NCBI GenBank assembly: GCA_027335345.1
Contig: DAHWOF010000171.1
Location: 1-44,953, forward strand
Origin: Granulicella sp.
GTDB taxonomy: Bacteria; Acidobacteriota; Terriglobia; Terriglobales; Acidobacteriaceae
Length of the DNA: 44,953 bases
Direction of reading: 5' to 3'
Positions 1 to 44,953 of this stretch are shown in pieces. Position 1 is the first letter of the stretch; each line of letters starts with the position of its first letter. The position numbers and the translations under genes are program-made. The notes under the pieces are model-generated. The model ran no database searches, had not been told where the DNA came from, and saw only the letters and a list, made by a program, of their open reading frames with translations.

Positions 1-382
1 CTTCGCGGTTGGGAGCCAGGAAGGTGACGCCGGCGCCACGCCGCTGCAGCGCCTGCGCGGTGTAGAGGATGGCGTGGTGCTCCATCTCGGTGGTGAGCAG
101 GTGCGCGGGCTGGCGCTTCTCCAGGAAGGGGCTGAGCACGCCGTTGAGCGCCAGGTTGTCGCTCTCCGTGCCTCCGGAGGTGAAGACGATCTCTTTGGAA
201 GAGCAGTTTAGCCACCGGGCGATGGACGCGCGGGAATGCTCGATGGCGGCGCGGGCGCGCTGGCCGGCGTGATGCGTCGAGCTGGGATTGCCAAAGCTCT
301 CCATCCAGAAGGGGCGCATGGCGTCGACGACCTGGGGAAGAACTGGGGTGGTGGCGTTGGCGTCGAGATAGATGCGCTCCAT
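1..382 (-). CDS. Cysteine desulfurase (NifS/IscS family), N-terminal part
   Basis: PLP-dependent enzyme that removes sulfur from L-cysteine for Fe-S cluster or tRNA thiolation. Only the first 127 codons are in the window; the gene runs off the left edge. The start is the ATG at 382, because the next ATG upstream (390) meets a stop at once. The N-terminus reads MERIYLDANATTP, followed by FGNPSSTHHAGQRAR, FTSGGTESDNLAL and the EMEHHAI segment, which are hallmark blocks of class V aminotransferase-fold cysteine desulfurases (the His of EMEHHAI stacks on PLP). The catalytic Cys loop and the PLP Lys lie outside the window, so NifS-like and IscS-like types cannot be told apart. It is downstream of the sigma/anti-sigma/secretin-like genes on the same strand but 319 bp away, so probably a separate unit. 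Confidence 0.93.
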   Translation of the reverse strand, partial: MERIYLDANATTPVLPQVVDAMRPFWMESFGNPSSTHHAGQRARAAIEHSRASIARWLNCSSKEIVFTSGGTESDNLALNGVLSPFLEKRQPAHLLTTEMEHHAILYTAQALQRRGAGVTFLAPNRE

Positions 383-508
383 CACTCCATTTTAGGTCGG
401 GCGGACGGCCGTCGCTGGATCTGTGGGAAGAAAGGAATCGTGCAGATCCAGTCGACGTGGATGTATGCCGAGCAGCAGACGGTGCGGTCTGCGGAAGCGT
501 CCTGCAAA

Positions 509-535
509 CCCACATCTCAAAAAACGAGATGTGGG
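509..535. repeat. Perfect 10-bp inverted repeat (hairpin)
   Basis: CCCACATCTC (509-518) and GAGATGTGGG (526-535) are perfectly complementary around a 7-nt A-rich loop. It sits in the 319-bp spacer 383-701 between the secretin-like gene and the cysteine desulfurase gene (both minus). On the minus strand the stem is followed by only three T, so it would be a weak terminator at best; a REP-like intergenic element is equally possible. Nothing else in the spacer could be recognised. Confidence 0.6.
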
Positions 536-701
536 GCACCCGCACCCGACGTGTAAAGAATGTCGAGACTGAACAAAAGTTTTGTGGACAGAGGACGCGT
601 TGCTTGAAGGGAAAGATGAGACAACGGCGAAGAAGATAGCCTACTCTGACCGCTGTTCGCGGGTCAGGGGTGGGCCGGGGCGAGGAGGCTCTGAATCAGG
701 T

Positions 702-1514
702 CTACTTCAGTGGTTCGATGACGGCTGCGATGTCGGTGTGGCGGGTGCTGTGGGGAATGTCAATCGCTCCGAGCATCCGCGGTTTGTCCGGGCTGAGCAG
801 AGAGGTGGTCTCCAGGACGGTCTGGCTGACGACTGGCTCGGTGACGCCCTCGATGGTCGAGGGCTGGGCGAGGCTCGATTGCTCGATCTTGGAGTGCAGT
901 TGTACGCCGTTGGCCATGGGCTCGACAGTTGCGACAAAGTTCATGCCGATGTCGAGGTAGGTGAACTGGGTCTCGACGCTGTTGTTGGCGCTGGCGTTGG
1001 CGTTGGAGTAGGAGCCGGTGGCAACCGGGACTTTCGTGCCTTGCTTGAGCGTGAGCTGCTGACCGGAGGCGAGGACCATGGAGTAGTGCTCGGTGCTGAT
1101 GGTCTTGCCGGCATTGAGTTCGGTGAGCGTGTAGGTGAGGCGGTAGCTTGTCTGGGGGCGGTCGAGATCATGGGTGATCTTGGCCGCAAGGTCGAGTTGG
1201 TCCGGAAGGGCCTGCACGACGATGGCCCGCTCGGACTCCACGTCGTATACCCTGGCGTCGGAGCAGAGCGCGTTGTGCAGAGCGGAGGAGACCTCGCCCT
1301 GAGCATATCTCGGCGCGGTGTCGGCGAGGTAGAACGTTCTGGTGTCGGCGGCAACGCCGCGCGCCGCTGAGCAGTTTTCGGCCTGATTCGATGCCGGCGG
1401 TTGTTCCTGCGCCCGGGCAGAGCTGGCGCCGGCGAAGAGTGGAAGCGATAGCAGCGTGATTCCGAGGGCGATTCGGGGCAGCGTGTCGAGGCGGAGATTT
1501 GACGTGCGAGTCAT
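702..1514 (-). CDS. Exported secretin-like protein (truncated secretin architecture)
   Basis: Hypothetical secreted protein of 270 residues. Residues ~8-36 form a signal peptide (basic start, hydrophobic IALGITLLSLPLFAGA, then SARA/Q). The mature part begins with a block like a secretin N-domain (RTFYLADTAP, then AIVVQALPDQLDLAAKITHDLDRP). The C-terminal half resembles the secretin beta-domain (LDIGMNFVATVEP and the repeated TVLETTSLL type). It is far shorter than a true GspD/PilQ secretin and shows no full pore region. The ATG at 1514 is preferred over the ATG at 1529 because GGAG lies 9 nt before it. It follows the anti-sigma-like gene by 25 bp and is probably co-transcribed with it. Similarity to secretins is an inference from motif shape; the function is unknown. 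Confidence 0.7.
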   Translation of the reverse strand: MTRTSNLRLDTLPRIALGITLLSLPLFAGASSARAQEQPPASNQAENCSAARGVAADTRTFYLADTAPRYAQGEVSSALHNALCSDARVYDVESERAIVVQALPDQLDLAAKITHDLDRPQTSYRLTYTLTELNAGKTISTEHYSMVLASGQQLTLKQGTKVPVATGSYSNANASANNSVETQFTYLDIGMNFVATVEPMANGVQLHSKIEQSSLAQPSTIEGVTEPVVSQTVLETTSLLSPDKPRMLGAIDIPHSTRHTDIAAVIEPLK

Positions 1515-1539
1515 GGTGTGTGGCTCCATTGATTAGAAG

Positions 1540-2445
1540 TTAGAAGGCAAGAGATTGGGGTGGTTTCGGCAAAGGTATGGAGAGGGCGACTTCCGGAGGT
1601 TCACGGAACCGGGTGGAGGTGAGGGCATCCGACAGAGCGATGGGCGCCAGCGCAGCTTGCACAAAACGCTGTATCTCCGTGTCCTGGCGGGCCTGGGCGG
1701 CGGCGCGCAGGGCCGGGGCCCGAGCCTGGTCCAGCGCGGCGATCTGGAACGGCCCTCCAGGGTGCGCCGCCGCCAGCAGAAGCTGCTCCTGGCCGGTGAG
1801 CGGAAGCAGCGGCGCGGGGCGACTGGGAGCTCGGGTCTCGGCCAGCGCGATTGCGTCGAGGTTGGGCGGTGGCTGATAGGTTGCGCCAGCGCCAGAAGAA
1901 CGCAGGGCTGAGTGGTTGGCTTCGGGAGCGAAGCCTTGGGCTGCTCGGAGGCTAGCTTGGCCAGGGCGAAGTCGAAGGTTGACGAACTGGTGCGTCTTCG
2001 CCCGGGCTATGGCTATGGAGGCTCGGGCGCCAACTGCCTCTGCGGCTTGCGAGCCCAGGATTGGCTGGGCGGACAGGAATCTTGATGAAGTGGCCGTGGG
2101 AGCGCCGCGGTAGCGCAGGGTAAGGGTGGTGAGAACCAGAAGAATGGCGAGCAGCGACACCGGGATAGCGTAAGTGCGCGAGGCTGTGGCCCAGGGGTGC
2201 GGCTGCTTCGCCGCAGGCAAGCGCAATGCGATCGACCCGAGGGCGGGGGGTTCATGGGTGATGGAATCCAAGGTGGCGGAGCCGGCGCAAGCTTTGGCAG
2301 AGTGCGCCAGGCGGCCGGCGATGCGCTGGGTCAATCGGTCTTCCAGCCCGACAGGGGGCTCTGTGGCAGCGAGTGCGGCCAGAATCCGGTCGATGCGAGC
2401 CTCGGCGACAGTAGTTTCCGTGCGGACGTTCGTCGGCAGATTCAT
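1540..2445 (-). CDS. Putative anti-sigma factor, single-pass membrane protein
   Basis: Protein of 301 residues with an N-terminal cytoplasmic part (~1-90), one membrane segment (~91-110, AIPVSLLAILLVLTTLTL) and a long Ala/Pro/Arg-rich C-terminal part. Its ATG overlaps the stop of the ECF sigma gene (ATGA arrangement, 4 bp), the usual layout for a sigma factor and its membrane anti-sigma factor; the role is inferred mainly from this coupling and the topology. No zinc-binding HxxxCxxC signature is visible, so it is not a classical ZAS-type anti-sigma factor. The C-terminal part has low complexity and could span the periplasm. The residues LEDRLTQRIAGRL near position 34 could form an amphipathic helix that contacts sigma. 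Confidence 0.68.
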   Translation of the reverse strand: MNLPTNVRTETTVAEARIDRILAALAATEPPVGLEDRLTQRIAGRLAHSAKACAGSATLDSITHEPPALGSIALRLPAAKQPHPWATASRTYAIPVSLLAILLVLTTLTLRYRGAPTATSSRFLSAQPILGSQAAEAVGARASIAIARAKTHQFVNLRLRPGQASLRAAQGFAPEANHSALRSSGAGATYQPPPNLDAIALAETRAPSRPAPLLPLTGQEQLLLAAAHPGGPFQIAALDQARAPALRAAAQARQDTEIQRFVQAALAPIALSDALTSTRFREPPEVALSIPLPKPPQSLAF

Positions 2446-3023
2446 GGTTTTGTTCCTCTCTCCATCCGTTGGCGTAGGCGGGTACGGGCGCGGAAGATGA
2501 GGGCGCGGACGGCGGATTCGCTGCGCTGCAGGATGGTGGAGATCTCGGGGATGCTGAGTTCGTCGATGGTTGAAAGCAATAGGGCGTGACGCTCCTGCCT
2601 GGGCAAGCGCTGGATGGCGCTTAAAACGGCCACAATCTGGCGAGTCTCGGCCAGCGCCTGGTCGGCGGGAACGGTGGCGGCCGCCAGGGAGACGGCGAAG
2701 GGTTCGTCGAGCTGCTCGGGCCGAATCTGGCGGCGACGGTCGAGGGCCAGGTTCCAGGTGATGCGGATCAACCAGGCGCGCAGATTGCGGACTTCGGGGA
2801 GGCTCTCCTGGCGCTCAACCACGCGAAGAAAGACATCCTGGACCAGGTCTTCCGACTCGGCACGGTTGTGCAGGATGGAGTGTGCGACGCGGAAGAGCAG
2901 AGCGGAGTAGGCGTGGACAAGGGTGGAGAGATCGATGACGTCCGAGCCGGTTATGCGGTCTGAGGCTTGCGCGGAACCCAACACTACGTCCCATTCCCCT
3001 TCCCATTGGCTGCTGGATGCCAT
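2442..3023 (-). CDS. RNA polymerase ECF sigma factor (sigma-70 family)
   Basis: Alternative sigma factor of 193 residues. Region 2 runs from LVHAYSALLFRVAHSIL through the EDLVQDVFLRV core to AWLIRITWNLALDRRR (about residues 40-105). Region 4 is LPRQERHALLLSTIDELSIPEISTILQRSESAVR with a helix-turn-helix, ending RTRLRQRM. No region 1 or 3 is present, which fits the ECF class. The reading frame is open further upstream to 3212, but the ATG at 3023 has AGAGGA 5 nt before it and gives a normal ECF length. Its stop overlaps the start of the anti-sigma-like gene. The regulon is not evident from this window beyond the probable operon. Confidence 0.93.
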   Translation of the reverse strand: MASSSQWEGEWDVVLGSAQASDRITGSDVIDLSTLVHAYSALLFRVAHSILHNRAESEDLVQDVFLRVVERQESLPEVRNLRAWLIRITWNLALDRRRQIRPEQLDEPFAVSLAAATVPADQALAETRQIVAVLSAIQRLPRQERHALLLSTIDELSIPEISTILQRSESAVRALIFRARTRLRQRMERGTKP

Positions 3024-3621
3024 GCGTGTCCTCTTACTGGGAAAGACGGGTAAGGCCGGGAAGCGCTCGAATATTTTTTGTCTTTGGAGGGGTGAATCTC
3101 GGGACGGTTTTTCAAGGCTGCGCGAGGGGGAGGGGGATACTCCCGTCCTGCATCCGGTATCCGGCGCGGCGAGTGCGGCTTCCGCAAACATGAATGGTGT
3201 CTGGAATCTCACTATTCGCCAGCTCAGCGCCAGATCTCAGTGCCAAATCATAGAGCCATGGGCGGCGGACGGTAAAGGAATCGACGGCGGAGTGAACCAG
3301 AGAACGGGGTGAAGTGAGCGAGGGAGGATGCGCTACAAGGGCTTGCCGGTCTGGATGAGTTGAGGAAGCTGCCTGCGGATGAGCGCAGGGCGCGGCCAGC
3401 GGCCTGGACGCCGAAGCGGCAGAGGGCGAGAAAGTGGTTTCACGCAAAGCGGAACGCGCTGCGTGCAGAGCAAATGCGGCGTTTGAGCTTCGCCGTCTTC
3501 GGAGCTCTTGTGGCACTTCGCGCCGGCGTAGTTTGCAGGACTGATTCTTTCAGGAGCAATCTACTCTTGGATGATGCCGCGAGGACGAATAAAAGCGGCA
3601 TAAGCGGGAAGGGTGGCAACG
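3024..3621. other. 598-bp spacer between divergent genes
   Basis: Upstream region shared by the sigma operon (minus) and the aminotransferase gene (plus). Open frames are present on both strands (for example 3112-3516 minus and 3360-3632 plus) but their products are Arg/Ala/Pro-rich and look like GC-driven artefacts. No RNA gene, repeat or convincing ECF-type promoter was recognised. Confidence 0.5.
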
Positions 3622-4992
3622 ATGAGCGCTGAGGTTGGATTCGAGAGAGGTGCGGCGATGACCTCGGACGAGGTGGTGCGGATTACGCGGGAGACGAACT
3701 ATGGAACCTGGCGGTTCCAGAACGGCTGGAACCCGATGCATATCGTCGATGCCGAAGGCTGTTCCATCATCGACGCCAAGGGAAAGAGGTATCTGGATTT
3801 TTCTTCGCAACTAATGTGCGTGAATCTGGGACACAAGAACGCGGCAGTGGTGGCTTCCATCGCCAGGCAGGCCCAGGAGTTGGCCTATGCGATGCCCGGC
3901 TATACCACGACCGCACGGGCTGAACTGAGCAAGTTGCTCCTGGATGTTTTGCCCAAGGGGCTGAATCGCTTTTTCTTTACCACCTCCGGCACGGATGCCA
4001 ATGAAGCCGCCTTCAAGATTGCGCGGATGTATACCGGAAAGACGAAGGTGATTGCGCGTTACCGGAGCTATCACGGGTCAACCGCGGGCAGTATCGGGGC
4101 CACCGGCGATCCGCGTCGCTGGGCGATGGAGCCGCGCGGCAAGGGGCCGGGCATGATCTTTGCCCCGGAGGTGAACTGCTACAAGTGCCCGATCAAGCAC
4201 ACCTATCCGGGGTGTGGCGTGGCCTGCGCGGACTATCTGGAACACATGATTCGCAATGAAAGCGATGTGGCCGCGGTGCTGGTGGAACCGATTGTGGGAA
4301 CCAACGGCGTGCTTGTGCCACCGGACGAGTATATGCCCCGGTTGCGCAAGATATGCGATGAGACCGGAGTCCTGTTGATCGCTGACGAGGTGATGTCCGG
4401 CTGGGGACGGGCCGGCGAGTGGTTCGCCATGAATCTCTGGGGTGTGACGCCGGATATTCTGACCACAGCCAAGGGAATTACGTCAGCCTATGTTCCGCTC
4501 GGACTGTGCGCGACTAGTGAGAAGATTGGCGCCTTCTTCCAGGATCACTACTTCGCGCATGGCCACACCTATGAGGCGCACCCGATGACGCTGGGGCCGG
4601 CCGTGGCGACGATTCATGAGATGCAGCGGTTGAAGCTGGTGGAACGCGCCAGGGAACTGGAGCCGTTTATGGCTGAAAAGCTGCATGCGCTGAAGTCGAG
4701 GCACAAGAGCGTGGGCGAGGTGCGTGGCCGCGGGATGTTCTGGGGCGTGGAGCTGGTGAAGAATCAGACCACAAAGGAGCCATTCAATACATACTCCGAT
4801 AAGGTCTCCGGCAAGCCGTTGCTGGTGGATCAGATTGCGGCCAAGACTCTGGCCGACGGCGTGATCCTGCAGGCGTGGGTGAGCCACTTTGTGGTGGCGC
4901 CTCCGTTGATCATCGAGAGGGAGGATATTGAGCGAGGGGTTGCGGTGCTGGATAAGTGGCTGTTGATGGCCGACGAGCTGGCGGATGCATGA
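3622..4992 (+). CDS. Class III PLP-dependent aminotransferase
   Basis: Aminotransferase of the class III (ornithine/omega-aminotransferase) fold, about 456 residues. Visible signatures are SGTDANEAAFKIAR (phosphate-binding loop), YHGSTAGS, LLIADEVMSGWGR (the Asp contacts the PLP ring nitrogen) and TTAKGITSAYVPLG, in which the Lys at about residue 284 should be the Schiff-base residue. The segment CYKCPIKHTYPGCGVACA has a Cys cluster like that seen in taurine:pyruvate and beta-alanine:pyruvate aminotransferases, so the likely reaction is transfer from an omega-amino acid or similar amine to pyruvate; the substrate cannot be fixed from sequence. Starts at GTG 3613, ATG 3622 and ATG 3658 are all in frame, and the last has AGAGGTG just before it. 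The gene is monocistronic and convergent with the PPK2 gene. Confidence 0.88.
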   Translation: MSAEVGFERGAAMTSDEVVRITRETNYGTWRFQNGWNPMHIVDAEGCSIIDAKGKRYLDFSSQLMCVNLGHKNAAVVASIARQAQELAYAMPGYTTTARAELSKLLLDVLPKGLNRFFFTTSGTDANEAAFKIARMYTGKTKVIARYRSYHGSTAGSIGATGDPRRWAMEPRGKGPGMIFAPEVNCYKCPIKHTYPGCGVACADYLEHMIRNESDVAAVLVEPIVGTNGVLVPPDEYMPRLRKICDETGVLLIADEVMSGWGRAGEWFAMNLWGVTPDILTTAKGITSAYVPLGLCATSEKIGAFFQDHYFAHGHTYEAHPMTLGPAVATIHEMQRLKLVERARELEPFMAEKLHALKSRHKSVGEVRGRGMFWGVELVKNQTTKEPFNTYSDKVSGKPLLVDQIAAKTLADGVILQAWVSHFVVAPPLIIEREDIERGVAVLDKWLLMADELADA

Positions 4993-5101
4993 AGCCCGCA
5001 CTCATCGGCGAAGACGAGCGCCGGCTTGAGAGGCGAACCAAGCTGGGAAGAGCCGGATCAGGTTTCTGAGTTTTGAGGGAGTTTCAGAGGCGGCCATGGC
5101 G

Positions 5102-5144
5102 GCTTCCCTCGGGCGCAAGGTTCTGCGCTTCGCCCGAAGGAAGC
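5102..5144. terminator. Hairpin between convergent genes, candidate bidirectional terminator
   Basis: Arms 5102-5115 and 5131-5144 pair over 14 positions with one mismatch around a 15-nt loop. It lies between the stops of the aminotransferase (4992, plus) and PPK2 (5150, minus). No long T-tract follows on either strand, so termination is inferred from position and stem strength. Confidence 0.55.
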
Positions 5145-5149
5145 AACTT

Positions 5150-6061
5150 CTACTCTTCAAGCTGGCTGCGGATGGCGAGCAGTTCGGAATGGTGTTTGGG
5201 CGTGGTCCTGGGGTAGGAGAGTTTGAGACTCTTCAAGGACTCCAGAACGATGGCGGCGATGATTAGCCGGGCGTTGTCCTTATCATCGGCAGGCACCGCG
5301 TACCATGGCGCATATGCCGTGCTGGTTGCGTTCAGGCACTGTTCAAAGGCTTCCATGTACTGGTCCCAGAACTTGCGCTCCTGAATGTCAGACATGCTGA
5401 ACTTCCAGTTCTTGGCCGGATCGTCGATGCGCGCTAGAAACCGCTGGCGCTGCTCTTCTTTGGAGAGATGAAGAAAGAACTTGAGGGTGCGGGTGCCGTT
5501 TTCATGAAGGTGGCGCTCCATATCCACGATGGACCGATAACGGTCAGTGAAGATCTCCTTTAGCCGGTGTGGCTTGATGGCCTTGGCGGGATCATCCGCA
5601 TCGCCGGCAAGACCCTCGTTCTTCAAAAGCTGCGGATGAACGCGGACCACCAGGACATCCTCGTAGTAGGAGCGGTTGAAGATGCCGATGCGTCCTCGCT
5701 GGGGCAGGCGTGCGTTGGTTCGCCAGAGAAAGTCGTGCGAAAGCTCCTCGGCGCTGGGTTGCTTGAAGCTGGACACTTCGCAGCCCTGCGGGTTTACGCC
5801 GCTCATGACGTGACGGATGGCGCCATCCTTGCCTGCGGCGTCCATGCCCTGAAAGATGAGCAGAAGAGCATGGCTCCCGGCGCCATAAAGAAGTTGCTGC
5901 TGCTGGCTAAGGGCGGCAACCTGCTCCTGGAGCATGGAGTGATACTTCTTGGGAGATTTGTAATAGGGATCGATGCGAGTAGGGAGACGGTTCAGTTTGA
6001 CGGGCTTGCCTGGCCGTATGCGAAAGTCTTGCGGGTCGATCTTCATCGTCGGGTGTACCAT
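5150..6061 (-). CDS. Polyphosphate:nucleotide phosphotransferase, PPK2 family
   Basis: Cytosolic kinase of 303 residues that uses inorganic polyphosphate to phosphorylate nucleotides (AMP or ADP, or NDP to NTP). The P-loop is [17 protein letters not shown] (Walker A, about residues 70-85). The Walker B-like/lid block is [18 protein letters not shown] later [29 protein letters not shown] block, rich in basic residues, is typical of single-domain PPK2 enzymes. The length matches one-domain PPK2 (class I or III), and the N-terminal [14 protein letters not shown] resembles the TIGR03709-type subfamily. Nucleotide preference cannot be read off. An alternative ATG at 6046 gives a protein five residues shorter; neither start has a clear Shine-Dalgarno. 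Confidence 0.93.
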
Positions 6062-6211
6062 CCTCGGGTTCAGCCGCTGACGCCTTTGGCCCGGAGAAGG
6101 CCCGGCAGCGGCTGGATTGATAGGCTCGTGTGCGGCGCCTGATGTTTAGGATGCGTCTTGTAGCCCATTGGGTCAGTTGGCATCTTTGAGCAGGGCTATC
6201 CTTGAGTCGGG

Positions 6212-7105
6212 CTATTGTGGCTTCTCCGGCGATGGAGCCTCGAAACTCCCGGCTCCGTTTACAAATACCTCCGCGCAGCGCTTGCGCATCAGGGCGCAGG
6301 CTGCCGGGCTCTGGTCGATCAGGATCGCATGGCGGCCGTTGCGCAGCGCGGCAACGCCGGCGGTGCCTGAGCCGGCAAAGAAGTCCAGCACGGTGTCACC
6401 AGGGTTGCTGTGGACACGAACGATGCGCTCCAGGATTCCCAGGGGCTTTTGCGTCGGATAACCGGTCTTCTCCTTGCCGGTGGGGGAGACGATGGTGTGC
6501 CACCAGACATCCGTGGGGGTCTTGCCGCGAGCGGCCTTCTCGGCTCCCACCAGACCGGGCGCCATGTATGGGATGCGGTCCGAGGCGTCCAGGTGGAAGG
6601 TGTAATCATCGGGGTCCCGGGTGTACCAGAGGATGTTGTCGTGCTTGGCGGGCCAGCGCCGGGTAGGGCGCGCTCCGTAGTCATAAGCCCAGATGATCTC
6701 GTTCTGGAAGCACCTGCGGCCTGCACCGCCACGCAGAGCGAAGACTTCGTCGAGCATGATCTTGCCGTAATGGACCTCGCGTGCGTCCAGGTGAAGAAAC
6801 AAGGAGCCGGTTGGCTTCAGCACCCGGTGCGCTTCCACCATCCGAGGGCGAAGAAAGCCGACGTAATCGTCGAAGGCGTCGGTGTAGATCGGGGCCGAGG
6901 CCAGCTTCTCCGTGCGGTAGCGCTGTCCGCCAAACCCGGTGCGGTCTCCGGCTACGTCGCGCACGGTGCGTATGCGAGTGCGGCGTTGCGTGACGCCCGT
7001 GTTGAAGGGTGGATCGACGTAGATGAGGTCCACGCTCGAGTCAGGAAGTCCAGCCAGCGCGGGGAGATTGTCTGCTTCCAGGATGGTGACGGAGGGGCTT
7101 GCCAA
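6212..7105 (-). CDS. Solitary site-specific DNA methyltransferase (beta-class, N4/N6 amino-MTase)
   Basis: SAM-dependent DNA methyltransferase. The catalytic motif IV IYVDPPFNTG comes first (about residue 28-37) and the SAM-binding motif I LDFFAGSGTAGVAA comes near the C-terminus, which is the beta-class order seen in YhdJ/CcrM-like enzymes. VLKPTGSLFLHLD and KTGYPTQKPLGILERIV are other class motifs. DPPF favours N6-adenine or N4-cytosine methylation. I chose TTG at 7105, which has GGAG 9 nt upstream and gives 297 residues, close to YhdJ. The frame is open to an ATG at 7297, but that start has no Shine-Dalgarno and would overlap the divergent dehydrogenase gene. No restriction endonuclease gene is adjacent, so it appears to be an orphan methyltransferase. 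Confidence 0.85.
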   Translation of the reverse strand: MASPSVTILEADNLPALAGLPDSSVDLIYVDPPFNTGVTQRRTRIRTVRDVAGDRTGFGGQRYRTEKLASAPIYTDAFDDYVGFLRPRMVEAHRVLKPTGSLFLHLDAREVHYGKIMLDEVFALRGGAGRRCFQNEIIWAYDYGARPTRRWPAKHDNILWYTRDPDDYTFHLDASDRIPYMAPGLVGAEKAARGKTPTDVWWHTIVSPTGKEKTGYPTQKPLGILERIVRVHSNPGDTVLDFFAGSGTAGVAALRNGRHAILIDQSPAACALMRKRCAEVFVNGAGSFEAPSPEKPQ

Positions 7106-7295
7106 GGGGTGGTTCTCCGAGAGTAAGTGTAGTATCGCTGGGGCCCGAAGATCGAACGGCGTTGGATGCGCGGGGGCATCTCCGGACGTATAGTGGAGGT
7201 TGCCCTGAATCGGGTTATCGGCCGCAAAGTAGTGAGTTGGCAGGGCTGACTCCGGATCGCCAGCCCTGCTTTGCGAGGAAAGAGAGAATGTGTAC

Positions 7296-8156
7296 ATGAG
7301 TCACGACGAGTATCGATTGGGAGTGGTGGGTGCGGGAACAATGGGCAATGGTATCGCCCACGCCTGTGCGCGGGCGGGCTTTGAGGTGATGGTGTATGAG
7401 GTGAGTGAGCCGGCGCTGGAGCGCGGCTTGGCTACCATCCGCGCCAATCTGGACCGGGAAGCGGCCAAGGGCAAGATTGATCCCGCCGAGGCGCCCAGCA
7501 TCTTCGCTCGGATTCGCCCCGTGCGCAGCGCGCAGGAGCTGAGCGCATGCAACCTGGTGGTGGAGGCGGCGACCGAGCGCCTGGAGGTCAAGCAAGCGAT
7601 CTTTCGCGAACTCGATGCTGTGTTGTGGCCGGATGCCATTCTGGCGTCGAACTCTTCGTCGATCTCGATCACCAAGCTGGCTGCGGGCACTCGACGGCCT
7701 GCGCAGGTGATAGGGATGCACTTTTTCAATCCCGTTCCCATGATGAAGCTGGTGGAGGTGATCCGCGGGTTGCAGACTTCGGATGCGACCTTGGAGAAGG
7801 TGCGGGCATTGGCGCTGGACCTGGGCAAGACTCCTGTGGAGGTGAACGACGCGGCCGGGTTCGTGAGCAACCGCGTTCTGATGCCACTGCTCAACGAGGC
7901 AATGTTCGCCGTCATGGAGGGCGTTGCCAAGCCGGAGGCGGTGGATGAGATCTTTCGCCTGGGCATGGCGCATCCGATGGGGCCGCTGACCCTGGCCGAC
8001 TTCATCGGTCTGGACGTTTGTCTGGATATCATGAGGGTGCTGGAGGATGGGCTGGGCGATCCGAAGTACAGACCTTGCCCTCTGCTGGTGCGGATGGTCG
8101 ATGCCGGCTGGCTGGGAAGAAAGTCTGGACGCGGGTTTTATACCTACGGCGCATAG
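7296..8156 (+). CDS. 3-hydroxyacyl-CoA (3-hydroxybutyryl-CoA) dehydrogenase
   Basis: NAD(P)-dependent oxidation of 3-hydroxyacyl-CoA, 286 residues, the usual length of the single-function Hbd/PaaH type. The Rossmann motif GVVGAGTMGNGIAHACARAGF is at the N-terminus. EAATERLEVK (Glu of the catalytic pair), SNSSSISITKLA, GMHFFNPVPMMKLVEVI (catalytic His) and the C-terminal GFVSNRVLMPLLNEA and GRKSGRGFYTY follow the family. GTG 7290 is also possible, but ATG 7296 is preferred with AGAGAG upstream. The MaoC-type gene follows after 20 bp, suggesting a two-gene unit for acyl-CoA metabolism (beta-oxidation or butyrate/PHB-type chemistry). Confidence 0.95.
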   Translation: MSHDEYRLGVVGAGTMGNGIAHACARAGFEVMVYEVSEPALERGLATIRANLDREAAKGKIDPAEAPSIFARIRPVRSAQELSACNLVVEAATERLEVKQAIFRELDAVLWPDAILASNSSSISITKLAAGTRRPAQVIGMHFFNPVPMMKLVEVIRGLQTSDATLEKVRALALDLGKTPVEVNDAAGFVSNRVLMPLLNEAMFAVMEGVAKPEAVDEIFRLGMAHPMGPLTLADFIGLDVCLDIMRVLEDGLGDPKYRPCPLLVRMVDAGWLGRKSGRGFYTYGA

Positions 8157-8176
8157 GAGACAGGGGAGAGTGAGTT

Positions 8177-8629
8177 TTGCAGGATGAACTGTACTTTGAG
8201 GACTTCCATTCGGGGATGAAGATTCCTTCGCTGCGCAGCTACGAGGTGACTTCGGAAGAGATCAAGGAGTTTGCTGCGAAGTACGATCCGCAGCCGTTTC
8301 ATCTGGATGAGGCTGCGGCGGAGAAGAGCTTCTTCAAAGGCCTGGCCGCCTCCGGATGGATGACTGCCGCGATTGCGATGCGGCTGCGCGTCGAGTCGCT
8401 GCGGGTGGCCGGCGGAATGATCGGAGCAGGTGTGGAGGAGATTCGCTTTACCCAGCCGGTACGGCCGGGAGACTGGTTGCATACGGAGACCGAGATCCTC
8501 TCCGCGCGGCGTTCTGCTTCGCGACCGGAGATCAGCGTGGTGAAGTCCAGCACGGTGGTCCTGAACCAGCGCCAGGAGGTGGTGATGTGCTCCGTGGTGA
8601 GCTTCATCGCGCCGGTAAGAGATCGCTGA
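8177..8629 (+). CDS. MaoC-type (hot-dog) dehydratase
   Basis: Protein of 150 residues with the R-hydratase/MaoC hot-dog fold. It opens with LYFEDFHSGMKIPS, then AAKYDPQPFHLDEAAA, where the Asp/His pair is the usual hydratase dyad, then FKGLAASGWMTAAIAMRL and the VRPGDWLHTETEIL block. It likely hydrates trans-2-enoyl-CoA to 3-hydroxyacyl-CoA, the substrate of the dehydrogenase encoded just upstream. The start is TTG at 8177 with GGGGAG about 8 nt before it; no ATG precedes the conserved region in this frame. The 236-bp spacer after it (8630-8865) holds nothing recognisable. Confidence 0.9.
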   Translation: MQDELYFEDFHSGMKIPSLRSYEVTSEEIKEFAAKYDPQPFHLDEAAAEKSFFKGLAASGWMTAAIAMRLRVESLRVAGGMIGAGVEEIRFTQPVRPGDWLHTETEILSARRSASRPEISVVKSSTVVLNQRQEVVMCSVVSFIAPVRDR

Positions 8630-8865
8630 TGCGGAGCCCCGACGGCTTGGGGTGACCGGCCTGGAGATGGAGTACTTGCGCCGGAGGGCTCGGGATCCAG
8701 GGCAAGCCTCGATCTCCGAGGATGGCGCTCACCCGTATTTCCCGGTGTAAAGCCTTTAGGGAACGCCCGGCGATGCTGGATGGATCAGGCTTTATCCTCG
8801 GGGCGAAAGGACGCTCTAAGACCACCAGGCAGATTCATCACAGGATAGGGGAGTATTTTTAATGG

Positions 8866-9783
8866 GTGCGGATGACCATCCTGGCATCGGGATCCAAGGG
8901 CAATGCGACGGTGGTCGCAGCCGGATCAACGCGGCTGCTGGTGGATGCCGGCATGTCCTGCCGGGAGTTGCTGAAGCGGATGGCGTTGGTGGGCGAGGAT
9001 CCGCAGAGGTTGGACGCGATCCTGATTACCCATGAGCATGTGGACCATGTCGCCGGGCTATCCGTACTGGCGCGGAGGTTGAAAATTCCGGTGTTCTTTA
9101 CTGAGACGACTCATCGCGCCTGGATGAGGATGCTTTCGCCGGGCGCTACGATGAGCTATGCGCAGTGGCTGGAGAAGGTGCAGCGCCAGAAGCTGGAGAG
9201 CCCTGATCCGGCGGAGGTTGTGACTCAGTCTGCAGATTCGCCCTCTTCAGGAAAAGAGAGATTAGATCCGGCCGCGCTTCCTGACGTCGAGTACTTCCGC
9301 GCCGGACAGGGCTTTGCGATTGGAGAGATCGACGTTATGCCGTTTACGACTCCGCATGATGCAGCCGATCCATGCGGGTTCGTCTTCCATGCGCGCAGCG
9401 AGTCGATTCGCATGGCGATCGCAACCGACCTTGGATATGTGCCACCCAATGTGAAGATGGCGCTGCGCGGCGTGGATGTGCTACTGCTGGAGTCCAACCA
9501 CGACCTGGAGATGCTCAAAGACGGCCCTTATCCGTGGAGCGTCAAGCAGCGGGTGCTCAGCCGCGTGGGTCATCTGTCGAATGCGGCGGCAGCGGAGTTT
9601 CTCGAGCACGACTACGACGGTGGCGCTCATACCATTGTCCTTGGACATCTCTCTGAGCAGAACAATCTGCCGGAGTTGGCGCGATTGGCTGCGGAGCAGG
9701 CCATTGGCCGGCGGAGGAACCTGCTGGGAAATCGCGTCCTGTTGGCCTCGCAGCATCTACCGCTGGAGCCGATCACGCTTTAG
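8866..9783 (+). CDS. MBL-fold metallo-hydrolase, YycJ/WalJ-like
   Basis: Metallo-beta-lactamase-fold hydrolase of about 305 residues with probable nuclease-type or regulatory role. It has the start TILASGSKGNATVV, the metal motif THEHVDH (HxHxDH), the later Asp in AIATDLGY, and LLLESNHDLEMLKDGPYPWSVKQRV and HLSN blocks characteristic of the YycJ group. Residues ~110-140 form a low-conservation insertion (SPDPAEVVTQSADSPSSGKE) absent from short homologues. The start may be GTG 8866 or ATG 8872; a GGGGAG lies 8848-8853. In Firmicutes the homologue sits in the WalKR operon; no two-component genes are present here. Confidence 0.88.
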   Translation: MRMTILASGSKGNATVVAAGSTRLLVDAGMSCRELLKRMALVGEDPQRLDAILITHEHVDHVAGLSVLARRLKIPVFFTETTHRAWMRMLSPGATMSYAQWLEKVQRQKLESPDPAEVVTQSADSPSSGKERLDPAALPDVEYFRAGQGFAIGEIDVMPFTTPHDAADPCGFVFHARSESIRMAIATDLGYVPPNVKMALRGVDVLLLESNHDLEMLKDGPYPWSVKQRVLSRVGHLSNAAAAEFLEHDYDGGAHTIVLGHLSEQNNLPELARLAAEQAIGRRRNLLGNRVLLASQHLPLEPITL

Positions 9784-9856
9784 GGTCAGGATGAATCATA
9801 GATCAAGCACCGTGGCGACATCCCTTTTGTCAGGGAGGTGAAGATCCAAACCCTGC

Positions 9857-9870
9857 GTGACGAAGGTCAC
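9857..9870. promoter_or_regulatory. CRP/FNR-type operator candidate (GTGA-N6-TCAC)
   Basis: Perfect dyad GTGA-N6-TCAC, flanked by C and G, in the 166-bp spacer upstream of the gene at 9950. With the weak -10 candidate TAGGAT at 9924-9929 (start near 9936) the centre falls at about -72.5, a spacing used by class I CRP activation. The same bases can fold as a hairpin extended by CTGC/GCAG. No CRP gene is in the window. Confidence 0.35.
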
Positions 9871-9949
9871 GATGCAGCCGTTGTGCGCCATCCGGCGGGC
9901 TTTCAACCGTACGGAGAATCGACTAGGATAGACAGAGCATCTTAGGCAC

Positions 9950-10462
9950 ATGGCTAAAGGAAAAGTTCACCACCGCGAAGCTGGCAATGAGGTCTGTAAT
10001 GATCCGGTGGTGGGCGCGATTCTATCCGGATGGCGCTATGACATCTCCGGCATCTCGCCCGAACTGCGGGTAGACTACGAGGCCCATCTATACGGTTGCA
10101 GTTACTGCCGCAAGCGCCAGCGGGTGCATCGCACCTGGGATGTGATGCTTTTGGCGATTACGACGCTCTCCTTTGCGGCCTTTCTGCTGGCGGCATTGGT
10201 GATGCACCGGGTGGAGGCGATCAGTCACATAAGCAATGTGCAGCACTTGCATCTGCACGACCGGAAGGCAGCCGCGCTCTTGCCCATTCCTACCAGCATC
10301 TCCATCAGCCTGGAGACGCTGGCGATCGTTGGCATGTTTATCTCCATGTTGCTATGGACGCTGGTAACGATCACGACTCCGATTCCGAGTATGGTCTCGG
10401 CGCTGTTTCGTGATCGGATCTCTCCGGAGTTGCGCGAGCGGCTTCGCAAGCAGGGCCTCTGA
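9950..10462 (+). CDS. Two-TM protein with a zinc-finger-like HxxxCxxC motif
   Basis: Hypothetical protein of 170 residues. The N-terminal cytoplasmic part carries H46-x3-C50-x2-C53 (HLYGCSYC), the arrangement seen in zinc-binding anti-sigma domains. Membrane segments lie at ~64-86 and ~120-142, joined by a His-rich loop (SNVQHLHLHDRK). The tail is basic (RDRISPELRERLRKQGL). No sigma factor gene is adjacent; the next gene, 50 bp downstream, encodes a rhomboid protease, so site-directed proteolysis of a membrane regulator is a possible link but purely inferential. A possible CRP-type site lies upstream. Confidence 0.72.
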   Translation: MAKGKVHHREAGNEVCNDPVVGAILSGWRYDISGISPELRVDYEAHLYGCSYCRKRQRVHRTWDVMLLAITTLSFAAFLLAALVMHRVEAISHISNVQHLHLHDRKAAALLPIPTSISISLETLAIVGMFISMLLWTLVTITTPIPSMVSALFRDRISPELRERLRKQGL

Positions 10463-10512
10463 GCCAAAGATCTCCCAACGACGCGACCGATCTTCCCAAG
10501 AGGGGAGTGTAC

Positions 10513-11523
10513 ATGTCTTCTTCCGACTTCCATCCCCCAAAGGGACGGATAGGCGGCTCGACGGGTGACTCCATGGACGACCAGATCGATGAGCTGAGAA
10601 CGCTGGAGATCGGTGATGTTCCTTTGCAGCCGACGCCTGAGGACGGGTCCCAGACGCAATCCCAGACCCAATCCCAGACGCGATTCCAGACGCAATCCCA
10701 CAGCAGGGCGCGACGGGTCTCCCTCTGGTTCTATCCGGCAACTTATCTTTTGATGGGGATCAACATCACCGTCTTCGCCGTGATGTTCTTCTATGGTCCC
10801 CTGCCGTCGCTGATTCAACACCACGACTGGTCCGGTCTGCTGACCGCGCCCTACAACGGGCTCACGCTGGAGCGCTTTGGCGGAACGTCTTCCTATCTCA
10901 TTCAGCAGGGCCAGTGGTGGCGCCTGGTGACCGGGACCTTTGTCCATGTCACAGTGCTGCACATTGCGCTGAACATGTGGTGTCTATGGAACTTGGGGCT
11001 CTTTGGCGAGCCGCTGCTGGGGAAGCGGGGCCTGGTGGCGGTCTATCTGTTGACCGGAGCGACCGGCATGCTGTTCTCCTACGCTTGGAGCGTGCTGACG
11101 GGACAGGGAGTGCTGGTGGTGGGGGCATCCGGAGCAGTATTTGGCATCGCCGGCACTCTCATTGTGCTGCTCTCGAATCGCCGGCTGGCCGTGCCCTGGG
11201 AGGACCTGCGCAGCCTGCGGAGGCAGGTAATCTTCTTTGCGGCAGCCAACCTGGTGCTGGGCATGACGCCGCAGGTGCTGGGAATGGCCTCACGGAGCCA
11301 GCTCAGGCTGCTGCATCTGGATTTCGGCATGCTGCCGAGAATCGACAACACGGCTCACCTGGGTGGCTTTGTGTGTGGACTTCTGCTGGGGTTGCCTTTG
11401 TTCCAACACATGACCGCGGGACGAGAGCGCTACCGGGCACGGCAACGGGTTACCTTCGGGTTCGCAACTCTGCTGCTTTGTCTGTTTGCCTACGCGCTAT
11501 CGAAGTTTTCCCAGGGAAGGTGA
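10513..11523 (+). CDS. Rhomboid family intramembrane serine protease
   Basis: Membrane protease of 336 residues. About 75 hydrophilic residues precede six or so membrane segments starting at YLLMGINITVFAVMFFYG. The catalytic Ser is in VVGASGAVFGIAG (Ser206) and the catalytic His is in NTAHLGGFVCGLLLG (His282). ALNMWCLWNLGLFGEPLLG is the usual HxxxN-like region of TM2 (HIALNMW). The N-terminal tail contains a four-unit QTQS repeat. GTG 10507 is in frame, but ATG 10513 has AGGGGAG five nt before it. It cleaves transmembrane substrates by analogy; the substrate is unknown. Confidence 0.93.
   Translation: MSSSDFHPPKGRIGGSTGDSMDDQIDELRTLEIGDVPLQPTPEDGSQTQSQTQSQTRFQTQSHSRARRVSLWFYPATYLLMGINITVFAVMFFYGPLPSLIQHHDWSGLLTAPYNGLTLERFGGTSSYLIQQGQWWRLVTGTFVHVTVLHIALNMWCLWNLGLFGEPLLGKRGLVAVYLLTGATGMLFSYAWSVLTGQGVLVVGASGAVFGIAGTLIVLLSNRRLAVPWEDLRSLRRQVIFFAAANLVLGMTPQVLGMASRSQLRLLHLDFGMLPRIDNTAHLGGFVCGLLLGLPLFQHMTAGRERYRARQRVTFGFATLLLCLFAYALSKFSQGR
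10651..10698 (+). repeat. Four tandem 12-bp units coding for QTQS
   Basis: Units 10651-10662, 10663-10674, 10675-10686 and 10687-10698 follow the pattern CAGACGCAATCC with up to three changes. They encode the Gln/Thr/Ser linker of the rhomboid N-terminal tail. Because 12 is a multiple of three, copy changes alter linker length without a frameshift. Confidence 0.85.
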
Positions 11524-11686
11524 GGCCGGAGGTTGGCGGATGAAGCCTCAGGCAGGGCAAGGCGCGCCGCGGGACCTGCGGACCTTTCTTCTTCTGCTTT
11601 TGAAGGGTAGAGAAGGCTGGGGGAGCGGGTTGGATGCTGGCCGTCTGCCTTGATCGCGAGAGCGCTCGCATGGTCTACCGTGAAAT

Positions 11687-12100
11687 CTAGCTTACGGTTG
11701 ACGTTGCTGTGGCCGCGAACTTGCGCACCATGGCTAGCAGCAGCTTGCGGTCACTCTCGTTCAGATTGGCGGAGTAACGCTGAATCTGGGTGAGAAAGCG
11801 AATCTCATCTTCGCTGAGAGCGACGCCATAGGTCTCCTTGACCGGGTCCTCGGAGAAGAACTGGCTGAGCGGAAGATCCAGTGAGGCCGCAATCTTTTGC
11901 AGGGTCTCCAGGGAGGGAACCGTATGGCCGTTCTCTACCCGAGAGAGATAGCAACGCAGCAGGCCGGTGCGCTTTTCGATGTCACCCTGGGACATTCCGC
12001 GCTGCAGACGGAAGTCGCGGATCGTCGCACCGATGTTGATAGGGGTCGGCTCCGGACCTGCGAATTGCTCTTCCAGCGGTAATGTTTGCATATTTGCCAT
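11687..12100 (-). CDS. XRE-family transcriptional regulator
   Basis: DNA-binding regulator of 137 residues. A Cro/C1-type helix-turn-helix spans about residues 22-78 (ATIRDFRLQRGMSQGDIEKRTGLLRCYLSRVENGHTVPSLETLQKIAASL, read with the usual XRE spacing). The C-terminal part (~80-137) is helical and lacks a recognisable sensor domain. The frame is open to 12136, but the ATG at 12100 is preferred because the residues before it are not family-like. TATAGT at 12114-12119 could be a -10 box giving a leader of only a few nucleotides. It lies downstream of fabG on the same strand; targets are unknown. Confidence 0.9.
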   Translation of the reverse strand: MANMQTLPLEEQFAGPEPTPINIGATIRDFRLQRGMSQGDIEKRTGLLRCYLSRVENGHTVPSLETLQKIAASLDLPLSQFFSEDPVKETYGVALSEDEIRFLTQIQRYSANLNESDRKLLLAMVRKFAATATSTVS

Positions 12101-12113
12101 TAGCCGTAAAATA

Positions 12114-12119
12114 ACTATA
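12114..12119 (-). promoter_or_regulatory. -10-like box (TATAGT) of the XRE gene
   Basis: TATAGT on the minus strand ends 13 nt before the ATG at 12100, predicting a very short leader. There is no good -35 at 16-18 bp and no Shine-Dalgarno. The evidence is positional only. Confidence 0.35.
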
Positions 12120-12237
12120 GCAAGGGGCCGTGGCAAGGGCTAAGTGCGCGATATGGAGGTACTTGTACCAACAAAGATTCGTGCTCGCGAGGGAACTTGG
12201 GTTGCTTGAGCCGGTTACCGACGTGGCCGAGGGGCAT

Positions 12238-13032
12238 CTATCCCATGTACATGCCGCCGTTTACATCCAGGGTGTGGCCGGTGATGTAGGCAGCGCCGCT
12301 GGAGCAAAGAAAGGCGACTGCCGCGGCGATATCCGCGTCGCTGCCATAGCGTCCCAAGGGGATCTGGGAGAGGATCGCAGCCTTGTGCGCCTCCGGAAGC
12401 TCTTCGGTCATGGCGGTCTGGATGAAGCCTGGGGCGACGGCGTTCACCGTGATGCCGCGGCTGGCGAACTCGCGGGCCAGCGATTTGGTGAGGCCGATCA
12501 TGCCGGCCTTGGAGGCGGCATAGTTGGCCTGACCGGCGGCCCCGGTCTGGGCAACCACCGAGGAGATGTTGATGATCCTGCCCCAGCGGCCCTTCATCAT
12601 GGAGGAGATCACGGCCTGCGTGAGCAGGAAAGCTCCCGTAAGGTTCGTGCGCAGGATGTCGTCGAAATCAGGGAGTTTCATGCGCAGGGTGAGGCCGTCC
12701 CGGGTGATGCCTGCGTTATTGACTAGAATCTCTACCTTGCCGAGATCGGCCAGAACGGCCTTGGCGCAAGATTTGATGGACTCCTCGCTGGCGACGTCGA
12801 GTTGGTAGGTGCGGGCCTGGCCGCCGACGGCGGCAACCTCAGCGGCGACGGCCTGGAGCTTTTCCTGGGAGCGCGCGGCCAAAGCCACGGTGGCTCCGCA
12901 ACTGGCCAATCTCAGCGCGCAGGCACGGCCAATGCCCTGGCTGGCGCCGGTAATCAGGGCGATCTTTCCCTGTAAACCATAGGCTGCCTCTCCCTTGACG
13001 GCCATGGCGTGGCTGGACTCCTGCTCGTTCAC
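12238..13032 (-). CDS. fabG: 3-oxoacyl-[acyl-carrier-protein] reductase
   Basis: NADPH-dependent reductase of fatty-acid elongation, short-chain dehydrogenase fold, 264 residues. The cofactor motif is TGASQGIG (residues 28-35). NNAGITRDGLTLRM is the classic FabG block, and the catalytic Ser-Tyr-Lys set is in INISSVVAQTGAAGQANYAASKAG. The C-terminus GHTLDVNGGMYMG is typical. The start is GTG at 13032 with GGGAGG 5-6 nt upstream; the frame is open to 13308 but that extension overlaps the divergent ThyX-like gene. The N-terminus carries about 16 residues more than E. coli FabG. It lies upstream of the XRE gene on the same strand (137-bp gap). Confidence 0.95.
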   Translation of the reverse strand: MNEQESSHAMAVKGEAAYGLQGKIALITGASQGIGRACALRLASCGATVALAARSQEKLQAVAAEVAAVGGQARTYQLDVASEESIKSCAKAVLADLGKVEILVNNAGITRDGLTLRMKLPDFDDILRTNLTGAFLLTQAVISSMMKGRWGRIINISSVVAQTGAAGQANYAASKAGMIGLTKSLAREFASRGITVNAVAPGFIQTAMTEELPEAHKAAILSQIPLGRYGSDADIAAAVAFLCSSGAAYITGHTLDVNGGMYMG

Positions 13033-13210
13033 GTGAACCTCCCTTTGTGCCCCAACCATTAAACCAGAGGGTAGAGGATGGAGGGTAGAGGGGTGCGGCG
13101 CGGAGAAGATGGGCCGAACCGAAGGGCGGCCGTCCCGGTTGCGATGAATCCGATTCTTTCCCGATCGCTTAAGACTTAACCGCCCTGAGCGCGGTATGCT
13201 TGTGCGAGCA

Positions 13211-14833
13211 ATGACCGACAGCCTCAAGCGAAACCCCGAACCCAAGCCCGCTGACCTGAAGCATGCGGCGTGGAAGCCTGGCGCCGACTCGACCATGGTA
13301 TACGCCATCTACGGCGCCGAGCCGGAGGTGCTGGCCTACGCCATGGCCAAATACTCTCGATCGGCGCTGACCATGCGCGAGTCGTTGACCGAACTCAGCT
13401 CACAGCGCGCTGAGCAGTTTCTAAACACCTTTTACTTCCAGTATGGCCACCGCTCGATCGCTGACCTGGCGCACATCCCCTTTGCCGTGGAGAAGTTGAG
13501 TCTGCTGGCTGCGATCACGCTGGTGGATGAGTCGCGCTGGGACGGGCAGGAACGCTCGACCCGTTACCAGAACTTTCGTCAGTCGGGCTGGTATACGCCG
13601 CATCAGGAGTCCAATCGCCTGGGCCAACGGCAACGCGCGGCCTACACGCACGCGATCGAACGCCTGTTGGCTGCCTATGACGAGCTGAGCGCTGGGATGC
13701 AGGCGGCGCTCGCCGAGGTGACGCCGCGACCAGAGGAGATGAAGCCAGAGGCCTACACGCGCACGCTGAAGGCCCGCGCCTTTGACGCCGCACGGTATCT
13801 GCTGCCGTTGGCGACCAATACTTCGCTGGGCCAGATTGTGAACGCCCGCACGCTGGAGACCCAGGTGTCGCGGTTGCTCTCCAGTCCCTTTGCCGAGATT
13901 CGTGAGCTGGGAGCCAAACTGCGAACGGCCGCCACCGAGCCGGCCTGGAATGTGCTGCGCGACAAGCTGGAGGAGTTGGCGGGAGAGGGCGCGGTGGACG
14001 CCCAGATCACCTCGCAGATCCTCAATGAACTGATGCCTCCGGTGCGCACCGCGCCGACGCTGTTGAAGCATGCGGAGCCGAGCCTCTACCAGTTGCAGAG
14101 CCGGGCCGAACTGGCGCAGGCTGCGCGCGAACTGATGAATGGAGCCGAGATCTACCCGGCTCCAGTGGTGGACCTGCTGGATGATGAGGAGGATCTCGAG
14201 GTCGAGTTGGTGACCTCACTGCTCTATCCGAACTGTCACTACTCCTACCGCCAACTGCGTGGCGCGGTGGGTGCCCTGAATGAGAATCGACGCGATGAGT
14301 TGCTGAAGATCGGAACATCGCATCGTGGAAAGCATGATGAACTGTTGCGCGCCTTCCACTCCGGTCATGGATTTCGTTTTGACATCCTGATGGATATCGG
14401 TGGCTTCCGCGACCTGCACCGTCACCGGCGCTGCGTGCAGCTCCTGCAGGAGTTCAGTGATCTGCATGGGTATGAGGAGCCAGTGTGTCCGGGGCAGCCC
14501 ACCCTGGCCGAGGCCGGGCTGGAGACGATCTACCGGAGCGCCATGGATTCAGCCTTGGCTGCCTATCGCTCCCTGCGTGACAGCAGTGAGCCGGAGGCAG
14601 TTCATAGTGCGCAGTATCTGCTGCCGCTGGGAACACGATGCCGCTCCATGTTCAAGATGGACTTCGCCGAGGCGCTTTACATCGCCGAACTGCGCTCCAC
14701 CGTCGCCGGCCACTTCAGCTACCGCCGCGTAGCATGGGAGATGTTTCGCTCCATCGCCACCCGCCATCCTGCGCTCGCCGGCATGTTCCGCATCGAGGAC
14801 GTGAATGTGCCCGTCGATCTGCTCAAGCGCTAG
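13211..14833 (+). CDS. Tandem ThyX-domain protein (FAD-dependent thymidylate synthase-like)
   Basis: Protein of 540 residues, about twice a normal ThyX, with two Thy1-type domains. Domain 1 (~30-290) has YGHRSIADLAHIPF, then QERSTRYQNF where ThyX has NExSxRY, and AARYLLPLATNTSLGQIVNARTL, closely matching the ThyX ARxVLPL and NAR blocks. It lacks the RHR of the RHRx7S signature (DES at that place). Domain 2 (~310-540) has SGHGFRFDILMDI, then LHRHRRCVQLLQEFSD, which keeps RHR and a Glu/Ser pair but not RY, and SAQYLLPLGTRCRSMF. Canonical ThyX methylates dUMP with methylenetetrahydrofolate, FAD and NADPH; whether this protein does is unproven. The start could also be ATG 13196. Confidence 0.8.
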   Translation: MTDSLKRNPEPKPADLKHAAWKPGADSTMVYAIYGAEPEVLAYAMAKYSRSALTMRESLTELSSQRAEQFLNTFYFQYGHRSIADLAHIPFAVEKLSLLAAITLVDESRWDGQERSTRYQNFRQSGWYTPHQESNRLGQRQRAAYTHAIERLLAAYDELSAGMQAALAEVTPRPEEMKPEAYTRTLKARAFDAARYLLPLATNTSLGQIVNARTLETQVSRLLSSPFAEIRELGAKLRTAATEPAWNVLRDKLEELAGEGAVDAQITSQILNELMPPVRTAPTLLKHAEPSLYQLQSRAELAQAARELMNGAEIYPAPVVDLLDDEEDLEVELVTSLLYPNCHYSYRQLRGAVGALNENRRDELLKIGTSHRGKHDELLRAFHSGHGFRFDILMDIGGFRDLHRHRRCVQLLQEFSDLHGYEEPVCPGQPTLAEAGLETIYRSAMDSALAAYRSLRDSSEPEAVHSAQYLLPLGTRCRSMFKMDFAEALYIAELRSTVAGHFSYRRVAWEMFRSIATRHPALAGMFRIEDVNVPVDLLKR

Positions 14834-15101
14834 TTCCCCGCCGACGCGGCGAAGCAGCGAGTGAGGCGCAACAAAGGGTGGAGTGGCGAAGGACGGCATG
14901 CAATGGATGAGGCAGCTTCCTGGCCGAAACTCCGCCTTCGGCCAACTTCTCGAAGAGCCATCCTTCGGGACCGAGAGCCGTGGCGGCCGGATGCGCATCA
15001 TTGCCGGCGCGCGTGGAGCCGCCCCAGCGCTCCCAGGCAGTGCGCCCCGGGGATCTTCGGGCGGAGCCGGAGCGGGTAATCCATAAATTTTCGCTTTTTA
15101 T
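14834..15101. other. Spacer upstream of recA
   Basis: The interval to recA is 356 bp in total. The first 270 bp are GC-rich and hold short open frames without recognisable products. The sequence turns AT-rich from about 15085, where the recA promoter candidate lies. No clear LexA-type dyad was found. Confidence 0.4.
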
Positions 15102-15129
15102 TTGCTTTCAGTAGCCAAGATGCTACCAT
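15102..15129 (+). promoter_or_regulatory. Candidate recA promoter
   Basis: TTGCTT (15102-15107), a 16-bp spacer and TACCAT (15124-15129) in an AT-rich stretch upstream of recA. It is a moderate sigma-70 match and predicts a leader of about 50 nt ending in a good ribosome site. Confidence 0.4.
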
Positions 15130-15189
15130 CGATGCTTAGAGAAATCTTATCTCGCACATCTGCGAAGAACCACTGAGGAGAACAGTATC

Positions 15190-16263
15190 GTGGCTGATGA
15201 CCGCAGCAAGGCAATTGAAACCGCTCTTTCGCAACTGGAGAAACAATTCGGCAAAGGGTCGGTGATGCGGCTTGGAGCCAAAGAGGCGGTGGGTCCGATC
15301 TCCGTGATCTCCACCGGTTCCATCTCCTTCGATGCGGCACTGGGTGTAGGAGGGGTGCCGCGCGGCCGCGTCATTGAGATCTTTGGTCCGGAGAGCTCTG
15401 GAAAGACCACCATCACGCTGCAGATCATCGCCGAGGCGCAGCGGGTCGGGGGGCTGGCGGCGTTTGTGGATGCGGAGCACGCGCTGGATCCCGTCTATGC
15501 AAAAAAGCTGGGTGTGGACACCGACAACCTGCTGGTGAGCCAGCCGGACTACGGGGAACAGGCGCTGGAGATTGTGGAGGCTCTGGTTCGTTCCGGCGCT
15601 ATTGATGTGCTGGTGGTTGACTCTGTGGCGGCTCTGGTGCCCAAGGCCGAACTGGACGGAGAGATGGGCGACTCCCATGTGGGACTGCAGGCGCGGCTGA
15701 TGTCGCAGGCCTTGCGCAAGCTGACTGGCACTGTTTCCAAGTCGCGCACCTGTCTGATCTTCATCAACCAGATTCGCGAAAAGATTGGCGTGATGTTTGG
15801 CAATCCGGAGACCACGACCGGAGGCCGCGCTCTCAAGTTTTACTCCTCGGTGCGCATCGATATCCGCCGCATCGGTGCGGTCAAAGAGGGCGATACCGTG
15901 GTCGGTTCGCGCACCAAGGTGAAGATCGTGAAGAACAAGGTGGCCGCGCCCTTCCGCGACGCCGAGTTCGACATTCTGTACGGTGAGGGCATCTCGCGCG
16001 AGGGCGACATGCTGGATTTGGCGGTGCTCAACAACATCGTAGACAAGTCCGGCGCGTGGTACAGCTACCAGGGCGAGCGCATTGGCCAGGGACGCGAGAA
16101 CGTACGCGGGTTCTTGAAGGAAAACCGCGACATCTTCACCCGCATCGATGCCGAGCTGCGCAAGAAGCTGGGCGTGCAGACGCTCTCCGATGCGGAGATA
16201 CCGTCGGTTCCCGCCGATGGTGCGGAGCAGGCGGTTGCCGCGGTGAAGAGCCGGCGGGGATAA
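15190..16263 (+). CDS. recA: Recombinase RecA
   Basis: ATP-dependent strand-exchange protein of homologous recombination and SOS co-protease, 357 residues. It has the N-terminal polymerisation region [23 protein letters not shown], Walker [10 protein letters not shown] (residues 66-74), the MAW-like segment and Walker [13 protein letters not shown], then loop L1 [20 protein letters not shown], loop L2 [30 protein letters not shown], and a C-terminal domain ending in a short tail. The start is GTG at 15190 with GAGGAG upstream. Strong conservation leaves no doubt about identity. The gene is followed by a GH27 gene after 212 bp. Confidence 0.99.
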
Positions 16264-16475
16264 GTCTGGAGTCTCCAGGATGCAGAACGGCTGACCACCT
16301 GACGGCTGCGGGACGTAGATTCCAGTGGAGGCCTCTCGACATGCGCCGCGTCTTGGGATTCTGCCGGGGGACCCTGGCGGAAGATCGAGACCTGCGTCCA
16401 AGGCCGGGCGATGAAACCGTTTAACAAGACGGGAAAAGCTTGATAGCATGGTGGGGTCTTTGGAGGTTGTTCTCT

Positions 16476-17699
16476 GTGATCCCTGTCCATTCTGCTTGTC
16501 TTTCGTGGCGGCGCCGGTTGGGCCGTTTGGTTGTGCTCAGCCTGGCGATGTGCGCGCTGCTGCTGGCGCCGCTTGCCTCACAGGCTCTGGAAAACGGTCT
16601 TGCCCGAACCCCGCCGATGGGGTGGAATAGTTGGAACCGGTTCGGTTGCAAGAATGTGAATGAAAAGGTGGTCCGAGCGGCGGCCGACGCCATGGTCTCC
16701 AGCGGCATGAAGGCTGCCGGGTACCAGTACATCGTGATTGATGACTGCTGGCAGATTGGTCGCGATGCCGCTGGGAACATTCTGGCGGATCCGAAGAGCT
16801 ATCCCAGCGGCATCAAGGCGCTGGCTGATTATGTGCATAGCAAGGGGCTGAAGTTCGGCATCTACACCGATGCCGGCGTGAAGACCTGCGCCGGTCGTCC
16901 CGGCAGCCTGGGACATGAGTATCAGGACGCAGCGCAGTATGCTCGCTGGGGCGTGGATTTCGTGAAAGAAGACTGGTGCAACACAGTGCCCGGCCAGGAC
17001 AGCGAGGCCTCGTATACGGTGATGCGCAACGCACTGGCTGCAACTGGGAGGCCGATTGTCTTCAGCATCTGTGAGTGGGGCTCCACCAAGCCGTGGCTGT
17101 GGGCCGGCCCTATCGGCAACATGTGGCGGGCTGCCGGCGATATCCAGAATTGCTGGAGCTGCCAACGCACCTGGGGCGGTCATGGAGTGCTTCAGATCAT
17201 CGATCTGATGGATTCGATTTACAGTTATTCCGGCCCAGGCCACTGGAATGACCCGGACATGCTCGAGGTAGGCAATGGCGGCATGACGGATGCAGAGTAT
17301 CGAGCCCACTTCAGTCTGTGGGCGCTTTTCTCCGCTCCGCTGATCTCCGGAAATGATATATCCCAGATGAGCGAGGCGACCAAAGAGATCCTGCTCAACA
17401 AGGAAGTGATCGCGGTGGATCAGGACCCCATGGGGATCCAGGGCCATCGCGTGCAAAAGGACGGAGATCTCGAGGTGTGGTCCAAGCAGCTCAGCGATGG
17501 AGGTCGAGCGGTTGTGCTGCTCAACCGCAGCGACAAACCGGCGACGATCACCGCGGACTGGACTGCGATTGGGTATCCGTCCAAGCTAAAGGCGCAAGTG
17601 CGCGATCTTTGGCTACATCAAGATATGGCCCCGCACACGGGCAGTTACGCGGCGGAGGTTCCCGGCGATGCTGCGGTGATGGTGAGAATTACACCCTGA
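16476..17699 (+). CDS. Secreted alpha-galactosidase, GH27 family
   Basis: Glycoside hydrolase of 407 residues that removes terminal alpha-D-galactose. A signal peptide covers about residues 1-36 (basic WRRRLGRL, hydrophobic VVLSLAMCALLLAPLA, then SQA). The catalytic barrel follows with TPPMGWNSWNRFGC, IDDCWQ, FGIYTDAG, FVKEDWC (nucleophile Asp166), NMWRAAGDI (acid/base Asp222) and GHWNDPDML. A C-terminal beta-sandwich (VVLLNRSDKPATITADW) completes the family layout. The start is GTG 16476, preceded by GGAGG 9 nt upstream; a TTG at 16440 in frame lacks this. The 269-bp gap to the convergent TPR gene holds nothing recognisable. Confidence 0.95.
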   Translation: MIPVHSACLSWRRRLGRLVVLSLAMCALLLAPLASQALENGLARTPPMGWNSWNRFGCKNVNEKVVRAAADAMVSSGMKAAGYQYIVIDDCWQIGRDAAGNILADPKSYPSGIKALADYVHSKGLKFGIYTDAGVKTCAGRPGSLGHEYQDAAQYARWGVDFVKEDWCNTVPGQDSEASYTVMRNALAATGRPIVFSICEWGSTKPWLWAGPIGNMWRAAGDIQNCWSCQRTWGGHGVLQIIDLMDSIYSYSGPGHWNDPDMLEVGNGGMTDAEYRAHFSLWALFSAPLISGNDISQMSEATKEILLNKEVIAVDQDPMGIQGHRVQKDGDLEVWSKQLSDGGRAVVLLNRSDKPATITADWTAIGYPSKLKAQVRDLWLHQDMAPHTGSYAAEVPGDAAVMVRITP

Positions 17700-17968
17700 C
17701 GCTTGTTCTGCTGCGACCCTCTGCGAAACCGCTGACATTTTCATCCATGGGACATCATGGCTCCTCTGTGCGGCGAGGAGCGGGGTGGGCCCCGGTCAAC
17801 GCCTGTTTGCAGCTTCGCGGGAAAACATAACGTCGCCCGCGCTTCGAGCAGTGCGAGGCCTTCTGCTGAGATTGTCTGCATGGTTGCGTCTTGAGCAGGA
17901 GTGGATCGGCCTGCTCGGATCCAGCGCGATATCCTGATGGGCAAACTCGGGGATGCACCGTCCGGGCA

Positions 17969-19624
17969 TTATGGAGGGGCGCCGGAGGCTCCGATCCTCT
18001 CTAATAACTCCTTGGCAGAGGGATTGTTGGGATCGATGGCCAGAAGCTGGTTGAGAGTGGAGCGAGCCTCCGGCCAGCGTGATTCCATGCAAAGGGCGGC
18101 AGCGAGGTTGATCCACGCCTTGGTGTATCCCGGATCCGCTTGGACGGCGAGCCGAAAGTGAGTAATGGCCCCATCCGTTTTGTCCGCGACGGAGTCGAGG
18201 TAGCCCAACTGGTTCTGGGCCACGGCCATTCCTGGATTGTCCTGAAGGGCCTGTTCGAGCGCGGCTCGCTCGCCGGCAATGTCTCCTATCTTGTCGAGTG
18301 CCATCGCCAGCCGGTATGCGAGCAAAGGTTCAGTTGGGTCGAGGCTGAGGGCCTCGCGATAATCAACGGCTGCCTGTGAGTAGTTGCCGGCGGTCTCGTC
18401 CTGATCGGCGTTATACGATGCAGTGGCGGCGCGGGTCTGGTTCAGGTCGGCAAGTTGTTGCTGTTGATAAAGGTGGAACTGCCGTTGTGCGGCGTCATGG
18501 AGGCCGAGGGCTTGATCAACCCTCCCCAGGTCAAAATGCACCTGCGGATCCGTGTAGCCGAGAGCGATCGCTCGCTCAAACTCCATTCTGGCGGAGTTGT
18601 CCTGCTTCAACTCCGCCCGCACCAGACCCAACTGAAAGTGCGTATCGGGGTTATCCGGCTCGAGGTTGAGAGATCTTTCAAACCAGCTCTCCGCACCTGG
18701 GAGATCCCCGGACTGGTGCAGCAACAGGCCCATGAGGTAGAGCAACTCCCATTGCCGGGGATGCTCCGCCAAAAGCTGCCTGCAGAGTGGTTTGGCGGCC
18801 GGATTTCGGGCGAGAACCATCACATTGAGAGAGCGGATCTGCAACTGTGTGTCGCGAGGGTTCTGCCTGGCGGCCGGAGCTAACAGTGCGCTCGCCTGCT
18901 GGTAGCGGCTTTGCAGCACCATGGCCGCAGCCAATGCTTCGATCACCGGAATCGACGAGGGGTAAGCGCGATGAGCCGCCTGCAGCACCTGCAGGGCGTT
19001 GTCCGCCAAGCCCGACTTTGTGTAAGCGACGGAGAGGTTGACGGCCGCGGCGGCCGATAACGAGTGAGCCATCTCGAGAGGCCTTAACATCTCAATCACG
19101 CGAACGTAGTTGTGATCCGCCAGCAGGTCTCGGCTGAGGCCCTCAAGCGCGCTTGCCGACTGTGGATCGATGCCCAGTGCGAGCCGCCATTGCAACTCCG
19201 CGGTAGGTCGCTGCTCGAGTTGATCCATCGCTTCGCCGAGCACGAGATGTGGATCGACGGAGTTGGGTTCAAGCTGCAGCGATTTCTGGAGAGGAGCAAC
19301 GGCCTGCCGAGGTTCACCGGCGGTAAGAAAGCTGAGTCCGAGCAGGTAAGCGTACTGCGCAGATTCAGGTTGTTTTTGAACGGCCATGCCATAGGCCTGA
19401 GCGGCACAGGCCGGATTCTTGTTCTGAACAAACCATCTGCCCAACTTCGCATAGATGGCGGCGTCCGGGTGGTTCTTGAGGCTCGCTGACAAAGATGGAG
19501 GAGGCGTACAGGCCGACCATCCAAGCTGCGCGCAACCAAGCCATAGCATCGCGGCAAACGACAGACGCCCACCGTAGTTGCAAATTCTCCGGGGAATTTG
19601 CCGGGTAACGGACACGCAAGCCAT
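17969..19624 (-). CDS. Exported tetratricopeptide-repeat protein
   Basis: Protein of 551 residues with a signal peptide (~1-38, LSFAAMLWLGCAQLGWSA) and TPR units over almost all of the remainder. Repeats are seen as A-x(3)-LG..F....P-A..A-Y..A segments, for example YAKLGRWFVQNKNPACAAQAYGMAVQ (~58-83), YLLGLSFLTAGEPRQAVAPL, LMGLLLHQSGDLPGAESWFERSL, FQLGLVRAELKQDNSARMEFERAI and INLAAALCMESRWPEARSTLNQLL near the end. The role is probably protein-protein interaction in the periplasm; no enzymatic domain is visible. The gene is divergent from the SRP RNA gene. Confidence 0.85.
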   Translation of the reverse strand: MACVSVTRQIPRRICNYGGRLSFAAMLWLGCAQLGWSACTPPPSLSASLKNHPDAAIYAKLGRWFVQNKNPACAAQAYGMAVQKQPESAQYAYLLGLSFLTAGEPRQAVAPLQKSLQLEPNSVDPHLVLGEAMDQLEQRPTAELQWRLALGIDPQSASALEGLSRDLLADHNYVRVIEMLRPLEMAHSLSAAAAVNLSVAYTKSGLADNALQVLQAAHRAYPSSIPVIEALAAAMVLQSRYQQASALLAPAARQNPRDTQLQIRSLNVMVLARNPAAKPLCRQLLAEHPRQWELLYLMGLLLHQSGDLPGAESWFERSLNLEPDNPDTHFQLGLVRAELKQDNSARMEFERAIALGYTDPQVHFDLGRVDQALGLHDAAQRQFHLYQQQQLADLNQTRAATASYNADQDETAGNYSQAAVDYREALSLDPTEPLLAYRLAMALDKIGDIAGERAALEQALQDNPGMAVAQNQLGYLDSVADKTDGAITHFRLAVQADPGYTKAWINLAAALCMESRWPEARSTLNQLLAIDPNNPSAKELLERIGASGAPP

Positions 19625-19715
19625 TATGCCACAGGCGATATGCCCCGAGAGACGATCTCCGAGTCCACCGTTCTCTGCGCACGGCGTGCGGGCTCAATCC
19701 ATCCGGTGCGCATGC

Positions 19716-19721
19716 TAGAAT
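19716..19721 (+). promoter_or_regulatory. -10 box of the SRP RNA gene
   Basis: TAGAAT ends 7 bp before the predicted RNA 5' end at 19728, the expected distance. The -35 region is weak. Confidence 0.55.
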
Positions 19722-19727
19722 TCCTGA

Positions 19728-19827
19728 TGTGCCGGGTCCTACGCGACGTATTCCCGCCAACCCCGCCAGGTCCGGAAGGAAGCAACGGTAACGGGTCGAT
19801 ACGGGCGCAGTAGGGAAACCCGGTACA
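19728..19827 (+). ncRNA. ffs: Signal recognition particle RNA (bacterial small type, 4.5S)
   Basis: About 100-nt RNA that binds Ffh and directs membrane-protein ribosomes to FtsY. The apical signature CAGGTCCGGAAGGAAGCA, with the GGAA tetraloop and the asymmetric loops, is at about 19767-19784. The ends pair: TGTGCCGGGT at 19728-19737 with ACCCGGTACA at 19818-19827 (one G-U). There is no Alu-domain extension, so this is the small bacterial form. A -10 box precedes it by the right distance and a T-run follows directly. Confidence 0.95.
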
Positions 19828-19833
19828 TTTTTT
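19828..19833 (+). terminator. T-tract after SRP RNA
   Basis: Six T residues directly after the terminal stem of the SRP RNA, so the RNA's own stem can serve as the terminator hairpin. Confidence 0.55.
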
Positions 19834-20036
19834 CCCCCTTTTGGCTGGCACTGCTCAACAACTCTCTCTGCATCGGCTGACCATGAATGCAAAGCGCCAC
19901 TCAAGCTGCTTTTTTGCCCACAGCATCGGCTTCTCAGTCCCGGGAACAGCGATCTGCGAGACCCTGCCCCCCTCGCGGTAACGGAAAACTGCTCTAAGAT
20001 GCTCATGGCTACACGTTTACCGCCGGAGGTCGAAGT

Positions 20037-21053
20037 TTGAGTCTCACCCTGAAGGACCGCACGCCTGTACGCGCCAAAATCTCTGCCGTAGGAACTTACG
20101 TTCCACCGCGCCTGCTCACCAACTCCGATCTGGAGAAGATGGTTACCACCAGCGATGAATGGATCCGGGAACGCACGGGAATCCGCCAGCGTCACCTGGT
20201 CGATCCCGGTACGGCCACCAGCGACTTGGCCGCCGCGGCTGCCCGCGACTGCTTGCAGCGGCGAGGCATTGCTGCAACCGAGGTCGAGGCCATCCTGGTG
20301 GCGACCGTGACACCGGATATGCTCTTCCCGGCGACGGCTTGTCTGGTGCAGACCAAGATCGGCGCTACAGGGGCCTGGGGCTTTGATCTTTCGGCAGCCT
20401 GCTCCGGCTTTCTGTACGCCATGCAGATGGGTTCCAAACTCGTCGAATCCGGGGCCCACAAGAAGGTGATGGTCATCGGGGCCGATGTCATGAGTTCGAT
20501 CATCGACTATACCGACCGCTCCACCTGCATCCTTTTCGGCGACGGCGGTGGAGCCGTGCTGATCGAGCCATGTTCGGACGGCGAGATTGGAATGTTGGAC
20601 TACATCCATGAGATCGATGGGTCGGGCGCGAACTCCCTCTATATGCCGGGCGGTGGCAGCCTGCACCCTCCCACCATCGAAACCGTCAAAGCCAAGATGC
20701 ACTATGTCCACCAAGAGGGTGGCGCGGTCTTCAAGGTGGCTGTTCGCAAGATGGCGGAACTTGGCGAAAGAGTTCTGGCTCGCAACGGACTGACGGCGAG
20801 CGATGTTGACCTCTTTATCCCCCATCAAGCCAATGAGCGCATTATCATGGCCACTGCCGAGCGCCTTGGTCTGGCGAAGGAAAACATCGTCATCAACATC
20901 GGAGAGTATGGCAACACCACCGCAGCCACGATTCCTCTGGCGATCAACACCGCACTCACGGAAGGTCGGCTGAAGAAGGGTATGACCATCCTTTTGTCAT
21001 CGTTCGGGGGTGGCTACACTGTCGGGACGACCCTCATACGCTGGGAGTGCTAG
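20037..21053 (+). CDS. fabH: 3-oxoacyl-[acyl-carrier-protein] synthase III
   Basis: Initiates fatty-acid synthesis by condensing acetyl-CoA (or another short acyl-CoA) with malonyl-ACP. It has 338 residues and the Cys-His-Asn triad is visible: Cys122 in [13 protein letters not shown], His263 in [10 protein letters not shown], Asn293 in [10 protein letters not shown]. The N-terminal block [11 protein letters not shown]-like ([14 protein letters not shown]) and the [13 protein letters not shown] segment match FabH. The start is TTG at 20037 with a strong GGAGG seven nt upstream, and no ATG is available in that frame before the conserved region. It is separate from the other fab gene (fabG at 12238). 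Confidence 0.97.
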
Positions 21054-21305
21054 GGGTTTGTCAAAACTCGCCGAGGCATCGGACCAGGCGCGGAAGATTG
21101 CGTATCGGCAGGCCAGACTCAAGCGATGGGGCTTCCTGAACGGAAATGCCCGTTTAACAAGGTGTTATGCCTGCTGCCTCACCCGGACGCCGTGTCTTCG
21201 CGGCTTGGCCGCCCGGGTCGGGGTTCTGGGAGTGCTCGAAAGACTGTGCGATGGTTGTCTCCCGGCTGGGGTCTGGGAAGGGCAGCAGCAGCGGCAGAAG
21301 TACTC

Positions 21306-21311
21306 TAGAAT
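21306..21311 (+). promoter_or_regulatory. -10 box directly before mqnE (leaderless candidate)
   Basis: TAGAAT ends 8 nt before the ATG at 21320. Transcription would begin within 1-2 nt of the start codon. There is no good -35 and only a weak AGG before the ATG. Confidence 0.45.
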
Positions 21312-21319
21312 AAACAGGT

Positions 21320-22489
21320 ATGGAAGCAGCCCCGCCCATCAACATCTCCTGCAACGTCCCGCGTTCCCGTCACTCGTTCCAGACCGACGACCCGGCGCTT
21401 GAGCCGATCGCGAAGAAGGTGGAAGCAGGAGAACGGCTGAGCTTCGAGGATGGCCTCACTCTCTATCGCAGCGATGACATCCTGGCCATCGGCTGGATGG
21501 CCAATCAGGTGCGGGAGAGGATGCACGGAGATCTGGCCTACTTCAATGTGAACCGTCATATCAACCCGACCAACGTCTGTGTGGCCTCCTGCCGGCTGTG
21601 CGCTTTTGGGCGCAAGAAGGGTGCGCCGGACACCTATACGATGGCCCTGGAAGAGGCCTGGGAGACGGCTGGAAAGGGACTTACGGAGGCGGTCACCGAG
21701 TTCCATATCGTCGGCGGCTTGCATCCCGATCTGCCCTTTGAGTACTTCATGGATCTGGTGCGCGGCCTCAAGGAGCGCTATCCCAAGGTCCATGTCAAGG
21801 CCTTCACGATGGTCGAGATTGCGTTTCTGGCCAAGGTGGGAAAGATCTCGATCGCCGAGACCATCGAACGGATGAAGGCCGCCGGCGTGGACTCCTGCCC
21901 GGGTGGTGGAGCGGAGATCTTTGCCGACCGGGTGCGCCATATCATCTGTGACCACAAGATCGATGGCAGCGAGTGGCTGGAGACGGCGCGGCTGCTGCAT
22001 AAAGCCGGCTTGCGCTCCAACGCGACCATGCTCTACGGGCATATCGAGGATGATGAAGACCGGGTGGACCACCTGCTGAAGCTGCGTGAGGTGCAGGATG
22101 ATACGGGCGGATTCCAGACCTTCATCCCACTCAGCTTCCACCCTGAGAACACGGCCCTGGGGCATCTTCCCAAGTCCAGCGGCCTCACCGATATTCGGCA
22201 GATTGCGGTAAGCCGTTTGCTGCTGGACAACTTTCCCCATATCAAGAGCTACTGGCAGATGGTGACCCCGCGCATGGCGCAGATCTCGCTGCGCTTCGGC
22301 GCCGACGACATCGACGGAACCGTGGTCGAGGAGAAGATCTATCACGATGCGGGAGCCAGTACCCCGCAAGGACTCCGCCGCCAGGATCTGGTCCAACTGA
22401 TCACCGCGGCGGGGCGGATTCCCTTTGAGCGCGATACCCTGTACCGGGCTGTTACCCGCAGCGAAGATAGCTTTACCGTCGCGGTATAG
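21320..22489 (+). CDS. mqnE: Aminofutalosine synthase (radical SAM)
   Basis: Radical-SAM enzyme of the futalosine pathway of menaquinone synthesis, forming aminofutalosine from SAM and a chorismate-derived 3-enolpyruvylbenzoate. It has 389 residues. The [4Fe-4S] motif CVASCRLC (Cys87, Cys91, Cys94) follows INPTNV. HIVGGLHPDLPFEYF, CPGGGAEIFADRVR, NATMLYGHIE, SFHPENT and FGADDIDGTVVEEKIYHDAGA are MqnE-type blocks rather than the related MqnC. The organism therefore probably makes menaquinone by the futalosine route; other mqn genes are not in the window. The downstream GNAT gene starts 12 bp after the stop. Confidence 0.93.
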   Translation: MEAAPPINISCNVPRSRHSFQTDDPALEPIAKKVEAGERLSFEDGLTLYRSDDILAIGWMANQVRERMHGDLAYFNVNRHINPTNVCVASCRLCAFGRKKGAPDTYTMALEEAWETAGKGLTEAVTEFHIVGGLHPDLPFEYFMDLVRGLKERYPKVHVKAFTMVEIAFLAKVGKISIAETIERMKAAGVDSCPGGGAEIFADRVRHIICDHKIDGSEWLETARLLHKAGLRSNATMLYGHIEDDEDRVDHLLKLREVQDDTGGFQTFIPLSFHPENTALGHLPKSSGLTDIRQIAVSRLLLDNFPHIKSYWQMVTPRMAQISLRFGADDIDGTVVEEKIYHDAGASTPQGLRRQDLVQLITAAGRIPFERDTLYRAVTRSEDSFTVAV

Positions 22490-22501
22490 GAGTGTCTCGG
22501 C

Positions 22502-22966
22502 TTGCGGCTGCGTGGCTATCGGGCAGGCGACCTGGATGCGATGTACGCGCTGGACGTGGTCTGCTTTGAGCCACCCTTTCGCTTCTCCCGTGGAGCCATG
22601 CGACGCTTTGCGGAGGCCAAACGGGCGCGCGTGGTCCTTGCGGAACAAGAGGGGATTCTGGCAGGCTTTGTGATTCTTCACCTGGAACCGTCTGTGCAGG
22701 GGCCTGTGGGCTATGTGGTCACCTTGGACGTCGCTCCGGAGTTCCGCCGCAGAGGCGTCGCCACTCAGTTGATGCGGGAGGCGGAGCGGTTGGCCCAGGA
22801 GGAGGGCTGCCTGGCGATGGCGCTGCACGTCTTTACCGAGAATCGGGCAGCTATCCGCTTTTACACTCAGGATGGATTTCGTCGCGCACACCGCGAAGAC
22901 GGGTTTTACGGCGCATCGCAAGATGCGTGGGTCTTCTATAAGCCTCTCCGGGTTTCCAGAGATTGA
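22502..22966 (+). CDS. GNAT family N-acetyltransferase
   Basis: Acetyl-CoA-dependent acetyltransferase of 154 residues. The acetyl-CoA motif is VAPEFRRRGVATQLMREAERLA, followed by MALHVFTENRAAIRFYTQDGF, the usual motif A/B pair; the N-terminus GYRAGDLDAMYALDVVCFEPPF resembles RimI-like enzymes. A true RimI candidate exists elsewhere in the window beside tsaB, so this is probably a paralogue with another target. The start is TTG 22502 with AGGAG nine nt upstream, only 12 bp after mqnE, implying co-transcription. Confidence 0.88.
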   Translation: MRLRGYRAGDLDAMYALDVVCFEPPFRFSRGAMRRFAEAKRARVVLAEQEGILAGFVILHLEPSVQGPVGYVVTLDVAPEFRRRGVATQLMREAERLAQEEGCLAMALHVFTENRAAIRFYTQDGFRRAHREDGFYGASQDAWVFYKPLRVSRD

Positions 22967-23046
22967 GCACTCTGCATGCGCACCCTTGTTCAACCTGACC
23001 TCCGCTTCACTCGTTCTTGATGAGCAAGAGATTCTTGAATGTCCCA

Positions 23047-23062
23047 GTCTGGAATTCCAGAC
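23047..23062. terminator. 16-bp perfect palindrome between convergent genes
   Basis: GTCTGGAATTCCAGAC is a perfect palindrome in the 115-bp gap between the GNAT gene (plus, stop 22966) and the glycosyltransferase gene (minus, stop 23082). It can fold as a 6-bp stem with an AATT loop on either strand. It may be a bidirectional terminator or a protein-binding site; there is no T-tract. Confidence 0.35.
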
Positions 23063-23081
23063 GGCCGGGCCGCAAAGGGGA

Positions 23082-24773
23082 TCAGCGCGGCCGTAGCATG
23101 GCGGCGGTCTGGATGCGAGAGAAACGCAGCACTGCCGCCCACTCGCCCCGGCGCTTATCGCTCCACACAATCCGGCCGCCGAGCAGCGCGGCGATCTCCG
23201 CCGGGGTAAGATCGCGCTTGGCGGCGAAGGCGCGTCCACGCCAGGTGTTGGGATGGCTCAGAAGGTAGCGCCGGTACAACGGGGTCACAAAGTGGGTGGT
23301 GAAGACGATGGCAGTGTCGTAGCGATCCGATTCGTGAGCCGCGAGGAGGATCTGCGGCCGGGTAAAGTCTTCGATGGAGACTACCTTCATGGGATGGTGT
23401 ACATAGCCGAGATAGGGTTGAAAGAGATCCGTGGACACGGGCCATGCGGTAAGGATGGTTGCGCCGGGATAGTGCTGTTGAACAAAGTCAATCGCCTCCT
23501 GCTGGACGACGATCATATCGCGGTAGGTGAGATTGTCCTCGGGCGCAAACATGGATGGCGGATTTAGCCACAGGACGCTGAGGAAGGCTACGGCGGTGGC
23601 TGCGGCGAAGAGAGGCCAGCGCCGAGTGTGGGTGCGCCACTCGCTTACACAGACGATCAGAATCAGCGGATAGACCGGCAGCAGATAGCGCGTCAGCAGC
23701 GCTCCCCCCAGCACGGAGAAGGCGAGCCAGTTGGCAGCCGCCAGCACAACCATCGCATGGAATGGGCCTGGCTGCAGGGAAGACGGGCCGTCCTGGCGCC
23801 GCGGCAGCAGCAGGCAGGAGAGCGCGAAGGCGATCGGGATCCAGATGTTGCGTTGCCAGAACAGATGCAGAAAGCGATAGCAGAGGGCGCGCAGAATGTG
23901 CGCGGCTGTGAAGTTGGCCGTGGCGTTGTAGCGCAGGAAGGCAGGATTGCCAAAGGTGAAACCGACCACGTGGTGGTGGTAGGCAAACCATGCGATGAGC
24001 GGGAGCACGGGAGAGGCCAGGGCGACCACCCAGGTGGTGTGCGAGCTCTGAAGCCGCGGCAGGTTCAGTTCCGGGCAGGCTAGCTGCCCGCGAGACCCCT
24101 GAGGCGGAGGACTGCGGCGCTCGCGTAGCAGCAGCCCCAACTCCCAAACGGTCAGTGCCGTGGGCTGGATGATCGAGGTCTCCTTGGAGAGAGCGGCCAG
24201 GGAGAACAAGACTGCTACGGAGAGGTGACGAGGTCTGATGCGACCTTCTCCGCGTCCATCGGTCGAGGGAGACTGAAGGAAGGGCAGATACAGCGCAAAG
24301 GCCCAAAGTGTAAAGGCAGCGGCAAAGATATCCGCGTGGGCCAGAGAGCTCTGGGCAAACCAGATTGGATAGACTCCGGTCAGAAAGGTTACGGCCAGAG
24401 CGGAGGGTGCGTCCAGTAGACGTTCTGTGAGGCGAAAGATGGCCACAAGGGCCAGTGCGGCGAAGCTGCACACCAGCAGCCTTGTGGCAAGGATATGGAA
24501 GCCCACCACGCGCCACAAGCTGCCCAGCAGGATGTTGGGCAGGGGCGGGTGGCCGTTGGTGTAACGAGGAACAAGCTGGCCGGAATGGTAGAAGTCCAAA
24601 GCCGCCGGGATGTAGTAGCCACCTTCATCCCAGAAATAGGGAAGACGCAGAAGCGTGAGGTGGCTAAGGGCAACGGCCGCAAAGAAGAGAAGGAAGAGTG
24701 CGCTGTTCGGCAGGGTCGCAATCCGGGCTGGAAGAGTGCGAATCCGCTGGAAAGGAGCTTCCACGGGCCGCAC
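23082..24773 (-). CDS. GT39/ArnT-like polytopic glycosyltransferase
   Basis: Integral membrane GT-C type transferase of 563 residues with about ten hydrophobic segments. The first loop carries LPYFWDEGGYYIPAALDFYHSG, the Asp-Glu motif typical of polyprenyl-phosphate-sugar-dependent transferases (PMT/ArnT). GHPPLPNILLGSLWR, FLTGVYPIWFAQSSLAHADIFAAAF (second lumenal loop) and a soluble C-terminal region after ~430 are also present. It probably moves a sugar from a lipid-linked donor to lipid or protein in the periplasm; the acceptor is unknown. The start is GTG 24773, directly after the stop of the DUF3467 gene (TGA then GTG), so the two are translated together. Confidence 0.83.
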   Translation of the reverse strand: MRPVEAPFQRIRTLPARIATLPNSALFLLFFAAVALSHLTLLRLPYFWDEGGYYIPAALDFYHSGQLVPRYTNGHPPLPNILLGSLWRVVGFHILATRLLVCSFAALALVAIFRLTERLLDAPSALAVTFLTGVYPIWFAQSSLAHADIFAAAFTLWAFALYLPFLQSPSTDGRGEGRIRPRHLSVAVLFSLAALSKETSIIQPTALTVWELGLLLRERRSPPPQGSRGQLACPELNLPRLQSSHTTWVVALASPVLPLIAWFAYHHHVVGFTFGNPAFLRYNATANFTAAHILRALCYRFLHLFWQRNIWIPIAFALSCLLLPRRQDGPSSLQPGPFHAMVVLAAANWLAFSVLGGALLTRYLLPVYPLILIVCVSEWRTHTRRWPLFAAATAVAFLSVLWLNPPSMFAPEDNLTYRDMIVVQQEAIDFVQQHYPGATILTAWPVSTDLFQPYLGYVHHPMKVVSIEDFTRPQILLAAHESDRYDTAIVFTTHFVTPLYRRYLLSHPNTWRGRAFAAKRDLTPAEIAALLGGRIVWSDKRRGEWAAVLRFSRIQTAAMLRPR

Positions 24774-25100
24774 TCAGTGGATCGGGCCGGTGGCCGGAAT
24801 CACGAAACGCTGCACGCCAGGACCATCCAGGGAGATCGGGCCAAAGTTCTGCTCGTACTGCGCGACGTTGTGCTGGAGCACGTTGGCCAGCGCTTTGGCT
24901 TGCTGGGGGCTGAGGTAGATGCCCTGAAAGTTGTCTACGCGCACGTGATCAGCCGTCTCTTGCTCCAGGGTTCCAAAGACCAGGAAAAAATCCCAGAGGG
25001 AGAGACGAACCTGTACGCTATTGGCGTAGGAGTCGCGGTAGTTGGCGGATTTTTCCAGCGTAATTCGGGTGCTATCGGGTTGGCTGATGGACTGACTCAT
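24774..25100 (-). CDS. DUF3467 family protein
   Basis: Small protein of 108 residues. The core SYANSVQVRLSLWDFFLVFGTLEQ and the LSPQQAKALANVLQHNVAQYEQNFGPI segment fit the short DUF3467 family, whose function is unknown. No membrane segment or signal peptide is seen. It sits directly upstream of the glycosyltransferase gene with no gap, so a functional link in a membrane or cell-surface process is plausible but unproven. The tRNA-Leu gene lies 37 bp upstream on the same strand. Confidence 0.82.
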   Translation of the reverse strand: MSQSISQPDSTRITLEKSANYRDSYANSVQVRLSLWDFFLVFGTLEQETADHVRVDNFQGIYLSPQQAKALANVLQHNVAQYEQNFGPISLDGPGVQRFVIPATGPIH

Positions 25101-25137
25101 GAGGCTGCTTTCTGGATGGTGGCCAAGACTTGGTGGT

Positions 25138-25222
25138 TGGTGCGGGAGAGGGGAGTTGAACCCCTACGCCTTTTGGGCACAGGCTTCTAAGACCTGCGTG
25201 TCTGCCATTTCACCACTCCCGC
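25138..25222 (-). tRNA. tRNA-Leu (anticodon UAG)
   Basis: Reads GCGGGAG...CTCCCGC for the 7-bp acceptor stem, with discriminator A and an encoded CCA (25138-25140). The anticodon loop CTTAGAA gives UAG, and the long variable arm TGCCCAAAAGGCG marks a class II tRNA. The T-arm sequence GGGTTCAACTCCC is intact. It decodes CUA and, by wobble, other CUN codons. The encoded body without CCA is 25141-25222. Confidence 0.97.
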
Positions 25223-25782
25223 GATCCACATTGGAAGTATGGTCCAAAACTTGCCGCTAAAGTTGGTGGCCGGGCCCAAGGTCCGGGCAGGGTGGGGTCA
25301 AGCTGCTCCCCGTCTTCCGCGGCCAGGTTTGGTGGCTCATATTCGGATCCAGAACCAGCCTACCGGCTCGAAGGCTGGGTTGCAATGCGGTATCGGATTG
25401 TTTCCTCTTTGGCTCTCTCCTGCGAGCTGGGAATAAGCGATTTGTGCAGCTTGAGCATCCTAAAAAAGGGAGCTGTAGAGGCGTCTGCAATCTTCACTGG
25501 ACAGTTTGGTCATCGAATGAGACGACGGGTTGGCATCTGTTTGCCGGAGCCAGCGAGACATGAGGAACGGCGCCTTGCGCTGCTGGAGACAGAGATGGCT
25601 GCCGAAAGTGGTGGAACTGCCGATCAGAGGGGAAGAGTCTGGAGAGGGGGCGGGCCGGACAGGGGAAGACGGGCCAGAACGGGGTGGCGGGTGAGCCAGA
25701 TGGCGGATGGATCAAAGGATTGCGTCCAGGGGTCGTCTTGATGCATCCTATTTCAAGAAAGTTGATAAGGGAACACTCACTT
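25223..25782. other. 560-bp spacer upstream of lon
   Basis: This lies between the tRNA-Leu gene (minus) and lon (plus). Open frames on both strands, such as 25292-25741 plus, are low-complexity and look non-coding. AGTATG at 25236-25241 (CATACT on the minus strand) could be a -10 for the tRNA. No CIRCE-type or other heat-shock element was recognised before lon. Confidence 0.45.
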
Positions 25783-28233
25783 ATGTCCACTGATTTTGTA
25801 AGCGTGATTAAGCCGAGCGGCAAAGGGGCCGGCCATGATGAGCGAGGGAAGGCCTATCCTGTTCTCCCAGTGCGGGATACGGTTCTTTTCCCACATGCTG
25901 TTCTGCCTCTGACCGTAGGTCGGCAGAGCTCGATCCAGCTAATCCAGTCCCTCGGCGAGGAGAAGATGATCCTGGTGGTCGCGCAGCGAGATGCGCGCCA
26001 AGATGCTCCTGAAGGCGCCGACCTATACGCAGTGGGCACTCGTGCGACGGTCCATAAGGTTGTGAAGATGCCGAACCAGAGCCTCTTTGTGTTTACCGAG
26101 GGGATGGAGAGGGTGAAGCTGGGCGAGTTCAGTCAGGGACAACCGTTTTTGACCGCTTCTTATTCGTCGCTGGAGGAGTTCACCCCGGAGCGGACGCCGG
26201 AGGTGGAGGCTCTGCAGCGAAATGTTATGGCCCAGTTTCAGGAGATCGTGACATCTTCGTCCACCCTTTCGGACGACCTGCAGACGATCGCATTGAATAT
26301 TGAAGAGCCCTCGCGGCTAGCGGATTTTATTGCGGCGAATCTGCCCTTTCTGACGACGGCTGAGAAGCAGGAGCTGCTGGAGACCGCGGAGGTGAAGCGC
26401 CGGCTCGAATTGATCAACAACCTTCTCGCCAAGGAGCTGGGTGTCCAACAGCTGCGCAACAAGATTCAGAGCGAGGTGCAGGACTCGGTGCAACAGTCGC
26501 AACGGGACTTCTACCTTCGCGAGCAGATGAAGGCCATCCAGAAGGAGCTGGGAGATCTGGATGAGACCCAGAAGGATGTAGCGGATCTGAAGGAGAAGAT
26601 TGAAGCTGCCGGCATGCCGGAGGAGACCAAGAAGGACGCTTTGAAGGAGCTGGCGAGGCTAAGCCGCATGAATCCCGCGGCGGCTGACTACTCCTTGACC
26701 CGGAACTACATCGAGTGGCTGGCGGTATTGCCGTGGTCCAAGAGCTCCTCCACGGAAGTGGACATCAAAAAGGCGAAGGAGTATTTGGATGAGGATCATT
26801 ACGGCCTGCAGAAGGTGAAGGACCGCATCTTGGATTATCTGAGCGTGCGCCGCCTGAAGCCGAACATGAAGGGCCCCATTCTATGCTTTGTCGGGCCGCC
26901 GGGAGTAGGGAAGACATCCCTGGGCCGTTCGATCGCGCGCGCTCTGGGCCGCAAATTCTCGCGCATCTCGCTGGGTGGCATGCACGATGAGGCGGAGATT
27001 CGCGGCCATCGCCGAACCTACATTGGAGCCCTGCCGGGGCAGATCATTCAGCAGTTGAAGCGGGTGGAGGTGAACGATCCGGTGTTCATGCTGGATGAGA
27101 TCGACAAGCTGGGCCGCGACTTCCGGGGCGATCCCTCCAGCGCCTTGCTGGAGACGCTGGACCCGGAGCAGAACAACACCTTCCGCGACAACTATCTGGA
27201 TCAACCCTTTGACTTGAGTAAAGTGCTGTTTATCTGCACCGCCAATCAACTCGACACGATTCCGGCGGCGCTGCTGGACCGCATGGAGGTCATCGAACTC
27301 AACGGATACACCGAAGAGGAGAAGGTGAACATCGCCGAGCGCTATCTGATTCCGCGCCAGGTGAAGGAGAACGGCATCGAGCCCAAGGAAGGCGAGCAGC
27401 CGTTGATCGAGTTTCCAACCAGCAGTGTGTCTCTGATCGCCCGCCACTATACGCGTGAGGCTGGGGTGCGCCGCCTGGAGCAGTTGATTGGAACCGTCTG
27501 CCGCAAGACGGCGCGCCAGGTTGCGGAAGGGCGCACGGAGAAACTGGTGGTAACACCGGAGATCATCCACGAGTTTCTGGGCGGCATCAAGGTACGGGTG
27601 GATACGGAGATCGCGGAGCGAACCAAGCGTGCGGGAGTTGCGGTGGGTCTGGCCTGGACACCGGCAGGGGGCGATGTCCTGTTCATCGAAGCCAACCGGA
27701 TGAAGGGCAAGGGCGGCTTTACCATGACGGGGCAGATCGGCGACGTGATGAAGGAGTCCATGCAGGCCGCGCTCACCTGGGTGCGATCAAACGCATTATC
27801 CCTGGGATTGGATGATGATGTGTTGAAGGATACCGATCTGCACATTCATGTGCCGGCCGGCGCTATTCCCAAGGACGGCCCCAGCGCCGGCGTCACCATG
27901 GTCACTGCTTTGGTGAGCCTGCTGCTGAATCGCCCGATCCATCCGCTGCTGGCGATGACCGGGGAGATTACGCTGAGCGGGCACGTTCTGCCTGTGGGCG
28001 GCATCAAGGAGAAGTTTCTTGCCGCCAAGCGGGCCGGGATTCGCGATGTGATTCTTCCGATCGACGTAAAGACCAACGTGGAAGAGGATCTGTCGCCCGA
28101 ACAGATCGAGGGAGTTTCCATCCATTATGCCGCGCACATTGAAGACGTCCTGGGCATCGCCCTGCCCAAGACCGTGGGCGAGGCGGCGCAGGATAACGAA
28201 CTTCGGGAAGAGGTGCTGGCCACGGTGGAGTAG
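25783..28233 (+). CDS. lon: ATP-dependent protease Lon
   Basis: Cytosolic AAA+ serine protease of 816 residues that degrades misfolded and regulatory proteins. The N-domain begins with [20 protein letters not shown]. The AAA+ module has Walker [10 protein letters not shown] (371-379), Walker [12 protein letters not shown] and the sensor region [13 protein letters not shown]. The C-terminal protease domain has the nucleophile Ser701 in [11 protein letters not shown] and the general base Lys744 in GGIKEKF. I chose ATG 25783 with AAGGGA upstream, which gives the usual Lon length; an in-frame ATG at 25741 with AGGGG upstream is a possible longer start, and the frame is open to 25684. It leads the lon-tsaB-rimI-psd-pssA block. 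Confidence 0.96.
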
Positions 28234-28263
28234 CTCCTTTCTTGCAGGCGTTAGTCTAGAGGG

Positions 28264-28965
28264 GTGGAGATACCATTGACCGGGAACGAGCGTCTGCTGC
28301 TGATCGATACCTGCGGAGAGACGGCCGGCATGGCGCTGTGCGAAGGCGACAAGGTGATGTTCTCAGCAGACCTGGGCGATCGACGCGCCTCGGCAGAGAT
28401 TCTTCCCTCGTTGCGTCGCCTCCTGGCTCAGTCCAGCTGGCGTCTTTTTGAGTTGCATGCGATTGGCGTCGTGCGAGGTCCCGGCTCGTTCACCGGTGTT
28501 CGAACCGGGTTGTCCTTTGCCAAGGGTCTGTGTGAGTCGACCAATGTCAGGCTGGTCGCGGTGTCGCGTTTGGAGTCTCTTTCCGATGCTGTCGCTCACG
28601 CCGCCGGGAGGTCTCCGCTTCCCTTTCCACCAGCGCTGGCCGCGCTCGACGCTGGACGCAGCCAGGTTTATGTGCGAGACGTAGCCTCAGGCGGCGAGTG
28701 GCTCGCCTCGGTGGACGAGTTGCAAAGTCAATGCCGTAACGGCCATGCGGTTGCAGTTGCCGAGCAGCGTTTGGCAGAGCGACTAGCGGGGTGCGGCGTT
28801 CTGCTGCACCCGCTGCACGCGGGAGATGCGCTGCATGCGGTGCTGCGCCGGCTTCAGGAGGCCGGCAGCGATGTGGAGTGCGACGCCAACTACCTTCGTC
28901 GCGAATCGGATCTGTACCGCACTCCAGCCGTGACGTTCGGGATGGGGCCGGCAAAGGCGTTGTGA
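28264..28965 (+). CDS. tsaB: tRNA threonylcarbamoyladenosine biosynthesis protein TsaB
   Basis: Partner of TsaD in the complex that adds threonylcarbamoyl to A37 of ANN-decoding tRNAs. It has 233 residues and an actin/HSP70-like N-terminal half: LLIDTCGETAGMALCEG (phosphate-1-like), GVVRGPGSFTGVRTGLSFAKGL (the TsaB signature GPGSFTGxR) and AALDAGRSQVYVRD. It lacks the metal-binding His residues of TsaD. The start may be GTG 28264, which has a TAGTCT box six nt before it, or TTG 28276 with GGAG six nt before it. It lies 30 bp after lon and 45 bp before rimI, a frequent neighbour. Confidence 0.9.
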   Translation: MEIPLTGNERLLLIDTCGETAGMALCEGDKVMFSADLGDRRASAEILPSLRRLLAQSSWRLFELHAIGVVRGPGSFTGVRTGLSFAKGLCESTNVRLVAVSRLESLSDAVAHAAGRSPLPFPPALAALDAGRSQVYVRDVASGGEWLASVDELQSQCRNGHAVAVAEQRLAERLAGCGVLLHPLHAGDALHAVLRRLQEAGSDVECDANYLRRESDLYRTPAVTFGMGPAKAL

Positions 28966-29010
28966 CCGGTACAAACCAAATCGGGGCGCTCAGCGCCCGT
29001 TGGAGGCTTC

Positions 29011-29553
29011 ATGATCCCGGACAGGACCATTGAGCCGCGTCCAGATTTCCCGTGGAACGTGCGTCGAGCCACGCCCGCCGATCTGGAGGCGATCCTGGCC
29101 ATCCAGCACGGATCTCCTGAGGCGCCGGCTTGGAGCAGTCCTACCTGGAAGCAGATGCTATCCCCGGAACAGGCAGGCTCACTCCTTCGCGTCTGCCTTG
29201 TCGCCGAGGGTGACCATCCGGCGTCTCGCAGCCGATGGGTTCTGGGCTTCTGCGTTGCCTGCTGGGCCGGAGAGTGGTCCGAGTTGGAGAGTGTCGCCAC
29301 CGTGGTCTCAGCCCGTGGCCGGGGAGTGGGCAGGGCGCTGTGCGGTCAGGTGATGGATTGGTCCAGAGAGCGAGGAGCCAGAGTCATGGAGCTGGAGGTT
29401 CGAGCCTCTAACAGGGCCGCTCAAGCGCTCTACCGATCTTTGGGATTTGCGGAACAGGGCGTGCGCCGGAGGTACTATCAAGACCCAATCGAGGATGCTG
29501 TTCTCATGTCGGTCGACCTGTTGACGGCTGCAACAACAAGAGTGCTTACGTAG
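29011..29553 (+). CDS. rimI: Ribosomal protein bS18-alanine N-acetyltransferase RimI-like
   Basis: GNAT acetyltransferase of 180 residues. The acetyl-CoA site is TVVSARGRGVGRALCGQVMDW, followed by MELEVRASNRAAQALYRSLGF, the RimI-type motif. The start ATG 29011 has GGAGG four to five nt upstream. The assignment as RimI rests on sequence and on its position directly after tsaB, a conserved pairing; the true target was not shown. An internal segment (~55-80) is longer than in E. coli RimI. Confidence 0.85.
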   Translation: MIPDRTIEPRPDFPWNVRRATPADLEAILAIQHGSPEAPAWSSPTWKQMLSPEQAGSLLRVCLVAEGDHPASRSRWVLGFCVACWAGEWSELESVATVVSARGRGVGRALCGQVMDWSRERGARVMELEVRASNRAAQALYRSLGFAEQGVRRRYYQDPIEDAVLMSVDLLTAATTRVLT

Positions 29554-29584
29554 GAGGATGAGCATAGGCGGCCGGGCTGCAAAG

Positions 29585-29590
29585 GTATAA
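29585..29590 (+). promoter_or_regulatory. Perfect TATAAT box before psd (leaderless candidate)
   Basis: Consensus TATAAT ends nine nt before the ATG at 29600, so a transcript from it would have a leader of about three nt. No -35 at the right distance was found. Confidence 0.45.
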
Positions 29591-29599
29591 TCGAGGCCT

Positions 29600-30256
29600 A
29601 TGGTTCGGGATGGTTTTTACTACGGAGCTTCGCTGCTCGGAGTCGCTGTGATCGTGTATCTGGGAACGCATTGGCTGAGCCTGACACTGATTCCAGTCCT
29701 CCTGGCAGCGTTTTTCCTGTGGTTCTTCCGCGATCCCGAGCGCAGGATTCCAGAGGGCGATGGCCTGATCGTCTCACCGGCGGACGGCAAGGTGGAGGGC
29801 GCCGAGTGGATCGAGACCTCTTCCGGCAGCCGGTTCCGGGTGACGATCTTCCTGAGCGTGGTGGATGTGCACGTCAACCGGGTTCCGATCAGCGGAAGGG
29901 TGACGCTGGTGGAGTATCGGGAGGGAGAGTTTCTCAACGCGATGGATCCAGAGTCCGCCGTGGTGAATGAGCAGACGCTGATTGTGATTGATGATGGCCA
30001 GTTCACGGTCAGCTTCAAGCAGATCGCCGGCCTGCTGGCGCGTCGCATCGTGTGCCATCTGAAGTCTGGAGACACGGTGCTGCGGGGGCAGCGCATGGGC
30101 ATGATCAAGTTCGGTTCGCGCGTGGATGTGCTGATGCCGGCCGATGTGGAGCTTCGGGTAAAGCCGGGCGAACGGGTCAAAGGCGGCAGCTCCATTCTGG
30201 GGGTTCTGCCGGGGTACGGCGAAGCAGCCAGGCCCTCCTTCCATGGACGGAACTGA
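29600..30256 (+). CDS. psd: Phosphatidylserine decarboxylase proenzyme (Psd-related type)
   Basis: Converts phosphatidylserine to phosphatidylethanolamine at the membrane. The 218-residue precursor has membrane segments near the N-terminus (~8-40, [26 protein letters not shown]), [37 protein letters not shown] and [17 protein letters not shown]. Self-cleavage should occur between Gly172 and Ser173 in KFGSRVDV, producing the pyruvoyl group; this FGS form replaces the LGST of enteric enzymes and is usual in the short bacterial type. It overlaps pssA by one base (TGATG), so the two genes are coupled. Confidence 0.93.
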
Positions 30257-31089
30257 TGGCGCAGGAAACTCACTCATCGGCGCGGCGAGGCATGTACATT
30301 CTGCCGTCGTTATTCACCGCGGGCAGCATTGCACTGGGCTATTACGTCATCATGGAGAGCATTCGCGGGACCGTTGTCAGCGATCCCGCGCTTCGCTCGA
30401 TGGCGTTTGATCGAGCGGCCCTCGCGATCATCTTTGCCATCGTCTTTGATGGCCTGGATGGCCGCATCGCTCGCATGACCAATACCTCCAGCGAGTTTGG
30501 CAAGGAACTGGACTCGCTGGCCGACGTGATCACCTTCGGCGTGGCCCCCAGCCTACTGGCGTATCTCTGGGGGGTTCGACAGCTTACGTCCAGCGGTCAC
30601 CCTGAGATTGAAGGCCGGGTGATGCATTTTGGCATGGTGGTGTGCTTCCTGTTTCTTATTTGTGGCGCCAGCCGTCTGGCGCGCTTCAACATCAGCATCA
30701 ATCCGCAGCCGCGAAACCCGGGCCTACCGGGCCGAAAGTACTTTGTAGGTATGCCGATCCCGGCGGCCGCGGGTGTCCTGGCGGCCGTGATTCACTTCGA
30801 GGCCGGCTCTCCGGTGCATAGCGTGTGGATGTCACTGCTATGGCTCGGCCTGGTAGCCTTCACCGGCTTCCTGATGGTGAGCAGTTGGCGCTTCTGGAGT
30901 GGCAAAGAGATTGACATGAGCACTCGCAAGCCCGGCCGCCTGTTGGCGCTGGTCGTGGTGATCATCGGAGTTGTGGTGGAGTGGCACCAGACGGCTCTGC
31001 TGGTGATGGCGCTCGGTTACCTGGTTTCGGGAGTCATGGCGAGGCTGGCCTATTCGCTGAAGCGCCGCATGGTGCGGCGCGCCGGATAG
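30256..31089 (+). CDS. pssA: CDP-diacylglycerol-serine O-phosphatidyltransferase
   Basis: Makes phosphatidylserine from CDP-diacylglycerol and serine, giving the substrate of the decarboxylase encoded just before it. It is a 277-residue membrane protein with the CDP-alcohol phosphotransferase motif DGLDGRIARMTNTSSEFGKELDSLADV and about eight hydrophobic segments. PSLFTAGSIALGYYVI opens the first segment, as in PssA of the Bacillus/alpha type. The ATG at 30256 is preferred because the frame upstream lies in psd. The cluster order psd-pssA is common. Confidence 0.94.
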   Translation: MAQETHSSARRGMYILPSLFTAGSIALGYYVIMESIRGTVVSDPALRSMAFDRAALAIIFAIVFDGLDGRIARMTNTSSEFGKELDSLADVITFGVAPSLLAYLWGVRQLTSSGHPEIEGRVMHFGMVVCFLFLICGASRLARFNISINPQPRNPGLPGRKYFVGMPIPAAAGVLAAVIHFEAGSPVHSVWMSLLWLGLVAFTGFLMVSSWRFWSGKEIDMSTRKPGRLLALVVVIIGVVVEWHQTALLVMALGYLVSGVMARLAYSLKRRMVRRAG

Positions 31090-31099
31090 AGCATCTTTT

Positions 31100-31129
31100 C
31101 TTCAGGCATAGCTTTAGCCTATGCTGAAG
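31100..31129. terminator. Bidirectional terminator candidate between pssA and thiolase
   Basis: CTTCA-G-GCATAG, a 7-nt loop, then CTATGC-TGAAG: 11 bp with one bulged G, between the convergent stops 31089 and 31135. The minus strand has AAGAAAAG after the stem and the plus strand a short CTTTAA, so neither T-run is strong. Confidence 0.55.
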
Positions 31130-31134
31130 CGACT

Positions 31135-32331
31135 TTAACGTTCCACCGCCAATGCGACGGAGTTGCCCCCGCCCAGGCAGAGTGCGGCGACTCCCTTGTG
31201 TGCGTTACGGCGCTGCATCTCGTAGAGCAAGGTGACCAGAATGCGCGCTCCGCTGGCGCCGATGGGATGGCCAATAGCGACAGCTCCACCGTTGACGTTG
31301 ACGCGGTCCAACGACAGTCCGAGTTCCCGGGTGACGCCCAGCGCCTGGACGCTAAACGCCTCGTTGAGTTCAAAGAGATCGATATCCTGGAGCGACCAAC
31401 CGGCGCGGGCTAACAGTTTTTGCACGCCGCTGACGGGAGCCAGCATCACCCAGCGCGGGGCCACGCCGCTGGTGGCTTGGGCACGAAGGGTGGCCAGCGG
31501 CTTAAGGCGCAGTTGCTGTGCCCGCTCGCTGGACATGAGCAGGACGGCGGCGGCAGCGTCATTCATGCCGGGGGAGTTTCCGGCAGTTACGGTTCCATCG
31601 GCCTTGAAGGCAGGCTTGAGAGCAGCGAGCGCCTGCAGCGATGCATCAGGACGGATGCTCTCGTCGTGGGTCAAGTTGCTGGGCGAGGCTCCTTTTTTGG
31701 CGGGGAGGGTGATGGAGACGATCTCCTCGCCAAAGCGTCCAGCCTGTAACGCTGCAGAAGCTTTGCGATGCGAACCCAGGGCGTATTCGTCCTGTTCCTC
31801 GCGGCTGATGGAGTGCTTCTCCGCCACCAGCTCTGCCGTCATACCCATGTGCTGATGATCAATGGCGCACCACAGACCATCGTGAATCATGGAGTCGATG
31901 ACCTGGGCGTCGCCTGTACGGAGTCCTGTGCGCGCTTTGGGAAGAAGATAGGGCGCGTTGGACATGGACTCCATACCGCCGGCGACAGCGATCTCCGAGT
32001 CGCCGGCGGCGATGGCGTGCGCGGCCAGGGCGACGGCTTTCAGCCCCGAGCCGCAGACCATGTTGATGGTGAACGCCGAGGTCGTGTCGGAGAGCCCGGC
32101 GCGCAGAGCGGCCTGACGAGCAGGGTTCTGGCCCAAGCCGGCGGGAAGGACGCATCCCATGATGCAATCCGTTACCGCCGATGGATCCAATGCAGATCCC
32201 TGGATGGCGGTTCGCTCCACGGCAGCTCGCACAGCAATGGCGCCGAGTTCCACGGCGGAGAGGTGAGACAGTGAGCCTAGAAACTTGCCCACCGGGGTTC
32301 GAGCGGCACTGACGATCACGACTTCGCGCAT
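31135..32331 (-). CDS. Thiolase (acetyl-CoA C-acetyltransferase)
   Basis: Condensing or degradative thiolase of 398 residues. The nucleophilic Cys93 lies in [15 protein letters not shown]; the C-terminal catalytic His and Cys are in [17 protein letters not shown] and [11 protein letters not shown]. The length and the absence of a long insertion fit biosynthetic acetoacetyl-CoA thiolase. The start ATG 32331 has GGAG five nt upstream; the longer frame to 32526 is not used. Its reaction matches the hydroxyacyl-CoA dehydrogenase at 7296, but the genes are 23 kb apart, so an operon link is excluded. Confidence 0.96.
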
Positions 32332-33330
32332 AAGTACTCCAGCCAACCATGACGGGCGAAAAGGGAGTGCCCCTCGGGGTGGCCAAACACGATAATGAGG
32401 CTCCGGGCGCTGAGAACTGTCCCCGGGCCGCGGCCGCACGTAGTATACGACGCGCGAGTGGCAACGAACAGATTCCCGAGAACGGCGGAGAGTCGAGAAG
32501 TGCTTTATGCCCTGACCCTCTGGCATTCCTCTGTGTTCTAGATCATGGAAGAGATGACGCCGGCGACGGAAAAATTCTCCAGGCTACATCGAGCCTGATC
32601 ACGGCGTAGGCGGGAGATGACTCAAGCCGCGACGGTTGGAGTCCGGATGCCCTTCGGCTCTGCGCTGCCGGGAGGCTTCTCAGAACCGTCCCAGTTGCAA
32701 AAGCTGGCAACAAGAGCGGGAGTGTGGGTGAGTGAGACAGGGAAGCGTGTTCAATGCCGAAGGCTCATTTCTCGCCGATGATTTGCCTGTGGCTTCTCCC
32801 TTTAAACCGCGAGCCTCTTTTGCGGATGGCTGGAACGGGAAGGGTGGGGCACCTGGTTTTGGCCAGAGGTTGCGGATGGGCATGACGCCCGGCGCTGTCA
32901 GAGACGCGGCCGTCGGCAGGATTCGCTTGGGGATGGATCCGCATCGAGATTCCATCTGCCGTGCAGCAATAGGCCGCAATATGAGATGGCGTGGTGGAGT
33001 CGATGGGTCTGCCGCTGATCGTCTGCCGCGGAACATTCAGTCCGGTGAGGCAGCGATTGACACGGCGCGGCTTGTGGGACGAATTCGATCCGATCGCATT
33101 GGCCGGTCGCAGTTTTCTGTTGCTGCTTCGCTGACGATCCCTCTGGACAGATCCGACGCCCGGTAGCTCTCCGAAGGAAGATTCGCGCGCAGTGATTTTG
33201 ACGTGTGTGGGGCATGGCTCTTCGGCTTTGTTGGCGATGAAGGATTGAGAGATCCGAACATGGTCAGAAGGTGATCTGCGGAAGGACGGGTGTGTGGAGG
33301 AAAAAATCGGCTCGTGACCATCTTTTTTTC
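32332..33330. other. Long non-coding spacer before the small-RNA candidate
   Basis: About 1 kb with no convincing gene. Frames such as 32732-33166 (plus) and 32898-33215 (minus) have biased, non-conserved-looking composition. GTGGGGCA occurs at about 32846 and 33209, resembling 532 in another spacer. No tRNA, tmRNA, RNase P or 6S-like core was recognised. Confidence 0.45.
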
Positions 33331-33359
33331 TTGACTCTTCGACGCAGGAAAACTATACC
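33331..33359 (+). promoter_or_regulatory. Strong sigma-70-type promoter with UP-like T tract
   Basis: TTGACT (33331-33336), exactly 17 bp, TATACC (33354-33359), with a T-rich tract directly upstream (33322-33329). This predicts a start near 33366, precisely before the first hairpin of the small-RNA candidate. Confidence 0.65.
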
Positions 33360-33365
33360 TTCGAT

Positions 33366-33501
33366 AGCTGCTCTCTACAGACAGAGTAGCGTCGATGTTC
33401 ACCATCGATTGGGAGCGCAGGCAAACGCAACCAAGGCAAAGCACGAAAGAAAAAGGCAACACACCCAGGGAACGCTCTTGAAGCGTTCCCTGATGTGTTT
33501 T
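33366..33501 (+). ncRNA. Candidate small RNA (possibly dual-function, 28-codon ORF)
   Basis: Predicted ~136-nt transcript in the 1.25-kb spacer upstream of rsmE. Hairpin 1 is 33367-33374 with 33383-33390 (8 bp, one G-U, 8-nt loop), hairpin 2 is 33392-33397 with 33403-33408 (6 bp, 5-nt loop), then an unpaired A/C-rich stretch (33410-33457), then the terminator hairpin. An ATG at 33395 opens 28 codons rich in Arg, Lys, Gln and Glu (opens MFTIDWERRQ) and the TGA (33479-33481) falls inside the terminator loop. No homologous RNA family is recognised. It could be a trans-acting sRNA, a small-protein mRNA, or an attenuator for rsmE, although rsmE has its own -10 box. Confidence 0.5.
33458..33501 (+). 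terminator. Rho-independent terminator of the small-RNA candidate
   Basis: Arms 33458-33476 and 33482-33499 pair over about 17 bp (AACACA and CAGGGAACGCT sides, one small interruption) with a 5-nt loop CTTGA, then TTTT at 33498-33501. On the minus strand a CTTTTTC follows after the stem, so it could work both ways. Confidence 0.65.
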
Positions 33502-33569
33502 CAGCGCCTCCTCAAGTGTCGTGAGAAGACGCGAATCGATACGCCGAATGGCTTCTTGCGACCAAGCAG

Positions 33570-33575
33570 TATTCT
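33570..33575 (+). promoter_or_regulatory. -10 box before rsmE (leaderless candidate)
   Basis: TATTCT ends six nt before the ATG at 33582, so transcription would start at or next to the start codon. There is no Shine-Dalgarno and no -35. Confidence 0.4.
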
Positions 33576-33581
33576 GGACCC

Positions 33582-34310
33582 ATGACGAGAAGACGGTGGA
33601 TTGCCGATACATGGACTGAGACCAGCGCAAGCTTGCGGGGAGATCAGGCGGCGCATCTTGCGCGTGTCCTGCGGGCGCAGACGGGGCAGGTTTTTGATGT
33701 GGTGGCGAATGGATTCCTGCATCGCGCGGAGGTGGTTTCGGTCTGTGACAATGAGGTGGTGTTTGCTTTGAAGGAGCAACTGGAAGCGGAGGTCTCTCTG
33801 CGAGTCCACCTTTTGATGGCTGTCTTCAAGTTCGATCACATGGAGTGGGGTATGGAAAAGGCTACCGAGCTGGGCGCAGCTCGCCTCTCTCCGGTGATCG
33901 CGCGAAGGACGGAGAAGAATCTGGCCCATGCCGCCGCCAAACGCGTGGAGCGTTGGAGAAGGATTGTACGGGAAGCTGCGCAACAGTCGCGGCGCAGCGA
34001 TGTGCCGGTTGTGGACGATCCGGTTGCGTTGAAGGTGGCGCTGGGTGGAGTGAGCGCAGAGAAGAGACTTCTTCTGGCGGAGACCGAGCAGCAAAACTCG
34101 CTACGGAACGAACTGGCCCGCGAGCCGCTGCGTGAAAACCTCCCGGTAGCGCTGGCGATAGGGCCAGAGGGCGGATGGACGGCCGAAGAGATGGCGCTAT
34201 TCGGCCAGAACGGATGGAGGCCAGTGACACTTGGACCCAGGATCCTGCGCGCCGAGACGGCGGCCATCGCCGCTCTGGCGGTCTGCGCGGCGATGTTGCA
34301 GGGGTCTTGA
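33582..34310 (+). CDS. rsmE: 16S rRNA (uracil-1498-N3)-methyltransferase
   Basis: SAM-dependent SPOUT methyltransferase of 242 residues that methylates U1498 in the decoding centre. It has an N-terminal PUA-like domain (RGDQAAHLARVLRAQTGQVFDVV) and the SPOUT domain with MEKATELGAARLSPVIARRTEKN, EAAQQSRRSDVP, LAIGPEGGWTAEEMALF and the knot-forming LGPRILRAETAAIAALA. These are textbook RsmE blocks. No Shine-Dalgarno lies before the ATG, and a -10 box six nt upstream suggests leaderless translation. Confidence 0.95.
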   Translation: MTRRRWIADTWTETSASLRGDQAAHLARVLRAQTGQVFDVVANGFLHRAEVVSVCDNEVVFALKEQLEAEVSLRVHLLMAVFKFDHMEWGMEKATELGAARLSPVIARRTEKNLAHAAAKRVERWRRIVREAAQQSRRSDVPVVDDPVALKVALGGVSAEKRLLLAETEQQNSLRNELAREPLRENLPVALAIGPEGGWTAEEMALFGQNGWRPVTLGPRILRAETAAIAALAVCAAMLQGS

Positions 34311-34584
34311 TCTTTTCTGGCAGAGAAGAGCGATTCAAAGAATCTGTCCGTGGAGGCGCGGTCCGTGAAGACTGCTGCTTTGCGGAGTTCCGAGCGTTGG
34401 TCAAGTGATGCCGCTGGGCGTCTGTTCAACCACAGAGGCTCCGACTCTGAGATGCCTCCTACCAGTTCGGTGGATCCATTTTCCGCTCCGCCTCTTGCTG
34501 CACCTCGTTCGATCTCTCGGTGGGGGGGCTTGCGAACGATAGCATTTTCAGTGTTGATTGGCGTCCCGAAGAGGGCTGTCAGTG

Positions 34585-34606
34585 GCGTTTTCATTGGGGA
34601 AAACGC
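34585..34606. terminator. Hairpin between rsmE and the S1 gene
   Basis: GCGTTTTC and GAAAACGC are perfect 8-bp arms around a 6-nt loop, in the 340-bp spacer (34311-34650) between convergent stops. No T-tract follows on either strand, so it is a weak terminator candidate. Nothing else was recognised in the spacer. Confidence 0.35.
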
Positions 34607-34650
34607 TCATCGAGGTTGGGGCGTTTGTCTATACCTACGCTGAAGATGCT

Positions 34651-36384
34651 TTAGGCGAGCTGCAGCTCAATCGACTGGGACTCGATGTCCAGTTTCGAGA
34701 TCCGAAAGCTGCGAATCTGCCCAGGCGCCAGAGGTTCAAACTTTGCCGGTAAGACCGCGCCACCCTTCCATCGCGCACTGAGCATCGAAGTTAGCTGGGA
34801 AAGATCGGCTCCTGCGCCGCCGGAGTTCTGTGCCGGCGCAGGGCTGCGTTTAAGAAAGCACGGCGCGCGAACCCCTTCTCCCAGTTCCACGATGGCTGCT
34901 TCCGCAGTGGGTTCCGCGCCGGGAATGGAAACGACCCGTCCCGAAACGAGATCTCCTGGCCGGTGTTCTTGCAGATACTCGGAGAGCCCGCTGGGCACGA
35001 GTTGCTTGACGCTCAGCCGCATCTGCCGCTTCTCAACGTCCAGCCCGACGACCTGCGCCTTCACGGTCTCACCGACCCGCAGCACATCCTGGGGATGATG
35101 GATCCTGCGCTCCGCACTGATCTCGCTGACGTGAAGGAGTCCTTCCACGCCTTCCGCAATTTGAACAAATGCGCCAAACTTCATCAGACGGGTCACCTGC
35201 CCCTGGACCACGGCGCCTACAGGGAACTTTTGCGGCACATCGTTCCACGGATCGCCAAGGGCCTGCTTCAGCCCCAGAGAGATTCGCTTCTCCCCAGTGT
35301 TTACCGCAAGGATCATCGCCTCCACGCTATCCCCCGGCTTCAGCAGATCGCTGGGCTCGCGCACCCTCTTGACCCAGGACATCTCAGAGACGTGAATGAG
35401 TCCCTCGATGCCTGGCTCCAGTTCCACAAAGGCTCCGAAGTCCAGCAGACGCGTCACTGTGCCGTTCACACGCTGACCCACCTGGTATCTCTCCGCCGCG
35501 CTGGTCCATGGCTCCGGCTGGAGTTGTTTCAATCCCAGGGAGATGCGCCTGGTCTCCGGGTCGATACTGAGGATCTTCAATTCGATGGACTGCCCCAGGC
35601 TCAAGAGATCCTCGGCTGAACTTACACGGCTCCATGCCATATCGCTGATGTGTAGCAGACCGTCGATCCCGCCCAGATCAATGAAAGCTCCGTAGGGCGC
35701 AAAGCTGCGCACCGTGCCTTGCACGATGGCTCCTTCGCGGAGGGCGGAGACGCGGCTTTGCTGGAGAACCAGAGCCTCTTCTTCCAGCACGGAGCGCCGA
35801 TCTACCACCACATCCTCTTCCAGGGTGTCCAGTTTGGTGATCCGGCAGGTAATCTGCTGTCCCACCAGTTGCTCCATCTCCTCGGCATCTTTGGTTCCGC
35901 TGCGGGAGGCGGGGAGAAACGCCCGAACACCGAGATCCACACTGAGCCCGCCCTTGACAACTCCCGTGACGATGCCAACAACAGGAGTTTTCTGGGCGAA
36001 TGCCTGCTCCAGAGAAGTCCAGTCGGTGGGTTGGGCAACCCGCAGCAAGGAGAGTTCATAGTAGCCCTCTGGATTCCGGCCCGTGACCGAGACCGCAAAG
36101 GTGCTGCCGGCGGGCAGATCTTCGGCGCAGTTGGCGAACGCGCTGCGAGGAAGCACGCCTTCGGTCTTGTATCCGATGTCGAGGTACACGAACTCCGCAT
36201 CCATGGAGACGACGGCGCCCTGCAACTGCTTTCCGTCTCCTTCGCTGCGATGCAAATGTGTTTGTTCAAACTCGGAGAGTTGCTCGGCGAAGGAGACGGC
36301 GGGTGGGGCAGGGGGCTCGGCAGCCTCAGCGGAGAGTTCAGGAGCAGGGGAGGAAGCAGGGAGGGACTGGTCAGGCATCTTCAT
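34651..36384 (-). CDS. rpsA: Ribosomal protein S1-like (multi-S1-domain RNA-binding protein)
   Basis: Protein of 577 residues made of consecutive S1 domains. Domains 1-2 are the divergent N-terminal pair (GAVVSMDAEFVYLDIGYKTEGVLP and GIVTGVVKGGLSVDLGVRAFLP, the ribosome-binding type). Domains 3-5 are well conserved (GTVRSFAPYGAFIDLGGIDGLLHISD; GTVTRLLDFGAFVELEPGIEGLIHVSE; GQVTRLMKFGAFVQIAEGVEGLLHVSE). A sixth, degenerate domain near the end (GRVVSIPGAEPTAEAAIVELGEGVRA) has an insertion. It helps mRNAs bind the 30S subunit. The ATG at 36384 has GGAG five nt upstream. Two 27-bp repeats lie just upstream. Confidence 0.92.
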   Translation of the reverse strand: MKMPDQSLPASSPAPELSAEAAEPPAPPAVSFAEQLSEFEQTHLHRSEGDGKQLQGAVVSMDAEFVYLDIGYKTEGVLPRSAFANCAEDLPAGSTFAVSVTGRNPEGYYELSLLRVAQPTDWTSLEQAFAQKTPVVGIVTGVVKGGLSVDLGVRAFLPASRSGTKDAEEMEQLVGQQITCRITKLDTLEEDVVVDRRSVLEEEALVLQQSRVSALREGAIVQGTVRSFAPYGAFIDLGGIDGLLHISDMAWSRVSSAEDLLSLGQSIELKILSIDPETRRISLGLKQLQPEPWTSAAERYQVGQRVNGTVTRLLDFGAFVELEPGIEGLIHVSEMSWVKRVREPSDLLKPGDSVEAMILAVNTGEKRISLGLKQALGDPWNDVPQKFPVGAVVQGQVTRLMKFGAFVQIAEGVEGLLHVSEISAERRIHHPQDVLRVGETVKAQVVGLDVEKRQMRLSVKQLVPSGLSEYLQEHRPGDLVSGRVVSIPGAEPTAEAAIVELGEGVRAPCFLKRSPAPAQNSGGAGADLSQLTSMLSARWKGGAVLPAKFEPLAPGQIRSFRISKLDIESQSIELQLA

Positions 36385-36401
36385 GGGCACTCCATTGTGT
36401 T

Positions 36402-36455
36402 ACGAACCATCCGCAAATGATCTTTGTCACGAACCATCCGCACTGGATCTTTGTT
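36402..36455 (-). repeat. Two tandem 27-bp units upstream of the S1 gene
   Basis: Units 36402-36428 and 36429-36455 both read ACGAACCATCCGC then a 14-bp variant part ending in ATCTTTGT and differ at four positions or so. They fill the 85-bp gap between the GH13 stop and the S1 start, so they lie in the S1 5' region and may bind a regulator or mark a past duplication. Confidence 0.8.
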
Positions 36456-36469
36456 ACAACCCGAATCCT

Positions 36470-39400
36470 CTATTGCTCCGCGGCGCTCACCTGATCGAGT
36501 TGCAATTTGTGCTGCTCCCTCTCGTCAGCGGTATGCAGGATCTCCAGGAAGCGATGCACCTGGTAGCCAGCAACCCTGACGGCATAAGCCAGGTTGGAGG
36601 CGATTTCTGCGACGTGCTGCGCGTCTTTGGTGTGTACCTGGGGCGCTCTGCCGATCTCGATGAGCGCCGGCAGGAGCAACCAGCAGACGAAGGATTCAAA
36701 ACTCTCCTGAATAAAATACTCGGGCTCATCGATGCCGCCATGGACTCCCGTGAGCCAGCGCGCATCGGCGTCGTTCCAGAACTCCTCCGAGCGTACCGCA
36801 GCCGAGCAAGAATCGAACTGACTCATCAGCAGGAGCACTCGCACCATGGCCGCCGCGCGCCAAGCCTGCTCGCCCTGCACTCCGGTGGCGGAGAAGATCT
36901 CGGCGAAGACATGGCGCAGCCGGAGCGTGTCATAGAGCGTCAAGGCGGCGGCTGGCGAAGCCGCAAAACGCAGGACCAGCCACGCCATCACCGGGCCCCA
37001 GGTCTGCGCCGATGGCATGTGGATATCGCTGCTGGGCAGCACGGATCGCGCAGCCGGCTGAATCGTCTCCGGGTGCTTCAAAACCATCCAGGGCAGCCGA
37101 ATGGCAGCGGTTGCTATCGTCTTGGTGCTGTCTTCCGCGGAGGATCCGTCTGCCGTCGCCCGGCCTATGGAACACCAGGACTGCGGCTTGGAAGCGTCCG
37201 GCAGCGTCACCCCATCCAGTCGCGCCAGACTCTCCGCTTTCTCCAGGAACCGTTGCGCGCCCTCGACAAACTCGATGACTCCTCCTTCCAGAGGTGGAAG
37301 CTCCGGTCCAATTTGTACGCGCGTTGCCTTGACGCTCTTTCCTGCGCTCTTCGTCCGTGCCCGCTTCGGCTTGGCGGGCGGGGAGATGCCCTCGGACTCA
37401 AGTTCGAGTTCTCGCGTCAGGAGCGTATAGGCGGCGATGACGAATCCGCGAATCGTCTCTTCGTTGATGGTCTGGTGCAACGTATCCACCAGAGGTTGTA
37501 GCCGCAGTTGCGAGAGCGCCTCATCCAGGCTGTAAACACCCGTACCGTGCAGGGCATCGCAGAGCCGATCCCAAGGATAAGCCTCCGAAGGCTGAAGATG
37601 TCGCCACTCCAGGAGCACGGCATGCTGATACCCGCGCAGCTCCAGGGTCAGGCCGTGATCGCGAAAGTCGCTGGCGCGGCGCAGGAACTCCAACCCCTGC
37701 GCGGTGTCCCGATAGGCCAGAATCGCATTTTCCTCCCAGGGAAGGCGCAAGCCCTCGAAAAGACTCTTCTGGCGCAGAGTTCCATTCTGTTTGTCCAGAA
37801 AACCCACAGACATCTTGATGGTTCCCTGGGTGGATCCATAGCGATTGTTGTACAGAATCAACGCTCGCTGATTCTCGCACAGGTTGGAGTAAGCAAAGAC
37901 GTTCTCATCCACGGTACCGTAGCCAGTCCAGAAGTCGTACAGGACGAAGTCCGCGCTTTCGGCAAACAGCCTGCGGTTTCTCAATAGTGGAGCGATCAAC
38001 TGCTGATGGCGCGCGATCAGGCCTTCATTCTGTTGTTCATCCAGCCGAGCTTGTTTGAAGTCCATGCCATAGCGCTCGGTGTAGCCCTCGATCTGTCCAT
38101 GGCCAAACATGGGGAGTCCGGGAAGCGTAGCCAGGAGCACGCACACGCCAAAGTACTTGTCGCCCCATCCAAACTGATCGATCGCGGTACGCTCGTCAGG
38201 ATTGCTCATGAAGTTCACGTAGCGTTTCAGAATGTCGGGGTCAAATTCGACGGTCTTCTTTAGGTAGGATCTGTACTTGGCATTTTCTTCATCGCGAAGC
38301 ATGTTCATGAAGGCGCTGTTGTAGACGCGATGCATTCCCAAGGTGCGGACGAAGTAGCCCTCCAGCAGCCAGAAGGCTTCGGCCAGCAGCAGGGTTCCCG
38401 GAACCTCCGCCGCCACACGGTCGACCACTTCGCGCCAGAACTCATGCGGCATCAGCTCATCGAAGGCTTCTTGCGGCATGGCGGATTCGGCACGCGAGGG
38501 AATGGAGCCTCCCGCTCCGGGCAGAGGAAACCAGAGCCGCTGCACGTGACGCTTGGCCAGCACCATGGCGGCATCGAAGCGAATGATGGGAAATCTCCTC
38601 GCGACGCTCAGAATCACCTGGATGACGTGTTCGCGCACCTCGGCCCGGGAGTAGTCCAGTTGGGCTGTATCGTTCCAGGCAAACATGGTTCCATCATTGC
38701 CGTGATAGATATAGCGGGTGGTTCCCTGGCGATAATGGTGCAGACGAAAGACGACCGCGGCGTCGGTCTGGTCGTAGTAGTGATCCTCGATCTTGATCTC
38801 GACTCGGCTGTCGGTGGAGAGATCGGGACCATGAAAGCGGTAGGCGGGATAAGGGCTCTCCCAACGCGACAGGAACCACTCGGGATGCTCGATGACCCAG
38901 GTGGAGTCGATGCCCATGTGATTGGGAACCATATCACTGGCCAGGCGCAGCCCGGCCATGGCGGCGCGATAGCGCAGGTTCTCGAAGGCTTCTTCGCCTC
39001 CCAGATCCTGGGCGATGGAATAGTCCCGCAGCGAGTAGGCCGAGGCCACCGCCTCGTGATTGCCTCGCAGGCGCTTGATGGTCTTCGACGCCCGGCTTCT
39101 TTCCCAGAGCCCAATCAGCCACAGCCCGGTAATGCCGCGCTCGGAGAGCAGCCGTAGTTCCTCATCCGGAATCTGGTCCAGCCTGTGGATGTGACGTTTG
39201 TGCTTCTTGGAGAGCTGTTCCAGCCAGACATAGGTGCTTTTAGCTATTAGCACGACGTTGGGCATCCAGGCCTGATCGGCGCTGAAGGCCTCATACTCGA
39301 GCAGAGGAGCTTGCTGCCGGAGGCGCAGCGCAGTGTCCCAGCCAACATATTCGTCGCCGACGAATCCCTCATTGCCGCGGCTGGGAGGCCCGTGGCGGTG

Positions 39401-40216
39401 CCAATCCGGACCGGGGGGATGGAACTGCATCCAAATCGCCAGTTCCTCCTCACGCAGCACGTCGACCGCCAGGAGCACACGCTTCAGATCATCGCCCAGA
39501 ATCTCCGCCCAGGCCTGGATGATGTAGTCCAGTTGCCCGGTCAATGAATCCGGAGAGGCTAGCATGGGCGCCCGGAGCGCATCGAGAAGGCTGCCGAGGC
39601 GGGGGGAGACCTTGGGTCGGGAGGTAAAAAACTCCGGAATTCGCTGAGTCGCTTGTACGTAGGCGCTCTTCTGCTGGAGGAGCTTGTCGCTGAACAGACG
39701 CCGAAACGGCTTGAACGCCGGATTGCTATTCGCGATCCACAACAGCAAAAGCTCTTCGAGCGCGATCTCGGGATTGGGCCTGCCTTCGGAGCTTCCGCCC
39801 AGCCACTGCAGCTCGCTCCGTTGGCCGCGGTAGACGTCCACGGTAGGGAACTGGCGCACGAACTGGAGCAGCAGCCGATCCTTCTCCGCGGGCGTGATCT
39901 GGGTAGCGAGCCACTGCATCGCCTCAGCCATCACCGCCGGATCCTGCTGTTGGCGATACCGCGCCACCAGGGCATGGCTTAGCTCATCGATGATGCCCAT
40001 GGCAAAGAGCGCGCCGGCATGGAGGATCGGGGGCGGAGTGGGGGGCTCGGCAGCCGTAGGGATTTCCACCGGTTCCGGGTCACGCAGAGCGTTCAATTCT
40101 TCGGCGAGCTTTCGTGCGGCCGCGACGTTGGCAAAGACAACGTTTCCGGTAAAGCTGAACAGGACTTCCTCGATGTTCAGCCGCTCACGGATCGATCTTG
40201 AGATATGAAATTCCAT
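36470..40216 (-). CDS. Giant GH13-family enzyme (alpha-amylase-like)
   Basis: Protein of 1248 residues with a single GH13 catalytic module in its middle. Region I is SDMVPNHMG; region II is IIRFDAAMVLAK (nucleophile Asp548); region III is LLLAEAFW (acid/base Glu613); region IV is FMSNPDERTA (Asp674), with Pro instead of the usual His of NHD. About 350 N-terminal residues and about 450 C-terminal residues (with a basic Pro/Lys segment near PPAKPKRARTKSAGKS) have no assigned fold. No signal peptide is seen. The substrate is unknown; a cytosolic alpha-glucan or trehalose role is a guess. The start is ATG 40216 with GGAGAG 11 nt upstream. It is divergent from the UPF0182 gene. Confidence 0.85.
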   Translation of the reverse strand: MEFHISRSIRERLNIEEVLFSFTGNVVFANVAAARKLAEELNALRDPEPVEIPTAAEPPTPPPILHAGALFAMGIIDELSHALVARYRQQQDPAVMAEAMQWLATQITPAEKDRLLLQFVRQFPTVDVYRGQRSELQWLGGSSEGRPNPEIALEELLLLWIANSNPAFKPFRRLFSDKLLQQKSAYVQATQRIPEFFTSRPKVSPRLGSLLDALRAPMLASPDSLTGQLDYIIQAWAEILGDDLKRVLLAVDVLREEELAIWMQFHPPGPDWHRHGPPSRGNEGFVGDEYVGWDTALRLRQQAPLLEYEAFSADQAWMPNVVLIAKSTYVWLEQLSKKHKRHIHRLDQIPDEELRLLSERGITGLWLIGLWERSRASKTIKRLRGNHEAVASAYSLRDYSIAQDLGGEEAFENLRYRAAMAGLRLASDMVPNHMGIDSTWVIEHPEWFLSRWESPYPAYRFHGPDLSTDSRVEIKIEDHYYDQTDAAVVFRLHHYRQGTTRYIYHGNDGTMFAWNDTAQLDYSRAEVREHVIQVILSVARRFPIIRFDAAMVLAKRHVQRLWFPLPGAGGSIPSRAESAMPQEAFDELMPHEFWREVVDRVAAEVPGTLLLAEAFWLLEGYFVRTLGMHRVYNSAFMNMLRDEENAKYRSYLKKTVEFDPDILKRYVNFMSNPDERTAIDQFGWGDKYFGVCVLLATLPGLPMFGHGQIEGYTERYGMDFKQARLDEQQNEGLIARHQQLIAPLLRNRRLFAESADFVLYDFWTGYGTVDENVFAYSNLCENQRALILYNNRYGSTQGTIKMSVGFLDKQNGTLRQKSLFEGLRLPWEENAILAYRDTAQGLEFLRRASDFRDHGLTLELRGYQHAVLLEWRHLQPSEAYPWDRLCDALHGTGVYSLDEALSQLRLQPLVDTLHQTINEETIRGFVIAAYTLLTRELELESEGISPPAKPKRARTKSAGKSVKATRVQIGPELPPLEGGVIEFVEGAQRFLEKAESLARLDGVTLPDASKPQSWCSIGRATADGSSAEDSTKTIATAAIRLPWMVLKHPETIQPAARSVLPSSDIHMPSAQTWGPVMAWLVLRFAASPAAALTLYDTLRLRHVFAEIFSATGVQGEQAWRAAAMVRVLLLMSQFDSCSAAVRSEEFWNDADARWLTGVHGGIDEPEYFIQESFESFVCWLLLPALIEIGRAPQVHTKDAQHVAEIASNLAYAVRVAGYQVHRFLEILHTADEREQHKLQLDQVSAAEQ

Positions 40217-40234
40217 CCAGCAATAAACTCTCCG

Positions 40235-40264
40235 GTGACATTTTCCCTGCCACCACACTATATA
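40235..40264. promoter_or_regulatory. Divergent promoter region of the GH13 and UPF0182 genes
   Basis: On the plus strand GTGACA (40235-40240), an 18-bp spacer and TATATA (40259-40264) make a good promoter for UPF0182. On the minus strand TATAGT (40257-40262) overlaps it and could serve the GH13 gene, so the two may compete. Confidence 0.4.
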
Positions 40265-40387
40265 TTTGCCTCTCCACCGATGGTACTCTGCGAGGCCGAC
40301 TTCCAGCGGTATATCCTGCCCTTGTACAATCTCCATGGCCGGAGGAGGCTGCCTGCGACTGCGGCGACGGCTCCCCACTGAGGAAAC

Positions 40388-43246
40388 TTGGCTTATACGA
40401 TCGATTCGCGTCAGCAGGGCTTTGACTCGCGGCCGCGACACCCCTGGCGGCGTCCGCTGCAGGTCCTTGCCGGCATTGTCCTCGTGGGGGTCGTCTTCAG
40501 CGCCAGCTCCCTCCTTTCTTCCTGGGTCAATCTTCTCTGGTTCGATTCCCTCGGTTATGGGGAGGTTTACTGGAGGATGATCAGACTCCAGGCGGGCATC
40601 TTTGCTGGGGTCGCCCTGCTCACCTTTGCGATTCTCTTCATAGCTTTCGCCGCGCTCCTCCGGATGCACCGTCCGGACCTTCCGCGGTCGCAGGCCATCA
40701 TCGTCTCGGGCCAGACCTTTCATCTTTCGGTGGAGCCGGTCCTTCGCATCCTCTCCCTGGTCGCGTCGATTCTGGTGGCGCTCTTCTCCGGGGCCACACT
40801 GATGGCGGACTGGCCGACCCTGGCGCTCTTCTGGTGTGCCCAACATACAGCCGGCGGCCTTAGCGACCCCGTCTTTGGCAAGCCTCTGAGCTTTTATCTT
40901 TTTACCCTTCCAGCCTGGAATCTGCTCGATGACTGGCTGCTTACCCTGGCGCTAGCCATTTGCGCGGCCGCCGCCATCTATTTTGTGATCACCAGCGGCA
41001 CGCTTGCGCGGCGCTCGGAGGAGGGTAACGGGAGCAGGATCGACAACCGTGGGTCCGCCTGGCGCGGACTTTCGCTGAGCATCTCGTTTCTGCTTCTGGT
41101 TGTGGCCATGATGGTTTTTGTGAGCCGTTACCAGCTTCTACTGGAACACCACACCATCTTCGATGGCATCAGCTATACGGATGCGCACATTTCCGCTCCC
41201 GGCCTGCTTGTGGTCTGTGTGGCGCTGGTGGTGGGAGCGGTCCTGGCGACAGCCAACTCCGTTCGCCGGCCCCGCGCTCGGAACCTCGGGCTGGCGATAG
41301 CGCCTGCGGGTGTGAGCTACATCGTCCTCGGGTTGATCGGCTGGTACGTCTCCAGCTTTGTGGTCAAGCCAAATGAGCTCGATCGTGAGACTCCCTATAT
41401 CTCCCAGAACATCCAGACCACGCGACGAGCCTTCGGGCTGGATCGCTTCTTTCAGCAGGAGTTTCCGGCCGAGACCACCATTGATGCGGCAGACCCGCAA
41501 AACAACCAGCCGACGCTTGAGAACATTCGACTGTGGGACTGGCATGCCCTGCAGGATACCCTGCGCCAGGTTCAGGAGATCCGAACCTACTACGATTTTC
41601 CCGATATTGATATCGATCGCTACAACCTGAATGGGACCACCCGAGAAGTGATGCTGGCCGCTCGCGAACTGAATGTGGACAGGCTCCCGGTGAGCAGCCA
41701 CAACTGGATCAATGAGCGCCTGACCTATACGCATGGCTACGGCGTCACGATGAATACGGTGAACGGATTTACGCCGGAGGGTCTCCCGGTGTTTCTGCTG
41801 AGCAACATGCCGGTGCAGAGCACGGTCCCCAGGCTAAGGGTCACCCGTCCCGAGATTTACTTCGGCGAACTTACCAATACGGATGTCTACGTCAAAACCC
41901 GCCAGCAGGAGTTTGACTACCCCCAGGGCCAACGAAACAACTTCACCTCCTATCGGGGCAACGGCGGCATTGTCCTGGGCGGCTTTTTGCGCCGGCTTCT
42001 GCTGTCGATCTACGAGGGCGATCTGGGCAAGCTGCCCTTCAGTGACGATATCAAGACGGATAGCCGGCTTTTGATGCGTCGCAGCATCGCGGACCGGGTC
42101 GCGGCGCTGGCTCCCTTCCTCACCTTTGACGGAGATCCCTACCTGGTGGTGGGTGACAACGGAAGGCTGTTCTGGATCATAGACGCTTACACCACTTCCG
42201 ATTCCTATCCGGAATCGACTCACTATGCGCTGGATGGCGACTCAGTCAATTACATACGGAACAGCGTCAAGGCGGTGATCGATGCCTATAACGGCACGAC
42301 CACCTTTTACGTCTTCGACTCCTCAGATCCGATCCTTGGCGCTTACCGCCGCGTCTTCCCCAGCCTCTTTCGGGAGGCTGCGTCGATGCCCGCCGATCTT
42401 CGTCGCCACGTCCGTTACCCCGAGGAGATCTTCAAGTTGCAGTCAGAGGTCTATGGTCTCTACCACATGACTGACCCGGAGGTCTTCTTCAATCGGGAGG
42501 ACTTATGGACGGTTGCCACAGAAAACAGCCTGGACGCCGACGGAAATCAGGCGGTTCTGCCGGTACAGCCGAACTTTGTTCTGATGAAGCTCCCGGGCGA
42601 GACCTCCGCGGAGTTTGTGGAGATTCTGCCGTTCACGCCGGCCAACAGGAATAACCTGATAGGCTGGATCGCCGGTCGGTGCGATGGAGCGCACTACGGC
42701 ACGGGCGTGGTCTATGACTTTCCCAAAACCCGGCTGGTGGATGGGCCGCAGCAGATCGAGGCCCGCATTGATCAGAATGCGCAGCTCTCTGGACAACTCA
42801 CCCTCTGGAACCAGCAGGGTTCGCATGTTCTGCGCGGCAGCCTGCTGGTGATCCCGTCCGGTAAGGCGCTGCTCTACGCCGAACCGATCTATCTTCAGGC
42901 GCAAGAGAGCCCGATGCCCGAGCTGCGCCTGGTGGTGCTGGCTTTGCAGGATCGACTGGCCTACGGTCCCAGTTTTTCTTCGGCTTTAGCGGCGCTCTTT
43001 GCGGGGCAGCCATCTTCGCTGAGCGGGACCGAGACAGAGCAGGCGGCCACGGCCACACCGAACTTGCCGGGGAACCCTCCACCCGCGTTGCCGCCTCAGG
43101 AGACTACCGATGCCCTTATTCGTCAGGCCGGCCAGGACTTCTCGGAGTACCAGCGCCTTACCGCCGCCGGAAAGCTGGCCGCAGCCGGGGAGAAGCTCGA
43201 CGCCCTCAAGCAGGTTCTGGATCAGCTCAACGCTCGCGCCAAATGA
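40388..43246 (+). CDS. UPF0182 family membrane protein
   Basis: Very large membrane protein of 952 residues. Seven or so membrane segments lie in the first ~340 residues (VLAGIVLVGVVFSASSLLSSW, IFAGVALLTFAILFIAFAALL and later GLSLSISFLLLVVAMMVFV, APGLLVVCVALVVGAVLA, GVSYIVLGLIGWYV). A long extracytoplasmic domain follows with the family blocks NPRARN-like and SHNWINERLTYTHGYGVTMN, and DNGRLFWIIDAYTTSDSYP. The end (~870-952) is Pro/Ala-rich then coiled. The function of the family is unknown. The start is TTG at 40388 with GAGGAA just upstream. Confidence 0.92.
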   Translation: MAYTIDSRQQGFDSRPRHPWRRPLQVLAGIVLVGVVFSASSLLSSWVNLLWFDSLGYGEVYWRMIRLQAGIFAGVALLTFAILFIAFAALLRMHRPDLPRSQAIIVSGQTFHLSVEPVLRILSLVASILVALFSGATLMADWPTLALFWCAQHTAGGLSDPVFGKPLSFYLFTLPAWNLLDDWLLTLALAICAAAAIYFVITSGTLARRSEEGNGSRIDNRGSAWRGLSLSISFLLLVVAMMVFVSRYQLLLEHHTIFDGISYTDAHISAPGLLVVCVALVVGAVLATANSVRRPRARNLGLAIAPAGVSYIVLGLIGWYVSSFVVKPNELDRETPYISQNIQTTRRAFGLDRFFQQEFPAETTIDAADPQNNQPTLENIRLWDWHALQDTLRQVQEIRTYYDFPDIDIDRYNLNGTTREVMLAARELNVDRLPVSSHNWINERLTYTHGYGVTMNTVNGFTPEGLPVFLLSNMPVQSTVPRLRVTRPEIYFGELTNTDVYVKTRQQEFDYPQGQRNNFTSYRGNGGIVLGGFLRRLLLSIYEGDLGKLPFSDDIKTDSRLLMRRSIADRVAALAPFLTFDGDPYLVVGDNGRLFWIIDAYTTSDSYPESTHYALDGDSVNYIRNSVKAVIDAYNGTTTFYVFDSSDPILGAYRRVFPSLFREAASMPADLRRHVRYPEEIFKLQSEVYGLYHMTDPEVFFNREDLWTVATENSLDADGNQAVLPVQPNFVLMKLPGETSAEFVEILPFTPANRNNLIGWIAGRCDGAHYGTGVVYDFPKTRLVDGPQQIEARIDQNAQLSGQLTLWNQQGSHVLRGSLLVIPSGKALLYAEPIYLQAQESPMPELRLVVLALQDRLAYGPSFSSALAALFAGQPSSLSGTETEQAATATPNLPGNPPPALPPQETTDALIRQAGQDFSEYQRLTAAGKLAAAGEKLDALKQVLDQLNARAK

Positions 43247-43261
43247 TGTGGCGATGAGGTG

Positions 43262-43283
43262 TTTCCACGTTGGTGGAGATTTT
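43262..43283 (+). terminator. Terminator candidate after UPF0182
   Basis: Arms 43262-43268 and 43273-43279 (TTTCCAC with GTGGAGA, one G-U) around a GTTG loop, then TTTT at 43280-43283. It lies 16 bp after the UPF0182 stop. Confidence 0.5.
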
Positions 43284-43385
43284 GTTCAGATCACCTGCGC
43301 GATGGGGCGGCTGCGGCTGGCCGCTGAAGGATTCTTCCGGCTCGGCTGCCTGGCAGTTGGTAGTGTCCTAATTTGATTTGGCCGC

Positions 43386-43574
43386 TCATTCCGTCACCGC
43401 CGCCAACAGCGTTGTACGAACCCACTCCGACACGCTCATCTTTCCAGCCTTGGCCGCTGCCTCCATACGCTTCACGTCCTCAGCCCGGAATCGGACAGGC
43501 ACAATCCTGCCCTTGGCCTCACCCTCGGCGAGCTTCGGGCGTCCTACGGGCTTCGGCTTAGGCTGACGGGGCAT
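43386..43574 (-). CDS. Ribbon-helix-helix-like small DNA-binding protein
   Basis: Protein of 62 residues: a basic, Pro-rich N-terminal tail (~1-25), then IVPVRFRAEDVKRMEAAAKAGKMSVSEWVRTTLLAA, which has the beta-strand plus two-helix pattern of CopG/MetJ-type regulators. It may bind operator DNA as a dimer, possibly in this module. The start ATG 43574 has GGAG seven nt upstream and overlaps the stop of the 99-residue gene by 17 bp. Similarity is motif-based; an RHH-type antitoxin is possible but no toxin is recognised beside it. Confidence 0.7.
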   Translation of the reverse strand: MPRQPKPKPVGRPKLAEGEAKGRIVPVRFRAEDVKRMEAAAKAGKMSVSEWVRTTLLAAVTE

Positions 43575-43857
43575 TGCGTAGCTCCTGTATGACGGCGGTT
43601 CTGACAGCGGTTTCGGGCGATATGGCGGGCGGGATGTGGAGCACGGTAAAGTGCCGCTTCTTTCCGCTGTCCGTTTCGTGCGACCAGGCATGGGTCCGGT
43701 GGGTTTTGGGATGGCCGTGCAGGTCGAAGACCTCGACGACACCATCCCAAATGATTTGGCTTTGAAAGACCTCTCTCGCTGGCACGGATTGGCGGTGCGT
43801 GGCTTCTGCGCCGTGCAGCTCGCGAATCACGTCTCGGAAATCGCCGATATAGCCCAT
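43558..43857 (-). CDS. Hypothetical 99-residue protein
   Basis: Protein of unknown function, beginning MGYIGDFRDVIRELHGAEATH and containing WDGVVEVFDLHGHPKTHRTHAWSHE and KRHFTVLHIPPAISPETAVRTAVIQE. No membrane segment or signal peptide is seen, and a compact alpha/beta fold is likely. I recognise the pattern as a widespread short hypothetical family, but I know of no function. The ATG at 43857 overlaps the end of the transposase-like gene by 31 bp, and its stop overlaps the RHH gene, so the three are one unit. Confidence 0.7.
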   Translation of the reverse strand: MGYIGDFRDVIRELHGAEATHRQSVPAREVFQSQIIWDGVVEVFDLHGHPKTHRTHAWSHETDSGKKRHFTVLHIPPAISPETAVRTAVIQELRNAPSA

Positions 43858-44675
43858 GCAGACGCCTCCGCAAGATCGGCAATGCTCCACTGCGTTCCGG
43901 TCACGCCAGCGGCCATCCCCGGGGTGCGGCGCAGGGTGTTGTGGCGGCTGACGAAGTTGTAACAGGCGAAGTGCAGCCAGACCGCCGCTTCGAAGTTCTC
44001 CAGCTTCTTGCCGAAAGCCAGCGTGAGGCGAGTCAGGCGGCGCATGTGCGTCCGAGCCGTGGCGTTCAGCCGTCCGACACAGCCGGTGGAAATCAGGCTC
44101 GGAACTCGACGGCACACCGTGATTTTCTCTTCGCCGGAAACCACTTTGGACGGGCTGTAGCGATGGTTTGGCGTCGTTTTCTCGTACCTGTAGATCTTCA
44201 CGGCTTGGGCATAGTCAACATCCGCACCGAACATCATTTCGACGGCTTCGGCATACGACCGGATGGCATCAGTCGAAATCTGCACCCGGTCCCGCTTCCG
44301 GCTTGCCACGTCCCGTACAAGCTCCGTAGTCGTCAGGTCGCGATGGCCGGCCCTGAATGAAGAACCCAGCCTCGTCTCTGCGTCGTTGGCGCAAAACGCC
44401 CAAACGCTGCCGACCTCCGTCGAACCGCCCATGCGAACATTGCAGTCCTTCTTGCCGGCAAAGCCCCAAATCTCATCCACCTCCAATCGCGTGCAGGAAA
44501 GATCGTGCGTCTTGCCGTCCGTCAGCCGCGTGCAGCCCTGCCCTAAGCCAACGCCAAGCCGCGCGATGGCGTCGCAATGAAAGCTGGTAGTGCGCTTGAT
44601 GGAGCGGATGCTGGAACCTTCGGCGAGTGTGCCGATGACGGCGATTCGCTTATCGGTATTGAGGACGCTTGTCGT
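43827..44675 (-). pseudogene. Decayed IS1-type transposase
   Basis: Reads continuously to LNTDKRIAVIGTLAEGSSIRSIKRTTSF (N-terminal helix-turn-helix) and has DDE-type blocks: VDEIWGFAGKK (first Asp), VQISTDAIRSY (second Asp) and STGCVGRLNATARTHMRRLTRL, where family members have a VERxN-type Glu; here it is Gly. C-terminal FACYNFVSRHNTLRRTPGMAAGV is intact. No ATG, GTG or TTG precedes the conserved N-terminus in frame: at 44675 the codon is ACG, one base from ATG, and TAA closes the frame at 44690-44688. A downstream TTG at 44486 would give a 219-residue remnant. Most likely inactive; the family name is from recall, not a search. Confidence 0.7.
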
Positions 44676-44680
44676 GAGGC

Positions 44681-44729
44681 AAATGTATTACAACGATAAG
44701 TGCGTGTCAAATGTTTTTGTGATACATTT
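44681..44729. repeat. 13-bp inverted repeat in the divergent promoter region
   Basis: AAATGTATTACAA (44681-44693) and TTGTGATACATTT (44717-44729) match as inverted repeats with one mismatch, 23 bp apart, in an AT-rich stretch between the transposase remnant and the plus-strand gene. The left arm holds the minus -10 box. It could be an operator or a remnant transposon end. Confidence 0.6.
44682..44710 (-). promoter_or_regulatory. Promoter before the transposase-like gene
   Basis: TTGACA (44705-44710) with a 17-bp spacer to TACATT (44682-44687) on the minus strand. The -10 ends six nt before the ACG at 44675, so the original transcript may have been leaderless. Confidence 0.55.
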
Positions 44730-44754
44730 ATCCGTAAAACCACTGGAGCCCGGC

Positions 44755-44953
44755 ATGAATGATAAGGATCCGTCCAGCAAAGAAGCTGCACACGCCCATA
44801 CAAGTGCGCCTCAACCTGATGGAGCCCAGCCGGAAGACGCCAGCATAACGGAGCAGCCCGCCACACAAAGGCTCGAAGCAGATGAAAGGGAAATGAGCGG
44901 ATTTGAGAAGTCGACCCTTCGATGGGCTAGAACCGCCGTTATTTTGTCTGGTA
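44755..44953 (+). CDS. Hypothetical protein, N-terminal part
   Basis: The gene runs off the right edge, with 66 codons visible. The N-terminus is a hydrophilic, disordered-looking stretch (Ser/Ala/Gln/Glu-rich), followed by EMSGFEKSTLRWARTAVILSG, where a membrane segment seems to begin. The ATG has GGAG six nt upstream. Such single-pass proteins are common in accessory regions, but no function is recognised. It is divergent from the IS-like unit. Confidence 0.7.
   Translation, partial: MNDKDPSSKEAAHAHTSAPQPDGAQPEDASITEQPATQRLEADEREMSGFEKSTLRWARTAVILSG

Follow-up and report, generated by a model that had tools for sequence, protein, structure and literature searches.

An apparently independent small-RNA gene upstream of rsmE in Granulicella, now non-coding and most likely descended from a micropeptide mRNA

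Upstream of rsmE in a Granulicella genome lies a compact unit with its own promoter and terminator. We consider it probable, with real room for doubt, that it specifies an independent RNA of about 135 nt that is now non-coding, derives from a probable dual-function mRNA and acts in trans via AGGCAA repeats. The unit was studied within a stretch of 44,953 nucleotides, the window, to which all positions refer. Its parts are as follows.

33323–33329 and 33331–33336, plus strand: T tract and −35 element TTGACT, of which TTGAC is unchanged in all 27 genus loci.
33354–33359, plus strand: −10 element TATACC, 17 bp 3′ of the −35 element; a CTATAC block is kept in most loci of the genus and family.
33366–33501, plus strand: predicted RNA of about 136 nt, judged non-coding here (fold z-score, covariance model R1, frame test).
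33367–33390, plus strand: 8-bp hairpin P1 at the 5′ end; both-sided changes in 4 of 9 pairs.
33392–33408, plus strand: hairpin P2 (TCGATG/CATCGA); 100% paired on alignment A2, with one-sided changes only.
33411–33443, plus strand: 33-nt core GGGAGCGCAGGCAAACGCAACCAAGGCAAAGCA, with a mean identity of 99.2%.
33419–33424, plus strand: AGGCAA motif 1, in the loop of a weak GCG/CGC hairpin, probability of being unpaired about 0.99.
33434–33439, plus strand: AGGCAA motif 2, probability of being unpaired 0.67–0.98.
33454–33459, plus strand: AGGCAA motif 3, adjoining the 5′ side of the terminator, with its last bases pairing in the terminator stem.
33458–33501, plus strand: intrinsic terminator; both-sided changes in 5 of 16 pairs.

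On one side of the unit is a thiolase gene (start 32331, minus strand) and on the other rsmE (33582), about 1.25 kb apart. Both identities were confirmed by NCBIfam, and the thiolase gene was matched in 20 of the 27 genus loci, where flanks were short. The original prediction had placed here a promoter with 17-bp spacing and an upstream T tract, a start near 33366, hairpins, an A/C-rich linker between P2 and the terminator, and the terminator itself, and all of these were found in their predicted places. A weak point is the −10 element, as TATACC matches TATAAT at only four of six bases; a consensus promoter scanner, which demands T at the sixth −10 base, reported no promoter at this site. At gathering scores Rfam placed no family on the unit, and even at an E-value of 5 no family matched the region 32450–33620. 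Elsewhere in the window Rfam recognised only a bacterial small SRP RNA (19730–19828, plus strand) and a tRNA-Leu (25138–25222, minus strand).

The 136-nt RNA has a predicted fold of −51.9 kcal/mol (z = −4.89), and none of 200 shuffled sequences was as stable. When the 171-nt stretch carrying the unit was searched for in 28 genomes of the genus, it was matched in 27 with E-values of 1.2e-14 or better; the best match was partial in two (G025 and G027), and the sole miss was a genome only 54% complete (G021). Promoter, P1, P2 (except in L034), core and terminator are common to the aligned genus loci, the unit's own promoter and intrinsic terminator being present and conserved in 27 of 27. The compensatory changes that had been set beforehand as a test of the prediction were present: base-pair changes on both sides affected 9 pairs (23 cells) against 4.2 pairs in shuffled alignments, with 0 of 500 shuffles as high, and 95.1% of structure cells were paired compared to at most 46.7% in slid controls, both on 20 of the 27 loci. 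A second measure, the number of further pair types, showed no excess (17 vs 17.8 in shuffles). The covariation comes from P1 and the terminator, while P2 varies on one side only and the three pairs of the central GCG/CGC helix show no variation. The three predicted hairpins recur with the unit across the genus, and in P1 and the terminator pairing is kept by covariation. The first alignment (A1) had 26 rows, because L027 is nearly the same as L026 and was omitted; in it L034, which lacks P2, was misaligned, and P2 was shifted in L024, L032 and L033. Model R1 and the pair counts are based on alignment A2, which comprises 20 of the 27 loci (L009, L024, L027, L031, L032, L033 and L034 omitted), and the pairing of P2 on A2 is therefore flattered, since these seven loci include those with a misaligned second hairpin. 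Being invariant, the central GCG/CGC helix offers no covariation evidence for or against its pairing.

The most conserved part of the unit is the core. Over 351 genome pairs its mean identity was 99.2%, compared to 62.2% for the promoter spacer, 37.3% for the upstream flank and 40.4% for four-fold sites of rsmE; the core is nearly frozen while silent sites are close to saturated. Changes within it include single-base indels, and 9 of the 27 genus loci lack one A. Scanning named genomes for an 18-nt segment of the core yielded 35 stretches, in 21 of which model R1 recognised the whole unit. These were titled Granulicella (including G. mallensis, G. paludicola and G. sapmiensis), Bryocella elongata or Acidobacteria, and one (L136) Verrucomicrobia. 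The other 14 had no unit and came from assorted unrelated bacteria and from two further acidobacterial bins. One Granulicella metagenome-assembled genome (G026, contig C212) held a second, non-coding copy resembling that of group g61 (L133), which may be contamination.

The unit lies directly upstream of rsmE on the same strand in all 27 Granulicella genomes; beyond the genus, this holds for 46 of the 50 loci that were read. This arrangement would suit a cis-acting leader or attenuator whose terminator governs read-through into rsmE, but we regard such a role as improbable. The gene has a box of its own, TATTCT at 33570–33575 (plus strand), which lies outside the RNA and 6 nt 5′ of the rsmE ATG, and a −10-like box of the form TATN(C/T)T stands 6–10 nt before the ATG in 27 of 27 genus loci. 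Moreover, eight genomes of g51, g58 and g90 were looked at, and in none of them is the unit upstream of rsmE; the two are, for example, 305 kb or 75 kb apart (G302, G324), about 3 kb apart with opposite strands (G150), or on different contigs (G124). Judged from these arrangements, rsmE is not an obligate partner of the unit, and the original view of an independent small-RNA transcription unit in a gap of this size, with a separate −10-like box before rsmE, is upheld. In Granulicella the data support a complete, independent small-RNA gene; since the unit is beside rsmE in every genus locus, it may also have a local role there. The rsmE promoter itself appears to be of the leaderless type in Granulicella (window 33570–33582).

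It had also been proposed that the RNA is dual-functional or a small-protein gene, with a 28-codon ORF from the ATG at 33395. The ATG and an in-frame TGA in the terminator loop are indeed there, and the 28-aa sequence is identical in L001, L009 and L010, which are themselves near-identical loci. The frame, however, is not kept across the genus. The alignment of the ATG in 25 of 27 loci is explained by its place in the P2 stem, and the frame from ATG to core was split 15/5/5 over the three possibilities, with apparent ORF lengths of 18 to over 65 codons. Together with the single-base indels inside the core, and with a 28-aa product that had no NCBIfam match at an E-value of 1 and only a chance-level Pfam match (E 0.24), this leaves translation of that ORF hardly credible.

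The core does contain a sequence, GGGAG, that by homology appears to be a former ribosome-binding site; no usual start codon follows it any longer. Within 12 nt 3′ of GGGAGCGC none of ATG, GTG, TTG, CTG, ATT, ATA and ATC occurred in any of the 27 loci. GGGAG is itself invariant in 27 of 27 and is followed by ACG at the old ATG spacing, and ACG is found at about the same position in 3 of 10 g48 loci (L071, L099 and L104), so that a short product from this non-standard start, or a decoy RNA that binds the 30S subunit, could be envisaged. Both are very unlikely in our view: the A that is absent in 9 of 27 loci lies directly behind the ACG, between the core and the next motif the frame is random (10/9/8 over 27 loci), no kept frame follows the ACG, and it is lacking in the other seven g48 loci, in g61 and in the g51 form. 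Comparison of the loci thus indicates that the Granulicella unit is non-coding now.

Outside Granulicella the unit looks different. Across many further genera of the family, as well as in the loci read from four additional families of the class, it carries an ORF for a Lys/Ala-rich peptide of 12–32 aa (MATKKAAKKA...KKK). This peptide differs from the product of the 28-codon ORF, and the descent from its mRNA had been missed in the original prediction. A search of 300 family genomes with model R1 (E 0.1) gave matches in 106 genomes and 25 of 79 genera. From the 86 matched genomes outside Granulicella we read 50 loci: in 36 an ORF, for example MATKKAAKKAPAKKAAKKAAKKK, stands behind GGGAGAATAG or a close variant, and 14 had none (ten g48, three g61, one g51). 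A pattern of ribosome-binding site plus MATKK start was found in at most 236 of 300 family genomes and at most 67 of 79 genera, which are upper figures because it also matches some genes for DUF6496 proteins. A strict unit pattern hit 28 of 396 genomes of the phylum, all in the family of the window, though it misses units in other families that were found with model R2.

The micropeptide ORF is under clear purifying selection in the coding units. The 57 distinct coding sequences specify 13–27 aa with 49% Lys and 33% Ala. Counted from codon 6, since the first five codons are fixed by the search pattern, differences at codon positions 1, 2 and 3 numbered 201, 63 and 791, and 72.8% of changed codons were synonymous compared to 24.3% expected. 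Twenty non-overlapping pairs gave the same picture (11/4/66; 62 synonymous codons and 13 others). Three of the micropeptides matched no Pfam or NCBIfam family at an E-value of 1. Shorter peptides of 13–17 aa, mostly ending in KKH, were seen in L102, L105, L118–L123, L169, L186–L188, L190 and L192, and this group of genera has a different second hairpin (TCCATG...ATGGA). In L124–L132 (for instance L126, minus strand) DUF6496 proteins have a micropeptide-like, lysine-rich MATKK tail behind a GGGAG-type site; a common origin of this tail and the micropeptide is possible.

Are the coding and non-coding units homologous? Model R2 was built only from the promoter-to-start regions of 30 coding units, and it matched all 41 non-coding loci tested, including window 33330–33425 at E 2.2e-6, which argues that they are. 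In 40 hand-chosen genomes R2 matched at an E-value of 1 in 6 of 6 within the family and 13 of 34 outside it. Ten of these loci were read, four within the family and six outside, the latter from four other families of the class, and in all ten a K-rich ORF of 12–32 aa follows directly. Five of the six outside matches had E-values of 0.015–0.04 and rest on the K-rich ORF behind them, which is absent from the model; the other seven outside matches had E-values of 0.04–0.46. Because all six out-of-family loci that were read encode K-rich peptides, the coding state is most likely older than the non-coding one.

Comparison of these loci indicates that the ORF was lost repeatedly while the rest of the unit was kept. 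Promoter, hairpin, GGGAG, AGGCAA and terminator persist in ORF-less units of Granulicella, of the g48 and g61 loci read, and of one g51 species. An rpoB tree covered 29 of 30 genomes; G318 gave no match, and the fragmentary row L283 forms a long branch. On this tree the non-coding state requires four changes, one each in g1 (Granulicella), g48, g61 and the one g51 species. A single non-coding clade was rejected (p-AU 2.9e-8; 1.3e-56 without g61). The RsmE tree also gave four changes but kept a single clade as possible (p-AU 0.165 for all, 0.522 without g61); this shorter tree is too weak, and the loss count was therefore taken from rpoB. Four losses follow if a lost ORF was never regained.

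A peptide that had moved elsewhere was also looked for. All 24 matches listed for a free-standing replacement in Granulicella, from 11 of 28 genomes, lay in open frames of at least 84 aa. Matches to the MATKK pattern occurred in seven Granulicella genomes; the six that were read lay in open frames of 79–121 aa, and all four of those scanned were DUF6496. In 13 other genomes of the non-coding groups, eight of them read as non-coding, no replacement was found, while the query did find the peptide in five of the six coding controls.

The Granulicella core resembles the 5′ and 3′ UTRs of a coding unit joined together with the ORF missing. Its second half, CAACCAAGGCAAAGCA, occurs letter for letter in the 3′ UTR of the coding g51 units L181 and L182, and its first half differs from their 5′ UTR in three bases only (CGC in place of AAT), followed by ACG for ATGG. 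In these two units a direct repeat, CAACCAAG, flanks the ORF, and excision between its copies would give a product close to the Granulicella core. L100 offers a rival route through an AGGCAAA repeat; of 10 loci tried, the others fitted worse. The resemblance holds with either joint.

Promoter and terminator are common to the coding and non-coding forms, so one may ask whether only these matter, for example as an insulator, the RNA being a functionless remnant. Such a DNA-level or transcriptional remnant is unlikely, as the most conserved block is located between promoter and terminator, where 99.2% identity is held at saturated neutral distance, and the pairing of P1 has been maintained through compensatory changes. 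Instead, the loss of the ORF in four lineages with the rest kept suggests that the RNA most likely performed a role of its own from the start, and that in the ancestral form it may act apart from the peptide.

This function may run through the AGGCAA repeats. From GGGAG onwards the motif occurs 2.9 times per RNA in Granulicella, against 0.22 in shuffled sequences, and 1.7 and 2.3 times in g48 and g61, against about 0.2 each. In coding units it is present in 50 of 61 3′ UTRs, compared to 0.9 in simple shuffles. Abundance alone is no proof of binding, because the motif is partly inherited from the UTRs. In the modelled fold of the window RNA, GGCAAA of motif 1 is located in a hairpin loop, motif 2 is mostly free and motif 3 largely paired. 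Five of the 10 g48 RNAs were folded one by one, and in each of them GGCAAAG makes up a 7-nt hairpin loop. These five (L071, L077, L097, L099 and L104) have a GCGGU/ACCGC-type hairpin of variable stem sequence around it, and in L099 AGGCAAAG is also found in the terminator loop. As raw group values, the probability that GGCAA is unpaired exceeds that of the rest of the linker in g1 (0.68 vs 0.51), g48 (0.64 vs 0.48) and the g51 form (0.81 vs 0.50), but not in g61 (0.52 vs 0.57). A conserved target with perfect 13-nt pairing is unlikely, because a search of 28 Granulicella genomes showed no enrichment of perfect 13-nt complements of the core (13 extra sites vs 12 for the control); short pairing seeds at AGGCAA are possible. 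The core may also resemble the 16S rRNA region around the RsmE target.

Taken as a mechanism, the ancestral mRNA would have had a promoter of apparent strength, followed by a 5′ hairpin, a GGGAG site, a Lys/Ala micropeptide ORF, a 3′ UTR with AGGCAA and an intrinsic terminator. In Granulicella the ORF would have gone, so that the two UTRs adjoin. We infer that the RNA is transcribed and that its ancestor was dual-functional, and the AGGCAA repeats would be docking sites, at which the RNA either titrates an RNA-binding protein or pairs through repeated short seeds; its stability would come from the 5′ hairpin and the terminator. Peptide and RNA may share one partner, the peptide for example loading or compacting the RNA or its titrated protein; that the RNA alone suffices would be explained if they do.

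Few dual-function RNAs are known, and it is seldom clear which of the two halves is essential. By description, the unit is similar to SgrS/SgrT and other RNAs of this kind in its small size, its independent termination and its short ORF, and differs in phylum and type of peptide. A precedent is SgrS, reported to be a dual-function RNA that lacks its peptide in certain species (PMC4021124). Measured against SgrS, the Granulicella form has no translated short ORF, its frame being random and a usual start codon lacking behind the former ribosome-binding site in 27 of 27 loci, and the ancestral form has a short ORF that is under protein-level selection (57 coding sequences). Sponge RNAs of the CsrB/RsmZ type are structured, terminated RNAs that carry several copies of a short GGA motif, some in hairpin loops. 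Our unit is alike in having a repeated short motif, partly in hairpin loops, in a structured and terminated RNA, but the motif is AGGCAA instead of GGA. The Acido-1 and Acido-Lenti-1 RNAs (RF01686, RF01687) are candidate structured non-coding RNAs of Acidobacteria (PMC2864571). They share with the unit that they are structured acidobacterial candidates, and differ in that no Rfam family matches the unit at an E-value of 5. In open-licence PubMed Central text on acidobacterial small RNAs and small proteins, PMC2864571 and PMC5900883 included, and in a search for the peptide sequence, no account of the unit was found.

Bacterial histone H1-like and other lysine-rich proteins (Hc1/Hc2, AlgP) are rich in Lys and Ala. 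The micropeptide shares this composition with them and with DUF6496 proteins, which here also begin with MATKK; it differs from all of these in having only 12–32 aa without another domain and an mRNA with conserved leader and terminator. Tryptic proteomics would shred such a Lys/Ala peptide, and ordinary ORF callers would skip its gene. A widespread gene for a Lys/Ala peptide of 12–32 aa is thereby brought to light in a major soil phylum.

For the family, evolution has in effect performed a repeated knock-out: the peptide would have been removed in four lineages, and the RNA stayed, almost frozen in one of them. The RNA's own function can be tested by comparing Granulicella, which has the RNA only, with coding relatives that have RNA and peptide. 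More tentatively, and as a possibility that we would not yet favour, the unit may represent a class-wide acidobacterial dual-function RNA, a strongly promoted polycationic-micropeptide mRNA combined with an AGGCAA sponge, from which the peptide was dropped at least four times. If this is true, a single gene family would show the conversion of an mRNA into a regulatory RNA in replicate.
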